From: Halopiger xanaduensis SH-6
GTDB taxonomy: Archaea > Halobacteriota > Halobacteria > Halobacteriales > Natrialbaceae
Direction: 5' to 3'
DNA: 64,000 nt
Assembly (NCBI RefSeq): GCF_000217715.1
Contig: NC_015666.1
Span: 1,252,270-1,316,269, forward strand
Shown here: positions 1-64,000 of the stretch, piece by piece
Numbering within the stretch: the first letter of the stretch is position 1
Layout: the number at the start of each line of letters is the position of its first letter
The notes under the pieces: generated by a model
What the model was told of the DNA's origin: nothing
Database searches by the model: none
What the model saw: only the letters and a program-made list of their open reading frames with translations
Translations under genes and position numbers: made by a program

Positions 1-124
1 GAGCGCCGCGGTCGCGGTCGCAGCGGCGATCGGGGCGGGACCGGACGCCGCGACCGCAACCGGGACGCGATCGGTCCGTCTAGTCGCTCCGTACCGAGCG
101 TACGCTTTTTCCCGCGGTCGTTGA
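1..124 (+). other. Left-edge segment, possibly the 3' end of an upstream gene
   Basis: One forward frame is open from the window edge to a TGA at 122-124 and would encode an Ala/Val-rich tail. It cannot be assigned to any family. A T-rich TATA-like box near 105-111 probably drives the next gene. The segment may equally be non-coding. Confidence 0.2.
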
Positions 125-134
125 GATGCGGGGT

Positions 135-1157
135 ATGGACGCCGACGAACGGGTCGACGAGGCGGTCAGTCGGAGCGATCTGGTGCACGAGCGCCTCCGC
201 GAATCGCCGATCAAGCGGTGGATCCTCCTCGACGGGAACCGGTACGCGCTCGTCGGGGCGTTCTCGATCGTCGTCTTCTGCACCTGCGCCGGCATCGGCC
301 TCGCCGGCTACATCCCCGTCACCGATCCGGGAACCGCGACGACGCTCGTCGCGTCGATCGTCGGCGGCACGCTCCCCTTCATCACGATCGTGCTCGCGAT
401 CAACCAGCTCGTCCTCTCGCAGGAGCTCGGCTGGCCCGGCGACCTCGAGGACCGGTTCGAGGGGATGGCCTCGTTCCGCCGCGAGGTCGAGGAACTGACC
501 GGGGAATCCGTGAGCCCGGCCGCGCCGGCCGACTTCCTCCAGCTGATCGTCGCGACCGTCGCCGAGCGCGCGGAGACGCTGCGCCCGGTCGCGGACCGGA
601 TCGACGATCCGGCGGTCGCCGCGCGCCTCGAGGATTTCGTCGACGCGGTCGCCGACGAGGGAGCGATCGTCACCGAATCGCTCGAGGGGACGGACTTCGG
701 CACGTTCGAAACGCTGTCGTCGGTGCTCGGCCACTTCAACGGCGCCCACCTCTACGCCGCCCGCCGGATCCGGGCGGACCACGCCGAGGAGCTCCCCGAC
801 GAGGCCCTCGAGACCCTCGAGTTTCTCGTCGAACTGCTCGGCCACGTCGCGATCGCCCGCCAGACGTTCAAGACGCTGTACATGCAGTACGAACTGGCCT
901 CCCTCTCGAAGCTCCTCCTAGTCGTCGGCTTTCCGACGCTGCTCGGCGGCGGGCTCTTCACGATGGCCTACCCGGCGATCGTCGGCGCCGTCGGCGATCG
1001 GACCGTCCTCGTGCTCGTCGTCAGCGGCGCCGTCACGTTCGTCTTCCTCCCCTTTATCGTACTCCTGGTCTACACGTTCCGCATCGCGTCGATCTCGAGC
1101 CGGACGGCCGACTTCGGGCCGTTCGTGCCCCGCGTCGAGGTGGAGGGCGAGGACTGA
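135..1157 (+). CDS. LSQE-family four-helix membrane protein, paralog 1
   Basis: Unrecognised haloarchaeal membrane protein of about 340 residues. Two hydrophobic helices at the N-terminus (roughly residues 30-100) end in the motif INQLVLSQELG. A polar, acidic helical region follows (about 110-240), then a conserved FKTLY motif, then two more helices and a short basic tail. I read ATG 135 as the start because a T-rich box lies about 27 bases upstream; ATG 126 in the same frame is the alternative. It heads a tandem array of three paralogs, each with its own promoter-like box. The architecture suggests a membrane sensor or channel-like scaffold, but no function can be assigned. Confidence 0.85.
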   Translation: MDADERVDEAVSRSDLVHERLRESPIKRWILLDGNRYALVGAFSIVVFCTCAGIGLAGYIPVTDPGTATTLVASIVGGTLPFITIVLAINQLVLSQELGWPGDLEDRFEGMASFRREVEELTGESVSPAAPADFLQLIVATVAERAETLRPVADRIDDPAVAARLEDFVDAVADEGAIVTESLEGTDFGTFETLSSVLGHFNGAHLYAARRIRADHAEELPDEALETLEFLVELLGHVAIARQTFKTLYMQYELASLSKLLLVVGFPTLLGGGLFTMAYPAIVGAVGDRTVLVLVVSGAVTFVFLPFIVLLVYTFRIASISSRTADFGPFVPRVEVEGED

Positions 1158-1278
1158 CGGACGCGGTCGATCGGCGATCCGAGGGCGCCGAGGGCGTCCC
1201 ACGACGGTCGCCCGCTTCCCGTCCTGTCGCCTTCCGGGCGGGGTATTTTACTCGCCGCCGTCGTTCGTCCCGCAGGGA

Positions 1279-2307
1279 ATGAGTGATTCGGACTCGAGCG
1301 GCGTGTTGAGCCAACGGGCCGGCGTCGGCGGTCTACGACTGTGGCTGTTGCTCCGGTTGAATCGCTGGCTCTTCACGGCGGCCGTGCTGGCGATCGTGTT
1401 CGTCGTCCTGGTCGGGGCCAGTTGGCTGGGGCTCACGCCCCTGCGGATAATCGTCGCGCGGCACAACGGCACGTTCTGGATCTTCTCGGCGTTCATCGGG
1501 GCGATCATCACCGGCACGTCGATCGTCGTCACGATAAACCAGCTCGTCCTCTCGCAGGAACTCGGCGCCATCGGCGACCAGCGGGATCGCATGCAGAACG
1601 CCATGGACTTCCGTCAGGATCTCGAGGACTCGCTCGAGAAGGAGGACGTGACCCCGCCCGAACCCGCCGCCTTCCTCTACGAACTCGTCGACGGCGTCGA
1701 GGAGGAGGCGAACGACCTCGAGGAGACGGTGGCGCGCGATCACGGCGACGAGATTCAGTCGAAGGTCGCGGACTACGTCGACGACGCCGTCGAGAACGCA
1801 CAGGTCGTCAAGGACGACCTCGAGGACGCCCAGTTCGGGACCTTCGACGTGATCTGGAACGCACTGAACTTCAACTACTCGCGGAAGATCTACGACGCCC
1901 GAAAGATCCGCGCCGACCACGGCGACGACCTCTCCGAGGATGCGGAGGACGAACTCAACGAGATGATCGAGTTGCTGAAGTTCTTCGGCCCGGCCCGCGA
2001 GCACTTCAAGACGCTGTACTTCCAGTGGGAACTGATCAACCTCTCGCGGGCGCTGCTGTACGTCTCCGTGCCGGCCCTCGCCGTCATGGCGCTGCTGATG
2101 ATGTACATCGACGGGCAGGCGCTGCCCGGGACGACGCTCGGGGCCGACAACCTCGTCTGGGTTACGAGCGCCGGCTTCGTCGTCGGCATCGCCCCGTTCG
2201 TCGTCTTCATCGTCTACATCCTTCGGATCGCGACGGTCGCGAAGCGGACGCTCGCGATGGGCCCGTTCATCCTGCGGGAGTCGGAGCGCGACGAGGATCT
2301 CGGGTGA
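1279..2307 (+). CDS. LSQE-family four-helix membrane protein, paralog 2
   Basis: Second member of the tandem family (342 residues). It shares with its neighbours a first helix pair ending in INQLVLSQELG, an acidic helical middle, the motif REHFKTLYFQWELINLSRA before the second helix pair, and the C-terminal signature RIATVAKRTL followed by GPFILRES. It is closer to paralog 3 than to paralog 1, since the FQWELINLSRA stretch is identical in 2 and 3. A TATA-like box (gtatttta, about 1243-1250) lies some 32 bases before the ATG, so it is probably transcribed on its own. No catalytic motif is visible and the function is unknown. Confidence 0.88.
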   Translation: MSDSDSSGVLSQRAGVGGLRLWLLLRLNRWLFTAAVLAIVFVVLVGASWLGLTPLRIIVARHNGTFWIFSAFIGAIITGTSIVVTINQLVLSQELGAIGDQRDRMQNAMDFRQDLEDSLEKEDVTPPEPAAFLYELVDGVEEEANDLEETVARDHGDEIQSKVADYVDDAVENAQVVKDDLEDAQFGTFDVIWNALNFNYSRKIYDARKIRADHGDDLSEDAEDELNEMIELLKFFGPAREHFKTLYFQWELINLSRALLYVSVPALAVMALLMMYIDGQALPGTTLGADNLVWVTSAGFVVGIAPFVVFIVYILRIATVAKRTLAMGPFILRESERDEDLG

Positions 2308-2402
2308 GGGAGACGCTCGCTCGCCGCACCGCTCGGCCGGCCGTCGGGGCCGCGCCGGCCGTAGCTATTTCCGCCGGTCCGTGGTACCCTCGGTCTCCAG
2401 CG

Positions 2403-3440
2403 ATGAGCGACGACGGCTCCCAGCCCGGCGACACGATGGCCGAGCGCAGCACGTCACCGACGGCGAAACACTGGCTCCTGTTGAACGCCAACCGGTGGCT
2501 CGTCACGGCCGCGCTCGCGCTGTTCGTCTTCGTCGGTCTGCTCGCCGTCGCTCGGTTCAGCCCCGTCTCGCTGCAGGCGCTCGTCGGCGCACGGGACCCG
2601 ATCGAGACCGTCTTTCAGGCCCTCGTGACCGCGCTGATCACCGGGGTGACGCTCGTCATCACCATCAACTCGCTGGTGCTCTCGCAGGAGCTCGGCGCCG
2701 TCGAGGACCAGCGCGAGCGGTTCTCCGGCGCGATGGACTTCAGGGAGGACGTCGAGTCGTCGATCGACGCGCCGATCAGCCCGCCGGAACCGGCCTCGTT
2801 CGTGCGGGCCATCGTCGCCGCGTCCGAGGAGCGGGCGAACGATTTCCGGGCCGCCGTTTCCGACGGTCACGACGAGGAGTTCGCCGACCGCGTCGACGAC
2901 TTCGTCGACAACGTCACGACCCACGCCGACTCGATTCGAGGAGACCTCGAGGACGCCCAGTTCGGCACGTACGACGTGCTCAAGGCGGCGCTGGACTACA
3001 ACTATTCGTGGAAGATCTTCCGGCTGCGCCGGATCCGAAACGCCCACGCGGACTCGTTCACCGAGGAGACCCACGCCGCCTACGACGACCTCCTCGAGTC
3101 GCTCGAGCTGTTCGGCCTCGCTCGCGAACACTTCAAGACGCTGTACTTCCAGTGGGAGCTGATCAACCTCTCGCGGGCGATGATGTACGTCGCCGTCCCC
3201 GCGCTGGTCGTCACGATGTCGATGATCCTCTTTTTCGAGCCGAACGTCGTGCGCGGAACCGCCCTCGGGATCGACGCGTTCGTCTGGATCGTCGCGGCGG
3301 CCGCGACCGTCGCGGTCGTCCCGTTCCTGCTGTTGATTTCCTTCATCCTCCGGATCGCGACCGTGGCCAAGCGGACGCTGGCGATCGGCCCGTTCATCCT
3401 GCGGGAGTCGAGCCGCGGCGAGGAGATCGACTGGGAGTGA
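2403..3440 (+). CDS. LSQE-family four-helix membrane protein, paralog 3
   Basis: Third tandem paralog (345 residues). ATG 2403 was chosen because the reading frame is open much further upstream only by running through paralog 2 out of frame. Features: short polar N-terminus, two membrane helices, LSQELGAVEDQRERF, an acidic helical domain with DAQFGTYDV, the FKTLYFQWELINLSRA block, two more helices, and the FILRIATVAKRTL tail. Conservation is strongest at the cytosolic edges of the helix pairs, suggesting an interaction surface rather than an enzyme active site. It converges on ric, which ends 64 bases further on. Confidence 0.88.
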   Translation: MSDDGSQPGDTMAERSTSPTAKHWLLLNANRWLVTAALALFVFVGLLAVARFSPVSLQALVGARDPIETVFQALVTALITGVTLVITINSLVLSQELGAVEDQRERFSGAMDFREDVESSIDAPISPPEPASFVRAIVAASEERANDFRAAVSDGHDEEFADRVDDFVDNVTTHADSIRGDLEDAQFGTYDVLKAALDYNYSWKIFRLRRIRNAHADSFTEETHAAYDDLLESLELFGLAREHFKTLYFQWELINLSRAMMYVAVPALVVTMSMILFFEPNVVRGTALGIDAFVWIVAAAATVAVVPFLLLISFILRIATVAKRTLAIGPFILRESSRGEEIDWE

Positions 3441-3503
3441 GCCGGCGGCCGTTCGGTCGCCGCTCTCGACGCAGCCGTTCGGTCGCCGACCACAGCACAG
3501 CCG

Positions 3504-4211
3504 TCAGCGCTCGGCCAGCAGGTCCGCCGCCTTCGGGAACAGCACGTTGTTCTCCCGGTGGACGTGCATGTGCGTGTCCCGCTCGAGGTTCTCCAGTCGC
3601 TCGAGCATGCGCCGGTAGCTGGCGCAGGCGTCCTCGGGAACCGCGTAGCCGTCGGTGAGATCGTTGATGCGCTCGAGGCGGTCCGCGGTCTCGCTGTGTT
3701 CCGCCTCGAGGTGGTCGATCTCGTCCTCGATCCGCGCTCGCTCGTCGGCCGTCAGGTCGGCCCCCGTATCGAGCTTCTTGATCACGGGGAAGGCGTTCTG
3801 TTCCTCGTCGTCGATGTGATGGAACATGTCGTCGACGAGGTCCTGGAACTCGCTTTCGACCTCCTGCAGTTCCGGGTGGGAGTCGCCGTGAACGTCGGCG
3901 ACCTTCTCCACGAGGGCCTCGAGGTCGGGGAGGTTCCGCCGCAGGGGTCGGTGGTGGTCCCAGACGATGACGTTCGCGAGCTGGGTCGGGGAGTCCCACT
4001 CGTGCTCGCGGTCGGGCGCTCCGTCGGCGCCGTCGAGACGTTCGGCGACCCGCTCGAGCGCGAGGTCAGCTTCCTCGCAGGCCGTCGCCAGCGACGTAGC
4101 GCCGCCGCAGCAGTAGTCGATGTCGAGCGATTCGAAAACGCGGGCGTATTCGGGGTTCGATGCGACGAGGTCGCCGAGTCGTGCGTCCGGGTCGAATTGT
4201 ACGTGTTCCAT
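3504..4211 (-). CDS. ric: Iron-sulfur cluster repair di-iron protein (Ric/YtfE/ScdA family)
   Basis: 235-residue protein of the family that repairs nitrosatively or oxidatively damaged Fe-S clusters. The N-terminal ScdA-type domain carries the diagnostic DYCCGG motif (Cys34, Cys35). The hemerythrin-like four-helix domain follows, with di-iron ligand motifs DHHRPLR, MFHHIDDEE, LEAEHSE and HMHVHRENNVLFP. Length matches the family. The start at 4211 is preceded by a good Shine-Dalgarno GAGGTGA (complement of about 4216-4222). A perfect inverted repeat at 4277-4298 upstream may be its operator. Probably expressed under NO or oxygen stress, which fits the oxidase-rich neighbourhood. Confidence 0.93.
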   Translation of the reverse strand: MEHVQFDPDARLGDLVASNPEYARVFESLDIDYCCGGATSLATACEEADLALERVAERLDGADGAPDREHEWDSPTQLANVIVWDHHRPLRRNLPDLEALVEKVADVHGDSHPELQEVESEFQDLVDDMFHHIDDEEQNAFPVIKKLDTGADLTADERARIEDEIDHLEAEHSETADRLERINDLTDGYAVPEDACASYRRMLERLENLERDTHMHVHRENNVLFPKAADLLAER

Positions 4212-4276
4212 CGGTAGTCACCTCGAGACGGCCGTTTACCCGGTCGGACGACAGCCCCGCGGCTGCCGACAACCGC

Positions 4277-4298
4277 CGGTTTAGGCCGTCCTAAACCG
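4277..4298. promoter_or_regulatory. Perfect inverted repeat upstream of ric
   Basis: Nine-base arms (cggtttagg at 4277-4285 and its complement at 4290-4298) flank a 4-base spacer, 66-87 bases upstream of the ric start. The TTTAGG core resembles a TATA element on both strands. The position and symmetry suit a dimeric regulator site; no regulator can be named. Confidence 0.45.
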
Positions 4299-4320
4299 CG
4301 TATTCGAACGAAGCGACTCC

Positions 4321-4339
4321 GGGCCGAAAGCTTCGGCCC
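4321..4339. terminator. GC-rich hairpin between the cupin gene and ric
   Basis: Eight-base perfect arms (4321-4328 and 4332-4339) around a 3-base loop, in the 280-base gap between the 3' end of the cupin gene and the ric start. It could end the cupin transcript or lie in a ric leader. There is no T-run, so terminator function is uncertain. The rest of 4340-4491 shows no gene. Confidence 0.3.
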
Positions 4340-4491
4340 CGAACATGATCGTGTGTAGTGGGCGGGCCTCGAGACGGAGACGCTGCCCGACGACGTTCAA
4401 TCCGAACCGGCGGCTGGTATCCGTCGCGACTCGAGAAATCGGCTGCCTAGGGGTTGCCATCACTGTTCGTAACCGAGACGCGATTGTCGGC

Positions 4492-4836
4492 TTACAGCGG
4501 CGCGCCGACCAGCACGAGCTTCGCCCGTTCGTCGCCCACATTGGAGAGCTGGCGGCTCTCCTCGGGATCGATGCGAATGAGTTCGTCGGCCTCGAGGGTG
4601 ACCGTCTCGTCGGCGTCGGTCAGCGCGACCTCGACCGTCCCGCTGACGACGTAGTAGATCTCCTCCTGTCCGGTCTCGCTCTCGTCGTGTTCCATCCCGT
4701 CGGCGCCCGGCTCGAGTTCGAGGATCGAGATGCCGACCTGGTCGCTGTCGAGTTCCTCCTTGAGGAACCACATGCCGCCGGCGTCTTCGGGAACGACTGA
4801 TTCCGGATCGGTCTTCGTCGCGGTGTTGTAGGCCAT
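4492..4836 (-). CDS. Cupin-domain protein
   Basis: Small single-domain cupin (114 residues from ATG 4836). The beta-barrel signature is visible around GMEHDESETGQEEIYYVVSG and the closing strand DELIRIDPEESRQLSNVG. The usual second histidine of motif 1 is not where expected, so metal binding may be weak or use Glu residues. An in-frame GTG at 4848 would add four residues. The ATG is preferred because a TTTTAAT box at about 4864-4870 is about 30 bases upstream, as for leaderless haloarchaeal mRNAs. Substrate unknown; such proteins are often small-molecule sensors or isomerases. Confidence 0.85.
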   Translation of the reverse strand: MAYNTATKTDPESVVPEDAGGMWFLKEELDSDQVGISILELEPGADGMEHDESETGQEEIYYVVSGTVEVALTDADETVTLEADELIRIDPEESRQLSNVGDERAKLVLVGAPL

Positions 4837-4906
4837 AGTCTGGTTCACGGTCCGTGGCCGCGGATTAAAATAGTGCGGGATGCAGAAATCAACGTGAACG
4901 CCGACG

Positions 4907-5200
4907 TTACGTCGCGTACAGCGAGTAGGCGATCACGAGAAAGCCGGCCAGCACCAGCAGACTCTCGAGCAGGATGCCCACCATGAGCGTGACCCCGAGC
5001 AGTTCGGTCAGCAGGCCCGCGAGAAAGAGCCCGAGCGTCACGAGGCCGAACCCGCCCGCGAGGTAGCCGAGCGGCCGCTGGCGCGTCCGCTGGTAGGCCT
5101 TGTACGCGAAGTACGTGATGACCCCGCCGACGATCAGAACGAGGGTCTTGACGACGGCGAGCGCGATCGTGGTCGGGGTCTCCACGGCGTAGGAACTCAT
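4907..5200 (-). CDS. Small multi-helix membrane protein (DUF7521-like)
   Basis: 97-residue protein with three predicted membrane helices (about 12-35, 45-68, 72-95) and almost no soluble part. The N-terminal helix with the VKTLVLIVGG...TYFAYKAYRRT-type pattern resembles haloarchaeal proteins catalogued, from memory, as DUF7521, which often neighbour regulators. ATG 5200 is used; much longer frames upstream are low-complexity and unlikely to be translated. Function unknown. Confidence 0.8.
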   Translation of the reverse strand: MSSYAVETPTTIALAVVKTLVLIVGGVITYFAYKAYQRTRQRPLGYLAGGFGLVTLGLFLAGLLTELLGVTLMVGILLESLLVLAGFLVIAYSLYAT

Positions 5201-5376
5201 AGCTGTTGTCACGTTCGGAATGCGCGACGACGACCAAGAATCTTGCCGTTCACGCGGCCGAACGCCCCGCAGCGACGGGTGCCGTTCGAACTGACTCGAG
5301 TTCCGGCCGCGGCCGTCGTCGCTCGAACTTCGAACACGAGCGACCGTTTTTGCCGCTCCGGCACCGAGTGGCGCCC

Positions 5377-5646
5377 ATGACGCGACTCGTCGAACTCGAG
5401 GGCACCGGCCCGAAAAAGCTCGATCCGGACGATATCGACGACGAAAAGGGCGACGTGGCGGTCTGTCAGTGCGGGCTCTCGGACTCGTTTCCCTTCTGCG
5501 ACGGCAGCCACCGGCGAACGGAGGGCGAAGCCGACGACGAAACGTACGTCTACGAGGACGGTGAGCGCCGGCGGGTGGAGCGGGTCGTGACGGCTGACGA
5601 CGCGGACGGCCCCGAAGCTGGCGGGACGGATAGAGACGAGCACTGA
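5377..5646 (+). CDS. CDGSH iron-sulfur domain protein
   Basis: 89-residue protein with one CDGSH [2Fe-2S] motif: Cys30, Cys32, Cys41 and His45 within CQCGLSDSFPFCDGSH. The three-Cys/one-His ligation gives a redox- and pH-sensitive cluster. The acidic C-terminus is typical of halophiles. It is a single-motif, soluble form without a membrane anchor. The promoter-like sequence ccgttttt lies about 30 bases upstream of ATG 5377. It may act in Fe-S or electron transfer homeostasis beside ric; the partner is unknown. Confidence 0.93.
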   Translation: MTRLVELEGTGPKKLDPDDIDDEKGDVAVCQCGLSDSFPFCDGSHRRTEGEADDETYVYEDGERRRVERVVTADDADGPEAGGTDRDEH

Positions 5647-5680
5647 GCACTCGAGCGATCGGCTCCGGATTCCGAACGAC

Positions 5681-8230
5681 TCACTCCCTCGAGCCGAGCG
5701 ACCGCGCCGAGTTCGCCACCACGAGGGCGCTGCTCGCGGCCATCGCGACGGCCGCGAACAGCGGGTTCAACAGGCCGCCGATCGCCAGCGGAATCGCGAC
5801 CCCGTTGTAGCAGAACGCCCACGCGAGGTTCTGGCGGATCCGCCGGTGGGTCCCCGCGGCGACGTCGAACGTCACCGCGACCGCCTCGAGGTCGTCGCCG
5901 ACGATCACGGCGTCGGCCGCCTCGGTCGCGAGCTCCGTCCCGCCGCCCATAGCGATCCCGACGTCGGCGGCGGCCAGCGCGGGCGCGTCGTTGCTCCCGT
6001 CGCCGACCATCGCGATCGTCCCCCGCGCCCGGAGGCGGTCGACGGTCTCGGCCTTCGCTTCCGGCGGGACGCCCGCGAAGACCTCGTCGACCCCGTCGAC
6101 CGCGCGGAACCGCTCGGCGGTCGGCCCCTCGTCGCCGGTGAGAACGACGACCTCGCGGCCCGACGAGAGCGTCTCGAGCGCCGCGTCGAGCTCCTCGCGT
6201 TCCGAGTCGCCGACCGCGATCACCCCGTGGGTTCGGCCGTCCCAGCCGACGGCGACCGGAACCCGGCCGGCTGCGCGGGCGTCGTCGATCGGGGCCTCGA
6301 GGGCGTCGGGAACCGACAGCCCGCGCTCGCGGCAGTAGTCGGGGTGGCCGACGACGACGCGGTCGCCGTCGACGACGCCGCTGACGCCGCGGTCGGCCCG
6401 TTCGAACGAGTCGACGGCTGCGGCGGCTGCAGAACCGTTGGCGCCGGTCTCGAGGTCGCCGTCGTCCTCGCCAGTTTCGGCCTCGAGATCGCCCCCGTCG
6501 GCCGCGGCGACGGGCGCCGCCTCGGCGACGGCGGCGGCGATCGGGTGCTCCGACAGCGATTCGACCGCGCCGGCCCGCCGGAGTAGCTCGTCGCCGTCGG
6601 TCCCGTCGACGGTGTGGACGTCCTCGACGGCCATCCGCCCGGTCGTCAGCGTCCCCGTCTTGTCCAGCACGACGACGTCGACGTCCGGAGCGTCCTCGAA
6701 GATCGCCTCCGCGGCGACGACGATCCCGCGCTTCGCGGCGGCCTGGACGCCCGCGGCGATCGCCAGCGGCGTCGCCAGCCCGAGCGCGCAGGGACAGGAG
6801 ACGATGACGACCGTCAACCCGACCAGGAGGGCGGTCGACGGACTCGAACCGGTCGCGAGCAGGACGGCGGCCGTCCCGACGGCGAGGGCGACGACCAGCG
6901 GGACGAACACCGTCGCGAGCTTGTCCGCGAGCCGCTGGACGCCGGGCCGGGCGCTCTGGATCGACCAGAGCAGGGAGACGAGCCGATCGAGGGTGCTCTC
7001 GGCCTCGTCCCCGACCGCGACGACGAGCGGCGCGTCGGTGACGACGGTGCCGCCGCGGAGTTCGTCCCCGGGGGTCTTCCGGACCGGCAGGGACTCGCCC
7101 GTGACCAGCGACTCGTCGACGGCCGCGGTCCCCTCGACGACCTCGCCGTCGAGGGGGACCCGCTCGCCGGGGCGGACGAGCAGCCGATCGCCGGGCTCGA
7201 CGGCCTCGAGCGGGACGGTCTCGCCGCTCTCGAGGCGGGCCTCGTCGACCTGCCGTTCGGTCAGCTCCGAGAGCAGTCCCGTCGCGCGGCGCTTGACCGC
7301 CCGCTCGTAGTGGGTGCCCGCGGTGACGACGAGGACGACGGCGACGGTGACGTCGAAGTAGAGGTGGCTCTCCCCGAGGGCGATCGCGACCGCGCTGTAG
7401 CCGTACGAGCCGAGCGCGGCCGTCGCGACGAGCAGATCCATGTTCGGCCGACCCGCCCGGAGGCTGACGTACGCGCCCCGGAGGATCGGGTATCCGGTGT
7501 AGAAGAGGATAACGGACGTGAACACCCAGATGTTCGCGGACAGAAACGCGAGCTCGTCGCCGCCGAAGGCGACGACCGGCTCGAGGTCGAAGTAGGTCGG
7601 GTAGAGAAAGAGGACGTACCACACCGTGACCATCATGCCGAAGAAGCCGCCGAGCAGCAGCCGCGCGAGCCCGTCGTCGTCGCTCGCGTCGCTGTCGGCG
7701 CCCGACCGGTCGGTCGCGGTGTAGCCGTAGCCCGAGACGATCTCGGGGAGGTCGTCGGCCGCGAGCCGGTCGGGGTCGTAGACGATCCGGATCGTGTCCG
7801 TCGCGTAGCTCGCCGCCGCGCCCAGCACGCCCGCCTCGCGCTCGGCGACCGACTCGAGGAACGCCTCGCAGGTCGAGCAGTGCATGCCCTCGACCGCGAG
7901 GAAGGCGTCCTCGCCGTCGAGGCCGTCGAGGTCGCGACCGTCCGCATCGGTCTCGTCCCCGGCGGCTCGCGACCGTACCGCCGACTCCTCGGGGGCGTCG
8001 TCGTGCTGCTCGAGGGCTCGCGCGACCTCGAGACAGCCCCGACAGCAGAAGGTGCCGTCGACGTCGGACGCGGTGATCGGCTCGGGCGGCGTCCGGAGGT
8101 CACAGAGGTCGCAGGCGTCGGGTTCCGCTTCGGCGGCTGCGCTGGCGGGGTCGGCGTCGCTCACCGAACCGACAGCCGATGCGGACGCGCGGGCAGGTGA
8201 TTCCGGGTGACGATCTGGGTCTCGACTCAT
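5681..8230 (-). CDS. CcoI/FixI-type copper-transporting P1B ATPase (ba3-linked)
   Basis: 849-residue heavy-metal ATPase. In order: a Cys-rich N-terminal module (CxxC at 40-43 and FCCRGC at 61-66) typical of CcoI/FixI proteins; an HMA domain with MHCSTC at 116-121; membrane helices; an actuator with TGES; the CPC transport motif in SCPCALG near 479; DKTGTLT near 523; the SEHP motif near 562; and GDGSNDAPAL near 745. CcoI-class pumps export Cu(I) slowly for assembly of heme-copper oxidases rather than for resistance. The gene sits immediately beside, and divergent from, the ba3 oxidase operon, supporting a role in loading its CuA/CuB sites. A 73-residue oxidase-linked protein precedes it by 123 bases on the same strand. 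Confidence 0.92.
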   Translation of the reverse strand: MSRDPDRHPESPARASASAVGSVSDADPASAAAEAEPDACDLCDLRTPPEPITASDVDGTFCCRGCLEVARALEQHDDAPEESAVRSRAAGDETDADGRDLDGLDGEDAFLAVEGMHCSTCEAFLESVAEREAGVLGAAASYATDTIRIVYDPDRLAADDLPEIVSGYGYTATDRSGADSDASDDDGLARLLLGGFFGMMVTVWYVLFLYPTYFDLEPVVAFGGDELAFLSANIWVFTSVILFYTGYPILRGAYVSLRAGRPNMDLLVATAALGSYGYSAVAIALGESHLYFDVTVAVVLVVTAGTHYERAVKRRATGLLSELTERQVDEARLESGETVPLEAVEPGDRLLVRPGERVPLDGEVVEGTAAVDESLVTGESLPVRKTPGDELRGGTVVTDAPLVVAVGDEAESTLDRLVSLLWSIQSARPGVQRLADKLATVFVPLVVALAVGTAAVLLATGSSPSTALLVGLTVVIVSCPCALGLATPLAIAAGVQAAAKRGIVVAAEAIFEDAPDVDVVVLDKTGTLTTGRMAVEDVHTVDGTDGDELLRRAGAVESLSEHPIAAAVAEAAPVAAADGGDLEAETGEDDGDLETGANGSAAAAAVDSFERADRGVSGVVDGDRVVVGHPDYCRERGLSVPDALEAPIDDARAAGRVPVAVGWDGRTHGVIAVGDSEREELDAALETLSSGREVVVLTGDEGPTAERFRAVDGVDEVFAGVPPEAKAETVDRLRARGTIAMVGDGSNDAPALAAADVGIAMGGGTELATEAADAVIVGDDLEAVAVTFDVAAGTHRRIRQNLAWAFCYNGVAIPLAIGGLLNPLFAAVAMAASSALVVANSARSLGSRE

Positions 8231-8353
8231 GTCGGTAGCTCGTGTGAACGGTAACGGCGGTGACGGCGGGTCAACGCCGTGCGGCAGCAGCCCGCGCTGG
8301 TGCGGGACGGAGCCGAGGGCGAGGAAGACGATGCCGAGTCGGGACGCTCGAAC

Positions 8354-8575
8354 TCAGCCGGTGGTTCCGTTCCCTTCGGCGGGTCCGTGTCCGTGTCCGT
8401 GTGATTCCTCGACCGGCGAGAAGGCCACGTACAGCGACCCGTAGATGAGCAGGACGTTGATCGCGCTGACGAGGCCGGCCACTGCGGAGTGGGTGCTCCC
8501 GTAGACGAACACCGGAACGATCGCAAGCAAGGCGACGGCGGCCACGCGTCGCGGCGTGGCGGTCTCGAGAGTCAT
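8354..8575 (-). CDS. Small ba3-oxidase-associated membrane protein
   Basis: 73-residue protein with two membrane helices (about 10-28 and 32-52) and a short polar tail containing HGHGHG, which could bind copper. Similar small proteins accompany haloarchaeal ba3 oxidases. It lies upstream of and co-directional with the CcoI-type ATPase and diverges from the oxidase operon. The box ctttagg (complement of about 8597-8603) lies about 25 bases upstream of the start. The His tail hints at copper hand-off, but this is inference. Confidence 0.78.
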   Translation of the reverse strand: MTLETATPRRVAAVALLAIVPVFVYGSTHSAVAGLVSAINVLLIYGSLYVAFSPVEESHGHGHGPAEGNGTTG

Positions 8576-8677
8576 ACTGCTCAGTGGGGGTGTCGACTAC
8601 CTAAAGACCCGTCGTACTTCCCGATCCGTGGGAACTTCGGTCGGATCGTAAGTATTCCCCCTTCCCTATCCCTCCGT

Positions 8678-8914
8678 ATGAGTTCGGCGACAGAATCGAC
8701 GAAAACCGATCGGGCACGCGATATGGGTGCCGACGAGCCCGATATCGTGCGCGAGCTCGGTCACGACGAGTACGATCCGATCGGGACGCTGATCCTGATC
8801 GCGATCTACTTCGCGATACTGGTACTGCTGTGGCTGTTCATGTACTTCGTCGAGTTCCTCGGCAACGGCCCGACGGTCGTCGGGTCGCTCCTGACGGTGG
8901 TGGGGCTGGCATGA
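8678..8914 (+). CDS. ba3-type oxidase small subunit (subunit IIa-like)
   Basis: 78 residues: an acidic polar N-terminus and one long membrane helix (about 38-60) followed by a partial second. Size and place, first in the operon and overlapping subunit II by ATGA (8911-8914), match the small single-helix subunit of ba3 oxidases that supplies the missing helix of subunit II. ATG 8678 was chosen because a TATA-like box lies upstream at about 8648-8656 and longer frames overlap the divergent promoter. Confidence 0.75.
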   Translation: MSSATESTKTDRARDMGADEPDIVRELGHDEYDPIGTLILIAIYFAILVLLWLFMYFVEFLGNGPTVVGSLLTVVGLA

Positions 8915-9732
8915 ACATCCACACCTACGAGAAGATCTGGCTGGTCGCGGCGATGGTGTTGATCGTCGGCTTCATCGCGACGATCACCTACGGCGCGGTC
9001 GGGCCCGGAATCGCGATGGTCGACGACGACGGCGGCTCGATCGACCCCGACGAGATCAACGACCACGAGCGGTTCGGCGACACCGGCGTCGAACACGTCG
9101 GCGGCAACGAGTACGAGGTCGCCGTCGTCGCGCAGGCGTGGTCGTACTTCCCTGAGGAAATCGACGTGCCGGCAAACAGCGAAGTGACGTTCTACGTGAC
9201 GAGTCGAGACGTGACCCACAGCTTCTCCGTGGTCGGCACGAACATCAACACGATGGTCATCCCCGGCGAAGTCTCGCAGATGACCGTCGAGTTCGACGAA
9301 CCCGGCGAGTACGGCATCCTCTGTAACGAGTACTGCGGCGCAGGTCACCACGACATGGAAGGCAAACTGAACGTCGTTCCCGAGGACGAGTTCGACATGA
9401 CCGAACTGGACGTCGAAGCCCCCGACGAGGTCGAGGCGGGCAACGAAACGACGATCAACGCGACCGTCAGCGACGGAATGCAGACCGACCTCGAGACGAC
9501 CGCGGCCCTCGAGATCGGCGACCAGCAGTACGAAGAACCCGTCGCGATCGAGGGCGCCGGCAGCGAGTCCGTCGAGTTCGCGGTCGACACCGCGGAACTG
9601 GGCGACGGCGACCACGACTGGACAATGACCGTCGACGACGAGGAAGAAAGCGGCACGCTCTCGGCGGTGAACGGGTCGGACGACGGGACCGACGACTCTG
9701 CGGGCGGAGACGGAGGTGACGGCGATGCGTAA
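8911..9732 (+). CDS. cbaB: ba3-type cytochrome oxidase subunit II
   Basis: 273 residues. One N-terminal membrane helix (about 8-32) anchors a cupredoxin domain on the outer face. The binuclear CuA site is complete: Cys138, Cys142, His146 and Met149 in CNEYCGAGHHDM, plus the upstream His in VTHSFSV. A C-terminal extension (about 165-255) looks like an immunoglobulin/CARDB-type beta sandwich, followed by an Asp/Gly-rich tail. The extension is not needed for CuA and may contact a halocyanin donor; that is inference. The gene overlaps the small subunit by 4 bases and subunit I by 8 bases, so the three are co-translated. Confidence 0.93.
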   Translation: MNIHTYEKIWLVAAMVLIVGFIATITYGAVGPGIAMVDDDGGSIDPDEINDHERFGDTGVEHVGGNEYEVAVVAQAWSYFPEEIDVPANSEVTFYVTSRDVTHSFSVVGTNINTMVIPGEVSQMTVEFDEPGEYGILCNEYCGAGHHDMEGKLNVVPEDEFDMTELDVEAPDEVEAGNETTINATVSDGMQTDLETTAALEIGDQQYEEPVAIEGAGSESVEFAVDTAELGDGDHDWTMTVDDEEESGTLSAVNGSDDGTDDSAGGDGGDGDA

Positions 9733-11482
9733 CGCCTACGTCGATCAGTTCCCCGCGGAAGCGAAGGTCATCAAGGCCGCCTTCTGGAGTTCGTTCCTCG
9801 CGCTGGCTATCGGCGGCCTGCTCGGCCTCGTACAGGCGCTCCACCGGACGGACGTCCTCCGGTTCATCGAGTCGGCGGACTACTACACCGTGTTGACCGC
9901 CCACGGCGTCCTGCTGGCGATCACGTTCACGATCTTCTTCCTCGTGGGGGTCTTCACCTGGGCGGTGACGACCAGCCTCGAGCGGGGCGTCGTCGACACC
10001 CGCTTCACCTGGTCGTGGTACGCCATGATGGTCGTCGGCACGGTGCTCGTCGGCGTCACGATCTTCGCCGGCTTCCTCGAGGAACCGCCGTCGATTCTCG
10101 GCTCGGAGCTGTACGCGGACGTGCTCTTTACGTTCTACTCGCCGCTGCAGGCACACCCGCTGTTCTACCTCGGACTGGTGTTGTTCGTCGTCGGCTCCTG
10201 GCTGGCCGGCGTCGACTGGTTCCGGACGTGGTGGGCCTGGCGGGCGGAGAACCCCGACGAGCGGATCCCGCTGCCGACGTTCATGGTGTTGACGACGACG
10301 CTGTTCTGGTACATCTGTACGTTCGGCGTCGCCCTGTCGATTCTCGTCTTCCTGCTGCCGTGGTCGCTCGGCGTCGTCGACTCCGTGAACCCGCTGTTGA
10401 CCCGGACGCTGTTCTGGTACTTCGGCCACGCGGTCGTCTACTTCTGGCTGATGCCGGCGTACATGATGTGGTACATCATGCTGCCGAAGCTCTCCGGCGG
10501 GAAGCTCTTTAGCGACCCGCTCGCGCGCGTCGTCTTCGTGCTGTTCCTGCTGCTCTCGACGCCGCTCGGCATCCACCACCAGTATCTGGACCCCGGCATC
10601 GCGGAGGGGTACAAGTTCATCGCGATGACGAACACGATGTTCCTGCTGCTGCCGAGCCTGCTGACGGCCTTTACCGTCGTCGCAAGCATGGAACACGGCG
10701 CGCGCCAGCGCGGCGGCGAGGGCTACTTCGGCTGGCTCAGAGCGCTGCCGTGGCGCGACCCGGTCTTTACCGGCATGGCGCTGGCGGGCCTGATGTTCGC
10801 CGCGGCCGGCTTCTCCGGCATGATCAACGCGGGGATGAACATCAACTACCTCGTCCACAACACCTGGTGGGTCGTCGGCCACTTCCACCTCACCGTCGGC
10901 ACCGCCGTCGCGCTGACGTTCATGGCCGCGGCCTACTGGTTCATCCCGCAGGTGACCGGCAAGGCCCTGTGGAACCGCTCGGTCGCGCTGGGCCAAGTCC
11001 TGCTGTGGTTCATCGGCATGACGTTCATGTCGAACGCGATGCACCGCTCGGGGCTGTTCGGGATGCCCCGCCGGACCGCCGAACCGCAGTACGAGAACTT
11101 CGCGTTCGAACCCGCGGCCGGGACCGTCGGCGAGATCAACGCCCAGGTCGCCCTCGGCGCCGCGATCCTGACCGTCTCGCTGGCCCTGTTCCTCCTGAAC
11201 ATGATCATGACGTCGTTCAACGGCGACGGGACCAGCGCCGCGATTCCGGACAACACCTACGCCGGAACGCTCTCGGGTCCCGAGGACGCGCCGGCGATCC
11301 TCGACAACCTCAAGCTCTGGACCGCCATCGCCATCGTCCTCGTGATCTTCGCGTACACGCTCCCGCTCGCGAGCATCGTCGAGAGCGGCGGCCTGTTCGG
11401 TCCCGGTATCGACGGGCGACAGCTCACGCTCGTCCCCGATACCACGACCGTCCTCGAGACCGTCCGTGGGGTGATTCCGTAG
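9725..11482 (+). CDS. cbaA: ba3-type cytochrome oxidase subunit I
   Basis: 585-residue heme-copper oxidase catalytic subunit with about 13 membrane helices. Conserved His motifs for low-spin heme and CuB/high-spin heme are visible: HGVLLA in helix II, FGHAVVYFWLMP, and the helix X motif WWVVGHFHLTVG. The sequence around GHAVVYF differs from the HPEVY of aa3 enzymes and is typical of B-type (ba3) oxidases. ATG 9725 has a strong GGAGGTGA Shine-Dalgarno at 9712-9719; an in-frame GTG at 9716 would overlap it and is less likely. Reduces O2 to water using electrons from a blue-copper donor; pumps protons. Confidence 0.95.
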   Translation: MRNAYVDQFPAEAKVIKAAFWSSFLALAIGGLLGLVQALHRTDVLRFIESADYYTVLTAHGVLLAITFTIFFLVGVFTWAVTTSLERGVVDTRFTWSWYAMMVVGTVLVGVTIFAGFLEEPPSILGSELYADVLFTFYSPLQAHPLFYLGLVLFVVGSWLAGVDWFRTWWAWRAENPDERIPLPTFMVLTTTLFWYICTFGVALSILVFLLPWSLGVVDSVNPLLTRTLFWYFGHAVVYFWLMPAYMMWYIMLPKLSGGKLFSDPLARVVFVLFLLLSTPLGIHHQYLDPGIAEGYKFIAMTNTMFLLLPSLLTAFTVVASMEHGARQRGGEGYFGWLRALPWRDPVFTGMALAGLMFAAAGFSGMINAGMNINYLVHNTWWVVGHFHLTVGTAVALTFMAAAYWFIPQVTGKALWNRSVALGQVLLWFIGMTFMSNAMHRSGLFGMPRRTAEPQYENFAFEPAAGTVGEINAQVALGAAILTVSLALFLLNMIMTSFNGDGTSAAIPDNTYAGTLSGPEDAPAILDNLKLWTAIAIVLVIFAYTLPLASIVESGGLFGPGIDGRQLTLVPDTTTVLETVRGVIP

Positions 11483-11698
11483 ATGCGCATCTCCAAGGCC
11501 GGCCTCCTCGTCGTTACGGCGATCGTCATCCCGATCGTCGTCGAACTCCGCACCGCGCTCTCGTGGTTCGGCATCGAACTCTCGGTCCTCGAGGGGGTTG
11601 TCCTCGGTCTCGCGATCGTGCTCGCGATCGTCGTCTGGGCGGTGTGGCCGTCCGACGGCGACGGCACCGCTGAGACCGACCCCGCGGGTCCCGAGTGA
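11483..11698 (+). CDS. Small membrane protein of the ba3 operon (CbaC-like)
   Basis: 71 residues with two membrane helices (about 5-24 and 36-56) and an acidic tail. Its ATG directly follows the subunit I stop codon without a gap, so it is part of the oxidase operon. Small two-helix proteins at this place are known in haloarchaeal ba3 clusters. Probably an accessory or assembly subunit. Confidence 0.8.
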   Translation: MRISKAGLLVVTAIVIPIVVELRTALSWFGIELSVLEGVVLGLAIVLAIVVWAVWPSDGDGTAETDPAGPE

Positions 11699-11817
11699 TC
11701 GGTCGCGACGGCCCGACGCCCGGTCGAGAATCGGACGCCGGCTTTTCCGACGAATTGGGGGACACGGCGACGCAGACGGACGAAGAAGTGTCCGCTTCCC
11801 GCGGGCGGACGACCTGA
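11695..11817 (+). CDS. Possible 40-residue acidic peptide after the ba3 operon
   Basis: A GTG overlapping the stop of the preceding gene (GTGA) opens a 40-codon frame with an acidic, Asp/Glu/Thr-rich composition that would suit a halophile. No motif is recognised. It may be chance in high-GC DNA. The remaining stretch 11818-12017 shows nothing identifiable. Confidence 0.22.
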   Translation: MIGRDGPTPGRESDAGFSDELGDTATQTDEEVSASRGRTT

Positions 11818-12017
11818 GAGCGGGTCGAGCACCCGCCGTGACGGGACCGGTTTTCGTCGCAACTCCGCGCGCTCGAGCTCGAGGTTTTGTCGAGAGGGAA
11901 GCGAAGCGCGCTGACAGCGAACCGGTTCGGCGTGGTGGTGTCCCTCCCGAATCATCCGCTTCGATTCCGAGAACCGCTCCGGAGATCGAACCCGTCTAGC
12001 TACTGGAAGCGCGACGG

Positions 12018-12332
12018 TCACTCCCAGGTTTCGATCCGGCCCTCGCGAACGTCCTCGGCACACCCCTCGCAGTCGGGGTGGCCCGCCTCGTAGCAGGCCG
12101 GCCGGAACTGGTCGTCGAGCATCGCCGCCCGGCGCTCGGCATAGCGCCGGCAGACGATCTTCGCCCGGTCCTCCTCGTCCGAGGGTAGCCCGCGAGCGTT
12201 CTTCGCCACCTCGTAGGCCTCGCGGGCCTCCTCGAGTTGCCCGTCGGTCGATTCGCGCAGCTGTTCGTACTGCTCGCCCGCCTCCCGCAGCTTCGATCGG
12301 AGGAATCGCTCGAGCCGACGCCGATCCGCCAT
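12018..12332 (-). CDS. Haloarchaeal Cys-rich small protein (DUF7091-like)
   Basis: 104 residues, mostly helical and charged, with four cysteines (61, 80, 88, 91). The last three, in CYEAGHPDCEGC, look like part of a zinc site. Resembles a haloarchaeal family I remember as DUF7091; function unknown. ATG 12332 is chosen over the longer frame because residues upstream are not conserved-looking and run into the tRNA promoter side. It faces the ba3 operon tail to tail. Confidence 0.75.
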   Translation of the reverse strand: MADRRRLERFLRSKLREAGEQYEQLRESTDGQLEEAREAYEVAKNARGLPSDEEDRAKIVCRRYAERRAAMLDDQFRPACYEAGHPDCEGCAEDVREGRIETWE

Positions 12333-12506
12333 TATCGGTCGTTCGGTCGGCTGCCACATAGGCCCGTCGCCGGCGGCAGTTCGGCTGTGGATGTGACACC
12401 GGGTGTTCGTGGGGGTGGTTCGGCGGGCGGCGAGCACCCTCGAGCGAACCCAGACCGGCAGAGAGTAAGGGTTAACTGCCGGCCACGTTTTCTTCCGGGT
12501 GCGAGC

Positions 12507-12581
12507 GGGCCCTTAGCTCAGTCTGGTTAGAGCGCTCGGCTCATAACCGAGTGGTCAATGGTTCGAATCCGTTAGGGCCCA
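12507..12581 (+). tRNA. tRNA with CAU anticodon (Met elongator or Ile2)
   Basis: Seven-pair acceptor stem (12507-12513 with 12574-12580), D-arm agctcag...ttagagc, anticodon stem 12535-12539/12547-12551 with anticodon CAT at 12542-12544, and T-loop ttcgaat. No intron. CAU is read by elongator tRNA-Met or, after agmatidine modification, by tRNA-Ile2. Several haloarchaea carry an intron in elongator tRNA-Met, so an intron-free gene tips slightly towards Ile2. A copy of its 3' end lies 110 bases downstream. Confidence 0.95.
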
Positions 12582-12670
12582 TGGAGCGAGCCGAGCATGG
12601 CGCGAGGCTCGCGGAATGACTCCTCACGGTTCGAACGAGACGACGGCGAGCGTCGCGAGCCGTCGGCGTT

Positions 12671-12690
12671 GTTCGAATCCGGTAGGGCCC
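12671..12690 (+). repeat. Displaced copy of the tRNA 3' end (att-like remnant)
   Basis: These 20 bases repeat 12561-12580 (T-arm 3' half and acceptor 3' strand of the CAU tRNA) with one mismatch. Such a partial direct repeat is what site-specific integration into a tRNA gene leaves. Only 90 bases lie between the copies and no integrase is present, so this is a remnant at best. The DNA to its right turns abruptly AT-rich. Confidence 0.6.
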
Positions 12691-12863
12691 TCACTGGTGT
12701 TCGTTCTGTGGCTGAAATAGCCTCGGTAGTGGCAACACTATTCTGCAGCCTGTTTTCGGCAACTACGCCTGTACAATAGAGGATGCTGGCCCTTTCTGGT
12801 TGTAGTTCCGTCCTCGATGGGGCCCAAAGAATATATTGTAATTTGAGGTTATTTATTTACTAA

Positions 12864-13493
12864 ATGACTGACCTACTTACCGATATCAACGCTATTTTAG
12901 AGGTGTTTTTTCCGCATATCGGTTCATTAGTGACGATCATCCTGTCATCTTTGGCAGGAGCAACTGCAATCATCCTCGGTCGATCCCTTTATCAAAAACG
13001 TACCTTGTTTGCAGCAATTCATATGGAGATGATTGATAACTATTTGAAGATCAAGACGATGGAAGATGACCTGAATGAGTACGAGTATGAGAACCCTATG
13101 ATGGTTTTCCAGGGTCAATCACCAGATACTGCAGCCTATGAAGCAACGAAGATTAACGATCCTAATCTATATATCAGTCTATCATTTCAATGTTCAAAAT
13201 TCAGTCTAATATACGATAAATTAGAATATATTTTTGAATATGAAGAGGCAGCTAACCGAAACCCACATGATTCTCGTATAATGCTCGAAGAAGAATCCCA
13301 TATTATTGCTGAAAACCCCGATTTAGTAGAGGAGGAATTAAAATCTCAAATAAAACATCTGAAATCAGAGTTGGAGACTGTGATTCTCGAACTCGAAGAA
13401 TATAGAATGAAGAACAGATATCGAAAAGCTATATTAGATACACATGTTGAATTTGATCCTGAAGCGGCCTCTGAATCAGAAAATAGTAGTTAA
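12864..13493 (+). CDS. AT-rich orphan membrane-anchored protein
   Basis: 209 residues, unrecognised. One membrane helix near the N-terminus (about 18-40), then a polar domain, with a Glu/Lys-rich coiled-coil-like segment (about 155-195) and a Ser/Glu tail. Codons favour A/T in third position and Ile/Lys/Asn are abundant, unlike every neighbour, so the gene was probably acquired recently. It lies next to the tRNA and its displaced 3' copy. A TATA-rich run (ttatttattt, about 12849-12858) lies immediately before ATG 12864. Possibly phage- or plasmid-derived. Confidence 0.75.
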   Translation: MTDLLTDINAILEVFFPHIGSLVTIILSSLAGATAIILGRSLYQKRTLFAAIHMEMIDNYLKIKTMEDDLNEYEYENPMMVFQGQSPDTAAYEATKINDPNLYISLSFQCSKFSLIYDKLEYIFEYEEAANRNPHDSRIMLEEESHIIAENPDLVEEELKSQIKHLKSELETVILELEEYRMKNRYRKAILDTHVEFDPEAASESENSS

Positions 13494-13821
13494 TTCTGTT
13501 GTCAGATCGGGTTTGAGTGATTTACTTGAGATCCCTTTCCTTCTCCCTCAAAACCTTGGTTGCACATCGATAGAACGTGTTTCCTGAATATGCACGCGAG
13601 TCGAGCAGCGCCGAGATATCGACAACTCGAGCACCGACATTCAAACCCGAGAAGACTCGAACTGGTACTCGAGACGAGAGACCCTATTGAGACCGACAGT
13701 CGGCAATAGCTGGTGGATGCTAGACACGGAGCGCCGATTCAGCGGCAACCGGATGTCATTCCCTTCATCTCTATGGTAGGTGCGCAGTGAGGATTTGTGC
13801 GTCGCGACCGAATAGATCGGT
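13494..13821. other. Gene-poor gap after the AT-rich gene
   Basis: The composition returns from AT-rich to normal across about 13500-13650. Several in-frame stops in all frames and no recognisable gene. It may hold decayed mobile-element sequence, but nothing can be identified. Confidence 0.4.
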
Positions 13822-14865
13822 GTGAACCAGACCGATCCCAGCGCACGAGCGGAACCGGAACCGGAGCCGGAGTCAGCAGCCGATACCGCACGAACCGCGG
13901 CGAAACGCGGCCGCGAATATGTCTCGAGGGCGACGTCGCCGCTCCGGCGCGGCGTCGAATCGGGCACGGTGACGGCGATCATCGGCGGGGCGGGCCTCCT
14001 CAGCGGCGTCCGAGCGCTCGTGGCCGGCGATCGCGAGCGCGGGCTTAACAGGCTCATTCTGGGAGCCGGGTTCGTCGGGGCCGCGATCGGCCAGCGGCGG
14101 TCCTACAGTCGCGGCGAGGAGCCCCCCGTCGAGCAAAGCGACGTGGGAGACACCCGGCCCGACGTCGGTGCAATCGACGAGGCCGGCGGCGTCGGGACGG
14201 ACGACCGCGCTGCCGGCGACGCGGCCGCGGACGTCGCGGACACGTCCCCGACTGTCGAGGACGTAGGATCGGGGCTCGAGTCCGAACCTGACCTCGAGTC
14301 GACGTCGGTCGACCAGCGCGAGATCGCCGATACCGGCGTCGACAGCGAGGATCTAACGGAAGCGACCGACCGCGAAACGGGGGCTGTCGGTACCGAAGAA
14401 GGGACGAGCGACGAGTCGACGGCCGAGGAGGGCGCTGACGCCGGCGATAGCGCCGAAACCGAGGCTATCGACCGGCTGGGCGAGGCGGCCCTCGACCGGC
14501 AGAGCCGCGAGGTCCCGGCGCCACAGCGGGCGTTCAACCAGGGCTATCTGGCCCACTCGAGCGAGGCGTTCTGGGGAATCCGCGACCGGGACGACGGGGT
14601 GTTGGTCGCCGTAGACTTCGACGCGATCCAGGGCCGCGACGGCGTGGACTACGTCGCCAGCAGCGAAATCGGCGCGGACGTTCGCGAGCTCCCGATCCCC
14701 GACGCCGTCCTCGACCACTGGGACGGGGTGTTCGGCGGCGGGACCGCCGTCGCCGGCGGCGACGACATTCTGTTCGTGACGACCGACGAGCTCGCGACCG
14801 ACGGCCTGCTGCGCATCCTCCCTGCGGCGTGGGCCGACGACCTGTCACCGTCGGAGAACCGCTAG
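13822..14865 (+). CDS. Acidic linker protein with glycine-rich membrane segment
   Basis: 347 residues from a GTG start; unrecognised. A short Pro/Glu repeat (EPEPEPES) precedes a basic patch and a Gly/Ala-rich hydrophobic stretch (about 50-90) that may be one or two membrane helices. Then about 130 residues of Asp/Glu/Thr-rich low complexity, and a compact C-terminal domain (about 220-340) containing QRAFNQGYLAHSSEAFWGIRD and a GGG-type turn. The C-terminal part looks folded and carries the likely function. Located in the accessory zone. Confidence 0.65.
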   Translation: MNQTDPSARAEPEPEPESAADTARTAAKRGREYVSRATSPLRRGVESGTVTAIIGGAGLLSGVRALVAGDRERGLNRLILGAGFVGAAIGQRRSYSRGEEPPVEQSDVGDTRPDVGAIDEAGGVGTDDRAAGDAAADVADTSPTVEDVGSGLESEPDLESTSVDQREIADTGVDSEDLTEATDRETGAVGTEEGTSDESTAEEGADAGDSAETEAIDRLGEAALDRQSREVPAPQRAFNQGYLAHSSEAFWGIRDRDDGVLVAVDFDAIQGRDGVDYVASSEIGADVRELPIPDAVLDHWDGVFGGGTAVAGGDDILFVTTDELATDGLLRILPAAWADDLSPSENR

Positions 14866-14923
14866 GCTACTCGGTTTCACCGATCGGACCGCGGCCCATC
14901 GCGTCGCGCGACGCGACGAGAAT

Positions 14924-15190
14924 TCAAACGGCTTCCTTCTGCGGATCGGCCTCTCGAGCCGGCTCGCTGACGGTGATCGCGTCCGGTCCGTCGACCTGAA
15001 TTCGATACCCCTTGTACGTGAACTCGACCGAAACGGCGCCCTGTTCGCCGTCGGCCGACCGGAAGAGCGCATCGAGTGCGTCGGGATCGATCGCCGAGTG
15101 TAGCGGCGACCGGAGGGCTTCGGGTTCGACGCCTTCGTACGCTGCGACCGCTTCGATTACGTGCAGACTGATGGATTGCTCCCCATCCAT
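14924..15190 (-). CDS. HalOD1 output-domain protein
   Basis: 88-residue single-domain protein of the haloarchaeal HalOD1 type (pattern VIEAVAAYEGVEPEAL ... LHSAIDPDALDALF ... VEFTYKGYRIQV). These domains are found alone or at the end of sensor proteins and are thought to be regulatory outputs. ATG 15190 is preferred to GTG 15223 because a TTTATA box (complement of about 15214-15219) lies some 27 bases upstream of it, inside the longer frame. Confidence 0.88.
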   Translation of the reverse strand: MDGEQSISLHVIEAVAAYEGVEPEALRSPLHSAIDPDALDALFRSADGEQGAVSVEFTYKGYRIQVDGPDAITVSEPAREADPQKEAV

Positions 15191-15396
15191 GCACACCGCT
15201 GCCACATTCTGACGTATAAACACCGGTGGTCTTTTTCTGACGTGTGTCTGACGCCAGTCAGACGTTCACCGCTCGAGCCGCCGCTTGAAGCCAGTCAACC
15301 ACCGATTCTGAGTTCGGAATCGCTCGAGCGCGCCCGCTCGGACGCGCTGGCCCCTGCCGTACATGTACGATTACCCCGCGACATCGCACCCGGTAG

Positions 15397-17964
15397 TTAT
15401 CCGGCCGCCTCGTCTCGCGGTCCGTCGGGGGACCGACCGTCTCGAGCGTCGCCAGCCGCACGCGGGCCCCACTGACGAGACCGGTCCGCCCCGGCGCGGC
15501 GACCCCGAACCGCTCCGCGGCCCGAATTGAAGACCACGACGAGGCTGCTCGCGCCCATCATCGCGGCGGCGATGAGCGGGTTGATCGCGCCGGCCATCGC
15601 CAGCGGAATCGCCACGAGGTTGTAGCCCGCTGCCCACGCGAGGTTCTGCCGGATTCGCCGGCGCGTCGCGCGCGAGACTTCGAACACTGCCGGAATCGAC
15701 TCGAGGTCGTCGTCCCGGACGACGATATCGGCCGCGTCCATCGCGATATCGGTGCCGCTCTCGAGGGCGATACCCATGTCGGCGCGGGCCAGCGCCGGCG
15801 CGTCGTTGGTCCCGTCGCCGATCACCGTCGTCGTGCCGTCCTCGCGGAGCCGGCGGACGATGGCCTCCTTCGACTCCGGACGGACGCCGGCGAAGACGTC
15901 GTCGACGTCGGGATGCTCCTGCAACCAGCCGGTCGCACGCTCGTCGTCGCCAGTGAGGACGACGATCCGCCGCGCGTCGTCCGCGCTGGCCACCTCGCTG
16001 ACGACGCGCTCCCAGTTTTCCCGCGGCTGGTCTCGAACCGCGATCACACCGCGGACGGCGCCGTCCCAGCCGACGGCGATCGGTCGACAGCCTCCCTCTC
16101 GAGCGGATTCGACGGCCTCCGCAAGGCGGTCGGTGACCGTCCACGCTCGAGCACCGCCCGCGGATTCGTCCGCCGGTTCCGAGCTACCACGGAACGACGC
16201 CGGATGTCCCACACGAATCCGCTGTCCGTCGACGGTCCCCGACACGGCTCGCGCCTCGCGCTCGATATCGGCGATCTCGCGGTCCCCTTCCTGCACTCCA
16301 CCCGACGGCGCCGCCTCCACGATCGCCGCCGCGATCGGGTGGTTCGACCGCGATTCGACGGCCGCCGCGTACTCGAGGACCCGCTCCGAGTCGTCGGCGA
16401 CGACGGTTTCGACCGTCATCTCGCCGGTAGTCAGGGTCCCGGTCTTGTCGAAAACGACGATCTCAGAGTCCGTGATCCGCTCTAAGACGTTCGCCGAGAG
16501 GACGGCCGCGCCGTTTTCGGCCGCGCGTTCGCTCCCCGCGGCCAGCGCCAGGGGCGTCGCGATCCCCAGCGAGCACGGGCACGAGACCACCAGCACGGAG
16601 AGGCCGATCAGCAGCGCCGACCCCGCCGGTTCGCCGGCCAGCAGCCAGAATCCGGCGGCGGCCCCCGCGAGCAGGACCACCAGCGGGACGAACGCCACGG
16701 CGAAGGCGTTGACGAGCCGCTGGGCGCCGCTCTCGGCGCTCTGGACCTCCCACAGCAACTCGACGAGCCGATCCAGGGTGCTCGAGTCCCCGTCGGTTTC
16801 GACGGTCAAGGTCCCGTCGGTGAGGACGGCCCCGCCGACGACCCGATCGCCGACAAACGCCGCCCGCGGGATCGATTCGCCGGTCACGAACGATTCGTCG
16901 ACCGTCCCCGATCCCTCGAGGACCGTCCCGTCGAAGGGGATTCGATCGCCGGCGCTGACCAGCACCTGATCGCCGGGCTCGCAGGCCTCCCGCGAGACTT
17001 CCTCGAGCGAGCCGTCCTCCACCACCAACCGGACGGTCGTCTCGCGGGCTGCCGCCAGTTCCGCGTGGGTGTCGATCGCCCGCCGCTTGACGCTCGTCTC
17101 GAGGCGTTCGCCGACGGTGACGACGACCAGGACCATCACCGCGACGTCGAAGTAGAGGTGTCTCGAGCCGACGGCGAAGGCGGCGATCGAGTAGGCGTAG
17201 GCCGCGAGCACGGCGACCGAGACGAGCACGTCGACGTTCGGCCGCCGGACGGCGAGGCTGACGTAGCCGCTCCTGAAGATCGGATACCCCAGCCCGAGGA
17301 CGATGAGGGTGCTCCAGACGACCAGCGGGACGAACACCATCGTCCGAATCGTCGAGCCGTAGAGGAACGATTCGGGGTAGATTCCGAGGTAGGTCGGGTA
17401 GACGAACAGCAGGTACGGCGCCATGACGGGCATCGCGAGCAGGACGGCGACGATCGTCCGGTACTCGCCCAGAGCGAAGCCGCTGCCCGCCTCGTCCGCG
17501 TCGGCGTCGGGCTCGAGCGCCTGATACCCGAAGCCGCTGATCGCCGCCGGCAGCTCCTCGCGGTCGATCGCGTCGGGATCGTACCGCAGTCGGATCATCT
17601 CGGTGGCGTAGCTCGCCTGCGCCCCGCGGACGCCCTCCGTATCGGTCGCGATCCGCTCGAGAAACCGCTCGCAGGTCGTACAGTGCATCCCCTCAAGTTC
17701 GAGGAACGCGGTCTCGAGGTCGTCGTTTGCGGTGCTACTGGCGACGGCGTCGTCACCGTCGTCGACGGCGCCGCTCTCGAGCGCCTCGAGCGTCTCGGCG
17801 GGGTTTCCGTCGGTAGCAGCCGGCTCGTTTCGGTCTTCAGCTTCCGCACCTTCCACGGCGCGGTGGACCTCGAGACAGCCCCGACAGCAGAACGTCCCCT
17901 CGACCGCGTCGTCGCGGACCGGTCGATCGCCGGCGGGCAACCCGCAGAGCGTACACTCGGTCAT
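15397..17964 (-). CDS. CcoI/FixI-type copper-transporting P1B ATPase (aa3-linked)
   Basis: 855 residues, paralog of the ATPase at 5681-8230. It has the same plan: TLCGLP with CxxC at 4-7 and FCCRGC at 25-30, HMA motif MHCTTC near 93, actuator TGES, SCPCSLG near 461, DKTGTLT near 505, SNHP motif and GDGTNDAPAL near 718. The shorter N-terminus starts directly at the Cys-rich module. The linker between module and HMA domain is rich in Asp/Glu/Ala. It lies immediately upstream of coxC on the same strand side of the aa3 locus, suggesting that each oxidase type has its own copper-loading pump. Divergence between the two copies is strong outside the core motifs. Confidence 0.92.
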   Translation of the reverse strand: MTECTLCGLPAGDRPVRDDAVEGTFCCRGCLEVHRAVEGAEAEDRNEPAATDGNPAETLEALESGAVDDGDDAVASSTANDDLETAFLELEGMHCTTCERFLERIATDTEGVRGAQASYATEMIRLRYDPDAIDREELPAAISGFGYQALEPDADADEAGSGFALGEYRTIVAVLLAMPVMAPYLLFVYPTYLGIYPESFLYGSTIRTMVFVPLVVWSTLIVLGLGYPIFRSGYVSLAVRRPNVDVLVSVAVLAAYAYSIAAFAVGSRHLYFDVAVMVLVVVTVGERLETSVKRRAIDTHAELAAARETTVRLVVEDGSLEEVSREACEPGDQVLVSAGDRIPFDGTVLEGSGTVDESFVTGESIPRAAFVGDRVVGGAVLTDGTLTVETDGDSSTLDRLVELLWEVQSAESGAQRLVNAFAVAFVPLVVLLAGAAAGFWLLAGEPAGSALLIGLSVLVVSCPCSLGIATPLALAAGSERAAENGAAVLSANVLERITDSEIVVFDKTGTLTTGEMTVETVVADDSERVLEYAAAVESRSNHPIAAAIVEAAPSGGVQEGDREIADIEREARAVSGTVDGQRIRVGHPASFRGSSEPADESAGGARAWTVTDRLAEAVESAREGGCRPIAVGWDGAVRGVIAVRDQPRENWERVVSEVASADDARRIVVLTGDDERATGWLQEHPDVDDVFAGVRPESKEAIVRRLREDGTTTVIGDGTNDAPALARADMGIALESGTDIAMDAADIVVRDDDLESIPAVFEVSRATRRRIRQNLAWAAGYNLVAIPLAMAGAINPLIAAAMMGASSLVVVFNSGRGAVRGRRAGADRSRQWGPRAAGDARDGRSPDGPRDEAAG

Positions 17965-18078
17965 GGCGAGGGGTAAACTCGCGTACCACGCGGGGGCTAT
18001 AGAAACTCCGCCTCGCGACAGTCGGGTTCGTCGGTTCTCGAGAGCCGGCGACGCGTTACGAGCCCGACCGCTGGCCCG

Positions 18079-18960
18079 TTACGCCACCGACCCGACGTAC
18101 AGGATCACGACCAGGATGACCCAGACGAGGTCGACGAAGTGCCAGTACATCGACGCGGTCGACACCGCGATGTGCCGATCCGAGTCGAACTGCCCGGCCA
18201 TCGCGCGGACGAACACGATGGCGAGTATCACCACGCCCAGCGCGACGTGGAGCCCGTGCAGTCCCGTCAGGGCGAAGAAGGCGCTCCCGAAGACGTCGGT
18301 AACGCCGGTTCCCTCCACGACGAGCAGTTCGTAGTACTCGAACAGCTGCCCGCCGACGAAGACGAGTCCGAGCAGGACCGTCGCGCCGAGCAGGCCGAGG
18401 AACCGCCGCCGATGGCCCTCGCGGATCCCCTCGTGAGCGACGTGCAGCGTCACGCTGCTCGCGATCAGGATGGCGGTGTTGACGAGGACGAGCGACGAGA
18501 GCAAGTGGGGAAGCTCGCCCGGCGGCCACTCGCCAGTCCGGACGAAGAAGTAGTAGACGAAGCCCGCGCTGAAGGTCATGACGTCGGTGGCGAGAAAGAG
18601 GACCATGCCCCAGCGAAGATCGATTCCGCCGCCCGCCTGCGCCGCGGCGCGCTCCCAGTAGCCGCTGACGAAGCCGTGGTAGGTCCAGCCGTAGAGCCCG
18701 GCAAGGAAGACCGCGACGCCGCCGACGAGCACGGCGGGCGGGAGCCGTTCCCCGATGAGCGGCTCCTCGCCGCGCGAGAGGAGCACGAGTGCGGCGCCGA
18801 AGTAGAGGCCGGCGATCCCGACGGCGGTGACCAGCGGCCACCAGCTCGCCTCGCCGAATCCGCGCGGCCAGTCTTCGGGTGCCGGCGGACTGTGACCGTG
18901 TCCGTCGCCGTGACCGTGCTCCTCCTGCGCGCTCGAGTCGCCGTCGACGGCGGACCCCAT
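18079..18960 (-). CDS. coxC: Cytochrome c oxidase subunit III
   Basis: 293 residues, seven membrane helices. Signature pieces include a WGMVLFLATDVMTF helix, HVAHEGI, LGLVFVGGQLFEYYEL and the final STASMYWHFVDLVWVILV helix with the conserved HFVD. The N-terminus has a HGHGDGHGH stretch before the first helix. ATG 18960 was chosen over the ATG/GTG nine codons upstream because the sequence before it is basic and atypical. It belongs to the aa3 enzyme with coxA and coxB, although these are 3-6 kb away. Confidence 0.93.
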   Translation of the reverse strand: MGSAVDGDSSAQEEHGHGDGHGHSPPAPEDWPRGFGEASWWPLVTAVGIAGLYFGAALVLLSRGEEPLIGERLPPAVLVGGVAVFLAGLYGWTYHGFVSGYWERAAAQAGGGIDLRWGMVLFLATDVMTFSAGFVYYFFVRTGEWPPGELPHLLSSLVLVNTAILIASSVTLHVAHEGIREGHRRRFLGLLGATVLLGLVFVGGQLFEYYELLVVEGTGVTDVFGSAFFALTGLHGLHVALGVVILAIVFVRAMAGQFDSDRHIAVSTASMYWHFVDLVWVILVVILYVGSVA

Positions 18961-19136
18961 ATCTCGCGCTACGACGGCCGCTCGCAAAAACGTACACCCA
19001 GCGAGTCACTCGCTGCATCGTTCGTGCCGCCGGGCCCCCTCGAGTGTAGACTGTCCCCGAACTCCCGAGAGCGTCACATCTGTCCCGGACGAGAGCCGAC
19101 CGCACTTTCATACCGGTCGGCGTGGACGGCCGAGAC

Positions 19137-19586
19137 ATGGAACGCGAGCGCGAATCCGAGCCGGTACCCGAATCGACGCGGGAGCCGGACCCGAGCCGCT
19201 CGAGCGCGTGGCCGCTGGTCGCCGCGCTCGGGATCGTGGCGGCCGAGGCCGGCGTTCTGTTCGGACTGGTGGTGATCGCCGTCGCTGGGGTCCTCGCCGT
19301 CGGTGCGAGTGTCGCGGGGATGCTCCACGAGACCGGCTACGCAGCGACGCCGTGGCGGCCGCTGCGGCTCATCGGCGCGGTCGTCGCAATCGCCAGCGCG
19401 GCGGTCTGGATCGCCGTTGCGCCCGCCGCCACGCCGGCCGCGCTCGCCGACGCCGCGGCGACCGACGGGGTCGCCGTGCGAGCGGCCGTCGTCCTCGGGG
19501 CGGCCGCGTTGCTGATCCTCGCCGGGTTTGCGGGCCCCGTCGTCTCGAGTCGCGGACGGACGGGCGGTCGAAATCTCGAGGGGTGA
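19137..19586 (+). CDS. cox-locus four-helix membrane protein (DUF7541-like)
   Basis: 149 residues: acidic N-terminus of 25, then four membrane helices. The order W-P-L-V-AALGI ... EAGVLFGLVVIAVAG ... ASVAGMLHETGYA resembles haloarchaeal cox-cluster proteins that I remember as DUF7541. A TATA-like ctttcata at about 19105-19112 lies about 29 bases upstream of ATG 19137, and the start is close to the divergent coxC promoter. Probably an oxidase assembly or accessory factor. Confidence 0.78.
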   Translation: MERERESEPVPESTREPDPSRSSAWPLVAALGIVAAEAGVLFGLVVIAVAGVLAVGASVAGMLHETGYAATPWRPLRLIGAVVAIASAAVWIAVAPAATPAALADAAATDGVAVRAAVVLGAAALLILAGFAGPVVSSRGRTGGRNLEG

Positions 19587-19635
19587 CGAGACTGACGCTG
19601 CGCGACGCTTCGACCGGCGCGACGCCGCGCGACGC

Positions 19636-19722
19636 TCAGACCAGCACCACGGCGAAGCCGGTGAGAAAGACGCCGAGCGAGACGCCGGCCAGCAGCAGGG
19701 CGAACAACTCCTTTCGAGCCAT
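19636..19722 (-). CDS. 28-residue membrane micropeptide of the cox locus
   Basis: Encodes MARKELFALLL followed by a single hydrophobic helix and stop (28 residues). The charge pattern (MARKE then helix) resembles single-helix respiratory subunits. A TTTTAGT box (complement of about 19745-19751) is about 25 bases upstream of the ATG, as for leaderless genes, and the gene occupies an otherwise empty divergent gap between two cox-locus genes. Too short for usual gene finders. Confidence 0.55.
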   Translation of the reverse strand: MARKELFALLLAGVSLGVFLTGFAVVLV

Positions 19723-19864
19723 ACCGGCGCTCCAACGTCGCCGAACTAAAACGAATCGCCGGGCGTTGTCGTGTTGTCGGTCCGCTTCAACTCCGCCGCG
19801 AGCGACGACGGCGACGGCCTGCCCGACAGTTATTAGCCGGTCCGTTGTACGCCCGACACCGACG

Positions 19865-20407
19865 ATGAGCGAGCGCGACGAGACGGGATCGGACGCGACC
19901 GCGGAGCAAGCGCAGGCGGTTTCGGGCGCGCCGTTCGACCAGGACGACCTCGACGCCGAACTCGACATCACTCTGCGGGTCGTGCTCTCGGCGTTCGTCG
20001 GCGGCGCCCTCGGCCTGGTCGCGATGGTGCCGATCCTCTTCGTCCCGCCGGCGTTTTTCGACCTCTTCGAGGCGGACGCGCTCGTCGACGTCGCCGAACT
20101 CGGCCGGGTGCTCGGCCTCGAGCCGAACCTCCTGCTGGGCATCCTCGTGTTCGCCGCCGGCGGGGCGGTCGCCCTGCCGCTGCTGTTCGTCGTGGCCGGG
20201 GCCTTCCTGCCGCCGCGGGAGCCGCGGTACGCGCGCGCGATCACCTTCGCGACGATCATGTGGACGGGCTTTATCATCGCCTTCTGGCCGGGCGAGTACG
20301 CCGGCGTGCTCTTTCTAGGGCTGTCGCTTGCGGCCCACTGGGTCTACGGCTACGTCCTCGGACGGGTGATGGAGCGGCTCGCGTACGTGCCCCAGCACTC
20401 GGTGTGA
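19865..20407 (+). CDS. Membrane protein of the cox locus (DUF6789-like), copy 1
   Basis: 180 residues: acidic 37-residue N-terminus then four helices. The last part, LAAHWVYGYVLGRV, matches the end of the protein at 23703-24119 (FAHWAYGFTLGAVYGRL), and both carry a PR-rich loop (PPREPRYARAITFATIMW). Resembles the DUF6789 family found near haloarchaeal oxidases. Function unknown; probably linked to oxidase assembly or stability. Confidence 0.78.
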   Translation: MSERDETGSDATAEQAQAVSGAPFDQDDLDAELDITLRVVLSAFVGGALGLVAMVPILFVPPAFFDLFEADALVDVAELGRVLGLEPNLLLGILVFAAGGAVALPLLFVVAGAFLPPREPRYARAITFATIMWTGFIIAFWPGEYAGVLFLGLSLAAHWVYGYVLGRVMERLAYVPQHSV

Positions 20408-20631
20408 GCGGTTCAGTTCGACGCTGGACGGCGGCCCTTACCAGTAGATCGTTACACGATTTCTTTATTCAAAACCGTGCCTGAAAATGAATCAGGGGTT
20501 TCGGTAACTACAGATGCTTACTGATCGAAATCCGTGCTACTAATCAACTGACGTCTTCTCTTTTGGTAAGCGTGATACAGCCAACTCGTCCTCCCGTACG
20601 GCGACAAACTCAATCCCAGTCGCGGTCGTTG
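20408..20631. other. Left flank of the inserted paralog
   Basis: AT-richer non-coding stretch starting the atypical segment inside the cox locus. It holds the left arm of an inverted repeat (20460-20475). No gene seen. Confidence 0.4.
20460..20475 (+). repeat. Left arm of an imperfect inverted repeat flanking the inserted paralog
   Basis: The 16-base arm tttctttattcaaaac is the reverse complement, with two mismatches (14/16), of 21679-21694. The arms enclose 1.2 kb containing only the fourth LSQE-family gene. They could be ends of a mobile cassette or a shared promoter/terminator-like sequence. Confidence 0.4.
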
Positions 20632-21543
20632 CTACGTCATGAATGGAGTGATTGACGCGATATGCTGGGCCACTGCTGCTACCCGGAGGATAAACGCTAT
20701 CAGGAGCGCAAGAGGGACGAGACCAACGACAACCGTTAGGAGAGTGAAAACCAATACCGTTGGCATAGGAGCAACCGCCGTGGGAAAGGTCGCGAGCTGG
20801 ATGAGTAACGCGACTGGGAGAGAAATAGCCAGCACACCGATATACAGGAGCGAGCGAGAGAGCTTCGCGAGTTCTTCTTTCATGAACGCGGTCGTAAAGT
20901 ACTGTCGAGCGATGTCGAGGTTCTTCAAATCCGCGCTCAAAGCATCGAGCGTGGAGAGCAGCTGTTCATGCTCTCCCCTCTCGTAATCCGACTCAAGCTG
21001 ATTACATTCATGAATGTGGGTTGCGTATTCGATACCGAGGAGGGGAACGATCACCGAAGAGAGCTTATCCGGTCCCGTTCCGAGTTCCTCACTAATCTGG
21101 GCGCATTCCTCCGGTAGCTCATCGATAAGGTGGGTATCCGTTCCACTGGTCGAGTCGGGGAGAAGTTCCGCGAGCGAATCGGCGTGTTCTTGAGTCTGCT
21201 GAAGGAGCTGTTGCAAGAAGTCGGCTGGATCGGTCGGTGGTGCCGGCTGGTCGAGTGCCGCCTGCCGATAATCGTCTGATTGGTCGATCTCGTCTCGGAG
21301 CGCCCCCGGTGACTTCAGTTCCTGAGAGAGAATCACTTGGTTGATCGCGACCACGAGGGTGATGAGCGTGATATTCCCTCCGATCAACGCGCTCGCGATA
21401 TAGATCAACGGCGTGAGATTGCGGACGTCGAACTGGGAGAAAAGAGGGATAAGCACCACCACAGCCATGGTGACGAGTATCCCAGTGGCGACGCGGAACC
21501 GATCCCCCGAGAGGAGCAGCCATCGACTGAATCGGTCGTCCAT
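20632..21543 (-). CDS. LSQE-family four-helix membrane protein, paralog 4
   Basis: 303 residues. Clear relative of the proteins at 135-3440: N-terminal RWLLLSGDRFRVATG, helix pair ending INQVILSQELKSPGALRDEID, acidic helical middle, then LAKLSRSLLYIGVLAISLP and a C-terminal ILRVAAVAQH signature. It is shorter, with a smaller middle domain, and uses more A/T-ending codons than its neighbours. It sits between cox genes where haloarchaeal oxidase loci normally have none, and is flanked by an imperfect inverted repeat. It probably moved in as a unit. Confidence 0.85.
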   Translation of the reverse strand: MDDRFSRWLLLSGDRFRVATGILVTMAVVVLIPLFSQFDVRNLTPLIYIASALIGGNITLITLVVAINQVILSQELKSPGALRDEIDQSDDYRQAALDQPAPPTDPADFLQQLLQQTQEHADSLAELLPDSTSGTDTHLIDELPEECAQISEELGTGPDKLSSVIVPLLGIEYATHIHECNQLESDYERGEHEQLLSTLDALSADLKNLDIARQYFTTAFMKEELAKLSRSLLYIGVLAISLPVALLIQLATFPTAVAPMPTVLVFTLLTVVVGLVPLALLIAFILRVAAVAQHIASITPFMT

Positions 21544-21678
21544 TCGTTGATCGGTGCTTCGCCGGTCAGCCGGAAAATGTGTGGTGCCTCTCTCCGCCTT
21601 CTCTCTGTATCAGGATTTGATGGTCCGATTACGAACGATCTTTGTCCCCCCCTATACTGAGCGCGGGTTTCACGACCA

Positions 21679-21694
21679 GTTCTGAATAAAGAAG
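21679..21694 (-). repeat. Right arm of the imperfect inverted repeat
   Basis: Partner of 20460-20475, with an 11-base identical core (tgaataaagaa) and 14/16 overall. It lies 18 bases downstream of the 3' end of coxA. Confidence 0.4.
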
Positions 21695-21712
21695 CCGTAC
21701 TGTCAACTACTG

Positions 21713-23518
21713 TTACGACTCGGATTCGTCGTCCGAGTCCCTCGCTCGAGTCGCATCGGACTCCGAATCGGATTCCGGTGCTAACTCCCCGCGGCGCTCC
21801 TCGAGACGCTCTTCGAACCACTGCCACTCGCGGGTGAACTGGCCGGTCTCTTTGAGGTTCCAGACGTCGGCGTCGCGGACGACCGGGCCGACGCGGGCGG
21901 ACTGGATCATGTTCACCACCCAGAGGAGCACGCTCACGCCGAGCAGGAAGGCGCCCAGCGAGGCAACCTGGTTGAGCGTGATGAACTCGACGGGATAGAT
22001 CCCGTACCGGCGGGGCATCCCCATGTAGCCGAGGATCAACAGCGGGATGAACGTGACGAAGGTGCCGATGATCAGCAGGACGGTCTGCGCCCGCGCGAGC
22101 CGCTGGTTGTACATCCGGCCGGTGATCAGCGGGAACCAGTAGTAGCTCGCCGCGATCATCGCGAGGGGGATGACGCCGACGACGATGAGGTGGAAGTGGC
22201 CGACGACGTAGTGGGTGTCGTGGAGGACGAGGTCGACCGGCACTGACGCGAGGAAGACGCCGGTGATCCCGCCGACGACGAAGGTGCTCATGGCCCCGAT
22301 GATGCAGATCAGCGGCGCGTCGAGCCGGAGCCGGCCGTTCCACATCGTCGCGATCCAGTTGAACTCCTTGATGGCGCTGGGGATCGCGATCGCCAGCGAG
22401 ACGGCCATGAAGCTCGCGCGCAGCCGGGGGTCCATTCCGGTCGCGAACATGTGGTGAGCCCAGACGCCGAACGAAAGGATGCCGATCGCGATCGTCGAGT
22501 AAACGATAAAGCGGAACCCGAACAGCCGCCGGCCGCAGAACTTCGGCAGGATGAGGCTTACGAGCCCGAACGCCGGCAGCACGAGGATGTAGACCTCGGG
22601 GTGGCCGAAGAACCAGAACAGGTGCTGCCAGAGCATCGGCCCGCCGCCCTCGATCGCGAAGAACGTCGTCCCGAAGTTCCGATCGAGCAGGAGCATGATG
22701 AGCGTGCTGCCGAGCAGCGGGAAGGCGAGCAGGATCAGCGCGCTCGTGACGAGGATGTTCCACGAGAAGATGTCCAGCTTGTCCCAGCCCAGTTCGGGCG
22801 GCCGCTCCGTGAAGATGGTGACGATGAAATTGATCGCCGCCATCGTGGTCGCGACCCCGCTCAAGTGTAATCCCAGGAGGGCGACGCTGATTTGCGGGTT
22901 CGCCATCTCGACCGACAGCGGCGTGTACATCGTCCAGCCCATCGCGACCGGCTCGAGGGCCTCGAAGAGGGTCACGTCGACGGGGAGGACGCCGACGACC
23001 ATCCCGATGATGTCCGTGATCAGGCCGCCCCGGACCATCAGGAGCGAGGGCGGGAGCAGCCAGAACGCGATCGCATTGATTCGGGGAAAGGCGAGGTCGT
23101 CGGCGCCGAGCAACAGCGGCAACACGTAGTTCGCGATGCCGGTGAACACCGGGGTTACGAAGAAAAACAGCATCGTCAACCCGTGGGTCGTGAAGACGGC
23201 GTTGTAGGTTTCGACGTTCCAGACGGCGCTTTCAGGGACCAGCAGTTCGGTCCGGATCATCATCGCGTCGGTCGCGCCCCACAGCGCGGCGGCGGTCCCG
23301 AACAGGATGTACAGCAGGCCGATGTCCTTGTGGTCGACGGTCGTGAACCAGCGCAGGATGCCGGCCGGTTTCTCCGTGCCCGTCAGGCCGACGGTCACCG
23401 AGGCGGTACCGCCGTCGGCGAACGACGTCGCCGGACGGTCCGTCCGGAGGCGATAGTAGGCTGCGAGCGCGGCCAATCCGATCGCGGCGAGCGCGACTCC
23501 CGGTATCGTATCCAGCAT
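21713..23518 (-). CDS. coxA: aa3-type cytochrome c oxidase subunit I
   Basis: 601 residues, about 14 helices. A-type heme-copper oxidase motifs are present: TTVDHKDIG at the start, HGLTMLFFF (heme a ligand), WFFGHPEVYILVLPAFG (CuB His with the Glu and Tyr of the K-channel), and DTHYVVGHFHLIVVG (heme a3/a ligands). ATG 23518 was chosen; a longer frame starting at 23596 lacks a promoter and has an unlikely polar lead. An N-terminal extra helix (2-22) precedes the core. The enzyme reduces O2 and pumps protons; it works with CoxB and CoxC. The C-terminus is long and acidic. Confidence 0.96.
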   Translation of the reverse strand: MLDTIPGVALAAIGLAALAAYYRLRTDRPATSFADGGTASVTVGLTGTEKPAGILRWFTTVDHKDIGLLYILFGTAAALWGATDAMMIRTELLVPESAVWNVETYNAVFTTHGLTMLFFFVTPVFTGIANYVLPLLLGADDLAFPRINAIAFWLLPPSLLMVRGGLITDIIGMVVGVLPVDVTLFEALEPVAMGWTMYTPLSVEMANPQISVALLGLHLSGVATTMAAINFIVTIFTERPPELGWDKLDIFSWNILVTSALILLAFPLLGSTLIMLLLDRNFGTTFFAIEGGGPMLWQHLFWFFGHPEVYILVLPAFGLVSLILPKFCGRRLFGFRFIVYSTIAIGILSFGVWAHHMFATGMDPRLRASFMAVSLAIAIPSAIKEFNWIATMWNGRLRLDAPLICIIGAMSTFVVGGITGVFLASVPVDLVLHDTHYVVGHFHLIVVGVIPLAMIAASYYWFPLITGRMYNQRLARAQTVLLIIGTFVTFIPLLILGYMGMPRRYGIYPVEFITLNQVASLGAFLLGVSVLLWVVNMIQSARVGPVVRDADVWNLKETGQFTREWQWFEERLEERRGELAPESDSESDATRARDSDDESES

Positions 23519-23702
23519 CGTGTATCGTGTGCACCGATCGGGAAGCGGACCCGGATCGCGCGACGGCGTCCGCTCCACAGTCACCGCCGTCTTCAACGAA
23601 CGCGAGGTAAAGGTTTGTGTCGGCGCCGATCGAAATCGGCGGTTACGGCTCCGGTACTGAGGTAACCTGACCCGAATGACGCCGGCGGGCCGACACTACG
23701 GC

Positions 23703-24119
23703 CTACGCGCGATCGAGCAGTCGCCCGTAGACGGCCCCCAGCGTGAACCCGTAGGCCCAGTGGGCGAACAGCGTGTACGCGCTGAACAGGATGAGCAGCG
23801 GCCCGCCGATATCTCCGCGCCCCGTAATCACGAACGGCACCCACAGGAGGGAAGCGAACACGACGCCGCGGGCGGCCGGGTCCGGGCCGCGGGGAAGGTA
23901 CGGCTCGAGCGCGAGGAAGAGCAGCGGCCAGGCGACGACGCCGGCGACGACGAACAGGGCGAAGCCGACGGCGGGATCGTTCGGCGTCCCGATGAACCGG
24001 GCGATGACGTAGAAGATGTCCATCGCCGAGCGGGTCTCGACCTCGAGCAGGAGGAGTAACAGCGTCATAACGGTGGTCGCCGAGACGCCGGCGGCGACCG
24101 CGCTCGGAAACCGCTTCAT
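23703..24119 (-). CDS. Membrane protein of the cox locus (DUF6789-like), copy 2
   Basis: 138 residues, four helices, no acidic N-terminal extension. It shares the ending AHWAYGFTLGAVYGRL and a PRGPDPAARGVVFASLLW loop with the protein at 19865-20407. ATG overlaps the coxB stop (ATGA at 24116-24119), so it is translated with coxB. The two copies in one oxidase locus suggest a role tied to the aa3 enzyme. Confidence 0.8.
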   Translation of the reverse strand: MKRFPSAVAAGVSATTVMTLLLLLLEVETRSAMDIFYVIARFIGTPNDPAVGFALFVVAGVVAWPLLFLALEPYLPRGPDPAARGVVFASLLWVPFVITGRGDIGGPLLILFSAYTLFAHWAYGFTLGAVYGRLLDRA

Positions 24120-24910
24120 GGGTCGGTGCCGCCGTCGATCGCCGATCCGTTCGCCGACGACTCGTTCGATTCGGATTCGTTCAGCGCCGATTCCGGGTTC
24201 TCGAGCCACCGCTCGTACTCGTCCTCGCTGACGACCCGCACCGTCGAGAGCATCTCGGGGTGGCCGCGACCGCACAGCTCCGCACAGTAGAGGCGGTACT
24301 CGCCCTGCTCGGTCGGTTCGGTCCGCAGGAGGTTGTACTGACCGGGCAGCGCGTCCTGTTTCAAGCCGAGTTCGGGGACGTGGACGGAGTGGATCACGTC
24401 CTCGGAGGTGATATAGAGGTAGGCCGTCCGATTTTCGGGGAGGACCAGCGACTCCGAGGTCGTCACGTTCTCCTCCGGATACTCGAACGTGTAGTTCCAC
24501 TGCTCCGTGACGATGTGGGCTTCGACGGCGTCCTCGGGAGCGTTGCCGGGTTCGGCGTTACTCTCCGGATCGTCGAGCACCGTCGACACCGTCGGCTGGG
24601 CCAGCACGTAAAACGAGGCCGTGCCGACGAACAGCAGGACCAGCGCCGTCGCGATCGTCCACGTGATCTCGAGCTGGCGATTCTCCTTGGTCGGCTCCGG
24701 CTCGTCGTTGTCGCGGAACCGCCAGACCGTGTACGCGAGGATCGCCTCGACGAGGACCGCGATCGGGACGGCGAGGTAGAGCAGCTGTCGGTTGAGTCGG
24801 CGGATGACCTGGTCCGTCACCGACCCGGCGACGGCGACGGTCGGCACCGCGGCGACCGCCAGCGCGGCCAGGAACGCGACGATGACGACGGTGCGGCGTG
24901 CGCCCCTCAT
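24116..24910 (-). CDS. coxB: aa3-type cytochrome c oxidase subunit II
   Basis: 264 residues. A hydrophobic signal-like N-terminus (about 1-28) is followed by two membrane helices (about 42-62 and 83-106) and an external cupredoxin domain. The CuA ligands are complete: Cys209, Cys213, His217 and Met220 in CAELCGRGHPEM, with the upstream His in DVIHSVHVPELGLKQD. The tail is rich in Asn, Ser and Glu. It shares an ATGA overlap with the following DUF6789-like gene. Receives electrons, probably from a halocyanin, since no cytochrome c gene is seen. Confidence 0.95.
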   Translation of the reverse strand: MRGARRTVVIVAFLAALAVAAVPTVAVAGSVTDQVIRRLNRQLLYLAVPIAVLVEAILAYTVWRFRDNDEPEPTKENRQLEITWTIATALVLLFVGTASFYVLAQPTVSTVLDDPESNAEPGNAPEDAVEAHIVTEQWNYTFEYPEENVTTSESLVLPENRTAYLYITSEDVIHSVHVPELGLKQDALPGQYNLLRTEPTEQGEYRLYCAELCGRGHPEMLSTVRVVSEDEYERWLENPESALNESESNESSANGSAIDGGTDP

Positions 24911-25037
24911 CTACGGGGTGGCTACAATAACCCCCGTCATAAGGATTTGTCCGAAATACTGCGCTACCGGCGCCGAATGCCGCGCCTATCAGCGCTCGTG
25001 AATACGGTTTATCCCCTTCGCGGTCGAATTCGAGACC

Positions 25038-25265
25038 ATGCTCGACTGGCTCTCTCGAGAGACGGCGGTCGACGCCTCGATCAACGCGGTGCCACTGGTG
25101 ATCCTCGCGTACTTCGCCGTGCTCTTCGAAGCCGCCTCGCCGTGGTCGTTCGACCCGCTCCCCGTCGTCCTCACGCACACGCTGACGCTCTTTCCGCTGG
25201 TCCTCCTGCTGATCGCGACGTACGTCGTCGCGCGGGTGATCGAGCGGGACGCCGCCCGATCCTGA
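25038..25265 (+). CDS. Small two-helix cox-locus protein (DUF6684-like)
   Basis: 75 residues with two membrane helices (about 18-36 and 45-66) and a charged end ARVIERDAARS. The pattern SINAVPLVILAYFAVLF resembles cox-cluster proteins remembered as DUF6684. Divergent from coxB; a TATA-like ggtttat at about 25007-25013 lies about 28 bases upstream. Likely an oxidase accessory subunit. Confidence 0.78.
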   Translation: MLDWLSRETAVDASINAVPLVILAYFAVLFEAASPWSFDPLPVVLTHTLTLFPLVLLLIATYVVARVIERDAARS

Positions 25266-25355
25266 GTGAGAATCGCGCCCTCGAGCGCACGAGGCCCGCA
25301 CGGCCGTCGCCACGGGAGCGTTTAACCGGCCGGAACCCGTACGGACGACCGCCGT

Positions 25356-25481
25356 ATGCCCGGTCCCTCCATCTACACGCCCGAGGGGACGTTCGCGTTC
25401 ATGCTGACCGCGCTCGGCCTCGCGCTCGTCGCCGCGATCGTCTACCTCGTCGTCTTTACCGGAGCGACGATCCCGCCGTGA
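25356..25481 (+). CDS. 41-residue single-helix protein of the cox locus
   Basis: Encodes a 41-residue protein beginning MPGPSIYTPEGTFAFMLTAL, with one membrane helix (about 13-36) and a short end ATIPP. The box gcgtttaacc at about 25318-25327 lies about 31 bases upstream of the ATG, typical for a leaderless haloarchaeal gene. It follows the DUF6684-like gene on the same strand. Size and topology match tiny structural subunits of heme-copper oxidases. Too short for usual gene finding. Confidence 0.6.
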   Translation: MPGPSIYTPEGTFAFMLTALGLALVAAIVYLVVFTGATIPP

Positions 25482-25630
25482 ACCGTCCCGGGATCGACAC
25501 TCGCCCCGCGTCCTCCGTTCCGCGAGGTCGCTAGCCGCGCCGGCTCCGCGGAACGAAACACGTATCACCACCCTGTACGGACGTCGAACCGTGCTGAGAC
25601 AGGTAGTCGCATCTCTCCGAACTCGAACCC

Positions 25631-26611
25631 ATGCCGGACGGTAAGCACCGCACGGAGCCGGCGACGGACGACGCGGACGTCCCCGCCGAGTCGGTCGTCG
25701 ACGAATCGCTTCGAGAGGCCGTCGAGGAGTCCCGCGAAGGCGTCCCGGCGGCCGGCGCCGTCGTTCGCGATCGCTTCTCGGCCGACGAAATCTTCCACCG
25801 GATCGTCGCCGCCGCCGACGACGAGATCACGACCGGCACTCGAGAGCTGTTCTTCAGCGCGCTCGCCGCCGGCTTCGCGATCACGCTGACGTTCATGCTC
25901 TACGCGTCGACGACCGAGGCCAGCGGCGGCGCGCCGATCGCGGGCGCGTTGCTCTACCCGCTCGGGTTCGCCTACATCATCATCGGCGATTACCAGCTGT
26001 TCACCGAGAACACGCTGCCGCCCGTCGCGCTCGTGCTGGAGCGGCTGGCGAGCGTGCCCGCCTTACTCACCGTCTGGACGGTCGTGTTGATCGGCAACTT
26101 CGCCGGCGGCGCCCTCGGCGCGTTTTTCCTCGCGTCGACGGGTGTCTTCTCCCAGGACGTGATGGAGGTGGCCGTCGGGATCTCCAACTCGGGGCTCGAG
26201 ACGGCCTGGTGGCCGACGTTCTTCAAGGGGATCTTCGCCGGGCTGATCGTCGCCGGCGTCGTCTGGCTCGATTACGCGTCCCAGGAGACGATCGCCCGCC
26301 TGGTGTTGGTCTACGTCGCCTTCCTCGCGATTCCGCTCGGGAACCTCTATCACGTCGTGGTCTCCGCGACCGAGGTCATGTTCCTCGTCTTCCGCGGCGA
26401 GGTTGCGCTCGCGACCGGCGCCGTCGAGTTCGTGCTCCCGGTGTTGCTCGGGAACACGATCGGCGGCGTGATACTGGTCACCGTCGTCAACTACTTCCAG
26501 GCGGTCGAGCGCACGTACCAAGAACAGAACTACCAGCTTACGGTCCGCGAGATGCTGTTCGGCAAGTACGTCGGCAGCGACTACGCGCCGCCGGCGGACG
26601 GCGACGACTGA
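25631..26611 (+). CDS. Formate/nitrite transporter (FNT) family channel
   Basis: 326 residues: an acidic soluble N-terminus of about 75, six membrane helices, and a C-terminal amphipathic end. FNT hallmarks include the IGNFAGGALGAFFLA helix, NLYHVVVSATEVMFL, and LLGNTIGGVILVTVVNYFQ. It looks closer to the YfdC-like branch than to FocA, because of the long acidic N-terminus. Likely passes small monovalent anions (formate, nitrite, hydrosulfide); substrate cannot be decided. A siroheme sulfite/nitrite reductase lies 10 kb away. Confidence 0.9.
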   Translation: MPDGKHRTEPATDDADVPAESVVDESLREAVEESREGVPAAGAVVRDRFSADEIFHRIVAAADDEITTGTRELFFSALAAGFAITLTFMLYASTTEASGGAPIAGALLYPLGFAYIIIGDYQLFTENTLPPVALVLERLASVPALLTVWTVVLIGNFAGGALGAFFLASTGVFSQDVMEVAVGISNSGLETAWWPTFFKGIFAGLIVAGVVWLDYASQETIARLVLVYVAFLAIPLGNLYHVVVSATEVMFLVFRGEVALATGAVEFVLPVLLGNTIGGVILVTVVNYFQAVERTYQEQNYQLTVREMLFGKYVGSDYAPPADGDD

Positions 26612-26632
26612 TCGGCGCTGCCGACTGCGACG

Positions 26633-26958
26633 TTACGAACTCCCGATCTCTAGGTCCTCGGTCCGCTCCTCCCACTCGAGTTCGAACTCGAGTTCGCGGG
26701 TGTCGCCCTCTTCCTCGTACTCGACTTCGAAGTTCATGTACTCGGGCGGCTCGAGGTCGACCGTCTCGTCGCCGATCGTCAGCGTGACGGTGTCGCCCTC
26801 GCTGAACCCTCGAGGAACGACTCGAGGTAGGCGACGACCTCCTCGCGCCCGTGGTAGTGTTCGTACTCGAGTTCTCGCTCGTCGGACTCCGCTTCTTCGT
26901 CCGCGTCCGCTCCTTCGGGTTCCGATTCCTCGCCGTTCGCGGATTCGTCGTCGGCCAT
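26633..26958 (-). pseudogene. amphi-Trp domain protein gene with a one-base frameshift
   Basis: The first frame from ATG 26958 gives an acidic start (MADDESANGEES) and then ELEYEHYHGREEVVAYLESFLEG. The reading then needs to shift by one base near 26806-26811 to continue as FSEGDTVTLTIGDETVDLEPPEYMNFEVEYEEEG to the stop at 26633. Joined, this is a normal small amphi-Trp domain protein of 108 residues. The total span of 326 bases is one short of a multiple of three, so a single G (coding strand) is missing in the GGG run. This is either a real inactivating mutation or a sequencing error. Confidence 0.8.
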
Positions 26959-27125
26959 ACGGAAGCGGCTTCCACGCTGCCGACCGTAAACGTTGGATAT
27001 TGGCCCGTTTGTTAGTCATCACGGACGATACGTCTCATCAAGGGATCGGTACGGTGTCGGCAGCGCGTCGCCGAACCGAACGCGGAGACCGATCGCCTCG
27101 AGCCCGACCGAACGAGCGCCGCGAG

Positions 27126-27578
27126 CTACGACCGCTCGACGGTGAGCCCGATATCCGTCGCCTCCGCGATGTTGTTGGAGACCGGACACCGCTTCTCGAC
27201 GCGCTCGCCGAACTCCTCGAGCGTCTCCTGGTCCGCGTCGGCCTCGATATCCATCCGCACCTCGATGTTCCGGACGCCGGTGTGGTCGTCCGGTTGTTCG
27301 GTCTGGAACGTCTCGACGTCGAACTCGCCCGAAATTTCGATCTCGAGGTCCTCGAGCGCGAGGTCCATATCCTTCGCGACCTGCGAGGCCGTGACGTTGA
27401 GACAGCCGGCCTGCCCGGCCAGCAGGTACTCGAGGGGGTTCGGCCCGTCGTCCTGGCCGCCCATGTCCTCGGGTTCGTCGATCACCAGTTCGAAGCTTCG
27501 CGCCGTGACCGTCGATTTGGTCGGCGTCTCGCGATCCGCCTCGACCTCGACGGGAAGGACGTTCTCGGATTCGCTCAT
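27126..27578 (-). CDS. OsmC family protein
   Basis: 150 residues. The two redox cysteines of the OsmC/Ohr fold are seen in GQAGCLNVTAS and EKRCPVSNNI, and the domain has the usual EYLLAGQAGC helix. Such proteins reduce organic hydroperoxides with thiol or lipoyl reductants. ATG 27578 has a Shine-Dalgarno GAGGTGA just upstream, and the 12 bases 27581-27592 (ggtagtcacctc) are identical to those before ric. The neighbouring lipoamide-dehydrogenase-like gene at 27783 could supply reducing power, as in lipoyl-dependent OsmC/Ohr systems; that link is inference. Confidence 0.92.
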   Translation of the reverse strand: MSESENVLPVEVEADRETPTKSTVTARSFELVIDEPEDMGGQDDGPNPLEYLLAGQAGCLNVTASQVAKDMDLALEDLEIEISGEFDVETFQTEQPDDHTGVRNIEVRMDIEADADQETLEEFGERVEKRCPVSNNIAEATDIGLTVERS

Positions 27579-27782
27579 AGGGTAGTCACCTCGTGCGGCC
27601 ACGCGACGGCCGCCTACGAGGGGTGTCACCGAACACCGGGATAAAACTGCGGGACCGCGAGGTGAGACCGCCCCTGTACCGCGACGCGTGACCGACGTTC
27701 GCGGAGGAGATCGAGCAGTCGGTCGCATCGCGTGGGGCATTCCGGCCTGCTGTTCATTACGCTCGGCGTGCCATGCGGCCCC

Positions 27783-29237
27783 ATGGAGGAGTACGACTTT
27801 CTGGTTATCGGCTCGGGATCGGGACTCGAGGTGGCGAACGTGGCGGCGAACCGCGGCCAGTCGGTTGCGGTCGTCGAGAAGGGACGACTCGGCGGCACGT
27901 GTCTCAACCGCGGCTGCATTCCCTCGAAGATGTTACTCTACCGCGCGGAGGTCCGCGAGACGATCGAGCGGTCCGAGGCGTTCGGGATCGACGCGTCGGT
28001 CGACGACGTGGCCTTCGCCGACATCGTCCGCGAGGTCAACGAGGACGTCGCCGAGAGTTCGGACTCGATCCGGCGCGGACTGGAGTCTTCGTCGCAACAC
28101 GACCTCTATCGGGCAGAAGGTCGGTTCGTGGACGACCGGACGATCGAACTCTCGGGCGGCGATCGCGACGGCGAGCGTCTCGCTGCGGAGACGGTCCTCG
28201 TCGCGGCCGGCACTCGGCCCGGCGTTCCGCCCGTCGAGGGCCTCGAGGGCGCCGACTACCTGACGAGCCGCGAGGCGCTGCGCCTCGAGGCGCCGCCGGA
28301 CCACCTCGTTATCGTCGGCGGCGGCTACATCGCGGCCGAACTCGGCCACTTCTTCGGGACGTTCGGCAGCGACGTCTCGATAATCGGCCGGCGACCGCAC
28401 CTGCTTCCGGACGCCGACGAGGAGGTCGCCCGCGAGTTTACCGAGCGAATGGCCGAGCGGTACGACGTCTATACGGGCTACGAGGCGACGGCGGTTTCAG
28501 AGTCGGCGGGGAAGGTAACCGTCGAGGCGCGGCCCTTTCCCGACGACGAGGACGCCGACCGCATCAGCGTCGCCGGCGACGAACTGCTCGTCGCCGCCGG
28601 CCGCGTCCCCAACACCGACACGCTGAACGTGAGCGCGGCGGGGATCGAGACGGACGATCAGGGGTTCGTCGAGACCGACGAGTACCTGCGGACCACCGCC
28701 GACGGCGTCTGGGCGCTGGGCGACATCGTCGGCGAGTACCTGCTCAAACACAGCGCGAACCACGAGGCGCAGGCGGTCGCGCGCAACCTGTTCGGCGACG
28801 ACCTCGAGCCGGTCGACTACACCGCGATGCCCTTCGCCGTCTTCTCCTCGCCCGAGGTCGCCGGCGTCGGCGCGACCGAGGCCGAACTCCGGGCCGCCGA
28901 CCGCGAGTACGCCACGCGAACGCAGCGGTACGAGGACACTGCCCGCGGCTCGGCGATGAAGGCAGAGGGGGTCGTCAAGCCGCTCGTCTCTCTCGAGGGC
29001 GAAATTCTGGGGTGTCACATCGTCGGGCCGGACGCCTCGACCCTCATCGAGGAGGTCGTCGTCGCGATGAAAGCCGGCTCCGGGACGGTCCGGGACATCC
29101 GCGAATCGATACATATCCACCCCGCGCTCTCGGAGGTTGTCCAGCGGGCGTTTTCGGGGCAGTTCGAGCGCCGGGGACACGAGCACGCCCACGGACACGG
29201 CCACGATCACGGCCACAGCCACGATCACGACCACTGA
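27783..29237 (+). CDS. Dihydrolipoyl dehydrogenase-like flavoprotein with His-rich tail
   Basis: 484 residues, class I pyridine nucleotide-disulfide oxidoreductase. FAD site GSGSG at 10-14, redox pair Cys40/Cys45 in GGTCLNRGCIPSKM, NAD site IVGGGYIAAELGHFFG, second FAD motif WALGDIVGEY, and the dimer-domain HPALSEVVQRAF with its catalytic His. The last 19 residues are a His/Asp/Gly tail (HEHAHGHGH and similar repeats) not usual in this family, probably metal-binding. ATG 27783 is used; an upstream ATG in frame adds 17 residues lacking the fold. No E1/E2 genes are adjacent, so it may serve lipoyl or thiol reduction outside the oxoacid complexes. Confidence 0.9.
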   Translation: MEEYDFLVIGSGSGLEVANVAANRGQSVAVVEKGRLGGTCLNRGCIPSKMLLYRAEVRETIERSEAFGIDASVDDVAFADIVREVNEDVAESSDSIRRGLESSSQHDLYRAEGRFVDDRTIELSGGDRDGERLAAETVLVAAGTRPGVPPVEGLEGADYLTSREALRLEAPPDHLVIVGGGYIAAELGHFFGTFGSDVSIIGRRPHLLPDADEEVAREFTERMAERYDVYTGYEATAVSESAGKVTVEARPFPDDEDADRISVAGDELLVAAGRVPNTDTLNVSAAGIETDDQGFVETDEYLRTTADGVWALGDIVGEYLLKHSANHEAQAVARNLFGDDLEPVDYTAMPFAVFSSPEVAGVGATEAELRAADREYATRTQRYEDTARGSAMKAEGVVKPLVSLEGEILGCHIVGPDASTLIEEVVVAMKAGSGTVRDIRESIHIHPALSEVVQRAFSGQFERRGHEHAHGHGHDHGHSHDHDH

Positions 29238-29356
29238 TCCAAACGAGCCAAATCGCGGTCGACGGCCACCACTTCGTCCGTCCTCCCGGCGGTCGTGCAC
29301 TGCGGGCACACGGTCGCCGGCCCGTTTTGTATACCAGTCTCCTGCGTACGACTGCA

Positions 29357-29713
29357 ATGGTCAACGCAGCCGTCATCATTCTCGCCGGCACCGAATCGCA
29401 CGCCGACACCGGACGCATGGTCAACGGCCTCGAGGCCGCCAGGGAGTTCGCCGCGAACGAGGAGGACGACCTCGAATTCATCTTCGACGGTGCCGGCACG
29501 CAGTGGATCGCGGAACTGGAAGACGAGGATCACGACTACCACGACCTCTACCGGTCGGTTCAGGACGAAGCGTCCGTTTGTGACTACTGCGCCAGCGCCT
29601 TCGACGTCGACGACGCCGTCGAAGACCAGGGCATCGTCCGCATCGACGAGAACGAGGGCCACCCGAGCATCCGATCGCTCGTCAGCGACGACTACGAGAT
29701 CATCACCTTCTAA
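29357..29713 (+). CDS. DsrE-like family protein
   Basis: 118 residues with a DsrE/DsrF fold: starts NAAVIILAGTESHADTGRM and has a middle CDYCASAF with two cysteines (Cys75 and Cys78) able to carry sulfur. Cousins relay persulfide sulfur between proteins. TATA-like ttttgtata at about 29323-29331 lies about 28 bases before ATG 29357. Adjacent to the flavoprotein and OsmC, consistent with thiol/sulfur chemistry. Precise partner unknown. Confidence 0.85.
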   Translation: MVNAAVIILAGTESHADTGRMVNGLEAAREFAANEEDDLEFIFDGAGTQWIAELEDEDHDYHDLYRSVQDEASVCDYCASAFDVDDAVEDQGIVRIDENEGHPSIRSLVSDDYEIITF

Positions 29714-29826
29714 GCCGGATTTCGAAGGTCGATCGTTCACCGCGAGCGAGGCGATGAGCGAGTACTACTGTCAGGTCCACCCGCAGACAATGTGCGGGGC
29801 GATCGAAATCGGGGGGTAACGGCGCG

Positions 29827-31713
29827 TCAGTCGTCGCCCGGGATCGGCTCGCCGAGCCGGATCCCCATCGGCGCCGGTCCGGGCGTCTCGAGCCCTCGAG
29901 CGTAGCCCAGATACAGGGCGCTGTTGACGATCCCGACGTGGCTGAACGCCTGCGGGAAGTTCCCCAGGTGGGCGCCGCTCTCGGAGTCGAGCTCCTCCGC
30001 GATCAGCCCGAGCGGGTTCAGGTACGACAGCAGCGTCTCGAAGCGGGCCCGGGCCTCCTCGAGGCGTCCGGAGAGCGCGAGCGCGTCGATCAGCCAGCAC
30101 GAACAGAGGACGAAGGCACCTTCCTCGCCCGGCAGCCCGTCGTCGCCGTCGTACCGCTGCACGAAGATTCCGTCCCCGTCGTCGACCAACCGGTCGTCGA
30201 TCGCCTCGATCGTCCCCTGCACGCGGTCGTCCTCGAAGGGCAGGAAGCCGACGATCGGCAGCAGGAGGGCGGTCGCGTCCAGCGCCGTCGATCCGTACGA
30301 CTGGACGAACGCGCCGAGATCCGCATCGTAGCCGTTCTCGAGGGCGTCCGCCCTGATTCGCTCGCGGGTCGCCTGCCACGCCTCGGCCGGCGCGTCGTGG
30401 TCGCCGTCGGTCGCGATCGCGAGCCCGCGATCGAGGGCGGCCCAGCACATCGCCTTCGAGAAGACGAAGCGTCTGTCGCCGCCGCGGACCTCCCAGATGC
30501 CCGCGTCGGGATCCGTCCAGATCTCGCTGACGTAGTCGACGATCGCGCGGATGCGGTCCCACTCGTCGGCGTCCAGTTCTCGGCCGTGTCGGCGCATCTC
30601 GTCGACGGCCAGCAGGAGCTCTCCGAACGTGTCGTGCTGGCGCTGGTCGGCGGCGCCGTTTCCGATCCGGACCGGGCTGGACCCGCGGTACCCCTCGAAG
30701 TGATCCAGTTCCCGCTCCTCGAGGTCCGAGTCGCCGTGGAGCCCGTACAGCGGCTGGATCGACGCGGGATCGTCGACCTGACAGAGATCCATGAACCAGT
30801 CGAAGTAGTCGGTTGCCTCGTCGGCGGTGCCGAGGTTCATCAGTGCCTGGACGGTAAAGCCGGCGTCCCGAAGCCAGTTGAACCGGTAGTCCCAGTTGCG
30901 CACGCCGCCGATATCCTCGGGCAGCGAAGTGGTCGGTGCGGCCGCGATCCCGCCCGACTCGGCGTGGGTCAGCAGTTTGAGGACGAGTTCGGAGCGGACG
31001 ATCGCGTCGTGCCACGGCCCCGCGAAGACGCAGTCGGCCTCCGGACCGCAGTCGTGGGCCCAGCCGGTCCAGAACTGTACCGTCTCGTCGAGCGCGGCGT
31101 CCGGATCCGTGTTCGCGTCCTCGGCGCCCGTACACCGCAGCAGGAACCACGCCACCTCGCCGGCCTCGAGCGACAGAGTCCCGGTTACTCGGCTCGGCGC
31201 CGCGTCCCCGCCATCTCGGATCTCGAGGTCGGCGGCTGCGGGGAACTCGAGCAACGTCCGTTCGTCCTCGCCGTCGGCGAGAATCCCGCCGTCGACCCGG
31301 TCGATCGTCGCGGCCGCGCGGCCGTAATCGAACTGCGGCTCGAACTCGATCGCGAGGTCGACGCCGCCGTCGGCGCAGGCGAGCTTGCGGTAGAGGACCT
31401 TCTTCGGGTGGTCGGTCCGGTCGGCCGGCGGCAGGAAGTCCGTCAGCGTCGCCGTCCCGCCGTCGGTTCGGAAGGTCGTCTCGAGGACGTTCGTGTCGTC
31501 GACGTACCGCCGGTCGGTCTCGAACGAGCCCGTCGGCGCGATTCGGAACCGCCCGCCGCGCTCGGCGTCGAGAACCGCCGCGACAATGCTCGGCGACTCG
31601 AGATGCGGGAACGGGAACCAGTCGATCGAGCCGTCGGGTCCGACGAGCGCGCACGTCTCGAGGTTGCCGACGACGCCGTAGGCCTCGATCGGTGGGTACG
31701 CGTCAGATACCAT
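29827..31713 (-). CDS. Glycoside hydrolase family 15 (glucoamylase-type)
   Basis: 628 residues. An N-terminal beta domain (1-210; pattern PPIEAYGVVGNLETCALVGPDGSIDW) is followed by an (alpha/alpha)6 barrel with GGVRNWDYRFNWLRDAGFT, IWEVRGGDRRFVFSKAMCWAALDRG (Glu in EVRGG is the likely general acid) and LGNFPQAFSHVGIVNSAL near the end. GH15 enzymes act on alpha-glucans or trehalose; the exact sugar is not decidable here. ATG 31713 is chosen: the longer frame to 32136 would overlap a divergent regulator gene. No signal peptide is seen, so it is probably cytoplasmic, acting in glycogen- or trehalose-like turnover. Confidence 0.93.
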   Translation of the reverse strand: MVSDAYPPIEAYGVVGNLETCALVGPDGSIDWFPFPHLESPSIVAAVLDAERGGRFRIAPTGSFETDRRYVDDTNVLETTFRTDGGTATLTDFLPPADRTDHPKKVLYRKLACADGGVDLAIEFEPQFDYGRAAATIDRVDGGILADGEDERTLLEFPAAADLEIRDGGDAAPSRVTGTLSLEAGEVAWFLLRCTGAEDANTDPDAALDETVQFWTGWAHDCGPEADCVFAGPWHDAIVRSELVLKLLTHAESGGIAAAPTTSLPEDIGGVRNWDYRFNWLRDAGFTVQALMNLGTADEATDYFDWFMDLCQVDDPASIQPLYGLHGDSDLEERELDHFEGYRGSSPVRIGNGAADQRQHDTFGELLLAVDEMRRHGRELDADEWDRIRAIVDYVSEIWTDPDAGIWEVRGGDRRFVFSKAMCWAALDRGLAIATDGDHDAPAEAWQATRERIRADALENGYDADLGAFVQSYGSTALDATALLLPIVGFLPFEDDRVQGTIEAIDDRLVDDGDGIFVQRYDGDDGLPGEEGAFVLCSCWLIDALALSGRLEEARARFETLLSYLNPLGLIAEELDSESGAHLGNFPQAFSHVGIVNSALYLGYARGLETPGPAPMGIRLGEPIPGDD

Positions 31714-31935
31714 CGGAATCACCGGTGGAACGGGTTGTCGGTTGAACGGGGCCGGTTCGGGCGCACGAACCTCCTGAAAGCACGATCGTCCGTTCGCGCT
31801 CCAGCGAGAAAAAGCCGCTACCGGCGACGCGTGATCGCACTTGGTACCGGCTGACTCCGTGACCGATCGGTCGGCGGGAGCGAGGGGGCTGCCGCCGTTG
31901 AAAGGCTTTACTGGGACGCCGCTGTAGCACGGCCG

Positions 31936-32778
31936 ATGACAGCGTCCGAACCCGACCTCGCGGTGTACGCCTGTCGGTCCTGCGGCGAGTATCAGTTCGC
32001 GTCCGCGCCGCCGACCTGCTGTGGCGACCCGATGGCCGACGTCGACGACTCGGTTCCCGTCGAGTCGCCTGACGAAGGCCTTCTCATGCGCGCGGTGTTC
32101 GACATCTCCGAAACCGAACTCGAGGTCTGCCGGCACCTGATGTCCGAGGGGGAACTCACGGTCAAGGAATTGACCGATCTAGTCGATCGGGATCGAAGCG
32201 TCGTCACCAGACACCTCAATCACCTGTCGGAGCTAGGGATGATCGAGAAGCGCTCTCGCGTGCTCGCGGACGGCGGCCGCGTAAACGTCTACGCGCACCG
32301 CTCGGCCGAGGCGGTCCGCCGGCAGTTCAAGCTCGGGCTGTACGCGTGGATGACCGAGGCCGTCGACATCGTCGACGACCTCAGCGAGGACAAGATCGAG
32401 CGACTGGTCGCGGGTGAGAGCGGCACCGATAACGGACCCGTAATCGTCGAACGGACGACTGAGCGGCGCCGCTCGCGCCCGGTCGGTCGAGATCGAGGGG
32501 CGGTCCCGGGCCGCCACCCGTACACCCCCCTCACACCCGCGCACGTTCCACGCCAACCGCTTTCCCCCTCGCCGTGGGATGCCGGCGCATGGACTACGAC
32601 ACCTGGTCCGATCGACAGACTGCGACAACCGTCACCGTCGACGGCCATGACCTCGAGGTGGCCTACTACGACGAGGGACCAGCGGAGGGCGACACGGGCG
32701 CAGATGCGGACCCGGTCGTGTTCTGTCACGGTATTCCGACCTCGTCGTTCCTCTGGCGCCACGCCGCGCCCGAACTGA
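31936..32778 (+). CDS. Winged-helix regulator with run-on C-terminus
   Basis: As read, 280 residues. The N-terminal CRSCGEYQFAS ... PPTCCGDPM is a zinc-ribbon-like module (four cysteines in two pairs), followed by a winged helix (SEGELTVKELTDLVDRDRSVVTRHLNHLSELGMIEKRSRV). Relatives end near residue 170-185. Here, after IVERTTERRRSR, the frame continues for about 100 residues of Pro/Arg/Thr-rich sequence unlike a halophile protein, the last 63 of them overlapping the next gene (32589) in another frame. Probably the normal stop was lost by mutation or a frameshift near 32460-32500. The functional part is residues 1 to about 175. Confidence 0.75.
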   Translation: MTASEPDLAVYACRSCGEYQFASAPPTCCGDPMADVDDSVPVESPDEGLLMRAVFDISETELEVCRHLMSEGELTVKELTDLVDRDRSVVTRHLNHLSELGMIEKRSRVLADGGRVNVYAHRSAEAVRRQFKLGLYAWMTEAVDIVDDLSEDKIERLVAGESGTDNGPVIVERTTERRRSRPVGRDRGAVPGRHPYTPLTPAHVPRQPLSPSPWDAGAWTTTPGPIDRLRQPSPSTAMTSRWPTTTRDQRRATRAQMRTRSCSVTVFRPRRSSGATPRPN

Positions 32779-33449
32779 CCGACGACCGTCGCGTCATCGC
32801 ACCCGACATGGTCGGCTACGGCAACTCGGCCATGCACGACGGGTTCGACCGCTCGATCCGCGCCCAGGAGGCGATGATCGACGCCCTGCTCGCGGAGCTC
32901 GGCCTCGAGACCGTCGCGTTCGTCGGCCACGACCTCGGGGGCGGCGTCGGCCTCCGGTACGCGGCCCACGAGCCCGAGGCAGTATCGAAACTGGTGCTCT
33001 CGAACGCCGTCTGCTACGACTCGTGGCCGGTCGAGTCGATCCTCGAGCTCGGCCTGCCGGACGTCGTCGCCGATATGAGCGTCGACGATCTGCAAGACAT
33101 GCTCCGGAAACTCTACCGAAACACGCTATATGGCGACGACCCGGACGAGGAGTTCGTCGACGGCATGATCGCCCCGTGGGACTCCCAGGAGGCGAAGATT
33201 TCGCTCTCGCGGAACGCGATCGGCACGAACACGAGCCACACGGCTGAGATCGACTCTGCTGAGATTACGGCCGAGACGCTCCTGCTGTGGGGCGCGGAGG
33301 ACGAGTTCCAGCCCATCGAGTACGCCGAGCGACTCGAGGAGGACATCTCGACCGCCGAGGTCGTCGGCCTCGAGGAAGCGAACCACTGGGTGCCGGAGGA
33401 TCGGCCGGAGGCGTACGCGGAGCGGCTCGCGGCGTTCCTCGCGGACTGA
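32589..33449 (+). CDS. Alpha/beta hydrolase (haloalkane dehalogenase/epoxide hydrolase-like)
   Basis: 286 residues with an alpha/beta hydrolase fold. The oxyanion motif HGIPTSSFLW, nucleophile elbow GHDLGG with Asp as nucleophile, acid region WGAEDEF, and His in NHWVPED make up the triad (Asp-His-Asp/Glu). An Asp nucleophile is typical of haloalkane dehalogenases and epoxide hydrolases, not of esterases. ATG 32589 lies inside the run-on C-terminus of the preceding regulator and is the first sensible start. Substrate unknown. Confidence 0.88.
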   Translation: MDYDTWSDRQTATTVTVDGHDLEVAYYDEGPAEGDTGADADPVVFCHGIPTSSFLWRHAAPELTDDRRVIAPDMVGYGNSAMHDGFDRSIRAQEAMIDALLAELGLETVAFVGHDLGGGVGLRYAAHEPEAVSKLVLSNAVCYDSWPVESILELGLPDVVADMSVDDLQDMLRKLYRNTLYGDDPDEEFVDGMIAPWDSQEAKISLSRNAIGTNTSHTAEIDSAEITAETLLLWGAEDEFQPIEYAERLEEDISTAEVVGLEEANHWVPEDRPEAYAERLAAFLAD

Positions 33450-33502
33450 GTCGAAATATCGCCGGCGAAGAGCGGGCGCGGTCCGGTTTCAGCAGTCGGC
33501 GT

Positions 33503-33769
33503 TCAGCGGCGCGAATCGGCCGCCGTCGGCGTCGCGCGCTCGCCGTCGTCGGTCAGCGAGTAGACCGACTGGCGCGCGTCCCTGAACGAAACCCGTCCCT
33601 CGACCAGCCCCGCGTCGTTCAGCCGGGAGAGGGCGTCCCGGACCGTCCGTCGCGGCAGCAGCGTCTCCTCGGCGATCTCCGCCTGCGTAAGCGAGCCGTC
33701 GTACTCGAGCGCTTTGAACACGAGTTTGGCGCTCGGCGGCGTCTCGGCGAGCGTTTCGGGTGGCCCCAT
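33503..33769 (-). CDS. Small winged-helix transcription regulator
   Basis: 88-residue MarR-like/wHTH protein: PPSAKLVFKALEYDGSLTQAEIAEETLLPRRTVRDALSRLNDAGLVEGRV is a full winged helix with the recognition helix at about 40-52. Size is that of the single-domain haloarchaeal regulators. The polar tail is short. Frames upstream of ATG 33769 are basic, low-complexity and unlikely. It is convergent with the hydrolase gene. Confidence 0.82.
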   Translation of the reverse strand: MGPPETLAETPPSAKLVFKALEYDGSLTQAEIAEETLLPRRTVRDALSRLNDAGLVEGRVSFRDARQSVYSLTDDGERATPTAADSRR

Positions 33770-33875
33770 CCAGTCGTCGTACGCCTCGCACCGGTGTAAA
33801 CGGTTCCGCGACTGTGCGTCGGCGGCGAACGATCGCACTGGTCCGCTCTCCCGTCCTGACCGTCCGTCGTATCGC

Positions 33876-34640
33876 TCAGTCGTCGACGTCCTCGAGCGAG
33901 TCGTCCTCGTAGGCACCCTCATACCGGGCAAGGGTATCCCGATAGCCCTGCGCCGCGAGGTCGTAGGTCTCCCGCAGGTCCGCGATCGGCGTCTCGGTCG
34001 CGTCGACGCGCAGGTCGTTGTACGGCGGGACGACGTCGTGGGATTCGGTCGACTCGACGACGACGGCCGCGCTCTGGATCGGCAGCTCCTCGCGCTTGTC
34101 GCCGCCCTCCACGTGGCCGGCGGCCAGCGCGTCGATCAGCCGCTCGGCGAGCGGGTCGGTGTCGGTGTCCTCGGTGACGCCTGCGGGTCCGGTCGCCGGA
34201 TCGGTCGTCTCGTGGACCGCGTTCGCCTCGTAGGCCTCCGCGACCGCGTCGATCACGGCCTCGCCGGTGAGCATGTTCCCGGCGACGGTGAAGTGGTCGC
34301 CCTCGCGGTGGCCGAACCAGTCGACGCACTCCTCGCCGGAGAAGGCGAACGTGCCCGCCGAGTCGACGCCGTGGAGTTGGCGCTGGGGCGCGCCGTCGTC
34401 GGCGTTGAGCAGCGCCTCGAGGGCGTCCGCGACGGCCAGTCCATCGTCGATGTACTGAATTCCGCGCCGGCCGAGGTCGACGTTGACGAGGCTCTGGGTC
34501 GCGACGGCGCCGTTCTCGCTGGCGAACGGACAGAGCGTGCCGACGCCGGGCAAGCGGGTCGTGACGGCGACACCGAACCGTTCGTGCTCGGTTCCGTCGG
34601 GCGTCTCGTACGTCTCGTGGACGCAGATGCTGAAGGTCAT
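33876..34640 (-). CDS. DUF1028 family (Ntn-hydrolase-like) protein
   Basis: 254 residues. The N-terminal MTFSICVHE, then GVAVTTRLPGVGTLCPF, GAVATQSLVNVDLGRRGI, and GNMLTGEAVIDAVAEAYE are characteristic of DUF1028, whose fold is Ntn-hydrolase-like with an unknown substrate. The family usually begins TFSI, and here the residue after Met is Thr, which could be the autocatalytic nucleophile if Met is removed; that is inference. It is divergent from sepF. Confidence 0.88.
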   Translation of the reverse strand: MTFSICVHETYETPDGTEHERFGVAVTTRLPGVGTLCPFASENGAVATQSLVNVDLGRRGIQYIDDGLAVADALEALLNADDGAPQRQLHGVDSAGTFAFSGEECVDWFGHREGDHFTVAGNMLTGEAVIDAVAEAYEANAVHETTDPATGPAGVTEDTDTDPLAERLIDALAAGHVEGGDKREELPIQSAAVVVESTESHDVVPPYNDLRVDATETPIADLRETYDLAAQGYRDTLARYEGAYEDDSLEDVDD

Positions 34641-34846
34641 CGCTCATATTCGTGCGGGAGCATGAGGAGTAAAATTCCTCGGGTGGCAGCAACGCGTGTC
34701 GGTCTCGGTCCCGATATCGGTGGCGCCGTCGTACCGTCCGCAGCGACCGCCGCCCTCGAGCACCGGCGTTTCTCCGAGAACTTCAGTTAATTGACTGGTA
34801 GCGTCTGACGTAAGAACTATACTGACGGCCCCGGTGGATAACGCCA

Positions 34847-35209
34847 ATGGGACTCATGAGCAAAATCCTCGGCGGGGAGCAGTCCCGGACGACCGAGGAC
34901 TACGTCGAACTGAACCTCGACGACGTTGCGGCGGAGTCGGCCGACGCGGCGATGCAGGTTCACATCGCGGAGGTCGCCAACCAGACCGACGCGATCGACA
35001 TCAAAGACGCCGTTTACGACGGCGACATCGTCATCGCCGATATCACTCGCCTGCGAACGGAGGACAGCACGGTCGAACACATCGTCGACGAACTCCGGCA
35101 GGTCGCCCGCGAGGTCGACGGCGACATCGTCCGCAAGGGCGACGATCAGATGATCATCACGCCGACCGGCGTCCGCGTCAGCCGGGAGAAGCTCGGGCAA
35201 TCGGCCTGA
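34847..35209 (+). CDS. sepF: Archaeal SepF cell-division protein
   Basis: 120 residues, DUF552/SepF fold. Amphipathic N-terminus (MGLMSKILGG) binds the membrane; the conserved core runs DYVELNLDD ... QVHIAEVANQTDAIDIKDAVYDGDIVIADITRL ... VDELRQVAREVDGDIVRKGDDQMIITPTGV. SepF anchors FtsZ rings to the membrane and is essential for division in haloarchaea. Slightly shorter than bacterial SepF, as usual in archaea. It has its own promoter region upstream (34641-34846) and no FtsZ gene near. Confidence 0.95.
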   Translation: MGLMSKILGGEQSRTTEDYVELNLDDVAAESADAAMQVHIAEVANQTDAIDIKDAVYDGDIVIADITRLRTEDSTVEHIVDELRQVAREVDGDIVRKGDDQMIITPTGVRVSREKLGQSA

Positions 35210-35230
35210 ACAACTGCCCCGCGTCTGACC

Positions 35231-36223
35231 TCACGGGTCGGTTCGATTTCGCTCTCTTTTCGCTCCCGGTTCCGAACCCCTCTCCGATCCCGTACTCGAG
35301 TCCGTCGAGTCTACGCCGTCCCCACCTCCGCGGACGTACCGTCGGAGCGTCGCCTCGAGCGCGTCCGGATCGTCGATAACGGACCGATCGCAGCGGATCG
35401 CCGGTTTCCATCGGCGCCGTCGCTCGAGGACGAGTTCGTCGTCGGTCAGCCGAACGTCCCCGATGCGATCCCAGGGAACGAGGCTCTTGTAAGCGGGTTG
35501 CATCGAGGGGACGACGACCAGCCCCGCGTCGGCGACGCGAAACTCGCCGCGCGAGAAGTCGGGCGCGTCGGCCTCGTAGGCGAGGGGGATAATGCTGATC
35601 GGGACGCGGACGGTGTCGTCGTCCCACAACTCCGTCGGAAGCCCCTGCAGGACGAACGTGACCCCGACGACGAAGAGTATCACGAAGGGGTGGAGGTCGC
35701 CGAACGCGAGGTAGCATCCGGCACCGACGACGAAACAGGCGAGTCCCCAGCCGAGCAGCGTGTAGTCCGGGCCGCTCAACTCCCACGTCCAGCTCGCGAC
35801 GGGGTCGCCGACGACCGAGTCAACGTCGCTGTCGCGGGCGATAGCCCCGAGGAGCCAGCCGGCGAGCGTCGCGCCAACCGCCGCGAGGGCAGCCGGGAGC
35901 AACCGCCAGTCCGTGCCGACGATATCGGCTCGGGCCAGCAGCCAGACCGCGGCCCCCAGCGCGACCGCGGGCAGACAGCACACCGCGATCGGCCACCGCA
36001 GCGACCCCAGCCGTACCGCCGTCTCCGGGTGCGACCACGCGACGATCGCTCCGATCAAGAGCCCGGCGGTGAAGACGCTCGGCAGCAACGAGAGGAGCGC
36101 GCCGCTCGAGGCGTCCCCGACGACCAGCGCGAGCGCGACGACGCCGGTCAGCAGCGCACCGATGTACGCACCGACGGCCGCCTGGTATTCGACGCCGGGA
36201 TCGACGGCTGTGCTCGAGGACAT
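35231..36223 (-). CDS. Membrane protein with C-terminal PH-like domain
   Basis: 330 residues; unrecognised. Six or so membrane helices (about 20-190), then a soluble part where GEFRVADAGLVVVPSMQPAYKSLVPWDRIGDVRLTDDELVLERRRRWKPAIRCD looks like a PH-type beta fold (bPH2-like), and a Ser/Asp-rich tail. The order helices-then-PH fold is common in membrane-anchored haloarchaeal orphans. Convergent with sepF, 21 bases apart. Function unknown. Confidence 0.72.
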   Translation of the reverse strand: MSSSTAVDPGVEYQAAVGAYIGALLTGVVALALVVGDASSGALLSLLPSVFTAGLLIGAIVAWSHPETAVRLGSLRWPIAVCCLPAVALGAAVWLLARADIVGTDWRLLPAALAAVGATLAGWLLGAIARDSDVDSVVGDPVASWTWELSGPDYTLLGWGLACFVVGAGCYLAFGDLHPFVILFVVGVTFVLQGLPTELWDDDTVRVPISIIPLAYEADAPDFSRGEFRVADAGLVVVPSMQPAYKSLVPWDRIGDVRLTDDELVLERRRRWKPAIRCDRSVIDDPDALEATLRRYVRGGGDGVDSTDSSTGSERGSEPGAKRERNRTDP

Positions 36224-36689
36224 TGCGGATCAGTCGTGTGGATATCGTGTCACTAGCTGCGGGCTTGTAGCTGTCGTCCCGTTTCCGCTCGAGAACGCGG
36301 ATCTGGACAGGTGACGGCATTCGGACAGTTCGAAAGGCAGATATTGCCGCATACGGTGATGGAGTCGCCAATTTCCAAATCGCCCGGACGACGGCCGTAC
36401 CGTTCGTCGCGTTTCGAGCGCTAGATAAAGGCGGTTCGCATGAAGGGTAAGCGTCCTGTCAGTAGTGCCGCCGGCTCGCTGCCGTCGTCCCGGAGCTACG
36501 GTACGACTTACCCGTACGCGCAGGTGAAAGGGGGTCGCCCGACAAGCGACGCCTACGGATGACTACGCGACAGACACGCCGCCGGACGGGGGTCGCGCCC
36601 GCGTTGCCGTCGGCCCGCTCGGTAGCGACCCCGCGGCGGCCGCAGCGTCGAACGACACGAACCGATCGATGGCGGAGGGGTGATCGGCC
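36224..36689. promoter_or_regulatory. Long leader region before the siroheme reductase
   Basis: 466 bases without a certain gene. A TATA-like ctagataaag at 36421-36430 would start a transcript near 36450, giving a leader of about 240 bases. A Shine-Dalgarno ggaggggtga at 36674-36683 precedes GTG 36690. Two Arg/Ser-rich frames (36440-36562 and 36559-36693) chain by ATGA and GTGA overlaps but look non-halophilic. The leader may carry regulatory structure. Confidence 0.35.
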
Positions 36690-39101
36690 GTGAGCGACGG
36701 TCCGACGGTCGTCTCCCCCGACTGGCTCGAGACGCACCGCGATGACGACGGAGTAGTCGTCGTCGACGTCCGCGAGGCCCGCGACTACGCGGAACTGGGC
36801 CACGTTCCGGGCGCGGTTAACGTCCCAACCGAGGTGTTCCGCGATCCGAGCAGCGTCGCCGCCGGAAAACTTCCCGCGGCCGACGACTTCGCTGCCCTCA
36901 TGCGGGAGGCCGGCATCCGCGAGGGCGACGCCGTCGTCGCCGTCGACGACGCCAACGGCGTCAACGCGGCCCGCTTTCTGCTCACCGCGATCGTCTACGG
37001 CCACGACGGCCCGCTGTACCTACTCGACGGCGGCCTCGAGGCCTGGCTCGAGGCGGGCGGCAACCTCTCGGACGAGGACCCCGACCCCGAGCCGACGAAC
37101 TACGAAGCCGAACGGGACGCCGGCGCGCCGCTGGTCGACCGCGCTGGCGTCGAGGAAGCGGTCGAGGGCGACGCGGTCGTCGTCGACACCCGGACGGCCG
37201 CCGAGTACGACCAGTCTCACATCCCCGGCGCGGTGCAACTGGGCTGGGAGGACCTGCTCGAGGAGTCGGGGCGGCTGAAACCCGAGGCCGAACTCGAGGA
37301 ACTGTTGGCCGACCGCGGCATCACCCGCGACGAGCGGATCGTCCTCTACTGTAACACTGCACGGCGACTCAGCCACACCTTCGTCGTCCTCCGAGACCTC
37401 GGCTACGAGAACGTCGAGTTCTACGAGGGCAGTCTGACGGATTGGGTCCGCGCCGAGGCACCCGAATGGGACCCCGTCGAACTCAAGGAGCAAGTGCGGG
37501 CCTACTCGAGGGGCGGCGGCTTCGAGGCGATGGTCGAGGAGTTGGGCGACGACGTGCTCAATCGGCTGAAGCTCATCGGGCTCTACCACCAGAAGCAGCG
37601 GGGCTACTTCATGCTCCGGACCCGCGCCCCGGGCGGGATCCTCACCGCCGAGCAGGCCCGGACGATCGGCGAGGTCGCCGACGAGTTCGCCCGCGCCCCC
37701 GACGAGTACGGCGGCGCCGATCAGAACCCCGTCTTCGGCGACGGCTTCCTCGACGCGACCACCCGGCAAGACATTCAGATGCACTGGATCGAGATCGAGG
37801 ACGTCGCCGAAATCTGGGACCGCTACGACGCGGTCGGCCTCGAGACCATGCAGGCCTGCGGCAACTCGGTGCGCAACGTCGTCGGCTGCCCCGCCTCGGG
37901 GATCGACCCGGACGAGACCGTCGACGTCCAGCCGGTCGTCGAGCGGGTCAGCCAGCGGTTCCTCGGTGACCACCACTACGCGAACCTCCCGCGGAAGTTC
38001 AAGGTCAGCGTCACTGGCTGTCACGAGAACTGCGCCCGCGCGCAGATCCAGGACCTCGGGCTGACGCCCGCCCGGAAGGACGGCCGCGAGGGGTTCGTCG
38101 CGCAGGTCGGCGGCGGCCTCTCGGACGGCCCGCGGATCGCTAGCGACATCGACCTGTTCGTCGACCCCGAGGACGTCGACGATCTCGTCGCCGCGATGGC
38201 CGACCTGTTCATGGACCACGGTAGCTACCTCGATACGGCCGTCAACCGGCTTCGTTTCCTCGTCGAAGAATTGGGGCCCGAAACGTTCCGCGAGGAACTC
38301 GAGACCTACGCCGATTTCACGTTCGAATCTGCCGCGGATGCCGAGCGCCTGACGACCGACTACCGCGGCGACCACGTCGGGGTCCACGAGCAGGCCGACG
38401 GCCGCTCCTACGTCGGGTTGAACGTCCCGACCGGGCGGATGGGTGGCGACGACCTCGCGGAACTGGCCGCTCTCGCCGACGAGTTGGGCGGCGGCGAACT
38501 GCGACTGACGCCCAACCAGAACGTCCTCGTTCCCCACCTCGGGGACGATGACCTCGAGCGGTTCCTCGAGCACCCGCTGCTCGAGCGGTACAGCCCCGAT
38601 CCGGGCCCGTTCACGCGCGGGATCGTCACCTGCACGGGCCGGGAGTTCTGCAACTACGGGATCATCGAGACGAAGAATCGCGCGGTCAAGTGGGCTCGCC
38701 AGTTGGACGAGTGGGCCGAAGAAGTCGGCATCGCGGACGACCACGACGCGATTCGAGTCCACATGTCCGGCTGCGCGGCCTCCTGTGCCCAGCCCCAGTT
38801 GGGCGACTTCGGACTGCGCGGCGAGGTCTACCGCGACGACTTCGAGTCCGGTCGCGCAGCGGACATGGGGCTGGGCGGCGATCTCGGCGACGACCAGTTC
38901 ATCGACTGGCTCGTCGGCAAGATCCCGATCGAGGACGTGCCGAGCGTCATCGAGGCGACGGTGCAGGCCTACGAGGACGACCGCGAGCCCGACGAGTCGT
39001 TTGCCGAGTGGACAAACCGCACGTCGAACGCGGACCTGCGCGAGATCATCGCCGAACAGCCGGCGCGCGATCCGCCGGCGATCGGGACGGAGGTGAGCTG
39101 A
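36690..39101 (+). CDS. Tandem rhodanese-siroheme sulfite/nitrite reductase fusion
   Basis: 803 residues, GTG start with good Shine-Dalgarno. Two rhodanese domains (about 1-125 and 140-270): the first lacks the catalytic Cys, the second has it (Cys221 in VLYCNTARR). Then the nitrite/sulfite reductase core, two ferredoxin-like halves and siroheme/4Fe-4S domains. Cluster ligands are Cys648 and Cys654 (CTGREFC) and Cys695 and Cys699 (CAASC); GCHENCARAQ lies in the first half. It reduces sulfite or nitrite by six electrons. The next gene starts one base after its stop and probably feeds it electrons. Length is well above the usual 550-600 because of the rhodanese part. Confidence 0.92.
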   Translation: MSDGPTVVSPDWLETHRDDDGVVVVDVREARDYAELGHVPGAVNVPTEVFRDPSSVAAGKLPAADDFAALMREAGIREGDAVVAVDDANGVNAARFLLTAIVYGHDGPLYLLDGGLEAWLEAGGNLSDEDPDPEPTNYEAERDAGAPLVDRAGVEEAVEGDAVVVDTRTAAEYDQSHIPGAVQLGWEDLLEESGRLKPEAELEELLADRGITRDERIVLYCNTARRLSHTFVVLRDLGYENVEFYEGSLTDWVRAEAPEWDPVELKEQVRAYSRGGGFEAMVEELGDDVLNRLKLIGLYHQKQRGYFMLRTRAPGGILTAEQARTIGEVADEFARAPDEYGGADQNPVFGDGFLDATTRQDIQMHWIEIEDVAEIWDRYDAVGLETMQACGNSVRNVVGCPASGIDPDETVDVQPVVERVSQRFLGDHHYANLPRKFKVSVTGCHENCARAQIQDLGLTPARKDGREGFVAQVGGGLSDGPRIASDIDLFVDPEDVDDLVAAMADLFMDHGSYLDTAVNRLRFLVEELGPETFREELETYADFTFESAADAERLTTDYRGDHVGVHEQADGRSYVGLNVPTGRMGGDDLAELAALADELGGGELRLTPNQNVLVPHLGDDDLERFLEHPLLERYSPDPGPFTRGIVTCTGREFCNYGIIETKNRAVKWARQLDEWAEEVGIADDHDAIRVHMSGCAASCAQPQLGDFGLRGEVYRDDFESGRAADMGLGGDLGDDQFIDWLVGKIPIEDVPSVIEATVQAYEDDREPDESFAEWTNRTSNADLREIIAEQPARDPPAIGTEVS

Positions 39102-39102
39102 G

Positions 39103-40359
39103 ATGTCGGGAGCGAATCAGCCGCGGGTTCCCGATCCGAACGGATCGACGAAATCGCCGAAGGGCGTCGGAAACGACCCGCGAGAGCAGAATCCCGACGT
39201 CGAGGAAGCGCCGGGCAAGATCTGGTTCCGCGATTTGGACGAGGCCGTCATCGAGGCGGATCGCTGCATCCAGTGTGCCTCCTGCGTCGCGGCCTGTCCC
39301 TCGGACTCCATCGGCATCGACGCCGAGGAGAAACGACCCACGCTGGTCAAGATGTGTACCGGCTGTTCGCGCTGCTGGGACTTCTGTCCCCGCAGCGGAC
39401 TCCGCTACGAGCGCGCCCTCGAGTTGCTCGACCAAGAGCGGTCGCTCGCGGAGCCCGAAACGTACGCTGCGCGGGCGACCGACGCGGCCGCTGACGCCGG
39501 CCAGGACGGCGGCGCCGTGACCGCGCTGCTGGCCGAGCTGCTCGCAGCCGGCGAGATCGACGGGGCCGTCGTCGCGCGCGAGAGCGAGGACGAACCGTTG
39601 CGCGGCGAGGCGTTCCTCGCGACCTCCCATGCGGACCTACTCGAGGCTGGCGGGAGTATCTACACACAGACGATGGGGCTGGGGCAGATCGACGACCTGC
39701 TCGCCGATGCGGATCTGGGGCCAAACCCCGACCTCGCGCTCGTCGGCACCCCCTGCGTGATCCAGGGGGCGACCGCTCTCGACCGCTACGGCCACGAGCC
39801 GGCCGATCCGATCGCGCTGACGGTCGCGCTGATGTGCACCCGCACCTTCGAGCACGAACGACTGCTCTCGCAGATCGAGTCGTACGACGTCGATCCCGAG
39901 GCGGTCGAGAAACTCGACATCAGGGACGGCACCCTCGCCGCCTTCGACGACGACGGCGAGATCCTGCTCGAGACCGACGTCGAGGAGTTCGACGCGGCGG
40001 GGCTGCGGGGCTGCGACGAGTGCGCGGACTTCGTCGGCGGCGCGGCCGACATCAGCGCCGGCAACGTCGGCAGCGAGGACGGCTACTCGACCGTCGTCGT
40101 CCGCACCGAGAACGGGCGAGACGTGTGGAGGGAGGCCGCCGACGGGCTCGAGACGACCGAAATCGACCGGCCCGAGGCGCTCGAGAAGATCGCCGCCTGG
40201 AACGAGCGGCGCGCGAAGTCGATCCTGCCGCGGGAGTTCGACCCCGAGGCCGAGATCGGTATCACGTACGAGCGCCACCGCGAGGCCTACGACGGCACCG
40301 ACCGCGAGCCGCAGCCGCTGAACCCGGCGCGGGTTCACCAGTACGAGGAGTGGTGTTAG
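39103..40359 (+). CDS. F420 hydrogenase/dehydrogenase beta-subunit-like Fe-S flavoprotein
   Basis: 418 residues of the FrhB/FpoF family. Two [4Fe-4S] motifs near the N-terminus: Cys55/58/61/65 (CIQCASCVAACP) and Cys85/88/91/95 (CTGCSRCWDFCP). Then the FrhB N- and C-terminal domains with GGAVTALLAELL, SIYTQTMGLG, VGTPCVIQGATAL and RGCDECADFVGGAADISAGNVG. The family binds FAD and passes electrons between F420H2 and Fe-S clusters. Shine-Dalgarno ggaggtgag at 39089-39097, one-base gap from the reductase: clearly one operon. Together they resemble a split F420H2-dependent sulfite reductase. Confidence 0.92.
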   Translation: MSGANQPRVPDPNGSTKSPKGVGNDPREQNPDVEEAPGKIWFRDLDEAVIEADRCIQCASCVAACPSDSIGIDAEEKRPTLVKMCTGCSRCWDFCPRSGLRYERALELLDQERSLAEPETYAARATDAAADAGQDGGAVTALLAELLAAGEIDGAVVARESEDEPLRGEAFLATSHADLLEAGGSIYTQTMGLGQIDDLLADADLGPNPDLALVGTPCVIQGATALDRYGHEPADPIALTVALMCTRTFEHERLLSQIESYDVDPEAVEKLDIRDGTLAAFDDDGEILLETDVEEFDAAGLRGCDECADFVGGAADISAGNVGSEDGYSTVVVRTENGRDVWREAADGLETTEIDRPEALEKIAAWNERRAKSILPREFDPEAEIGITYERHREAYDGTDREPQPLNPARVHQYEEWC

Positions 40360-40501
40360 GGCGGTAACCGGCGGTTGCGAGCGGCGGCGTTCGAGCTGAC
40401 GTACGGACTCGAGGGTGAAATCGCTCGAGCCGATCCGAGAATTTTCACGGCGCGGGAATTCCCAGTGCCGGTTATGACCGGAACGGCCCGTACTAGCAGC
40501 T

Positions 40502-41167
40502 ATGACGGGCTTTCGCGCAACCGTCGTGGTCCACGACCCGCAGGACTGCCCGGTCGCCACCGTGTCGTCCGACGTCGGGGAGGCGATCGATTCGGTCACC
40601 CGCACTCGCGGAACGGGAGCGACGGGCGAGACGGTCGTCGAGGAGTTCGGCGTCCCGGCTGGCGACGCCGTCGAGGTCGGCGCCGCCGAATCGGGGACCG
40701 ACGTCGACCTGGAACCGGTCCAATCGAACGACCGCGAGGCGGTGTACCGATTCGAACGGGAGAGTACGAACGACTGCGCTTGCGAGATCGTCGAGGGAAC
40801 GGGAACGCCGCTCTCCTCGGTCCGGGCGCAGGACGGCTCCCTGCTGCTCTCGTTCCGCACCTTCGAACTCGAGGAGGTCGCCGCCATCGTCGACGAGCTC
40901 CGGGAGCGGTTCGACGGCGTCCTCGTCGAGGACCTCGCGCAGGATCACGAGGACGGTTCGACCGACCCGGTGATCGTCGATCGGGAGGTGTTGACCGCGC
41001 GCCAGCGGGAAATCCTCGAGACGGCCCACGAGATGGGTTACTTCGAGTATCCCAAGGGCGCGAACGCGACCGACGTCGCGGCGGAACTGGGCGTCGCGCG
41101 CTCGACGTTCTCCGAGCATCTGGCGGCCGCTCAGACGAAGCTGATGAACGAGATCCTCGACAAATAA
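40502..41167 (+). CDS. Bacterio-opsin activator-type HTH regulator
   Basis: 221 residues. C-terminal HTH_10 domain: LTARQREILETAHEMGYFEYPKGANATDVAAELGVARSTFSEHLAAAQTKLM, a near-perfect match to the Bat/DmsR family. The N-terminal half (1-150) is a ligand or interaction domain with CACEIVEG and no clear relative. It is separated from the siroheme reductase operon by 142 bases on the same strand; related regulators control anaerobic or redox genes, so it may regulate this operon. Confidence 0.9.
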   Translation: MTGFRATVVVHDPQDCPVATVSSDVGEAIDSVTRTRGTGATGETVVEEFGVPAGDAVEVGAAESGTDVDLEPVQSNDREAVYRFERESTNDCACEIVEGTGTPLSSVRAQDGSLLLSFRTFELEEVAAIVDELRERFDGVLVEDLAQDHEDGSTDPVIVDREVLTARQREILETAHEMGYFEYPKGANATDVAAELGVARSTFSEHLAAAQTKLMNEILDK

Positions 41168-41336
41168 CCACTAAAAACCGTTTCTGCGACCGATATTTAT
41201 ACATATGTCTACCGTCCCGTCAGGTAACTCCTCGCAGTCCTTCGCCACCGCGAGCTAAAACGGTACATCGGACGCGTTCGGGCGTCACGAGCGAACAAAC
41301 GACAATACTTTTCCATCGGGGTGCGAAATTGCGTGT

Positions 41337-42485
41337 ATGGTTGACGACCTCAAGAAAGGGCTGGAAGGCGTTCTGGTCGCAGAGTCGGAACTCAGCTCGA
41401 TCGACGGCGACGAGGGTCGGCTGATCTATCGCGGCTATACGATCGAAGACCTCGCTCGCGGCGCGAGCTACGAGGAAGTCCTCTACCTCCTCTGGCACGG
41501 CCACCTCCCGGCCGAGGACGAACTCGAGTCGTTCGCCGCGGCGCTCACCGAGGAGCGAGCCGTCAGCGACGACGTGCTCGCGACGATGGAGCGGCTCGCC
41601 GACGCCGACGAGCAGCCGATGGCCGCGCTCCGGACCGCGGTCTCGATGTTCTCCGCCACCGAACCCGAATCGGACGCCGAGGCCGACGACCTCGAGGCGT
41701 CGCTGCGCAAGGGACGGCGTATCACCGCCAAGATTCCGACCGCGCTGGCGGCCTTCGAGCGCTACCGGCTGGGTGAGGAACCGATCGACCCCGACCCCGA
41801 CCTGGGACTGGCCGCGAACTTCCTCTACATGCTGACCGGCGAACAGCCGGACGACGTCGCCGCCGAAACCTTCGACCAGGCGCTGATTCTGCACGCGGAC
41901 CACGGACTCAACGCCTCGACGTTCACCTCGATGGTGATCGGTTCGACGATGGCCGACATCTACAGCGCCGTGACCGGCGGCGTCAGCGCCCTCTCCGGAC
42001 CGCTCCACGGCGGCGCGAACCAGGACGTCATGGAGGTCCTGATGGAGATCGACGAGAGCAACAAGGACCCCCTCGAGTGGGTCGAGGAGGCCACCGACGA
42101 GGGTCGACGCATTCCCGGTTTCGGTCACCGCGTCTACAACGTCAAGGACCCCCGTGCGAGGATCCTCCAGGAGCGCAGCAAGGAACTCGCCGCCGAGGGC
42201 AACTCGAAGTGGTACGACATCACCACCACGATCGAGGAGTACCTCACCGAGGAGAAGGGCTTAGTCGAGAAGGGCATCGCCCCGAACGTCGACTTCTACT
42301 CCGGCTCGGTCTACTACCAGCTGGGCATCCCGATCGACATGTACACGCCCATCTTCGCGATGAGCCGCGCCGGCGGCTGGATCGCCCACGTCCTCGAGTA
42401 CCAGGAAGACAACCGTCTTATTCGCCCGCGCGCGCGATACACCGGGCCCGAGAATCAGGAGTTCGTGCCGCTCGAGGAACGGTAA
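41337..42485 (+). CDS. citZ: Citrate synthase
   Basis: 382 residues, the short archaeal/Gram-positive type. Active-site pieces: SSIDGDEGRLIYRGY at the start, HADHGLNASTF, LHGGANQDVM (His), GFGHRVYNVKDPRA (His), and RPRARYTGP near the end. Condenses oxaloacetate with acetyl-CoA, the first TCA step. A TATA-like box at about 41301-41312 (caatactttt) is the nearest promoter; a second, strong box atatttataca (41193-41203) lies further upstream. Slightly acidic as in other haloarchaea. Confidence 0.96.
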   Translation: MVDDLKKGLEGVLVAESELSSIDGDEGRLIYRGYTIEDLARGASYEEVLYLLWHGHLPAEDELESFAAALTEERAVSDDVLATMERLADADEQPMAALRTAVSMFSATEPESDAEADDLEASLRKGRRITAKIPTALAAFERYRLGEEPIDPDPDLGLAANFLYMLTGEQPDDVAAETFDQALILHADHGLNASTFTSMVIGSTMADIYSAVTGGVSALSGPLHGGANQDVMEVLMEIDESNKDPLEWVEEATDEGRRIPGFGHRVYNVKDPRARILQERSKELAAEGNSKWYDITTTIEEYLTEEKGLVEKGIAPNVDFYSGSVYYQLGIPIDMYTPIFAMSRAGGWIAHVLEYQEDNRLIRPRARYTGPENQEFVPLEER

Positions 42486-42555
42486 CGATCGGCTCACAAC
42501 GCAGCCGATAGCGAGCGACGGACTGCAATTCGATTCAGCTTCTTTCGAGGTCGTT

Positions 42556-42906
42556 TCAGTCGAGTTCCCGGACGAGTAGCGAAATCCCGATCAGCGATCC
42601 GAGCAACACCACGAGGTTGAACGCGGCGTGCATCAGCGGCTGGTGGCGCGGCTCCACCCAGAGGTCGATCGTCTCGGTGACGCTGCCGTAAAACTGGAAC
42701 AGCGCGTAGACCGCGAGCAGCGAACAGACCCCGAGCGCGGCCCAGGTGAGATACCGCAAGATGGCCTCGCGCTCGAGGCGGTTCGACTGCGGAGCGGACG
42801 CCGACTCGGCGTCACCACTGCCAAAGTGAGTTTCTTCGTCGGTCGCGTCTTGTTCGACGTTCGATTCGGTTGGCGTCTCGGTCGGTGTGGATGCTGTCTC
42901 AGTCAT
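42556..42906 (-). CDS. Two-helix membrane protein, partner of the surface protein gene
   Basis: 116 residues, Thr/Glu-rich N-terminus (1-45), helix about 52-72, loop, and helix about 88-110 ending in LVRELD. Unrecognised. It begins 5 bases after the stop of the PGF-CTERM gene upstream, so the pair is an operon. It may help export or anchor that protein, but this is inference. Confidence 0.7.
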   Translation of the reverse strand: MTETASTPTETPTESNVEQDATDEETHFGSGDAESASAPQSNRLEREAILRYLTWAALGVCSLLAVYALFQFYGSVTETIDLWVEPRHQPLMHAAFNLVVLLGSLIGISLLVRELD

Positions 42907-42911
42907 TGGTC

Positions 42912-43991
42912 TCAGTTGTGGTCGCGCGTCCGCGCGAAGAGGGGTGCAACCGTTGCGCCCAGTGCGAGTGCTGCGGCCAACGAACCGAAGCCTGGGGTTC
43001 CGTCGGCGCTATCCTCCGCGCCGTCCGTTCCGCCGCCGTCGTCCGCGCCACCGGCGTCAGCCATTCCGTCGCTACTGCTGTCGTCGGTTTGTTCGATCGA
43101 CGGCTCCTCGTCGAAGTCGCCGGTCTCGAGTTCACTATCGGGGCTGTCCCCGGCCGTCGAATTCGGCCGGAGGTCGGCCCCCGCCCGGTCCGTGGCGACG
43201 ATCGTGCCGTCGAGCCAGAGAATCGCGTCGAGGTTGTACCGGTACTCGTCGGGCACCTCGAGTTCGGCGGTCGGCGTCGCCGTCTCGCCGGGGTCGACGT
43301 TCGAGACGGAAACTCTCTCCGCGTCGGCGACGATGTTCGAGCCCGCCTGCCGGGCCTTCAGTTCGACCTCGAGCGAGTCGGTCTCCCCGTCGCCCGCGTT
43401 CGTCAGGTAGCTCGTCACCTCGAGCGTCGCCGTCTCGCCGTTCGTCGATTTGACTGAGTACTCGATCGCGGGGACGCCCGCGAGCGAACCGTCGTCGCCG
43501 AACCGGTGGAACTCGAGGCCGGTATCGGCGTAGGCGGGCGTCAGCGACTCGAGCCCGGACACGCGGTGGGTCGTCGACTCTCGCCGGGTACCGTCGACGA
43601 GGACGAACGTCTCGATGCGGTGTTGGCCCGCCCGGGGAACGCCGATCGTCGCCGGGACGGCGGTCTCGTTCTCCCCGGCGAGCCGGCCGATCGGCTGTTC
43701 GGCCGTCGCCGTCACGAGTCCGGTGTCGGTGTCGGTCACGCGGTGGACCACCGTCACGTTCTCGACGGGGTCGCCGCGGTGCTCGAGGAACGTGTCGACC
43801 TCGAGGGTGACCGTCTCGCCCGACACCTCGTCGGCGGCGATCGTTACCTCCTGGAGCGACGCGTGGCCGCGCTCGACCGACGCTCCCGTTTCGGTCTCGG
43901 GAGCCGCGATCGCGCCGGAGAGGGCAAGCGTCGTGAGGGCGGCAACCGCGACGACGACCGCGGCGACCCCCAGGGCATACTCGCGATTCAT
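42912..43991 (-). CDS. Secreted surface protein with PGF-CTERM-like anchor (DUF7490-like)
   Basis: 359 residues. N-terminal signal or anchor helix (about 5-28), then two beta-sandwich repeats (about 45-150 and 160-260) that look alike: each carries ATLEV/TVTLEV strands and EVT-type turns. An Asp/Ser/Gly-rich stalk follows, then TPGFGSLAAALALGATVAP and a basic RTRDHN end: the archaeosortase-type PGF-CTERM sorting signal. Probably processed by archaeosortase A and lipid-anchored. Function unknown, structural or binding role likely. Confidence 0.82.
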   Translation of the reverse strand: MNREYALGVAAVVVAVAALTTLALSGAIAAPETETGASVERGHASLQEVTIAADEVSGETVTLEVDTFLEHRGDPVENVTVVHRVTDTDTGLVTATAEQPIGRLAGENETAVPATIGVPRAGQHRIETFVLVDGTRRESTTHRVSGLESLTPAYADTGLEFHRFGDDGSLAGVPAIEYSVKSTNGETATLEVTSYLTNAGDGETDSLEVELKARQAGSNIVADAERVSVSNVDPGETATPTAELEVPDEYRYNLDAILWLDGTIVATDRAGADLRPNSTAGDSPDSELETGDFDEEPSIEQTDDSSSDGMADAGGADDGGGTDGAEDSADGTPGFGSLAAALALGATVAPLFARTRDHN

Positions 43992-44153
43992 GCGCGACAC
44001 TCTCGAACAATTATATAAGTGCTTTGTGCAATTGGGTCAACCAATATGGCGGGCCAAACGACGGGTCGGAGCCGCGGGTCCGCGATCCTGCGATCACGAA
44101 CCGGCTCCCCCGACGGCGGAACAGCGAAGTGTCACAGTATACGACCCACATCC

Positions 44154-44585
44154 GTGCACGTGTTCGTCTACGGAACGCTGACCGATCCCGAGCGCGTCGA
44201 AATCGTGCTGGACGGCCGACCGCCGACCGAGTACGCGTTCGACGGGAGCGCGACGCTCGAGGGGCTCCGCCGCGTCGACGGCGAGTATCCGACCCTCGCT
44301 CCCGGCGGCACCGTCGACGGTCAGCTGCTTTCGGTCGACGAGACCGCCCTCGAGCGTCTGGACCGCTACGAGGGCGTCGATCGCGGCCTCTACGTACGGG
44401 TTTCCGTGCCGATCGACGGCCACAACAACAGCGACAACAGCGACGACGGCGCCGCGGTGTATGTCGGCGACCCCGCTCGGCTGGCGGTCGACGAACCGAT
44501 CGACTGGCCGGCCGGCGACTCGTTCGCGGACCGGGTTCGGACCTCCCTGACTCGCCGCGATGTGACCGTCCGTCGACCCGGATGA
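44154..44585 (+). CDS. Gamma-glutamylcyclotransferase-like protein
   Basis: 143 residues with the GGCT fold: HVFVYGTLTDPERV (YGTL motif) at the N-terminus and LDRYEGVDRGLYVRVSV with the catalytic Glu (DRYEG). GTG 44154 places the YGTL motif at residues 6-9 as in relatives; upstream in-frame codons give a basic unlikely lead. Haloarchaea use gamma-glutamylcysteine as thiol, so a role in its turnover is plausible, but substrate is undecided. Confidence 0.88.
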   Translation: MHVFVYGTLTDPERVEIVLDGRPPTEYAFDGSATLEGLRRVDGEYPTLAPGGTVDGQLLSVDETALERLDRYEGVDRGLYVRVSVPIDGHNNSDNSDDGAAVYVGDPARLAVDEPIDWPAGDSFADRVRTSLTRRDVTVRRPG

Positions 44586-44908
44586 CACCCGTCTGCCGAC
44601 CGTCTGACGGGCCGGTTACCCCGCCGCTTGCTTGCGATTTCACTTTCACTTCGGAGGGATGGGTTTTATGTGGTCTGCGTTCCCGTCTACACTCGCACGT
44701 CACACGCCGTGTATTCCCTGTCGTGTCGCCTCCGGCGGCACATCCCTGTTCCCTGTTGGGGGACGGCGATAGCCACACCGGATCGACCGGTTTCCTTTCC
44801 CCGACAGTTTTCGAAACCACCGAGCGCCCCGCTCGTCGACTCGATCGGCGACTAGCGCGCTCGTAAGTCGTCCGATACCCTTACGGGACGCGCCCCGTAG
44901 TCGGGGGT
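44586..44908. other. Gene-free gap with an isolated promoter-like box
   Basis: 323 bases between the GGCT-like gene and ilvA. A TATA-like ggttttatg at about 44662-44670 is followed by sequence with small GC-rich inverted arms (cctccggcgg) but no sensible reading frame. Could hold a small RNA; nothing firmer. Confidence 0.25.
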
Positions 44909-46120
44909 ATGCTCGACCGCTCCGACATCCTCGAGGCGCGCGACCGCGTCCGCGAGACGTCCCGGCACACGCCGCTCGAGTACTCGCACACGTACTCCTC
45001 GATGACCGGCGCCGACGTCCACCTGAAACTCGAGACGTTTCAGCGGACCGGGGCGTTCAAGATCCGCGGCGCCACGAACCGGATCGCGACGCTCTCCGAG
45101 GAGCAGAAGGATGCAGGTGTCGTCACCGCGAGCGCGGGCAACCACGCCCAGGGCGTCGCGCTCGCGGCCACGCGCGTGGGCGTCGACTCCAAGATCGTCA
45201 TGCCCGAGCACGCGCCCATCTCGAAGGTCAAGGCGACGGAAAGCTACGGGGCCGAAGTCGTCCTCCACGGCGCGGACTACGCCGAGGCCGCCGAGCACGC
45301 CCACGAACTCGAACGCGAGGAGGGCCGCATCTACGTCCACGCCTTCGACGACGAACTGGTCATGGCCGGACAGGGGACCATCGGCCTCGAGATCGTCGAG
45401 GACCGTCCCGAGGTCGAAACCGTCGTCGTCCCGATCGGCGGGGGCGGCCTCATCAGCGGCATCGCGGCCGCCGTCAAGGGCGAGAAGCCCGACGCGCGCG
45501 TGATCGGCGTCCAGGCCGAGGGCGCCTCGAGCGCCGCGACCTCCCTCCGGAAGGGCGAACGCGTCTCGATCGAGGGCGTCGACACGATCGCTGACGGGAT
45601 CGCGACCCGCAGCGTCGGCGAACGCCCCTTCGAACACATTCGGGAGTACGTCGACGAGGTCGTCACCGTCTCCGATCCCGAAATCGCCGTCACGATAACC
45701 TACCTCCTCGAGCGCTCGAAGACGCTGGTCGAGGGCGCCGGCGCGGTGCCGCTCGCGGCCGTCCTCTTCGAGAAGTTCGACTACGCCGACGACGAGACGA
45801 TCGTCCCCGTCCTCTCCGGCGGCAACATCGACCTCAACACGCTCACGAACGTCATCGTCCGCGGCCTCGTCGAAACCGGCCGCTACCTGAAGATTCGGAC
45901 CGTCCTCACCGACCAGCCCGGCGCGCTCGAGGAACTCCTCGACATCTTCACCGCCCACCGCGCCAACATCTACGCCATCCACCACGACCGCACGTCTCGA
46001 GAGGTCGAGATGAGCGACACCGAAGTGGAAATCGAACTCGAGATGCGCGGTCCCGACCACGTCGACGCCTTCCTCTCCGATCTCCGGGAAGCCGGCTACG
46101 AGGTCGACGTCCTCGCGTAA
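44909..46120 (+). CDS. ilvA: Threonine ammonia-lyase (biosynthetic/catabolic), with ACT domain
   Basis: 403 residues. PLP fold type II: Schiff-base Lys in GAFKIRGA, SAGNHAQGV phosphate loop and GGGGLISG, followed by a C-terminal ACT domain (about 330-403: VLTDQPGALEELLDIFTAHRANIYAIHHDRT). Converts threonine to 2-oxobutyrate via 2-iminobutyrate. One ACT domain, not two, is like the catabolic/archaeal form. The ridA gene follows after 42 bases, matching the need to remove the imine. Confidence 0.94.
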   Translation: MLDRSDILEARDRVRETSRHTPLEYSHTYSSMTGADVHLKLETFQRTGAFKIRGATNRIATLSEEQKDAGVVTASAGNHAQGVALAATRVGVDSKIVMPEHAPISKVKATESYGAEVVLHGADYAEAAEHAHELEREEGRIYVHAFDDELVMAGQGTIGLEIVEDRPEVETVVVPIGGGGLISGIAAAVKGEKPDARVIGVQAEGASSAATSLRKGERVSIEGVDTIADGIATRSVGERPFEHIREYVDEVVTVSDPEIAVTITYLLERSKTLVEGAGAVPLAAVLFEKFDYADDETIVPVLSGGNIDLNTLTNVIVRGLVETGRYLKIRTVLTDQPGALEELLDIFTAHRANIYAIHHDRTSREVEMSDTEVEIELEMRGPDHVDAFLSDLREAGYEVDVLA

Positions 46121-46162
46121 CGCTTCGCCCCTTTTAAGCCGGCTCGGGTCGATGAACGGAAC

Positions 46163-46543
46163 ATGAAACGGATCGTCAAAACCGACGACGCACCCGCTGC
46201 GGTCGGCGCGTACAGTCAGGCGACCAGCAACGGCTCGCTGCTGTTTACCGCCGGCCAGATCCCCCTGACCGCCGACGGCGACCTGCTCGACGACGAACCG
46301 ATCGCAGCACAGACCGAACAGGCCCTCTACAACCTCGACGCCATCCTCGACGAGGCCGGTGTGAGTTCCGAGGACATCCTCAAAGTAACCGTCTACCTCG
46401 ACGATATCGACGACTTCGACGACATGAACGAGGCCTACGCCGACTACTTTGACGACGAGCCGCCGGCCCGCAGCGCCGTCGAGGTCGACGCCCTCCCCAA
46501 GGGCGTCGGCGTCGAGATCGAAGCCGTGGCGTCGCTCGAGTGA
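46163..46543 (+). CDS. ridA: RidA family enamine/imine deaminase
   Basis: 126 residues. Starts with VKTDDAPAAVGAYSQA, has LFTAGQIPLTADG, and the catalytic Arg in PARSAVEVDALPKGVGVEIEAVA. It hydrolyses the 2-imino acids made by PLP enzymes such as the threonine ammonia-lyase encoded just upstream. Length is standard. The next gene starts one base after the stop. Confidence 0.94.
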   Translation: MKRIVKTDDAPAAVGAYSQATSNGSLLFTAGQIPLTADGDLLDDEPIAAQTEQALYNLDAILDEAGVSSEDILKVTVYLDDIDDFDDMNEAYADYFDDEPPARSAVEVDALPKGVGVEIEAVASLE

Positions 46544-46544
46544 G

Positions 46545-46832
46545 ATGGCTGCGCCGATCGCGTCGGTGCTCGGACTGGGCCCGCGGACGACCTCCGCGCT
46601 GCTCTGGGGTGCCGTCGGCGCGCTGGCGTTTCTGGTCCTCGTCCAGGGTTACGCCCTCGTCGCCGCTCCGCTCGTGACGATCGTGCAGGCGTTCGCCATC
46701 GCTGCAGTGGTCGGGATTGTCGCGACGGTCGGCACGTACGTTCTCGAACCGCGGATCGCGACGCGGGCGGCGAACGGATCGGCCCGCGATACCGAATCGC
46801 ACGACCGCGGCGACGGTAAAAGTAAGAGTTAA
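46545..46832 (+). CDS. Small three-helix membrane protein
   Basis: 95 residues with membrane helices at about 18-36 and 44-66 and a charged tail. Unrecognised. One base after ridA, so probably in the ilvA-ridA transcript. Function unknown; it could be passively co-transcribed. Confidence 0.7.
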   Translation: MAAPIASVLGLGPRTTSALLWGAVGALAFLVLVQGYALVAAPLVTIVQAFAIAAVVGIVATVGTYVLEPRIATRAANGSARDTESHDRGDGKSKS

Positions 46833-46859
46833 ACGACGGACGCGGTTAAGACGAAGTGA

Positions 46860-46941
46860 GCCAGGATGGCCGAACGGTAAGGCGCACGCCTGGAAAGCGT
46901 GTTCCCTTTCGGGATTCTGGGTTCAAATCCCAGTCCTGGCG
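46860..46941 (+). tRNA. tRNA-Ser (GGA)
   Basis: 82-base class II tRNA. Acceptor 46860-46866 with 46934-46940, discriminator G46941. Anticodon stem 46885-46889/46897-46901 with anticodon GGA at 46892-46894, long variable arm (ttccctttcggga region) and T-loop ttcaaat. It reads UCC and UCU. No intron. Confidence 0.95.
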
Positions 46942-47265
46942 CTTCTCACGGCGTCACACTCGGTTTTCGTTCGACTGCGTTTCACGACGAGGATAGACCG
47001 TCGCCTCTTTCTCGAGATCACTCCAGTAACCCTGTTTTACCACGTTATCTCTCGAGCGTCGGCTCTTCGACGCCGGCTGCTGGCTCCGGCGTTCGTTACG
47101 AAGTCCGCTGTTACTCACAGCTCGTCGCCAGTCAAACTCGTACCGTCCGCTCGAGGAGATCGACATCGTCGCTTACCGGCTCCAGCCTCATTCCCCAACT
47201 ATCTCACTCGGTGATTGAACCACGTGATTGCCCAACGTAGTACAGGCCGTCCTCGAGACGACGGC

Positions 47266-47303
47266 CTTATGTATACACCCGGCCTTCGATAGGAATGCAA
47301 ACG
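47266..47303 (+). promoter_or_regulatory. rRNA promoter P1
   Basis: Box cttatgtata at 47266-47275 with a start-like aatgcaaacg about 25 bases later. First of four tandem promoters before 16S rRNA; the whole arrangement repeats every 80-106 bases. Confidence 0.6.
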
Positions 47304-47372
47304 ACGTGGCGCATCGCGCCGCGTTCCCTCCGGCCGAAACTCGGCACGGAGGCAGGAATCTCGTCCGTTACC

Positions 47373-47401
47373 CTTATACACGATAGGGCGTTCACAAACG
47401 G
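47373..47401 (+). promoter_or_regulatory. rRNA promoter P2
   Basis: Box cttataca at 47373-47380 after cgttac, with start-like cacaaacg at 47393-47400. Same layout as P1 and P3. Confidence 0.55.
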
Positions 47402-47453
47402 TCGCACAACACTGTGCCGGATGCGGTTTTCGGCGTGGGTGCGATCCGTTGCC

Positions 47454-47490
47454 CTTAAGTGTATACGGGGATTCGGATGGATTGCAAAGA
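47454..47490 (+). promoter_or_regulatory. rRNA promoter P3
   Basis: Box cttaagtgta at 47454-47463 in the context cgttgccc; start-like attgcaaag at 47481-47489. Aligns with P1 over the box and the tgcaaa start. Confidence 0.6.
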
Positions 47491-47551
47491 AGAAGTGATC
47501 GACGGCCCGTTCAACTCGGGTCGTCATCTCGGACGGTTCGGTCCGAAGGGG

Positions 47552-47580
47552 TTATGTACCCTTGGCGGATTACGAATACG
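47552..47580 (+). promoter_or_regulatory. rRNA promoter P4
   Basis: Box ttatgta at 47552-47558 with start-like tacgaatacg at 47571-47580. Nearest to 16S. The region 46942-47240 upstream of P1 shows no gene. Confidence 0.5.
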
Positions 47581-47634
47581 TCCGAAGGAGATGAGGATTC
47601 CACCCCTGCGGTCTTCCGTACAGATGGGATCTGA

Positions 47635-47652
47635 TGTGAGCCTTGGTAGTTC
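47635..47652 (+). other. 16S processing stem, 5' arm
   Basis: The 18 bases tgtgagccttggtagttc are the exact reverse complement of 49329-49346. The arms bring the two ends of pre-16S together, forming the stem cut by the bulge-helix-bulge endonuclease in archaea. Confidence 0.85.
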
Positions 47653-47764
47653 GGTGACGCTCGACCGGTCCACGTCGTGGGCCGACGCGCGCGCGCCGAA
47701 CTGGACCCATAGTGTGAGTGTGTACCAACATTCACCGCCAACCCCCCTCGTTTCGAGGGGAGAC

Positions 47765-49234
<1,470 letters not shown>

Positions 49235-49328
49235 ACAGACCGAGACTGGGGCGCTGCCCCAGCTCAACTTCAGCGGTCCATTTCGCCGCGCTCGTCGTCC
49301 CACTCGTTCGGGCCGATCGGGCACCTTT

Positions 49329-49346
49329 GAACTACCAAGGCTCACA
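49329..49346 (+). other. 16S processing stem, 3' arm
   Basis: Exact reverse complement of 47635-47652. It lies between 16S and tRNA-Ala. Confidence 0.85.
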
Positions 49347-49372
49347 CCTCGTTCCCCTCGTTTCGAGGGGGT

Positions 49373-49444
49373 GGGCCCATAGCTCAGTGGGAGAGTGCCT
49401 CCTTTGCAAGGAGGATGCCCTGGGTTCGAATCCCAGTGGGTCCA
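49373..49444 (+). tRNA. tRNA-Ala (UGC) in the 16S-23S spacer
   Basis: Acceptor 49373-49379 with 49437-49443 (one G-U), discriminator A49444. Anticodon stem 49398-49402 with 49410-49414, anticodon TGC at 49405-49407, T-loop ttcgaat. Typical spacer tRNA of haloarchaeal rRNA operons. Confidence 0.97.
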
Positions 49445-49595
49445 TGTCTCGGAGCGGATTGACGAATCGTTCCCCTTAAGTGGGAACGACTCGTTCGATC
49501 TAATCCGAACGCAAACCGATGCACCACCCCGTGCAAACGTGGGTGGGAAGGGTCAATGCAGCCAGCCGTCTACTGGCCTGCAGATGCGACCGTGT

Positions 49596-49629
49596 GTACG
49601 TGTAGTCCAGGCGTCCACTGGACCCGTTC
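49596..49629 (+). other. 23S processing stem, 5' side
   Basis: Two paired segments, 49596-49610 (gtacgtgtagtccag) and 49619-49629 (tggacccgttc), complement 52641-52655 and 52622-52632 with 8-base internal loops between. This is the shape of the archaeal bulge-helix-bulge site. Confidence 0.75.
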
Positions 49630-49673
49630 CCGGGTCACTACAAGGTTGCTTTCGCAACCCAGATCCGATGAAC

Positions 49674-52590
<2,917 letters not shown>

Positions 52591-52621
52591 CTGAGACACG
52601 CATTTGGATCTGTGACCCATC

Positions 52622-52655
52622 GAACGGGTCCAGGCGCGAACTGGACTACACGTAC
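52622..52655 (+). other. 23S processing stem, 3' side
   Basis: Segments 52622-52632 and 52641-52655 pair with 49619-49629 and 49596-49610. Confidence 0.75.
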
Positions 52656-52670
52656 ATGACGGTCATTCCA

Positions 52671-52711
52671 CCGATATTGGCATGATCACGGTTCGATTCC
52701 GTGAATCGGCG
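52671..52711 (+). ncRNA. tRNA-like element (minihelix) before 5S rRNA
   Basis: A perfect T-arm (cacgg-ttcgatt-ccgtg, 52687-52703) is stacked on an acceptor-like stem (ccgat at 52671-52675 with atcgg at 52705-52709). It ends one or two bases before 5S. In Haloferax, tRNase Z cuts such a tRNA-like element to mature the 5S 5' end; this sequence fits that model. Confidence 0.65.
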
Positions 52712-52832
52712 TTAGGCGGCCACAGCGGCGAGGTTCCTCCCGTACCCATCCCGAACACGGAAGATAAGCTCGCCTGCGTATCGGCAACTACTGGAGTGGG
52801 CGACCCTCTGGGAACGTCGATTCGCCGCCCCA
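52712..52832 (+). rRNA. rrf: 5S ribosomal RNA
   Basis: Starts ttaggcggccacagcgg and contains cccgtacccatcccgaacacgg, ending near cgccgcccc. About 121 bases. No tRNA-Cys follows, unlike many haloarchaeal operons. Confidence 0.95.
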
Positions 52833-52855
52833 CTCATACTCGCATACTCATCAAC

Positions 52856-52907
52856 AAGCCTCGTCGAGCGACAGCGCTGCTGTTGTTCGGCGGGGCTTTT
52901 CGTCTTT
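52856..52907 (+). terminator. rRNA operon terminator
   Basis: Stem arms aagcctcgtcg (52856-52866) and cggcggggctt (52888-52898), 11 pairs including two G-U, followed by ttttcgtcttt. About 24 bases after 5S. Confidence 0.6.
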
Positions 52908-53018
52908 CATACACGGAGTTCATCGTGAATTGGATAGCGGCGGGATTGTCGATCTCGAGCAGTAGCAACTCCCGACACAAGCCGGAGAACTTTGCCCCTC
53001 CTCGTGGTCGAGCGAAGT

Positions 53019-53807
53019 ATGGACCTCGAGCTCGACGACAGCGCGGCACTGGTAACGGCCTCTTCGAGCGGACTCGGGTTGGCGAGCGCACGGGCGCTGC
53101 TCGAGGCAGGAGCGAACGTGACGATTTGCGGGCGCGATGCGGATCGCCTCGAGCGGGCGCGCGATGATTTCGCCGAGACCAACACAGCAGGGGACGTGAT
53201 CGCCGTCCAAGCGGATATCACGGATCCCGACGACATCTCCCGGCTCGTAAGTCAGACCGTCGAGGAGTTCGGCGGCCTCGATCACCTCGTGACGTCGGCG
53301 GGCGGGCCGCCGAGTACGACGTTTCTCGAGACGGACGAGCAGGACTGGTACCAGGCCTACGACCTGCTCGTGATGAGCGTCGTCTGGACGGTCGAGGAAG
53401 CCCACGAGCACCTGCTCGAGTCGGAACAGGGGACGATCACGTGTATCACCTCGCGAACGGTTCGGGAGGTTGCGGACGGCCTCTTGCTGTCGAACTCGGT
53501 TCGTCGGAGCGTGATCGGACTGATGAAGACGATATCACGGGAGTTCGCACCGGAAATTCGGGCAAACGCAGTGTTGCCAGGGACGATCGAGACGCCGCGC
53601 ATCGAAGAGTTGATCGAGGCGGGGATCGACCGTGGGACGTACGACAATTACGGGGAGGGCCTTGAGGAGTTCGCGAGCGAGATTCCGATGGATCGGATCG
53701 GCGAACCCCACGAACTGGGCGAGGTCGTTGCCTTTCTCTCGAGTCCGCGGGCGAGTTTCGTCAACGGGGCCGAGATACCGATCGATGGCGGGTTGTTGCG
53801 AAGTTAG
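53019..53807 (+). CDS. Atypical short-chain dehydrogenase/reductase
   Basis: 262 residues. NAD(P) motif TASSSGLGLASA (14-25), the TSAGG motif, and the C-terminal NGAEIPIDGG end are classical SDR. In the active-site segment LLLSNSVRRSVIGLMK the canonical Tyr and Lys positions hold Ser158 and Arg162, with Ser145 upstream (ITSRTV). This subgroup (catalytic Tyr absent) is known in annotated 3-oxoacyl-type SDRs, but its chemistry is unclear. ATG 53019 chosen: TATA-like ctttgc region about 30 bases upstream. First gene after the rRNA operon. Confidence 0.88.
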   Translation: MDLELDDSAALVTASSSGLGLASARALLEAGANVTICGRDADRLERARDDFAETNTAGDVIAVQADITDPDDISRLVSQTVEEFGGLDHLVTSAGGPPSTTFLETDEQDWYQAYDLLVMSVVWTVEEAHEHLLESEQGTITCITSRTVREVADGLLLSNSVRRSVIGLMKTISREFAPEIRANAVLPGTIETPRIEELIEAGIDRGTYDNYGEGLEEFASEIPMDRIGEPHELGEVVAFLSSPRASFVNGAEIPIDGGLLRS

Positions 53808-53885
53808 AGGACACCGCGTTTCTGACTGGTTCACCGTCCGGCCGGCGTTCGCTGGTGCTGACGATTTTGGATCGAATCGCTACCG

Positions 53886-54725
53886 TCAGTCCGCCGACAG
53901 CGAACAGGTTCCCTCGTAGGTCGCGTCCTGGACGGATTGGATCTCGGGGTCGTCGCCGCAGACCGGACACGACGGATTCGAGCGCATCTCGACCGTCTCG
54001 AAGCTCATGTCCATCGCGTCGTACATCAGCAGGCGCCCCTCGAGCAGTTCGCCCTTTCCGAGCAGGTACTTGACGACCTCGGTGGCCTGGATGCAGCCGA
54101 CGGTGCCGGGGAGGACGCCGAGAACGCCGGTGGTCGCGCAGTCCGGAACGGTGCCGGGTTCCGGCGCTTCGGGGAACAGACAGCGGTAGCAGGGCGGATC
54201 TTCGGCTTCGCCGCCGCGTTCGTTCGTGAACGTCGTCACCTGCCCCTCGAACCGGTAGATCGCGCCGTGGGAGAGCGGCGTCTCCGTGAGCACGCAGTGG
54301 TCGTTGAGCAGGTACCGGGTCGCGAAGTTGTCGCTGGCGTCTAAGACGACGTCGTACTCGGCGACGAGGTCGTCGACGTTGTCCGCGGTGAGACGCGTCT
54401 CGTACGTGTCGACGTCGACGTCCGGATTCAGCGCCGCTACGTAGTCGGCCGCGCTCTCGACCTTCGGCCGGCCGACGTCCCCGTCCCCGTGGACGATCTG
54501 GCGCTGCAGGTTCGACCGTTCGACGGCGTCGTCGTCGACGATGCCCAGTCGGCCGATACCCGCTGCCGCGAGGTACTGGATCGCCGGCGATCCCAGACCG
54601 CCCGCGCCGACGACGAGGACGCTCCCCTCGAGCAGTCGCTGCTGGCCCTCGGGACCGATCTCGTCCATGATGACGTGTCGCGAGTATCGATCGAGTTGCG
54701 TCGCGTCGAGGCGGAGATCGCTCAT
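53886..54725 (-). CDS. ubaA: E1-like ubiquitin/SAMP-activating enzyme UbaA (HesA/MoeB/ThiF)
   Basis: 279 residues. Rossmann ATP site VVGAGGLGSPAIQYLAAAG (38-56), VDDDAVERSNLQRQ, adenylating DASDNF, catalytic Cys196 in PDCATTG, and zinc ligands Cys179/Cys182 and Cys253/Cys256 (CYRC, CPVC). In haloarchaea this enzyme adenylates SAMPs for protein conjugation and serves sulfur transfer to molybdopterin and tRNA. ATG 54725 is chosen over a longer frame lacking fold. Confidence 0.94.
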   Translation of the reverse strand: MSDLRLDATQLDRYSRHVIMDEIGPEGQQRLLEGSVLVVGAGGLGSPAIQYLAAAGIGRLGIVDDDAVERSNLQRQIVHGDGDVGRPKVESAADYVAALNPDVDVDTYETRLTADNVDDLVAEYDVVLDASDNFATRYLLNDHCVLTETPLSHGAIYRFEGQVTTFTNERGGEAEDPPCYRCLFPEAPEPGTVPDCATTGVLGVLPGTVGCIQATEVVKYLLGKGELLEGRLLMYDAMDMSFETVEMRSNPSCPVCGDDPEIQSVQDATYEGTCSLSAD

Positions 54726-54899
54726 ACCTCGACGTAGGGCCGAGACCGGGAAAAACCCGCGGGTAGTCGCTGGCCTCGTGCGTTCGTTCTCGCGGTTGCG
54801 CTGACTTATCCTCCCGACGTATGTGGGCGTATAGCAAAGATGAGGCAGATCCTCGGGGCAACCCAACGATTTAATACTGTGCCTATCATTGACACACGT

Positions 54900-55085
54900 A
54901 TGGCATCCTCACCCAATGGTGCCGGTGACGACGTTTTTGACCAATTCCTTACCGACCGCGGCCACTCAGTCGACGAAGTAGGGTGGGAGCAGGAGTATAA
55001 CAAGAAACAGTGTCCGGAGTGTGGCGGCCTCCACGACACGTCCGCCGACAACTGTTCCGTCTGCGGCTGGGAGCCGGCTGCCTGA
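54900..55085 (+). CDS. Small zinc-finger protein (HVO_0416-like)
   Basis: 61 residues: DDVFDQFLTDRGH, EQEYNKKQCPECGGLHD, and CSVCGW with cysteines 38, 41, 52, 55 making one zinc ribbon. Resembles the haloarchaeal HVO_0416 family. A tttaatac box at about 54870-54877 lies 25-30 bases before the ATG, and a longer frame starts in the promoter. Nucleic-acid or protein binding likely; role unknown. Confidence 0.85.
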   Translation: MASSPNGAGDDVFDQFLTDRGHSVDEVGWEQEYNKKQCPECGGLHDTSADNCSVCGWEPAA

Positions 55086-55267
55086 CTTGATCGTCGGCAC
55101 CTGTCTTCTTCGCCGTCGTTCGTCGGCCTGACGACGACTCTCGGTTTCGTTTTTGGCTGTCCCACCGCTTGCTGCGAGCCGCTGGAGCGTTGATTCAACC
55201 TTCGTTCCACCCTTCGCATACGATACAATTATAGTGTATTATTTCCCAATAGATAGAACGTAAAACC

Positions 55268-55426
55268 ATGCCGGAATGTCAGAACTGCGGTTCGTTCGTG
55301 ACCGACGCGTACGCTCGAGTGTTCACGCCGCCCGGCGTCGACGATCCGCGCGTCTGTCCGGACTGTCAGGACAAGATCCGCGACGGTGCGGAGGTCCGTG
55401 CCGCCCGCTCGCCGCGGAACCCGTAA
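55268..55426 (+). CDS. 52-residue zinc-ribbon protein (DUF7563-like)
   Basis: Encodes a protein starting MPECQNCGSFVTDAYARVF with cysteines 4, 7, 30 and 33 and a tail of charged residues ending SPRNP. Matches small haloarchaeal one-ribbon proteins I remember as DUF7563. AT-rich promoter (tgtattattt at about 55232-55241) upstream. Too short for usual gene finders. Function unknown. Confidence 0.8.
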   Translation: MPECQNCGSFVTDAYARVFTPPGVDDPRVCPDCQDKIRDGAEVRAARSPRNP

Positions 55427-55535
55427 CCGGTCTCTGACGGTCCCCGTCGGCCGCCGAATTCCCGATCGAACTGCCGATTTCCTCCCCACACGGAACCCAC
55501 GTCACTTAAGAGTGTCGCGCCCTTGAATGGGTACA

Positions 55536-57434
55536 ATGGCTACCACGGAGACGAAGGTGACCCGGCTGTTCGGTGGTCCGGGAAGCGGGAAGACGACCGC
55601 GCTTCTCGACCACGTCGAAGAAATCCTCGATCAGGACGGCGTTACGTTCCGGGATATCCTCGTCGTCTCGTACACGCGAGCGGCAGCGCAGGAGGTTCGC
55701 GAACGACTGGCCGAGCGGCTCGACGAGAGTCCGCGTGCGCTGCAGGGCAACGTCTGTACGATGCACGCCAAGGCCTACGATCTGCTGGATCTCTCTCGAA
55801 GCGACGTCATCGGCGAATCCGAGAAGGAAGAATTCTGCGAGGAGTACGGCCTCGAGTTCGAGGACGAGTACAGCGGCGCCGGTCGCCGGACCGCCCGCTC
55901 GACCACGATCGGAAACAAGATCATCGCCACGAGCCAGTGGCTCCAGCGGACCAGCCGCGACGTCTCCGACTGGTACGATGTCCCCTTCCAGTGGGACGAG
56001 GAGGAGGTCCGCCTCCCGCCCGAGATCGACCCGAACGCCCAGGAGGGCAACAAGTACACGCCCACCTGGCCCAGCGACGACGACCGGATCGACGTCCCCG
56101 AAGCGATCCGCGCGTGGCGCTCCTACAAGGGCGAGCAGGGCAAGATCGGCTTCGCGGACATGCTCGAGCGCGTTAAACAACGCTCGTTGCTCCCGAGCGT
56201 CGACTATCTGGTGATCGACGAGTTCCAGGACATCACGACGCTGCAGTACGACGTCTACGAGGAGTGGAAACCCCACATGAAGCAGGTCCTGATCGCCGGC
56301 GACGACGACCAGGTCGTCTACTCCTGGCAGGGCGCCGACCCCGCACTGCTGCTCGAGGAAGCGGTCGACGAGGACATCATTCTGCCGAACTCCTACCGTC
56401 TCCCCTCGAACGTCCTCAACGCGGTCAACCAAGAGATCCGCCACATCGAGAAGCGTCAGGACAAGGACCTCAAGCCGCGGAAGGAAGGCGGCGCGGTCGA
56501 GGCGCGAGCGAACGCCTCGATGCTGGACGTCGTCCGGAACGTTCGACGGACGCTCGTCGAGACGGACGGCAGCGTGATGGTGCTGTTCCGGGCGCGCTAC
56601 CAGATGTTCCAGTTTATCGACGAGTTCATCACCGAGGGCATCCCCTTCACGTCGCTGACCGACCAGCGGATGTGGACCGACCGGCTCACCCAGTACGTCC
56701 GCGCCGTCGAGGCGATCGACGAGGGCGAGGACGTCACCGGCCTGCAGGCTCGCCGACTCGCGGACATGCTCCAGGAGTCGGCCTTCGGCACCAAGGAGCG
56801 CGACGACCTCTTCGACACGATCGACGAGCGCCAGGAAGAGGCCGGCATCGACGACCTCCAAGAACTGATGATCCCCGCCGAGGTCGTCGAGGACCACGTC
56901 CCGTTCATGCCCGGTCCCGCGTCGGCGGCCGACATGGTCCGGAAGGTAACTAACTTCCAGAAGAAGAGCGTCCGCTCGTACTTTGCGATCGGCGAGTACC
57001 TCGGCATGGAGACCGACCGCGTCCGCGTCGGCACTATCCACTCCGCCAAGGGTCGCGAGGCCGACCACGTCATCGTCGGCACCGACCTCACCGAGAAGGT
57101 CGTCGAGCAGATGGTCGCGACCGTCGACGACCCCGAGGACGTCCCCGGCGTCGAGGAGTTCACCAAGTCGACCTCGCCCGTGCCCGTCCTGACGGACAAC
57201 GAACGGCGCGTCTTCTACGTCGGCATGTCCCGGGCCCGCGAACGGCTCGTCCTCCTCGAGAACTTAGTCGACGGCGCGCCGACGCTGCCGATCGACGTTC
57301 TGCTCCACAACAAACTCACGGACACGACCCTCGACGAGTTAGTCGAGGAGGCGCAGCAGCCGAGCGGGTCCGACGACGAGGACGGCGACGACGAACCGGA
57401 AGTCGAACCGGAAGCGGGTGCGGAAGCACCGTAA
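55536..57434 (+). CDS. UvrD/PcrA-family DNA helicase
   Basis: 632 residues. Superfamily 1 motifs: GGPGSGKT (13-20), TRAAAQEVRERL, VDYLVIDEFQD (motif II), GDDDQVVYSWQGAD (motif III), VRVGTIHSAKGREADHV (motif V) and RRVFYVGMSRARERLVL (motif VI). The acidic tail is haloarchaeal. It unwinds DNA 3' to 5' in repair or replication restart. ATG 55536 preferred over 55527 since the box cttaag (55504-55509) is about 27-32 bases upstream. The next gene starts 3 bases after it, so they are co-transcribed. Confidence 0.93.
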   Translation: MATTETKVTRLFGGPGSGKTTALLDHVEEILDQDGVTFRDILVVSYTRAAAQEVRERLAERLDESPRALQGNVCTMHAKAYDLLDLSRSDVIGESEKEEFCEEYGLEFEDEYSGAGRRTARSTTIGNKIIATSQWLQRTSRDVSDWYDVPFQWDEEEVRLPPEIDPNAQEGNKYTPTWPSDDDRIDVPEAIRAWRSYKGEQGKIGFADMLERVKQRSLLPSVDYLVIDEFQDITTLQYDVYEEWKPHMKQVLIAGDDDQVVYSWQGADPALLLEEAVDEDIILPNSYRLPSNVLNAVNQEIRHIEKRQDKDLKPRKEGGAVEARANASMLDVVRNVRRTLVETDGSVMVLFRARYQMFQFIDEFITEGIPFTSLTDQRMWTDRLTQYVRAVEAIDEGEDVTGLQARRLADMLQESAFGTKERDDLFDTIDERQEEAGIDDLQELMIPAEVVEDHVPFMPGPASAADMVRKVTNFQKKSVRSYFAIGEYLGMETDRVRVGTIHSAKGREADHVIVGTDLTEKVVEQMVATVDDPEDVPGVEEFTKSTSPVPVLTDNERRVFYVGMSRARERLVLLENLVDGAPTLPIDVLLHNKLTDTTLDELVEEAQQPSGSDDEDGDDEPEVEPEAGAEAP

Positions 57435-57437
57435 GCC

Positions 57438-58733
57438 GTGACCGACGGATCGTTTCGCCCCGAGGAAGAGGCCGAGAGCGATGCCGCTGTCGCAGGTGCC
57501 GAACTGGATGCCCTCGAGTCCGATCATCTCGAGGCGGTGCTCGACGACGAACTCGCGTCCCGCGACGGGGCGGCGTTCGTCCACGCAGGGACTGCTCACG
57601 ATCCGACAGTACGGTACTGCCTACAGCTGTCGTCTGCGAGTGGCTCGTCGCCATCCGATTTTGCCGATACTGGTAGCAGCGACTGGCACGGGACTGCAGC
57701 GCGGACGGTCGTCGCGATCGGTTACGACGGGATCGACTGGCTGTGCCGGTCGTCGGCCGCATCCGAGGTTCACCCTGCGGTCGAACTCGCGACCGATCTC
57801 GCGGAGCGACTGTCGTCGTCCGACGGTGCCGACGGCACCGAGGGGGAGGACGCCACGACCGTCCTGACGCCCTCCACGATCCCCCACGACGCCGCGCTCT
57901 ACCTCGAGAGTGAAGGCGAGTTTTCGCTCGCCTCGACCGACGCGATCGACCGCGCTCGAGCCGAGAAGACTGACGGCGAACGGACCCGCATCGAGATCGC
58001 ACAGGGCGCCGCAGCCGCCGGGATCCGACGCGGCGCATCGGTACTCGCGTCGGCGACGGTCGAGGACGGACGGCTCGTCGCTGACGGCACGCCGCTGACG
58101 CCCGGTCGACTCCGAACCGCGATCGACGAGGCGATCGTCGCTGCGGGCGCGTTCCCCGCGGGTAACACCGGCGTCGAGACCGGCGGTGCGGACGACAGTG
58201 AAGCCGCACTTCGACCCGGCGAGCCGATCGGTCTCTCGGCGGCGCCGCGAGGGCCCGACGGCTACCACGGTCGGCTCGCGCGCACGCTCGTCGTCGACGG
58301 CGACGGCGGCCGGGAACGGCGCGCCCACGTCGCCGTCACGCAGGCGTTCCGCTCGAGTCGGGCGATGCTGACCGCGGGGACGGAATCGGTCACCGCCGTC
58401 GAAGCCGACCTCGAGGCCGAGATCCGAGCGTTCGGCGAGGATGGCGGAATCGAGACGCGAGTCGCGGGCATCGGCCTCGAGCCGCGCGAGCGTCCGGTCG
58501 CCGGCGGCGACGACGTCGGACCGAGCAGCGTCGTCTGCCTCGAGGCGGCTGTCGAACTCGACGGCGGCGAGGACGGCGGCAGAGCGGGCGGTGGTGGAAC
58601 CCGGATTCGGCTCGCCGACGTCTTCGCAAGGGGTGGAGAGACCGGCGACGGCCGGACCGACGTCGAACGGCTCGCCGCCCTCTCGCGGTCGCTCGAGCCG
58701 ACGGCGCTGCTCGAGGACGTAAACGAGAACTGA
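57438..58733 (+). CDS. M24-like (creatinase/aminopeptidase P fold) protein
   Basis: 431 residues, GTG start 3 bases after the helicase stop. The C-terminal half resembles the pita-bread M24 fold: TPGRLRTAIDEAIVAAG, then LRPGEPIGLSAAPRGPDGYHGRLARTLVVDGD and VTAVEADLEAEIRAFGEDGG. Metal ligands typical of active M24 enzymes (Asp-Asp-His-Glu-Glu) cannot be fully traced, so it may be a non-catalytic relative. Very acidic and Asp/Gly-rich. Confidence 0.72.
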   Translation: MTDGSFRPEEEAESDAAVAGAELDALESDHLEAVLDDELASRDGAAFVHAGTAHDPTVRYCLQLSSASGSSPSDFADTGSSDWHGTAARTVVAIGYDGIDWLCRSSAASEVHPAVELATDLAERLSSSDGADGTEGEDATTVLTPSTIPHDAALYLESEGEFSLASTDAIDRARAEKTDGERTRIEIAQGAAAAGIRRGASVLASATVEDGRLVADGTPLTPGRLRTAIDEAIVAAGAFPAGNTGVETGGADDSEAALRPGEPIGLSAAPRGPDGYHGRLARTLVVDGDGGRERRAHVAVTQAFRSSRAMLTAGTESVTAVEADLEAEIRAFGEDGGIETRVAGIGLEPRERPVAGGDDVGPSSVVCLEAAVELDGGEDGGRAGGGGTRIRLADVFARGGETGDGRTDVERLAALSRSLEPTALLEDVNEN

Positions 58734-58794
58734 ACTGATCTCGGGTCGCTTTTACGACGGGTCACTGCTGCAGCGTAGCGTCTGCTGCGACCGA

Positions 58795-59061
58795 CTATCG
58801 GTCGTCGTCCGGCTCCGCGTCCGGGTCCGATTCGGGCTCTTTAACCACCGTTCCGAGGGCTCGTTTGGCGAGCAGTTCCGGGACGTCTCCCGGCGTCGGC
58901 ACCCAGTGTTGGAGGGCGACGAGTCCGGCGGCGAGCACGAGCAACATCGCACCGGCCGTCGTCTCCCCGCGGACCAGCAAGAACTCGAGTCCGGCGAGCG
59001 CAGCGGGAATCGCGAGAACGAGGGTGCTCGCGAGTTTGATCGTGTCGATGATACCGGCCAT
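58795..59061 (-). CDS. Small two-helix membrane protein (DUF7533-like)
   Basis: 88 residues: helices at about 8-28 and 34-52, then VPTPGDVPELLAKRALGTVV and an acidic tail. Resembles haloarchaeal proteins I remember as DUF7533. It is divergent from riboflavin synthase. Function unknown. Confidence 0.75.
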   Translation of the reverse strand: MAGIIDTIKLASTLVLAIPAALAGLEFLLVRGETTAGAMLLVLAAGLVALQHWVPTPGDVPELLAKRALGTVVKEPESDPDAEPDDDR

Positions 59062-59212
59062 TGGGTTCAGGTAGCGCGCGTATCGGCAAAAGAGCGACGA
59101 CTGTATCTCGGTCCGGTTCGCCGCTCGTATCTTCGGCTCGTTCTCGAAGTAACGGAATTGGAACGCGTCTCGCCTTCGGAACGTCTTTATTCGTCGCCGG
59201 GAACCGTCTGGT

Positions 59213-59818
59213 ATGTTCACGGGAATCGTCGAGGAGACCGGGGCGATCGTCGCGCGCGAGCGCACCGCCGACGGGCTCCGGCTCCGAATCGGCGCCGACG
59301 CAGTCGCGACCGACCTCGAGCACGGCCAGAGTATCAGCGTCAGCGGCGCGTGTCTCACCGTCGAGGACTACGCGGACGGCGAGTGGTTCGAGGTCTTCCT
59401 CGCGAGCGAGACCGTCGAGCGGACCTACCTCGGCGACCTCGAGACGGGCGACGCGGTCAATCTGGAGCGCGCGATGCCGGCGGACGGTCGCTTCGACGGT
59501 CACGTCGTGCAGGGCCACGTCGACGCGGTCGCGACGGTGACGAACGTCGAGTCGGTAGAAGAAGACTGGTTCTTCGAGTTCGATCTTCCGGAGGGCTACG
59601 AGCGCTACGTCGTCGAGAAGGGCTCGATCACCCTCGACGGGATCAGCCTGACCGTCGCCGAGTTCGACCCCGACGCCGGCCGGGTCACGGTCGCCATCAT
59701 TCCGACGACGTACGAACTCACGACCCTCTCCGAGAAGGCGCCCGGCGATCCCGTCCACCTCGAGGTCGACGTGCTCGCGAAGTACGTCGAACGGCTGCTC
59801 GAGGCGCGGTTCGACTAA
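59213..59818 (+). CDS. ribE: Riboflavin synthase (alpha-subunit, trimeric bacterial type)
   Basis: 201 residues with two lumazine-binding barrels: MFTGIVEETGAIV ... GACLTV (first) and GHVVQGHVDAVATV ... KGSITLDGISLTVAEF (second). It joins two molecules of 6,7-dimethyl-8-ribityllumazine to make riboflavin. Most other archaea use an unrelated pentameric enzyme, and haloarchaea took up this bacterial type. TATA-like ctttatt at about 59184-59190 upstream of ATG 59213. No other rib genes are near. Confidence 0.95.
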   Translation: MFTGIVEETGAIVARERTADGLRLRIGADAVATDLEHGQSISVSGACLTVEDYADGEWFEVFLASETVERTYLGDLETGDAVNLERAMPADGRFDGHVVQGHVDAVATVTNVESVEEDWFFEFDLPEGYERYVVEKGSITLDGISLTVAEFDPDAGRVTVAIIPTTYELTTLSEKAPGDPVHLEVDVLAKYVERLLEARFD

Positions 59819-59823
59819 CAGTT

Positions 59824-61941
59824 CTAGTCTTGCTCCTCGAGATGCTGTTGACACCGTCGCAGTAGTTCCGTCTGTCGCTCGAGCAGTTCGGTGGCCTGTT
59901 CGATTCGCTCTCGCTGCTCGAACTTATCGGCCGACGACTGCAGTTCGCGGACGCGCTCGAGGTGCGCTGCGAGTTCCCGGTTCAGTTCCTCGTCCGCGAT
60001 GTGGGACTGGGTTTCTTCGAAGCTCGCGAACGCCGCGTCCATCGACTGCTCTGCGTCGGTCCCAGCATCGTCTCGTCTCGTCCTGGTCGTCGTCCCCATC
60101 TCCATCATCGCTGCGACCCCACTCGTGTAGCTCCGCGCGGCCGTCTGCGTGAACTCGAGCGTTCCCCGCTGTGCGAGCAATGGGCCCGTAAGTGCGGCTC
60201 GAGCCGCGTTCTGTTGGGCAGTCGCGCCCACTTTGGCCGCAGTTCGGTTCGTTGCAAGCGCCGCACGCTGGGCGGCGATGGCAGCTTCGATGGGGGCAGC
60301 TGCGGCCGATCCGGCAGCTTGAGATCGATCTTGACTCTCGCTTTCGGACGACGGACGCCGTGTTCGATCGCTGCTCGGTTCCGGCACCGCGTCGCTGTCG
60401 TTGTCGTCAGTGTCGGCGGCTTCAGTCGTCGATTCGTCCGCGTCCGTTAGCTCCCGATGCATCGCCGTGCCGGGCCCAGTATCGACGTCGACCCGCTGTC
60501 CTGCTGGCCCAGTGTCCGATTCCGACTCGTTGGGAGATGTCGATTCGGTCGACGACATCGCGGAGGCAACATCGATCCCCGGTTCGATCTCGATCGCTGC
60601 GTCATTACTCTCGTCTCGGTATTCCGCAGCCGTTCCATCCGCTGCACTGTCATCCGATTCGTCCGACTCGACGGCCGCCTCGAGATCCGGCCCGGCCTCG
60701 AGTTCGTCCGCTGGGTCCGTCGAGTCGGCGTCGGGTGCCGGAGCGTCGCTGTCGCTCTCGTCGACCGCGGATTCGATATCGACGCCGCGGTCTACTTCGT
60801 CGACGAGGTTTCCCTCGGCTGCGGCTGATTCTGCCCTGCTTTCCCCGTCGTTCGAATCGTCGTCGGCAGCGGAACCGCCGACGTCCTCGAGCGAGCGGGT
60901 TCCGGACCCGATGTTCGGTTCGTCGGCGAGGTCCATCGTCTCTTCGTCCGTCTGTTCCTCGCCATTATCCTCTGATTCGTTCACTTGATCGGGCTCGGGT
61001 ACCGGCTCGTCGATCGCCGGTTCGCCGACCCGGTTCGGGCGTTCGGTCGCAGTCGCGTCCGCGACGTCGATCGAATCGTCGTCGGACTCGAGGTCCGAGT
61101 CCGATCCGGCCATCGTCTCCTCGTCTGCGTCCGCGGCGGCGTTCGCGGTCTCGCTTCGCTCGTCACCGTCGATATCGCTCGAGGCGAGCGGCTCGACCGG
61201 GCTCGAATTTCGGTCTTCGGGTTCGGATTCGGGGTCTGAGTCGGTGTCAGGGTCGATCGAAAACTCGCCGCTTTGGTCTTCGATATCGTCCGCAATTGCC
61301 CCCTCGCGATCGCGTTCTGCTTCCTGATCGAGTTCGCGCTCGGCGCCACCCTCGCCGCTCGGTCCGTATTCCGGTTCGGTCAGGGTCGCGGAGCCGATCG
61401 GTTCGTCGGCGGCGGTGGTATCGGTGTCGGCGTCGGTACTGTTCGCTCGGTCTCCGATCGCGAGTTCGCCGTCCGGATCGTCCGTCTCGAGGCCGCGCGC
61501 CGAGTCGTCGGTAGCGATACCGCGGTCCCGGTCCAGTTCGTCGTCGCCGACGGTGGGTTCCGCCTCGGCGACGTTTGGCATCCGGTCGTCGATTCCGGTC
61601 GGCGACTCTGCATCGGCACGCCGGTCGGCTGTCGCCTCCCCGTCGGGATCGGTCGGCGTCCGGTCCGCGGCGGGCGCCGTCGACGTGTCAGCCGTGCCGT
61701 CCATCGGCGTCGCCTCGAGCCGAACGGTCTCGGGCGTGATCTCGTCGACGGCGTCCGCGCGGATCGTCACCGTATTCTCGCGGGTTCGGCGCCAGCCCAG
61801 TGCAGCCTTGATGGAATCGACCATCCCGGAGCGCGGCTTGACGCGAGCCGCCTCCCCGTCGACGTCGGTCACGGTCCCGATCACCTCCCCGTTGGCGTTC
61901 TCGACTCGCTTCTCGAGGTCGTCGTCGGCGAACGTCGTCAT
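59824..61941 (-). CDS. Large acidic protein: PRC-barrel-like head, coiled-coil tail
   Basis: 705 residues. An N-terminal PRC-barrel-like fold (1-90: LEKRVENANGEVIGTVTDVDGEAARVKPR) is followed by about 420 residues of Asp/Glu/Ser/Thr low complexity (no fold expected) and a C-terminal helical region (about 555-705) with Ala-rich AAIAAQRAALATNRTAAKVG and a coiled coil HLERVRELQSSADKFEQRERIEQATELLERQTELLRR. It may tether something at a surface, such as a PHA granule, a chromosome or a membrane. ATG 61941 is used; ten codons upstream are unconserved. Divergent from nothing; PrsW follows upstream. Confidence 0.78.
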   Translation of the reverse strand: MTTFADDDLEKRVENANGEVIGTVTDVDGEAARVKPRSGMVDSIKAALGWRRTRENTVTIRADAVDEITPETVRLEATPMDGTADTSTAPAADRTPTDPDGEATADRRADAESPTGIDDRMPNVAEAEPTVGDDELDRDRGIATDDSARGLETDDPDGELAIGDRANSTDADTDTTAADEPIGSATLTEPEYGPSGEGGAERELDQEAERDREGAIADDIEDQSGEFSIDPDTDSDPESEPEDRNSSPVEPLASSDIDGDERSETANAAADADEETMAGSDSDLESDDDSIDVADATATERPNRVGEPAIDEPVPEPDQVNESEDNGEEQTDEETMDLADEPNIGSGTRSLEDVGGSAADDDSNDGESRAESAAAEGNLVDEVDRGVDIESAVDESDSDAPAPDADSTDPADELEAGPDLEAAVESDESDDSAADGTAAEYRDESNDAAIEIEPGIDVASAMSSTESTSPNESESDTGPAGQRVDVDTGPGTAMHRELTDADESTTEAADTDDNDSDAVPEPSSDRTRRPSSESESQDRSQAAGSAAAAPIEAAIAAQRAALATNRTAAKVGATAQQNAARAALTGPLLAQRGTLEFTQTAARSYTSGVAAMMEMGTTTRTRRDDAGTDAEQSMDAAFASFEETQSHIADEELNRELAAHLERVRELQSSADKFEQRERIEQATELLERQTELLRRCQQHLEEQD

Positions 61942-62054
61942 GGGTGGATCTGCGCCGCTCCGGACCAAGCCGGTGGTGCCTGCACCAGCGTGCGTCCCGC
62001 CGGCTGGAGAATCTCGAGAATAAAGGGGGTGAGCGTCCGTATTTGCACGACGGC

Positions 62055-63062
62055 TTACCGCTGCGGGGGATCGAACTCGGTGAGCTCCGACCGCGGCGGG
62101 TCGCCGGTGTCGTCCCTGACGGTGCGGTAGGTGCGCCGGTAGCGGTCGATCTTCCGGTAGAGGTAGTAGCCGATCGCGAGATCGTAGACGACGACGTAGC
62201 CGATGAACGCCAGTCCGAACCCGATCGGGTACATCGAGGCGATCAGGTTGGGGACGATCCCGACGGTCACGTTGTAAGTCGCGTGGATGAACGCAGCCAC
62301 CAGCAACCCCTTGACGACGAGCGGCCCCGCGTGTCGGGGGTTGAACTTCGCGAGCCCGAGGTAGTAGCCGGCGATCGCGGAGTAGATGACGTGGCCCGGG
62401 CCGACGAGCGCGCGAACGGTCGTGATCCCGGTCGCCGCGGTCAGCAGGCCGACGTCGGCCTCCGCGACCGTCCCGGTGATGTAGATCGCGTTCTCGATCG
62501 CGGCGAAGCCGAGCCCGGCGACGGCGCCGTAGACCGCGCCGTCGATGACCGCGTCGAACGAGTTGCTTCGGTACGCGAAGGTCCGAACCGCGAGCAGTTT
62601 CACGGTCTCCTCGACGGGGCCGACGATCAGGTAGAAAAAGAGCAGCGAACCGACGACCGGGATCGCCTGTAGTCGCGGGCCGATCAGCGAGTTCACGACC
62701 GCTGCGAACGTCGCGAACAACACGGCGAGGACGAACGTCGCGACGAGCAACCCGAGCGGTTCGCTGGACGTGATGTCCGTGTACCAGATGAACCCGGCCA
62801 GCAGCGCCGCCGGGACGATCGAGAGCCCGAAGAACGCGCCGAGCCAGGGCGTCTCGAGCGCGAGCTGTGCCGGCTGGACGAGCAACGCGATCGTGATCAA
62901 AAGCGCCACGAGGAAAACGATCCCCCGCAACGTGTACCGAACTCCGGTGTAGATCGAGTGGGCGAACCGATCCACCGCGGATCGCGGCTCCCAGGTCGAT
63001 ACGTCGTAGAGGTCGGTCGACTCGTCGCTGGCTCGTTCGACCGGGTCGCGCCTGCGCTGCAT
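62055..63062 (-). CDS. PrsW-type intramembrane glutamic protease
   Basis: 335 residues, about eight helices. PrsW/CPBP-like catalytic motifs: GPVEETVKLL (Glu151, Glu152), FAAIENAIY (Glu190) and the His of GHVIYSAIAGYYLG and HATYN later. Bacterial PrsW cleaves anti-sigma factors; the substrate here is unknown. The Tyr/Arg-rich N-terminus is longer than usual. It is divergent from the DUF7532-like gene. Confidence 0.9.
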   Translation of the reverse strand: MQRRRDPVERASDESTDLYDVSTWEPRSAVDRFAHSIYTGVRYTLRGIVFLVALLITIALLVQPAQLALETPWLGAFFGLSIVPAALLAGFIWYTDITSSEPLGLLVATFVLAVLFATFAAVVNSLIGPRLQAIPVVGSLLFFYLIVGPVEETVKLLAVRTFAYRSNSFDAVIDGAVYGAVAGLGFAAIENAIYITGTVAEADVGLLTAATGITTVRALVGPGHVIYSAIAGYYLGLAKFNPRHAGPLVVKGLLVAAFIHATYNVTVGIVPNLIASMYPIGFGLAFIGYVVVYDLAIGYYLYRKIDRYRRTYRTVRDDTGDPPRSELTEFDPPQR

Positions 63063-63256
63063 ATGCGTCGGTATACCTTCCCGTTTCGTAAGCGTTCGGC
63101 GGCGGCTCCTAATATCGTATTATGACGCCGCCGAATCTCAATACGCGGCAGGCTCGAGCGACGCCCGATCGACCGCCTCGAGGGCGGGACCGCAACCGAG
63201 CCCGCGAGTGCGATAGACTCGGAATCCACAAAGGGTCCCCGTCCGAACACTCGCCC

Positions 63257-63640
63257 ATGCACTTCGACCAGCGAACCCAGCGGGCGCTTCGCGACGTCGG
63301 CCTCGAGACCGACGATCTGCAGGCCGCCTCGGAGGCGATCGCCGAGGCCGTCGACGCGGACGCGGCGGCGCTCGAGGCGTTTTTCGAGCGCCACGAGACG
63401 GTCTACTCGGACATGGACATGGCCCACTCGAGCGCCGACTACCCCGAACACGCGGTCGAGTACCTCGACCTGACGACCCACGCCGACGAGCTGCGCGGCT
63501 GGCTGCGCTTCGAGACGTGGGGCGTCTACGTCGAGGACGGCCGAATTCTGGACGCCGACGAGGAGTACGTCGAACTGACGCTCGGCCCGACGGTCCACGA
63601 CCGGGTCCGGTTCGCGGCCGACCGCGGGACGCTGCGGTGA
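63257..63640 (+). CDS. DUF7532-like haloarchaeal protein
   Basis: 127 residues, acidic: QRTQRALRDVGLETDDLQAASEAIAEAVDADA, SDMDMAHSSADYPEHAVEYLDLTTHADELRGWLRF. Matches haloarchaeal proteins remembered as DUF7532. ATG 63257 follows cgcccatg and lacks a strong Shine-Dalgarno. Gene order with the RNase-like gene is conserved in my memory of other haloarchaea but unverified. Function unknown. Confidence 0.8.
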   Translation: MHFDQRTQRALRDVGLETDDLQAASEAIAEAVDADAAALEAFFERHETVYSDMDMAHSSADYPEHAVEYLDLTTHADELRGWLRFETWGVYVEDGRILDADEEYVELTLGPTVHDRVRFAADRGTLR

Positions 63641-63723
63641 TTCCCGTGCTCGAGGACGGATTCACGCGCGGTCGACGCTGGCTGCACGGCCGAGACCGAA
63701 CGCCAACGGAGGGTGACCGATGA
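63637..63723 (+). CDS. Possible 28-residue peptide bridging two genes
   Basis: A GTG overlaps the stop of the previous gene (GTGA) and the frame ends overlapping the start of the next (ATGA). Encodes MIPVLEDGFTRGRRWLHG plus ten more residues. Could be a true micropeptide or chance coupling. Confidence 0.3.
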   Translation: MIPVLEDGFTRGRRWLHGRDRTPTEGDR

Positions 63724-64000
63724 CCACCGCGCGCGTTCGCGGCATCTACACCACCGCGCTCACCCGCCTCCTGAACGCGAACGGCCTCGAGATCGTCCAA
63801 GCCTCCGAGCCGATCAGAGAGCGGTTCGACGACGAGTTCGCCGCCGCGCCGGCGGACGTCCGGCTCGAGACGACCCGCGACCGACAGGGCGTCGAAGTAT
63901 CGGGTGATCCCGAGGCCGTCGCGGACGTCGTCGGCGAACTCGAGAACCTTGCGATCGACGCCTTCCGCTGGGCCGACGACGCGCCGCGGGGTGCGGTCTT
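63720..64000 (+). CDS. FAU-1-like RNA-binding protein/ribonuclease (5' part)
   Basis: Cut by the window edge after 93 codons. Starts TTARVRGIYTTALTRLL, then ERFDDEFAAAPADVRLETTRDRQGVEVSGDPEAVADVVGEL and DDAPRGAVF. Matches the N-terminal domain of archaeal FAU-1 (AU-rich RNA binding, RNase E/G-like), which continues with an S1-like part beyond the window. Probably acts in rRNA or mRNA processing. Confidence 0.82.
   Translation, partial: MTTARVRGIYTTALTRLLNANGLEIVQASEPIRERFDDEFAAAPADVRLETTRDRQGVEVSGDPEAVADVVGELENLAIDAFRWADDAPRGAV

Follow-up and report, generated by a model that had tools for sequence, protein, structure and literature searches.

Two adjacent genes in the 64,000-nucleotide stretch of the Halopiger xanaduensis SH-6 genome analyzed here (the window) raise the question of which electron donor, which substrate and which sulfur chemistry are brought together when a tandem rhodanese is fused to a siroheme reductase and followed by an FrhB-family protein. 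An earlier note had read the pair as a methanogen Fsr split into two genes, coupling F420H2-driven sulfite or nitrite reduction to persulfide delivery. Our results point elsewhere, namely to aFsr, an assimilatory sulfite reductase with F420H2 as putative donor that Susanti and Mukhopadhyay proposed for haloarchaea in 2012 from the gene context of a small number of genomes (PMC3448663). We consider it probable that the pair is a two-subunit enzyme of this type with an added N-terminal tandem rhodanese, a judgement that applies to the core function, F420H2-dependent sulfite reduction, and excludes the rhodanese step.

Gene organization of the locus

Both genes lie on the forward strand and are separated by a single base (tga-g-atg), forming an isolated two-gene unit in the Halopiger genome. 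The first (36690..39101, GTG start, 803 aa) encodes a rhodanese-siroheme sulfite reductase fusion of the predicted aFsr-alpha type, in which Pfam recognizes a tandem Rhodanese (5.7e-36), NIR_SIR (3.2e-50) and also NIR_SIR_ferr. According to Pfam and a residue check, the first rhodanese domain (36690..37109) is devoid of Cys and thus structural/non-catalytic, and the second (37110..37463) carries the catalytic Cys221 (codon 37350-37352) in the loop CNTARR; Cys221 is the sole Cys among residues 1-258. Residues 262-787 (37473..39050) make up the predicted siroheme/[4Fe-4S] sulfite reductase part and provide the cluster ligands C648/C654 (CTGREFC) and C695/C699 (CAASC). The second gene (39103..40359, ATG start, 418 aa) encodes an FrhB-family protein, the predicted F420H2-oxidase subunit of aFsr-beta type, with two ferredoxin-type [4Fe-4S] motifs (C55, C58, C61, C65 and C85, C88, C91, C95; 39247..39396) and, downstream thereof, FrhB_FdhB_N (3.8e-20) and FrhB_FdhB_C (1.4e-35) regions holding the FAD loops and a third cluster (39460..40167). 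In all these respects, from the reading frames and their spacing to the cluster ligands, the ferredoxin-type motifs and the distribution of cysteine between the two rhodanese domains, the earlier note described the locus correctly. Both genes would receive wrong names from automatic annotation, whose best models are ferredoxin-nitrite reductase and coenzyme F420 hydrogenase beta.

Conservation and descent of the gene pair

An FrhB gene lies directly downstream in all 24 other rhodanese-fusion loci, in 58 of 60 homologous loci encoding K-F-K siroheme reductases, and in 18/18 fusion loci from sampled Halobacteria genomes, some of which may share genomes with another counted locus set. The same arrangement was encountered at none of the 27 NasD (K-F-N) loci and at none of the three K-W-K loci. 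As they are conserved in dozens of genomes, the gene pair and each of its parts stand far above chance. This conservation, together with the FAD loops and cluster cysteines of the FrhB-like subunit (see below), supports the pairing of an F420-type electron-input subunit with a siroheme reductase that had been claimed for the locus.

The rhodanese fusion itself is present in 19 of the 145 sampled Halobacteria genomes. Fusions form one group in both subunit trees (SH-aLRT 99 and 100), as do the bacterial pairs (SH-aLRT 100 and 99); the fused clade has a single origin and its two subunits are coinherited. Of the 19 sampled genomes with a fusion, ∼13 also contain a stand-alone aFsr, and because most thus carry both forms, the fused copy may act on a substrate of its own.

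Proposed mechanism and role of the rhodanese part

In the mechanism that we propose, the two predicted subunits would form a complex in which the FrhB-like subunit takes up a hydride from F420H2 on its FAD. From there, electrons would travel through the three [4Fe-4S] clusters of this subunit and reach the siroheme-[4Fe-4S] centre in the larger one, where sulfite would be reduced to sulfide in a six-electron reaction. At Cys221 the rhodanese would cleave thiosulfate or a different sulfane-sulfonate donor, keep the sulfane sulfur as persulfide and free sulfite straight to the attached siroheme site; the rhodanese and reductase steps together would make both thiosulfate sulfur atoms assimilable.

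The rhodanese part of the fusion protein yields fold matches to rhodaneses, 1E0C among them, and, as in tandem-domain sulfurtransferases, its catalytic Cys is found in the second domain within a six-residue loop. This CNTARR loop is invariant in 25 fusion loci, the window included, and is kept even in fusions down to ∼50% identity. In Halanaerobium, thiosulfate is converted to sulfide via separate rhodaneses and a sulfite reductase (PMC5497025), and by analogy the fused rhodanese might act as sulfite supplier to the siroheme site, a role that we find plausible while leaning slightly against it. More tentative still is the complete scheme of a one-complex thiosulfate-to-sulfide enzyme, in which the rhodanese would channel sulfite to an F420H2-driven siroheme centre.

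The competent second-domain Cys and the invariant loop would also be expected of a persulfide carrier that serves Fe-S assembly or tRNA thiolation via Cys221, the fusion then co-localising two sulfur-assimilation steps beside an otherwise unchanged F420H2-dependent sulfite reductase. A stand-alone rhodanese of the same genome, 54% identical and with the same CNTARR loop, suggests in this respect that the domain is functional by itself. However, sulfide, the product of the reductase, cannot load a rhodanese without an oxidant, and the fusion flanks show no recurrent gene for a recognisable sulfur acceptor; indeed, no sulfur gene of any kind recurs beside the fusion loci examined. Persulfide delivery, as put forward in the earlier note, is thus possible but unlikely, and sulfite release by the rhodanese suits the fusion better.

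Substrate of the siroheme reductase part

The reductase is of the four-domain NirA/assimilatory type, as indicated by the presence of both NIR_SIR and NIR_SIR_ferr and by its best PDB matches, which are four-domain NiR/NirA proteins; the predicted structure of the alpha subunit is good (pLDDT 84). Whereas the reductase half matches plant NiR with an E-value of 1e-83, it matches Fsr with only 1e-7, and no Fer4 domain was detected by Pfam in the fusion protein (803 aa), hence no Fsr-C-type ferredoxin insert. With a NirA-like reductase half and no ferredoxin insert, the idea of a split methanogen Fsr was not borne out and was rejected.

By motif match to the sulfite-binding residues named for Fsr (PMC10229431), we assigned R310, R395 and K436, invariant in the reductase alignment, and K438, nearly so, as predicted sulfite-binding residues, the last two forming a K-x-K active site (K436-F-K438). 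One F420-dependent Fsr, of group II, acts on nitrite and not on sulfite (PMC9295563), and the substrate therefore cannot be read off these active-site residues. The same enzyme offers a precedent for a pair acting mainly as an F420H2-dependent nitrite reductase, in ammonia assimilation or nitrite detoxification, and further points in this direction are the reduction of nitrite by Fsr in vitro (PMC10202398), the plant nitrite reductases as closest solved structures, and ferredoxin-nitrite reductase as the best, albeit below cut-off, NCBIfam match of the fusion protein. In contrast to the K-x-K of the fusion, the genome's NasD has K-F-N and is encoded elsewhere in the genome, next to a molybdopterin nitrate-reductase-like gene and without an FrhB partner; the marks of NasD/ferredoxin nitrite reductases, that is K-x-N, nitrate-assimilation neighbours and a locus devoid of an FrhB partner, were not found for the fusion. 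Moreover, homologues in bacteria are flanked by cysH and sat, and a rhodanese would be of no obvious use to a nitrite reductase. We therefore consider sulfite highly probable as the main substrate, and nitrite, the other candidate of the earlier note, quite unlikely in this position.

Sulfur and F420 gene neighbourhoods

In the Rubrobacteraceae, cysH-SiR-FrhB-sat-cysC are collinear in all 14 genomes, and in 12 of these the array extends to cofD-cofC-cofE-cysH-SiR-FrhB-sat-cysC. Among 46 haloarchaeal stand-alone loci, cofG is found directly upstream on the same strand in seven and cofH downstream in six. Since cof and sulfur genes were absent from the flanks of all 24 further fusion loci that were examined, the F420 linkage of the fusion is drawn from these stand-alone homologues. 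The Halopiger genome does contain cofD, which was above the family cut-off in 18 of 22 tested genomes. With regard to sulfate assimilation, Sat of the PF01747 type was not found in the Halopiger genome, and the two PAPS_reduct matches examined are CysD-like rather than CysH, one being located beside a CysP-like permease. Neighbours of the Natrinema fusion, named by eye, are a SepF-like protein, an HTH regulator and a citrate synthase.

Methanogen Fsr detoxifies sulfite, a TauE sulfite exporter accompanies 9 of the 14 Rubrobacteraceae clusters, and the second, stand-alone copy in most fusion genomes suggests a second role, all of which would be consistent with detoxification or respiration of sulfite/thiosulfate in place of assimilation. 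Yet the bacterial clusters are assimilatory, the enzyme is predicted to be soluble, no gene for a membrane or quinone partner recurs in its vicinity, and in one 98%-complete genome the fusion is the only NIR_SIR protein and hence the only siroheme reductase, making a non-assimilatory function decidedly improbable.

Electron donor of the FrhB-like subunit

Using the FAD loop positions described for the FrhB family (PMC3930138), we located in the beta subunit the pyrophosphate loop (QDGG134-137) and the isoalloxazine loop (CTRTF245-249), in addition to the ligands of the third [4Fe-4S] cluster (C218, C245, C304 and C307). The FAD loops and cluster cysteines are thereby present, and a refuting condition of the earlier note did not apply; Q134-G137 as well as the four cysteines are invariant in the beta-subunit alignment. 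Counting against the assignment, the FAD-loop Lys of Fsr (KSKY) is replaced by Ile186 here, although it is Asn in 8RIU, a proven F420 reductase. The structure model of this subunit is poor (pLDDT 62), too low for pocket or surface-charge analysis. Its best sequence relatives are proven F420 enzymes, 8RIU (7.6e-42), Fsr 7NP8 (9e-39) and FrhB, and the best 60 sequence matches do not include ferredoxin-dependent HCAR. Feeding by ferredoxin without F420, as in plant HCAR, which belongs to the FrhB superfamily and is matched by foldseek (5DQR, E 5e-13), and as in related ferredoxin-using siroheme reductases, is highly improbable, given that F420 enzymes all rank first by sequence and fold and that cofC/D/E/G/H are physically linked to the pair in two unrelated lineages. 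We infer that the reductase is very probably driven by F420H2.

What F420 does in halophilic archaea has been called undetermined or enigmatic (PMC8498797, PMC8305020). The linkage to cofG/cofH in haloarchaea and to cofC/D/E with a sulfate-assimilation set in Rubrobacteraceae makes the 2012 aFsr proposal concrete and testable in two domains of life, and the fusion adds the specific hypothesis that sulfite is made and consumed inside one complex. If the thiosulfate-to-sulfide reading were true, haloarchaea would have a physiological use for F420 in sulfur assimilation, and the sulfite reductase would generate its own substrate.

Comparison with known systems

Mycobacterium tuberculosis NirA, which is a sulfite reductase, and plant ferredoxin-nitrite reductase share the four-domain siroheme-[4Fe-4S] fold with the reductase part, but they are ferredoxin-fed and have neither an FrhB partner nor a rhodanese. 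Methanogen Fsr (7NP8, 7NPA; PMC10229431) resembles the pair in its F420H2-oxidase module, two N-terminal [4Fe-4S] motifs, FAD loop and four basic sulfite-binding residues, whereas it is one polypeptide whose Dsr-like reductase bears an inserted ferredoxin domain and no rhodanese; Fsr and the Halopiger pair would thus share one type of electron-input module, coupled to sulfite reductases of different kinds. The closest solved relatives of the beta subunit, the F420-reducing CODH subunit zeta (8RIU) and FwdI (8RJA) of Ca. Ethanoperedens, are likewise stand-alone FrhB-type modules wired to another redox enzyme, and their F420 activity has been shown; their partners, however, are CO dehydrogenase and formylmethanofuran dehydrogenase, and F420 is reduced there (PMC11493965).

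Closest to the Halopiger pair is aFsr, for which our literature search returned no biochemical assay. Like aFsr, which consists of an aSir-type siroheme alpha subunit and a beta subunit homologous to Fsr-N (FrhB with two N-terminal [4Fe-4S] clusters) from adjacent haloarchaeal genes, the pair combines an assimilatory/NirA-type alpha subunit with an FrhB-type beta subunit containing two [4Fe-4S] motifs, encoded by adjacent, coinherited genes. It differs in that its alpha subunit bears a tandem rhodanese, the fusion clade being separate in both trees, and in that its beta subunit does not have the long N-terminal extension with Cys residues seen in the stand-alone haloarchaeal form. The term 'rhodanese' is absent from the main text of the 2012 paper (PMC3448663). 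The 2024 study 'Fusion/fission protein family identification in Archaea' counted 19 of 529 halobacterial NirA proteins as rhodanese-NirA fusions (cluster 195.2; PMC11237513), which very probably represent the same family; the accessible part of that study suggests sulfur metabolism for the fusion and makes no link to an FrhB partner or F420. Overall, the pair had already been predicted in 2012 and the halobacterial fusions had been counted in 2024, and the Halopiger system is best described as a rhodanese-fused variant of aFsr.

Domain organization of the gene pair

The alpha gene (36690–39101, forward strand) of the 4.36-Mb, four-contig haloarchaeal genome encodes an 803-aa protein in which two rhodanese domains (residues ~1–258) precede a four-domain siroheme reductase (262–787). 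One base separates it from the beta gene (39103–40359, forward strand), whose 418-aa product carries a pair of ferredoxin-type [4Fe-4S] motifs N-terminal to the FrhB_FdhB_N and FrhB_FdhB_C domains. The cluster motifs that the earlier note had claimed for the alpha protein were borne out (CTGREFC, 648–654; CAASC, 695–699), and Cys221 indeed belongs to the second rhodanese domain only. As judged by sequence, the pair is a rhodanese-fused variant of aFsr, the two-subunit F420H2-dependent assimilatory sulfite reductase predicted by Susanti and Mukhopadhyay in 2012 from Haloterrigena and others (PMC3448663).

The N-terminal half of the siroheme reductase contains four conserved cysteines (C390, C400, C444 and C448; codons within 37857–38033) that might ligate an additional cluster or touch the siroheme; C444 is replaced by Ser at locus L129.

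FrhB accompanies one class of siroheme reductase

Three siroheme reductases are encoded in this genome. The fusion (LPRKFKVSVTGC) is followed by its FrhB gene, and the end of a stand-alone gene at 620 kb of contig C3 (LPRKFKITITGC) is overlapped by another, whereas the third, at 863 kb of C3 (MPRKFNISVSGC), adjoins a molybdopterin nitrate-reductase-like gene without FrhB and is read as the nitrite reductase NasD. FrhB thus accompanies the enzymes of the K-F-K active-site class, not NasD.

Scanning 84,980 species genomes recovered 60 homologous loci, in 58 of which a same-strand FrhB gene follows the siroheme reductase; of the other two, L045 runs into a contig end, and L069 encodes a divergent protein from a Thermoplasmatota genome in which cofD was sought and not matched. 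Among loci of other siroheme reductases, FrhB was found within 1.5 kb in none of 30 (27 NasD, K-F-N; three third-class, K-W-K), a contrast of 58/59 versus 0/30 drawn from related genomes that are not independent.

The third haloarchaeal class (LPRKWKVSVTGC; L101–L103 and further matches), ~55% identical to NasD and without FrhB nearby, is possibly a ferredoxin-type sulfite reductase standing in for aFsr in some genera. Orphan aFsr-type beta genes (FrhB plus two [4Fe-4S] motifs) without a siroheme partner lie close to the end of contig C1 (435082–436305; L011:9059–10342) and at L131:5801–7084.

Origin of the fusion

The fusion occurs in 19 of 145 Halobacteria genomes (the present one included; the sample may share genomes with the 60-locus set), spanning at least four families, and in every case FrhB follows and the rhodanese loop is CNTARR. 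No stand-alone aFsr-type beta subunit was found in six of the 19, and in G165, a 98% complete genome, the sole NIR_SIR protein is the fusion. Since the fusions form one group in both subunit trees (SH-aLRT 99 and 100), as do the bacterial pairs, the simplest reading is a single fusion event with coinheritance of both subunits.

In stand-alone haloarchaeal beta subunits the N terminus is extended by a long acidic region that includes a Cys-rich segment such as CGCGTSCGCSG (e.g. L010:8558–8942, L030:7658–8045); fusion-paired beta subunits lack this extension.

F420 as the probable electron donor

The closest solved relatives of the beta subunit are enzymes whose F420 activity has been measured: the F420-reducing CODH 8RIU (PMC11493965), Fsr 7NP8/7NPA (PMC10229431) and FrhB. 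The FAD loops defined in FrhB, QDGG and the loop holding a cluster Cys (PMC3930138), are invariant in the aligned beta subunits. Ferredoxin-dependent HCAR was absent from the best 60 sequence matches and ranked 15th by fold, behind all F420 enzymes.

Gene neighborhoods point the same way and form an independent line of evidence. At seven of the haloarchaeal loci with a stand-alone enzyme (Halegenticoccus, Halogranum, Halobonum, Halarchaeum), cofG lies directly upstream on the same strand, with cofH just downstream in six. In Rubrobacteraceae, where the beta profile matched in 33 of 39 genomes, a collinear cluster cofD-cofC-cofE-cysH-SiR-FrhB-sat-cysC(-TauE) (L193–L206, L022, L037, L042, L045) is complete up to cysC in 12 of 14 genomes examined, all 14 of which hold cysH, sat and cysC. 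Siroheme-synthesis genes stand immediately upstream of the pair on a Thermomicrobiaceae contig. Because such clusters are otherwise hard to explain, the enzyme is predicted to be a sulfite reductase that depends on F420 and serves in sulfate assimilation.

Rubrobacter clusters also encode a 116–120-aa protein between FrhB and sat, without a Pfam match (L022:8922–9272, L042:6562–6924, L044:3110–3466). Elsewhere in the fusion-bearing haloarchaeal genome of this study, a CysD-like PAPS_reduct gene (L133:871–1842, reverse) adjoins a PHO4/CysP-like permease gene (1939–3060, forward); PF01747 ATP sulfurylase was sought in this genome and not found.

Substrate and rhodanese

Fsr holds sulfite by R355, R423, K460 and K462 (PMC10229431), which correspond to R310, R395, K436 and K438 of the alpha protein when matched by motif rather than superposition; the last is Asn in NasD. 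Nitrite is reduced by Fsr in vitro (PMC10202398) and is the preferred substrate of a group II Fsr (PMC9295563), so active-site residues alone do not prove the substrate, and by analogy the fusion enzyme likely reduces nitrite as well.

Within the genome, the fused rhodanese is most similar (54% identity) to a tandem rhodanese encoded on its own, which shares the CNTARR loop. This loop is similar to the C-x-T-x-x-R loop of Azotobacter RhdA, and fold matches of the fused protein include 1E0C. The rhodanese would cleave thiosulfate to sulfite, the substrate of the attached reductase, and such sulfite supply is its best-motivated putative role. The stand-alone CNTARR rhodanese belongs to a divergent pair of tandem rhodaneses at 658.9–660.7 kb of C3 (L156, L157), the other member of which is of classical CRIGERSS type.

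Comparison with known systems

In Halanaerobium, the rhodanese and sulfite-reductase steps are carried out by separate proteins (PMC5497025). Rxyl_0964 of Rubrobacter xylanophilus appears in the Fsr-N tree of PMC3448663; the open-access literature searched yielded no description of the bacterial cof-cysH-SiR-FrhB-sat-cysC cluster, which apparently represents undescribed F420-linked sulfate assimilation in bacteria. Halobacterial rhodanese–NirA fusions were already counted in a 2024 study (PMC11237513). To this we add that the fusion is itself a predicted aFsr with its own beta subunit, that the fusions form a single-origin clade in which the rhodanese loop is invariant and the sulfite residues are conserved, and that in two domains of life the aFsr family is linked to genes for making F420 and for assimilating sulfate.
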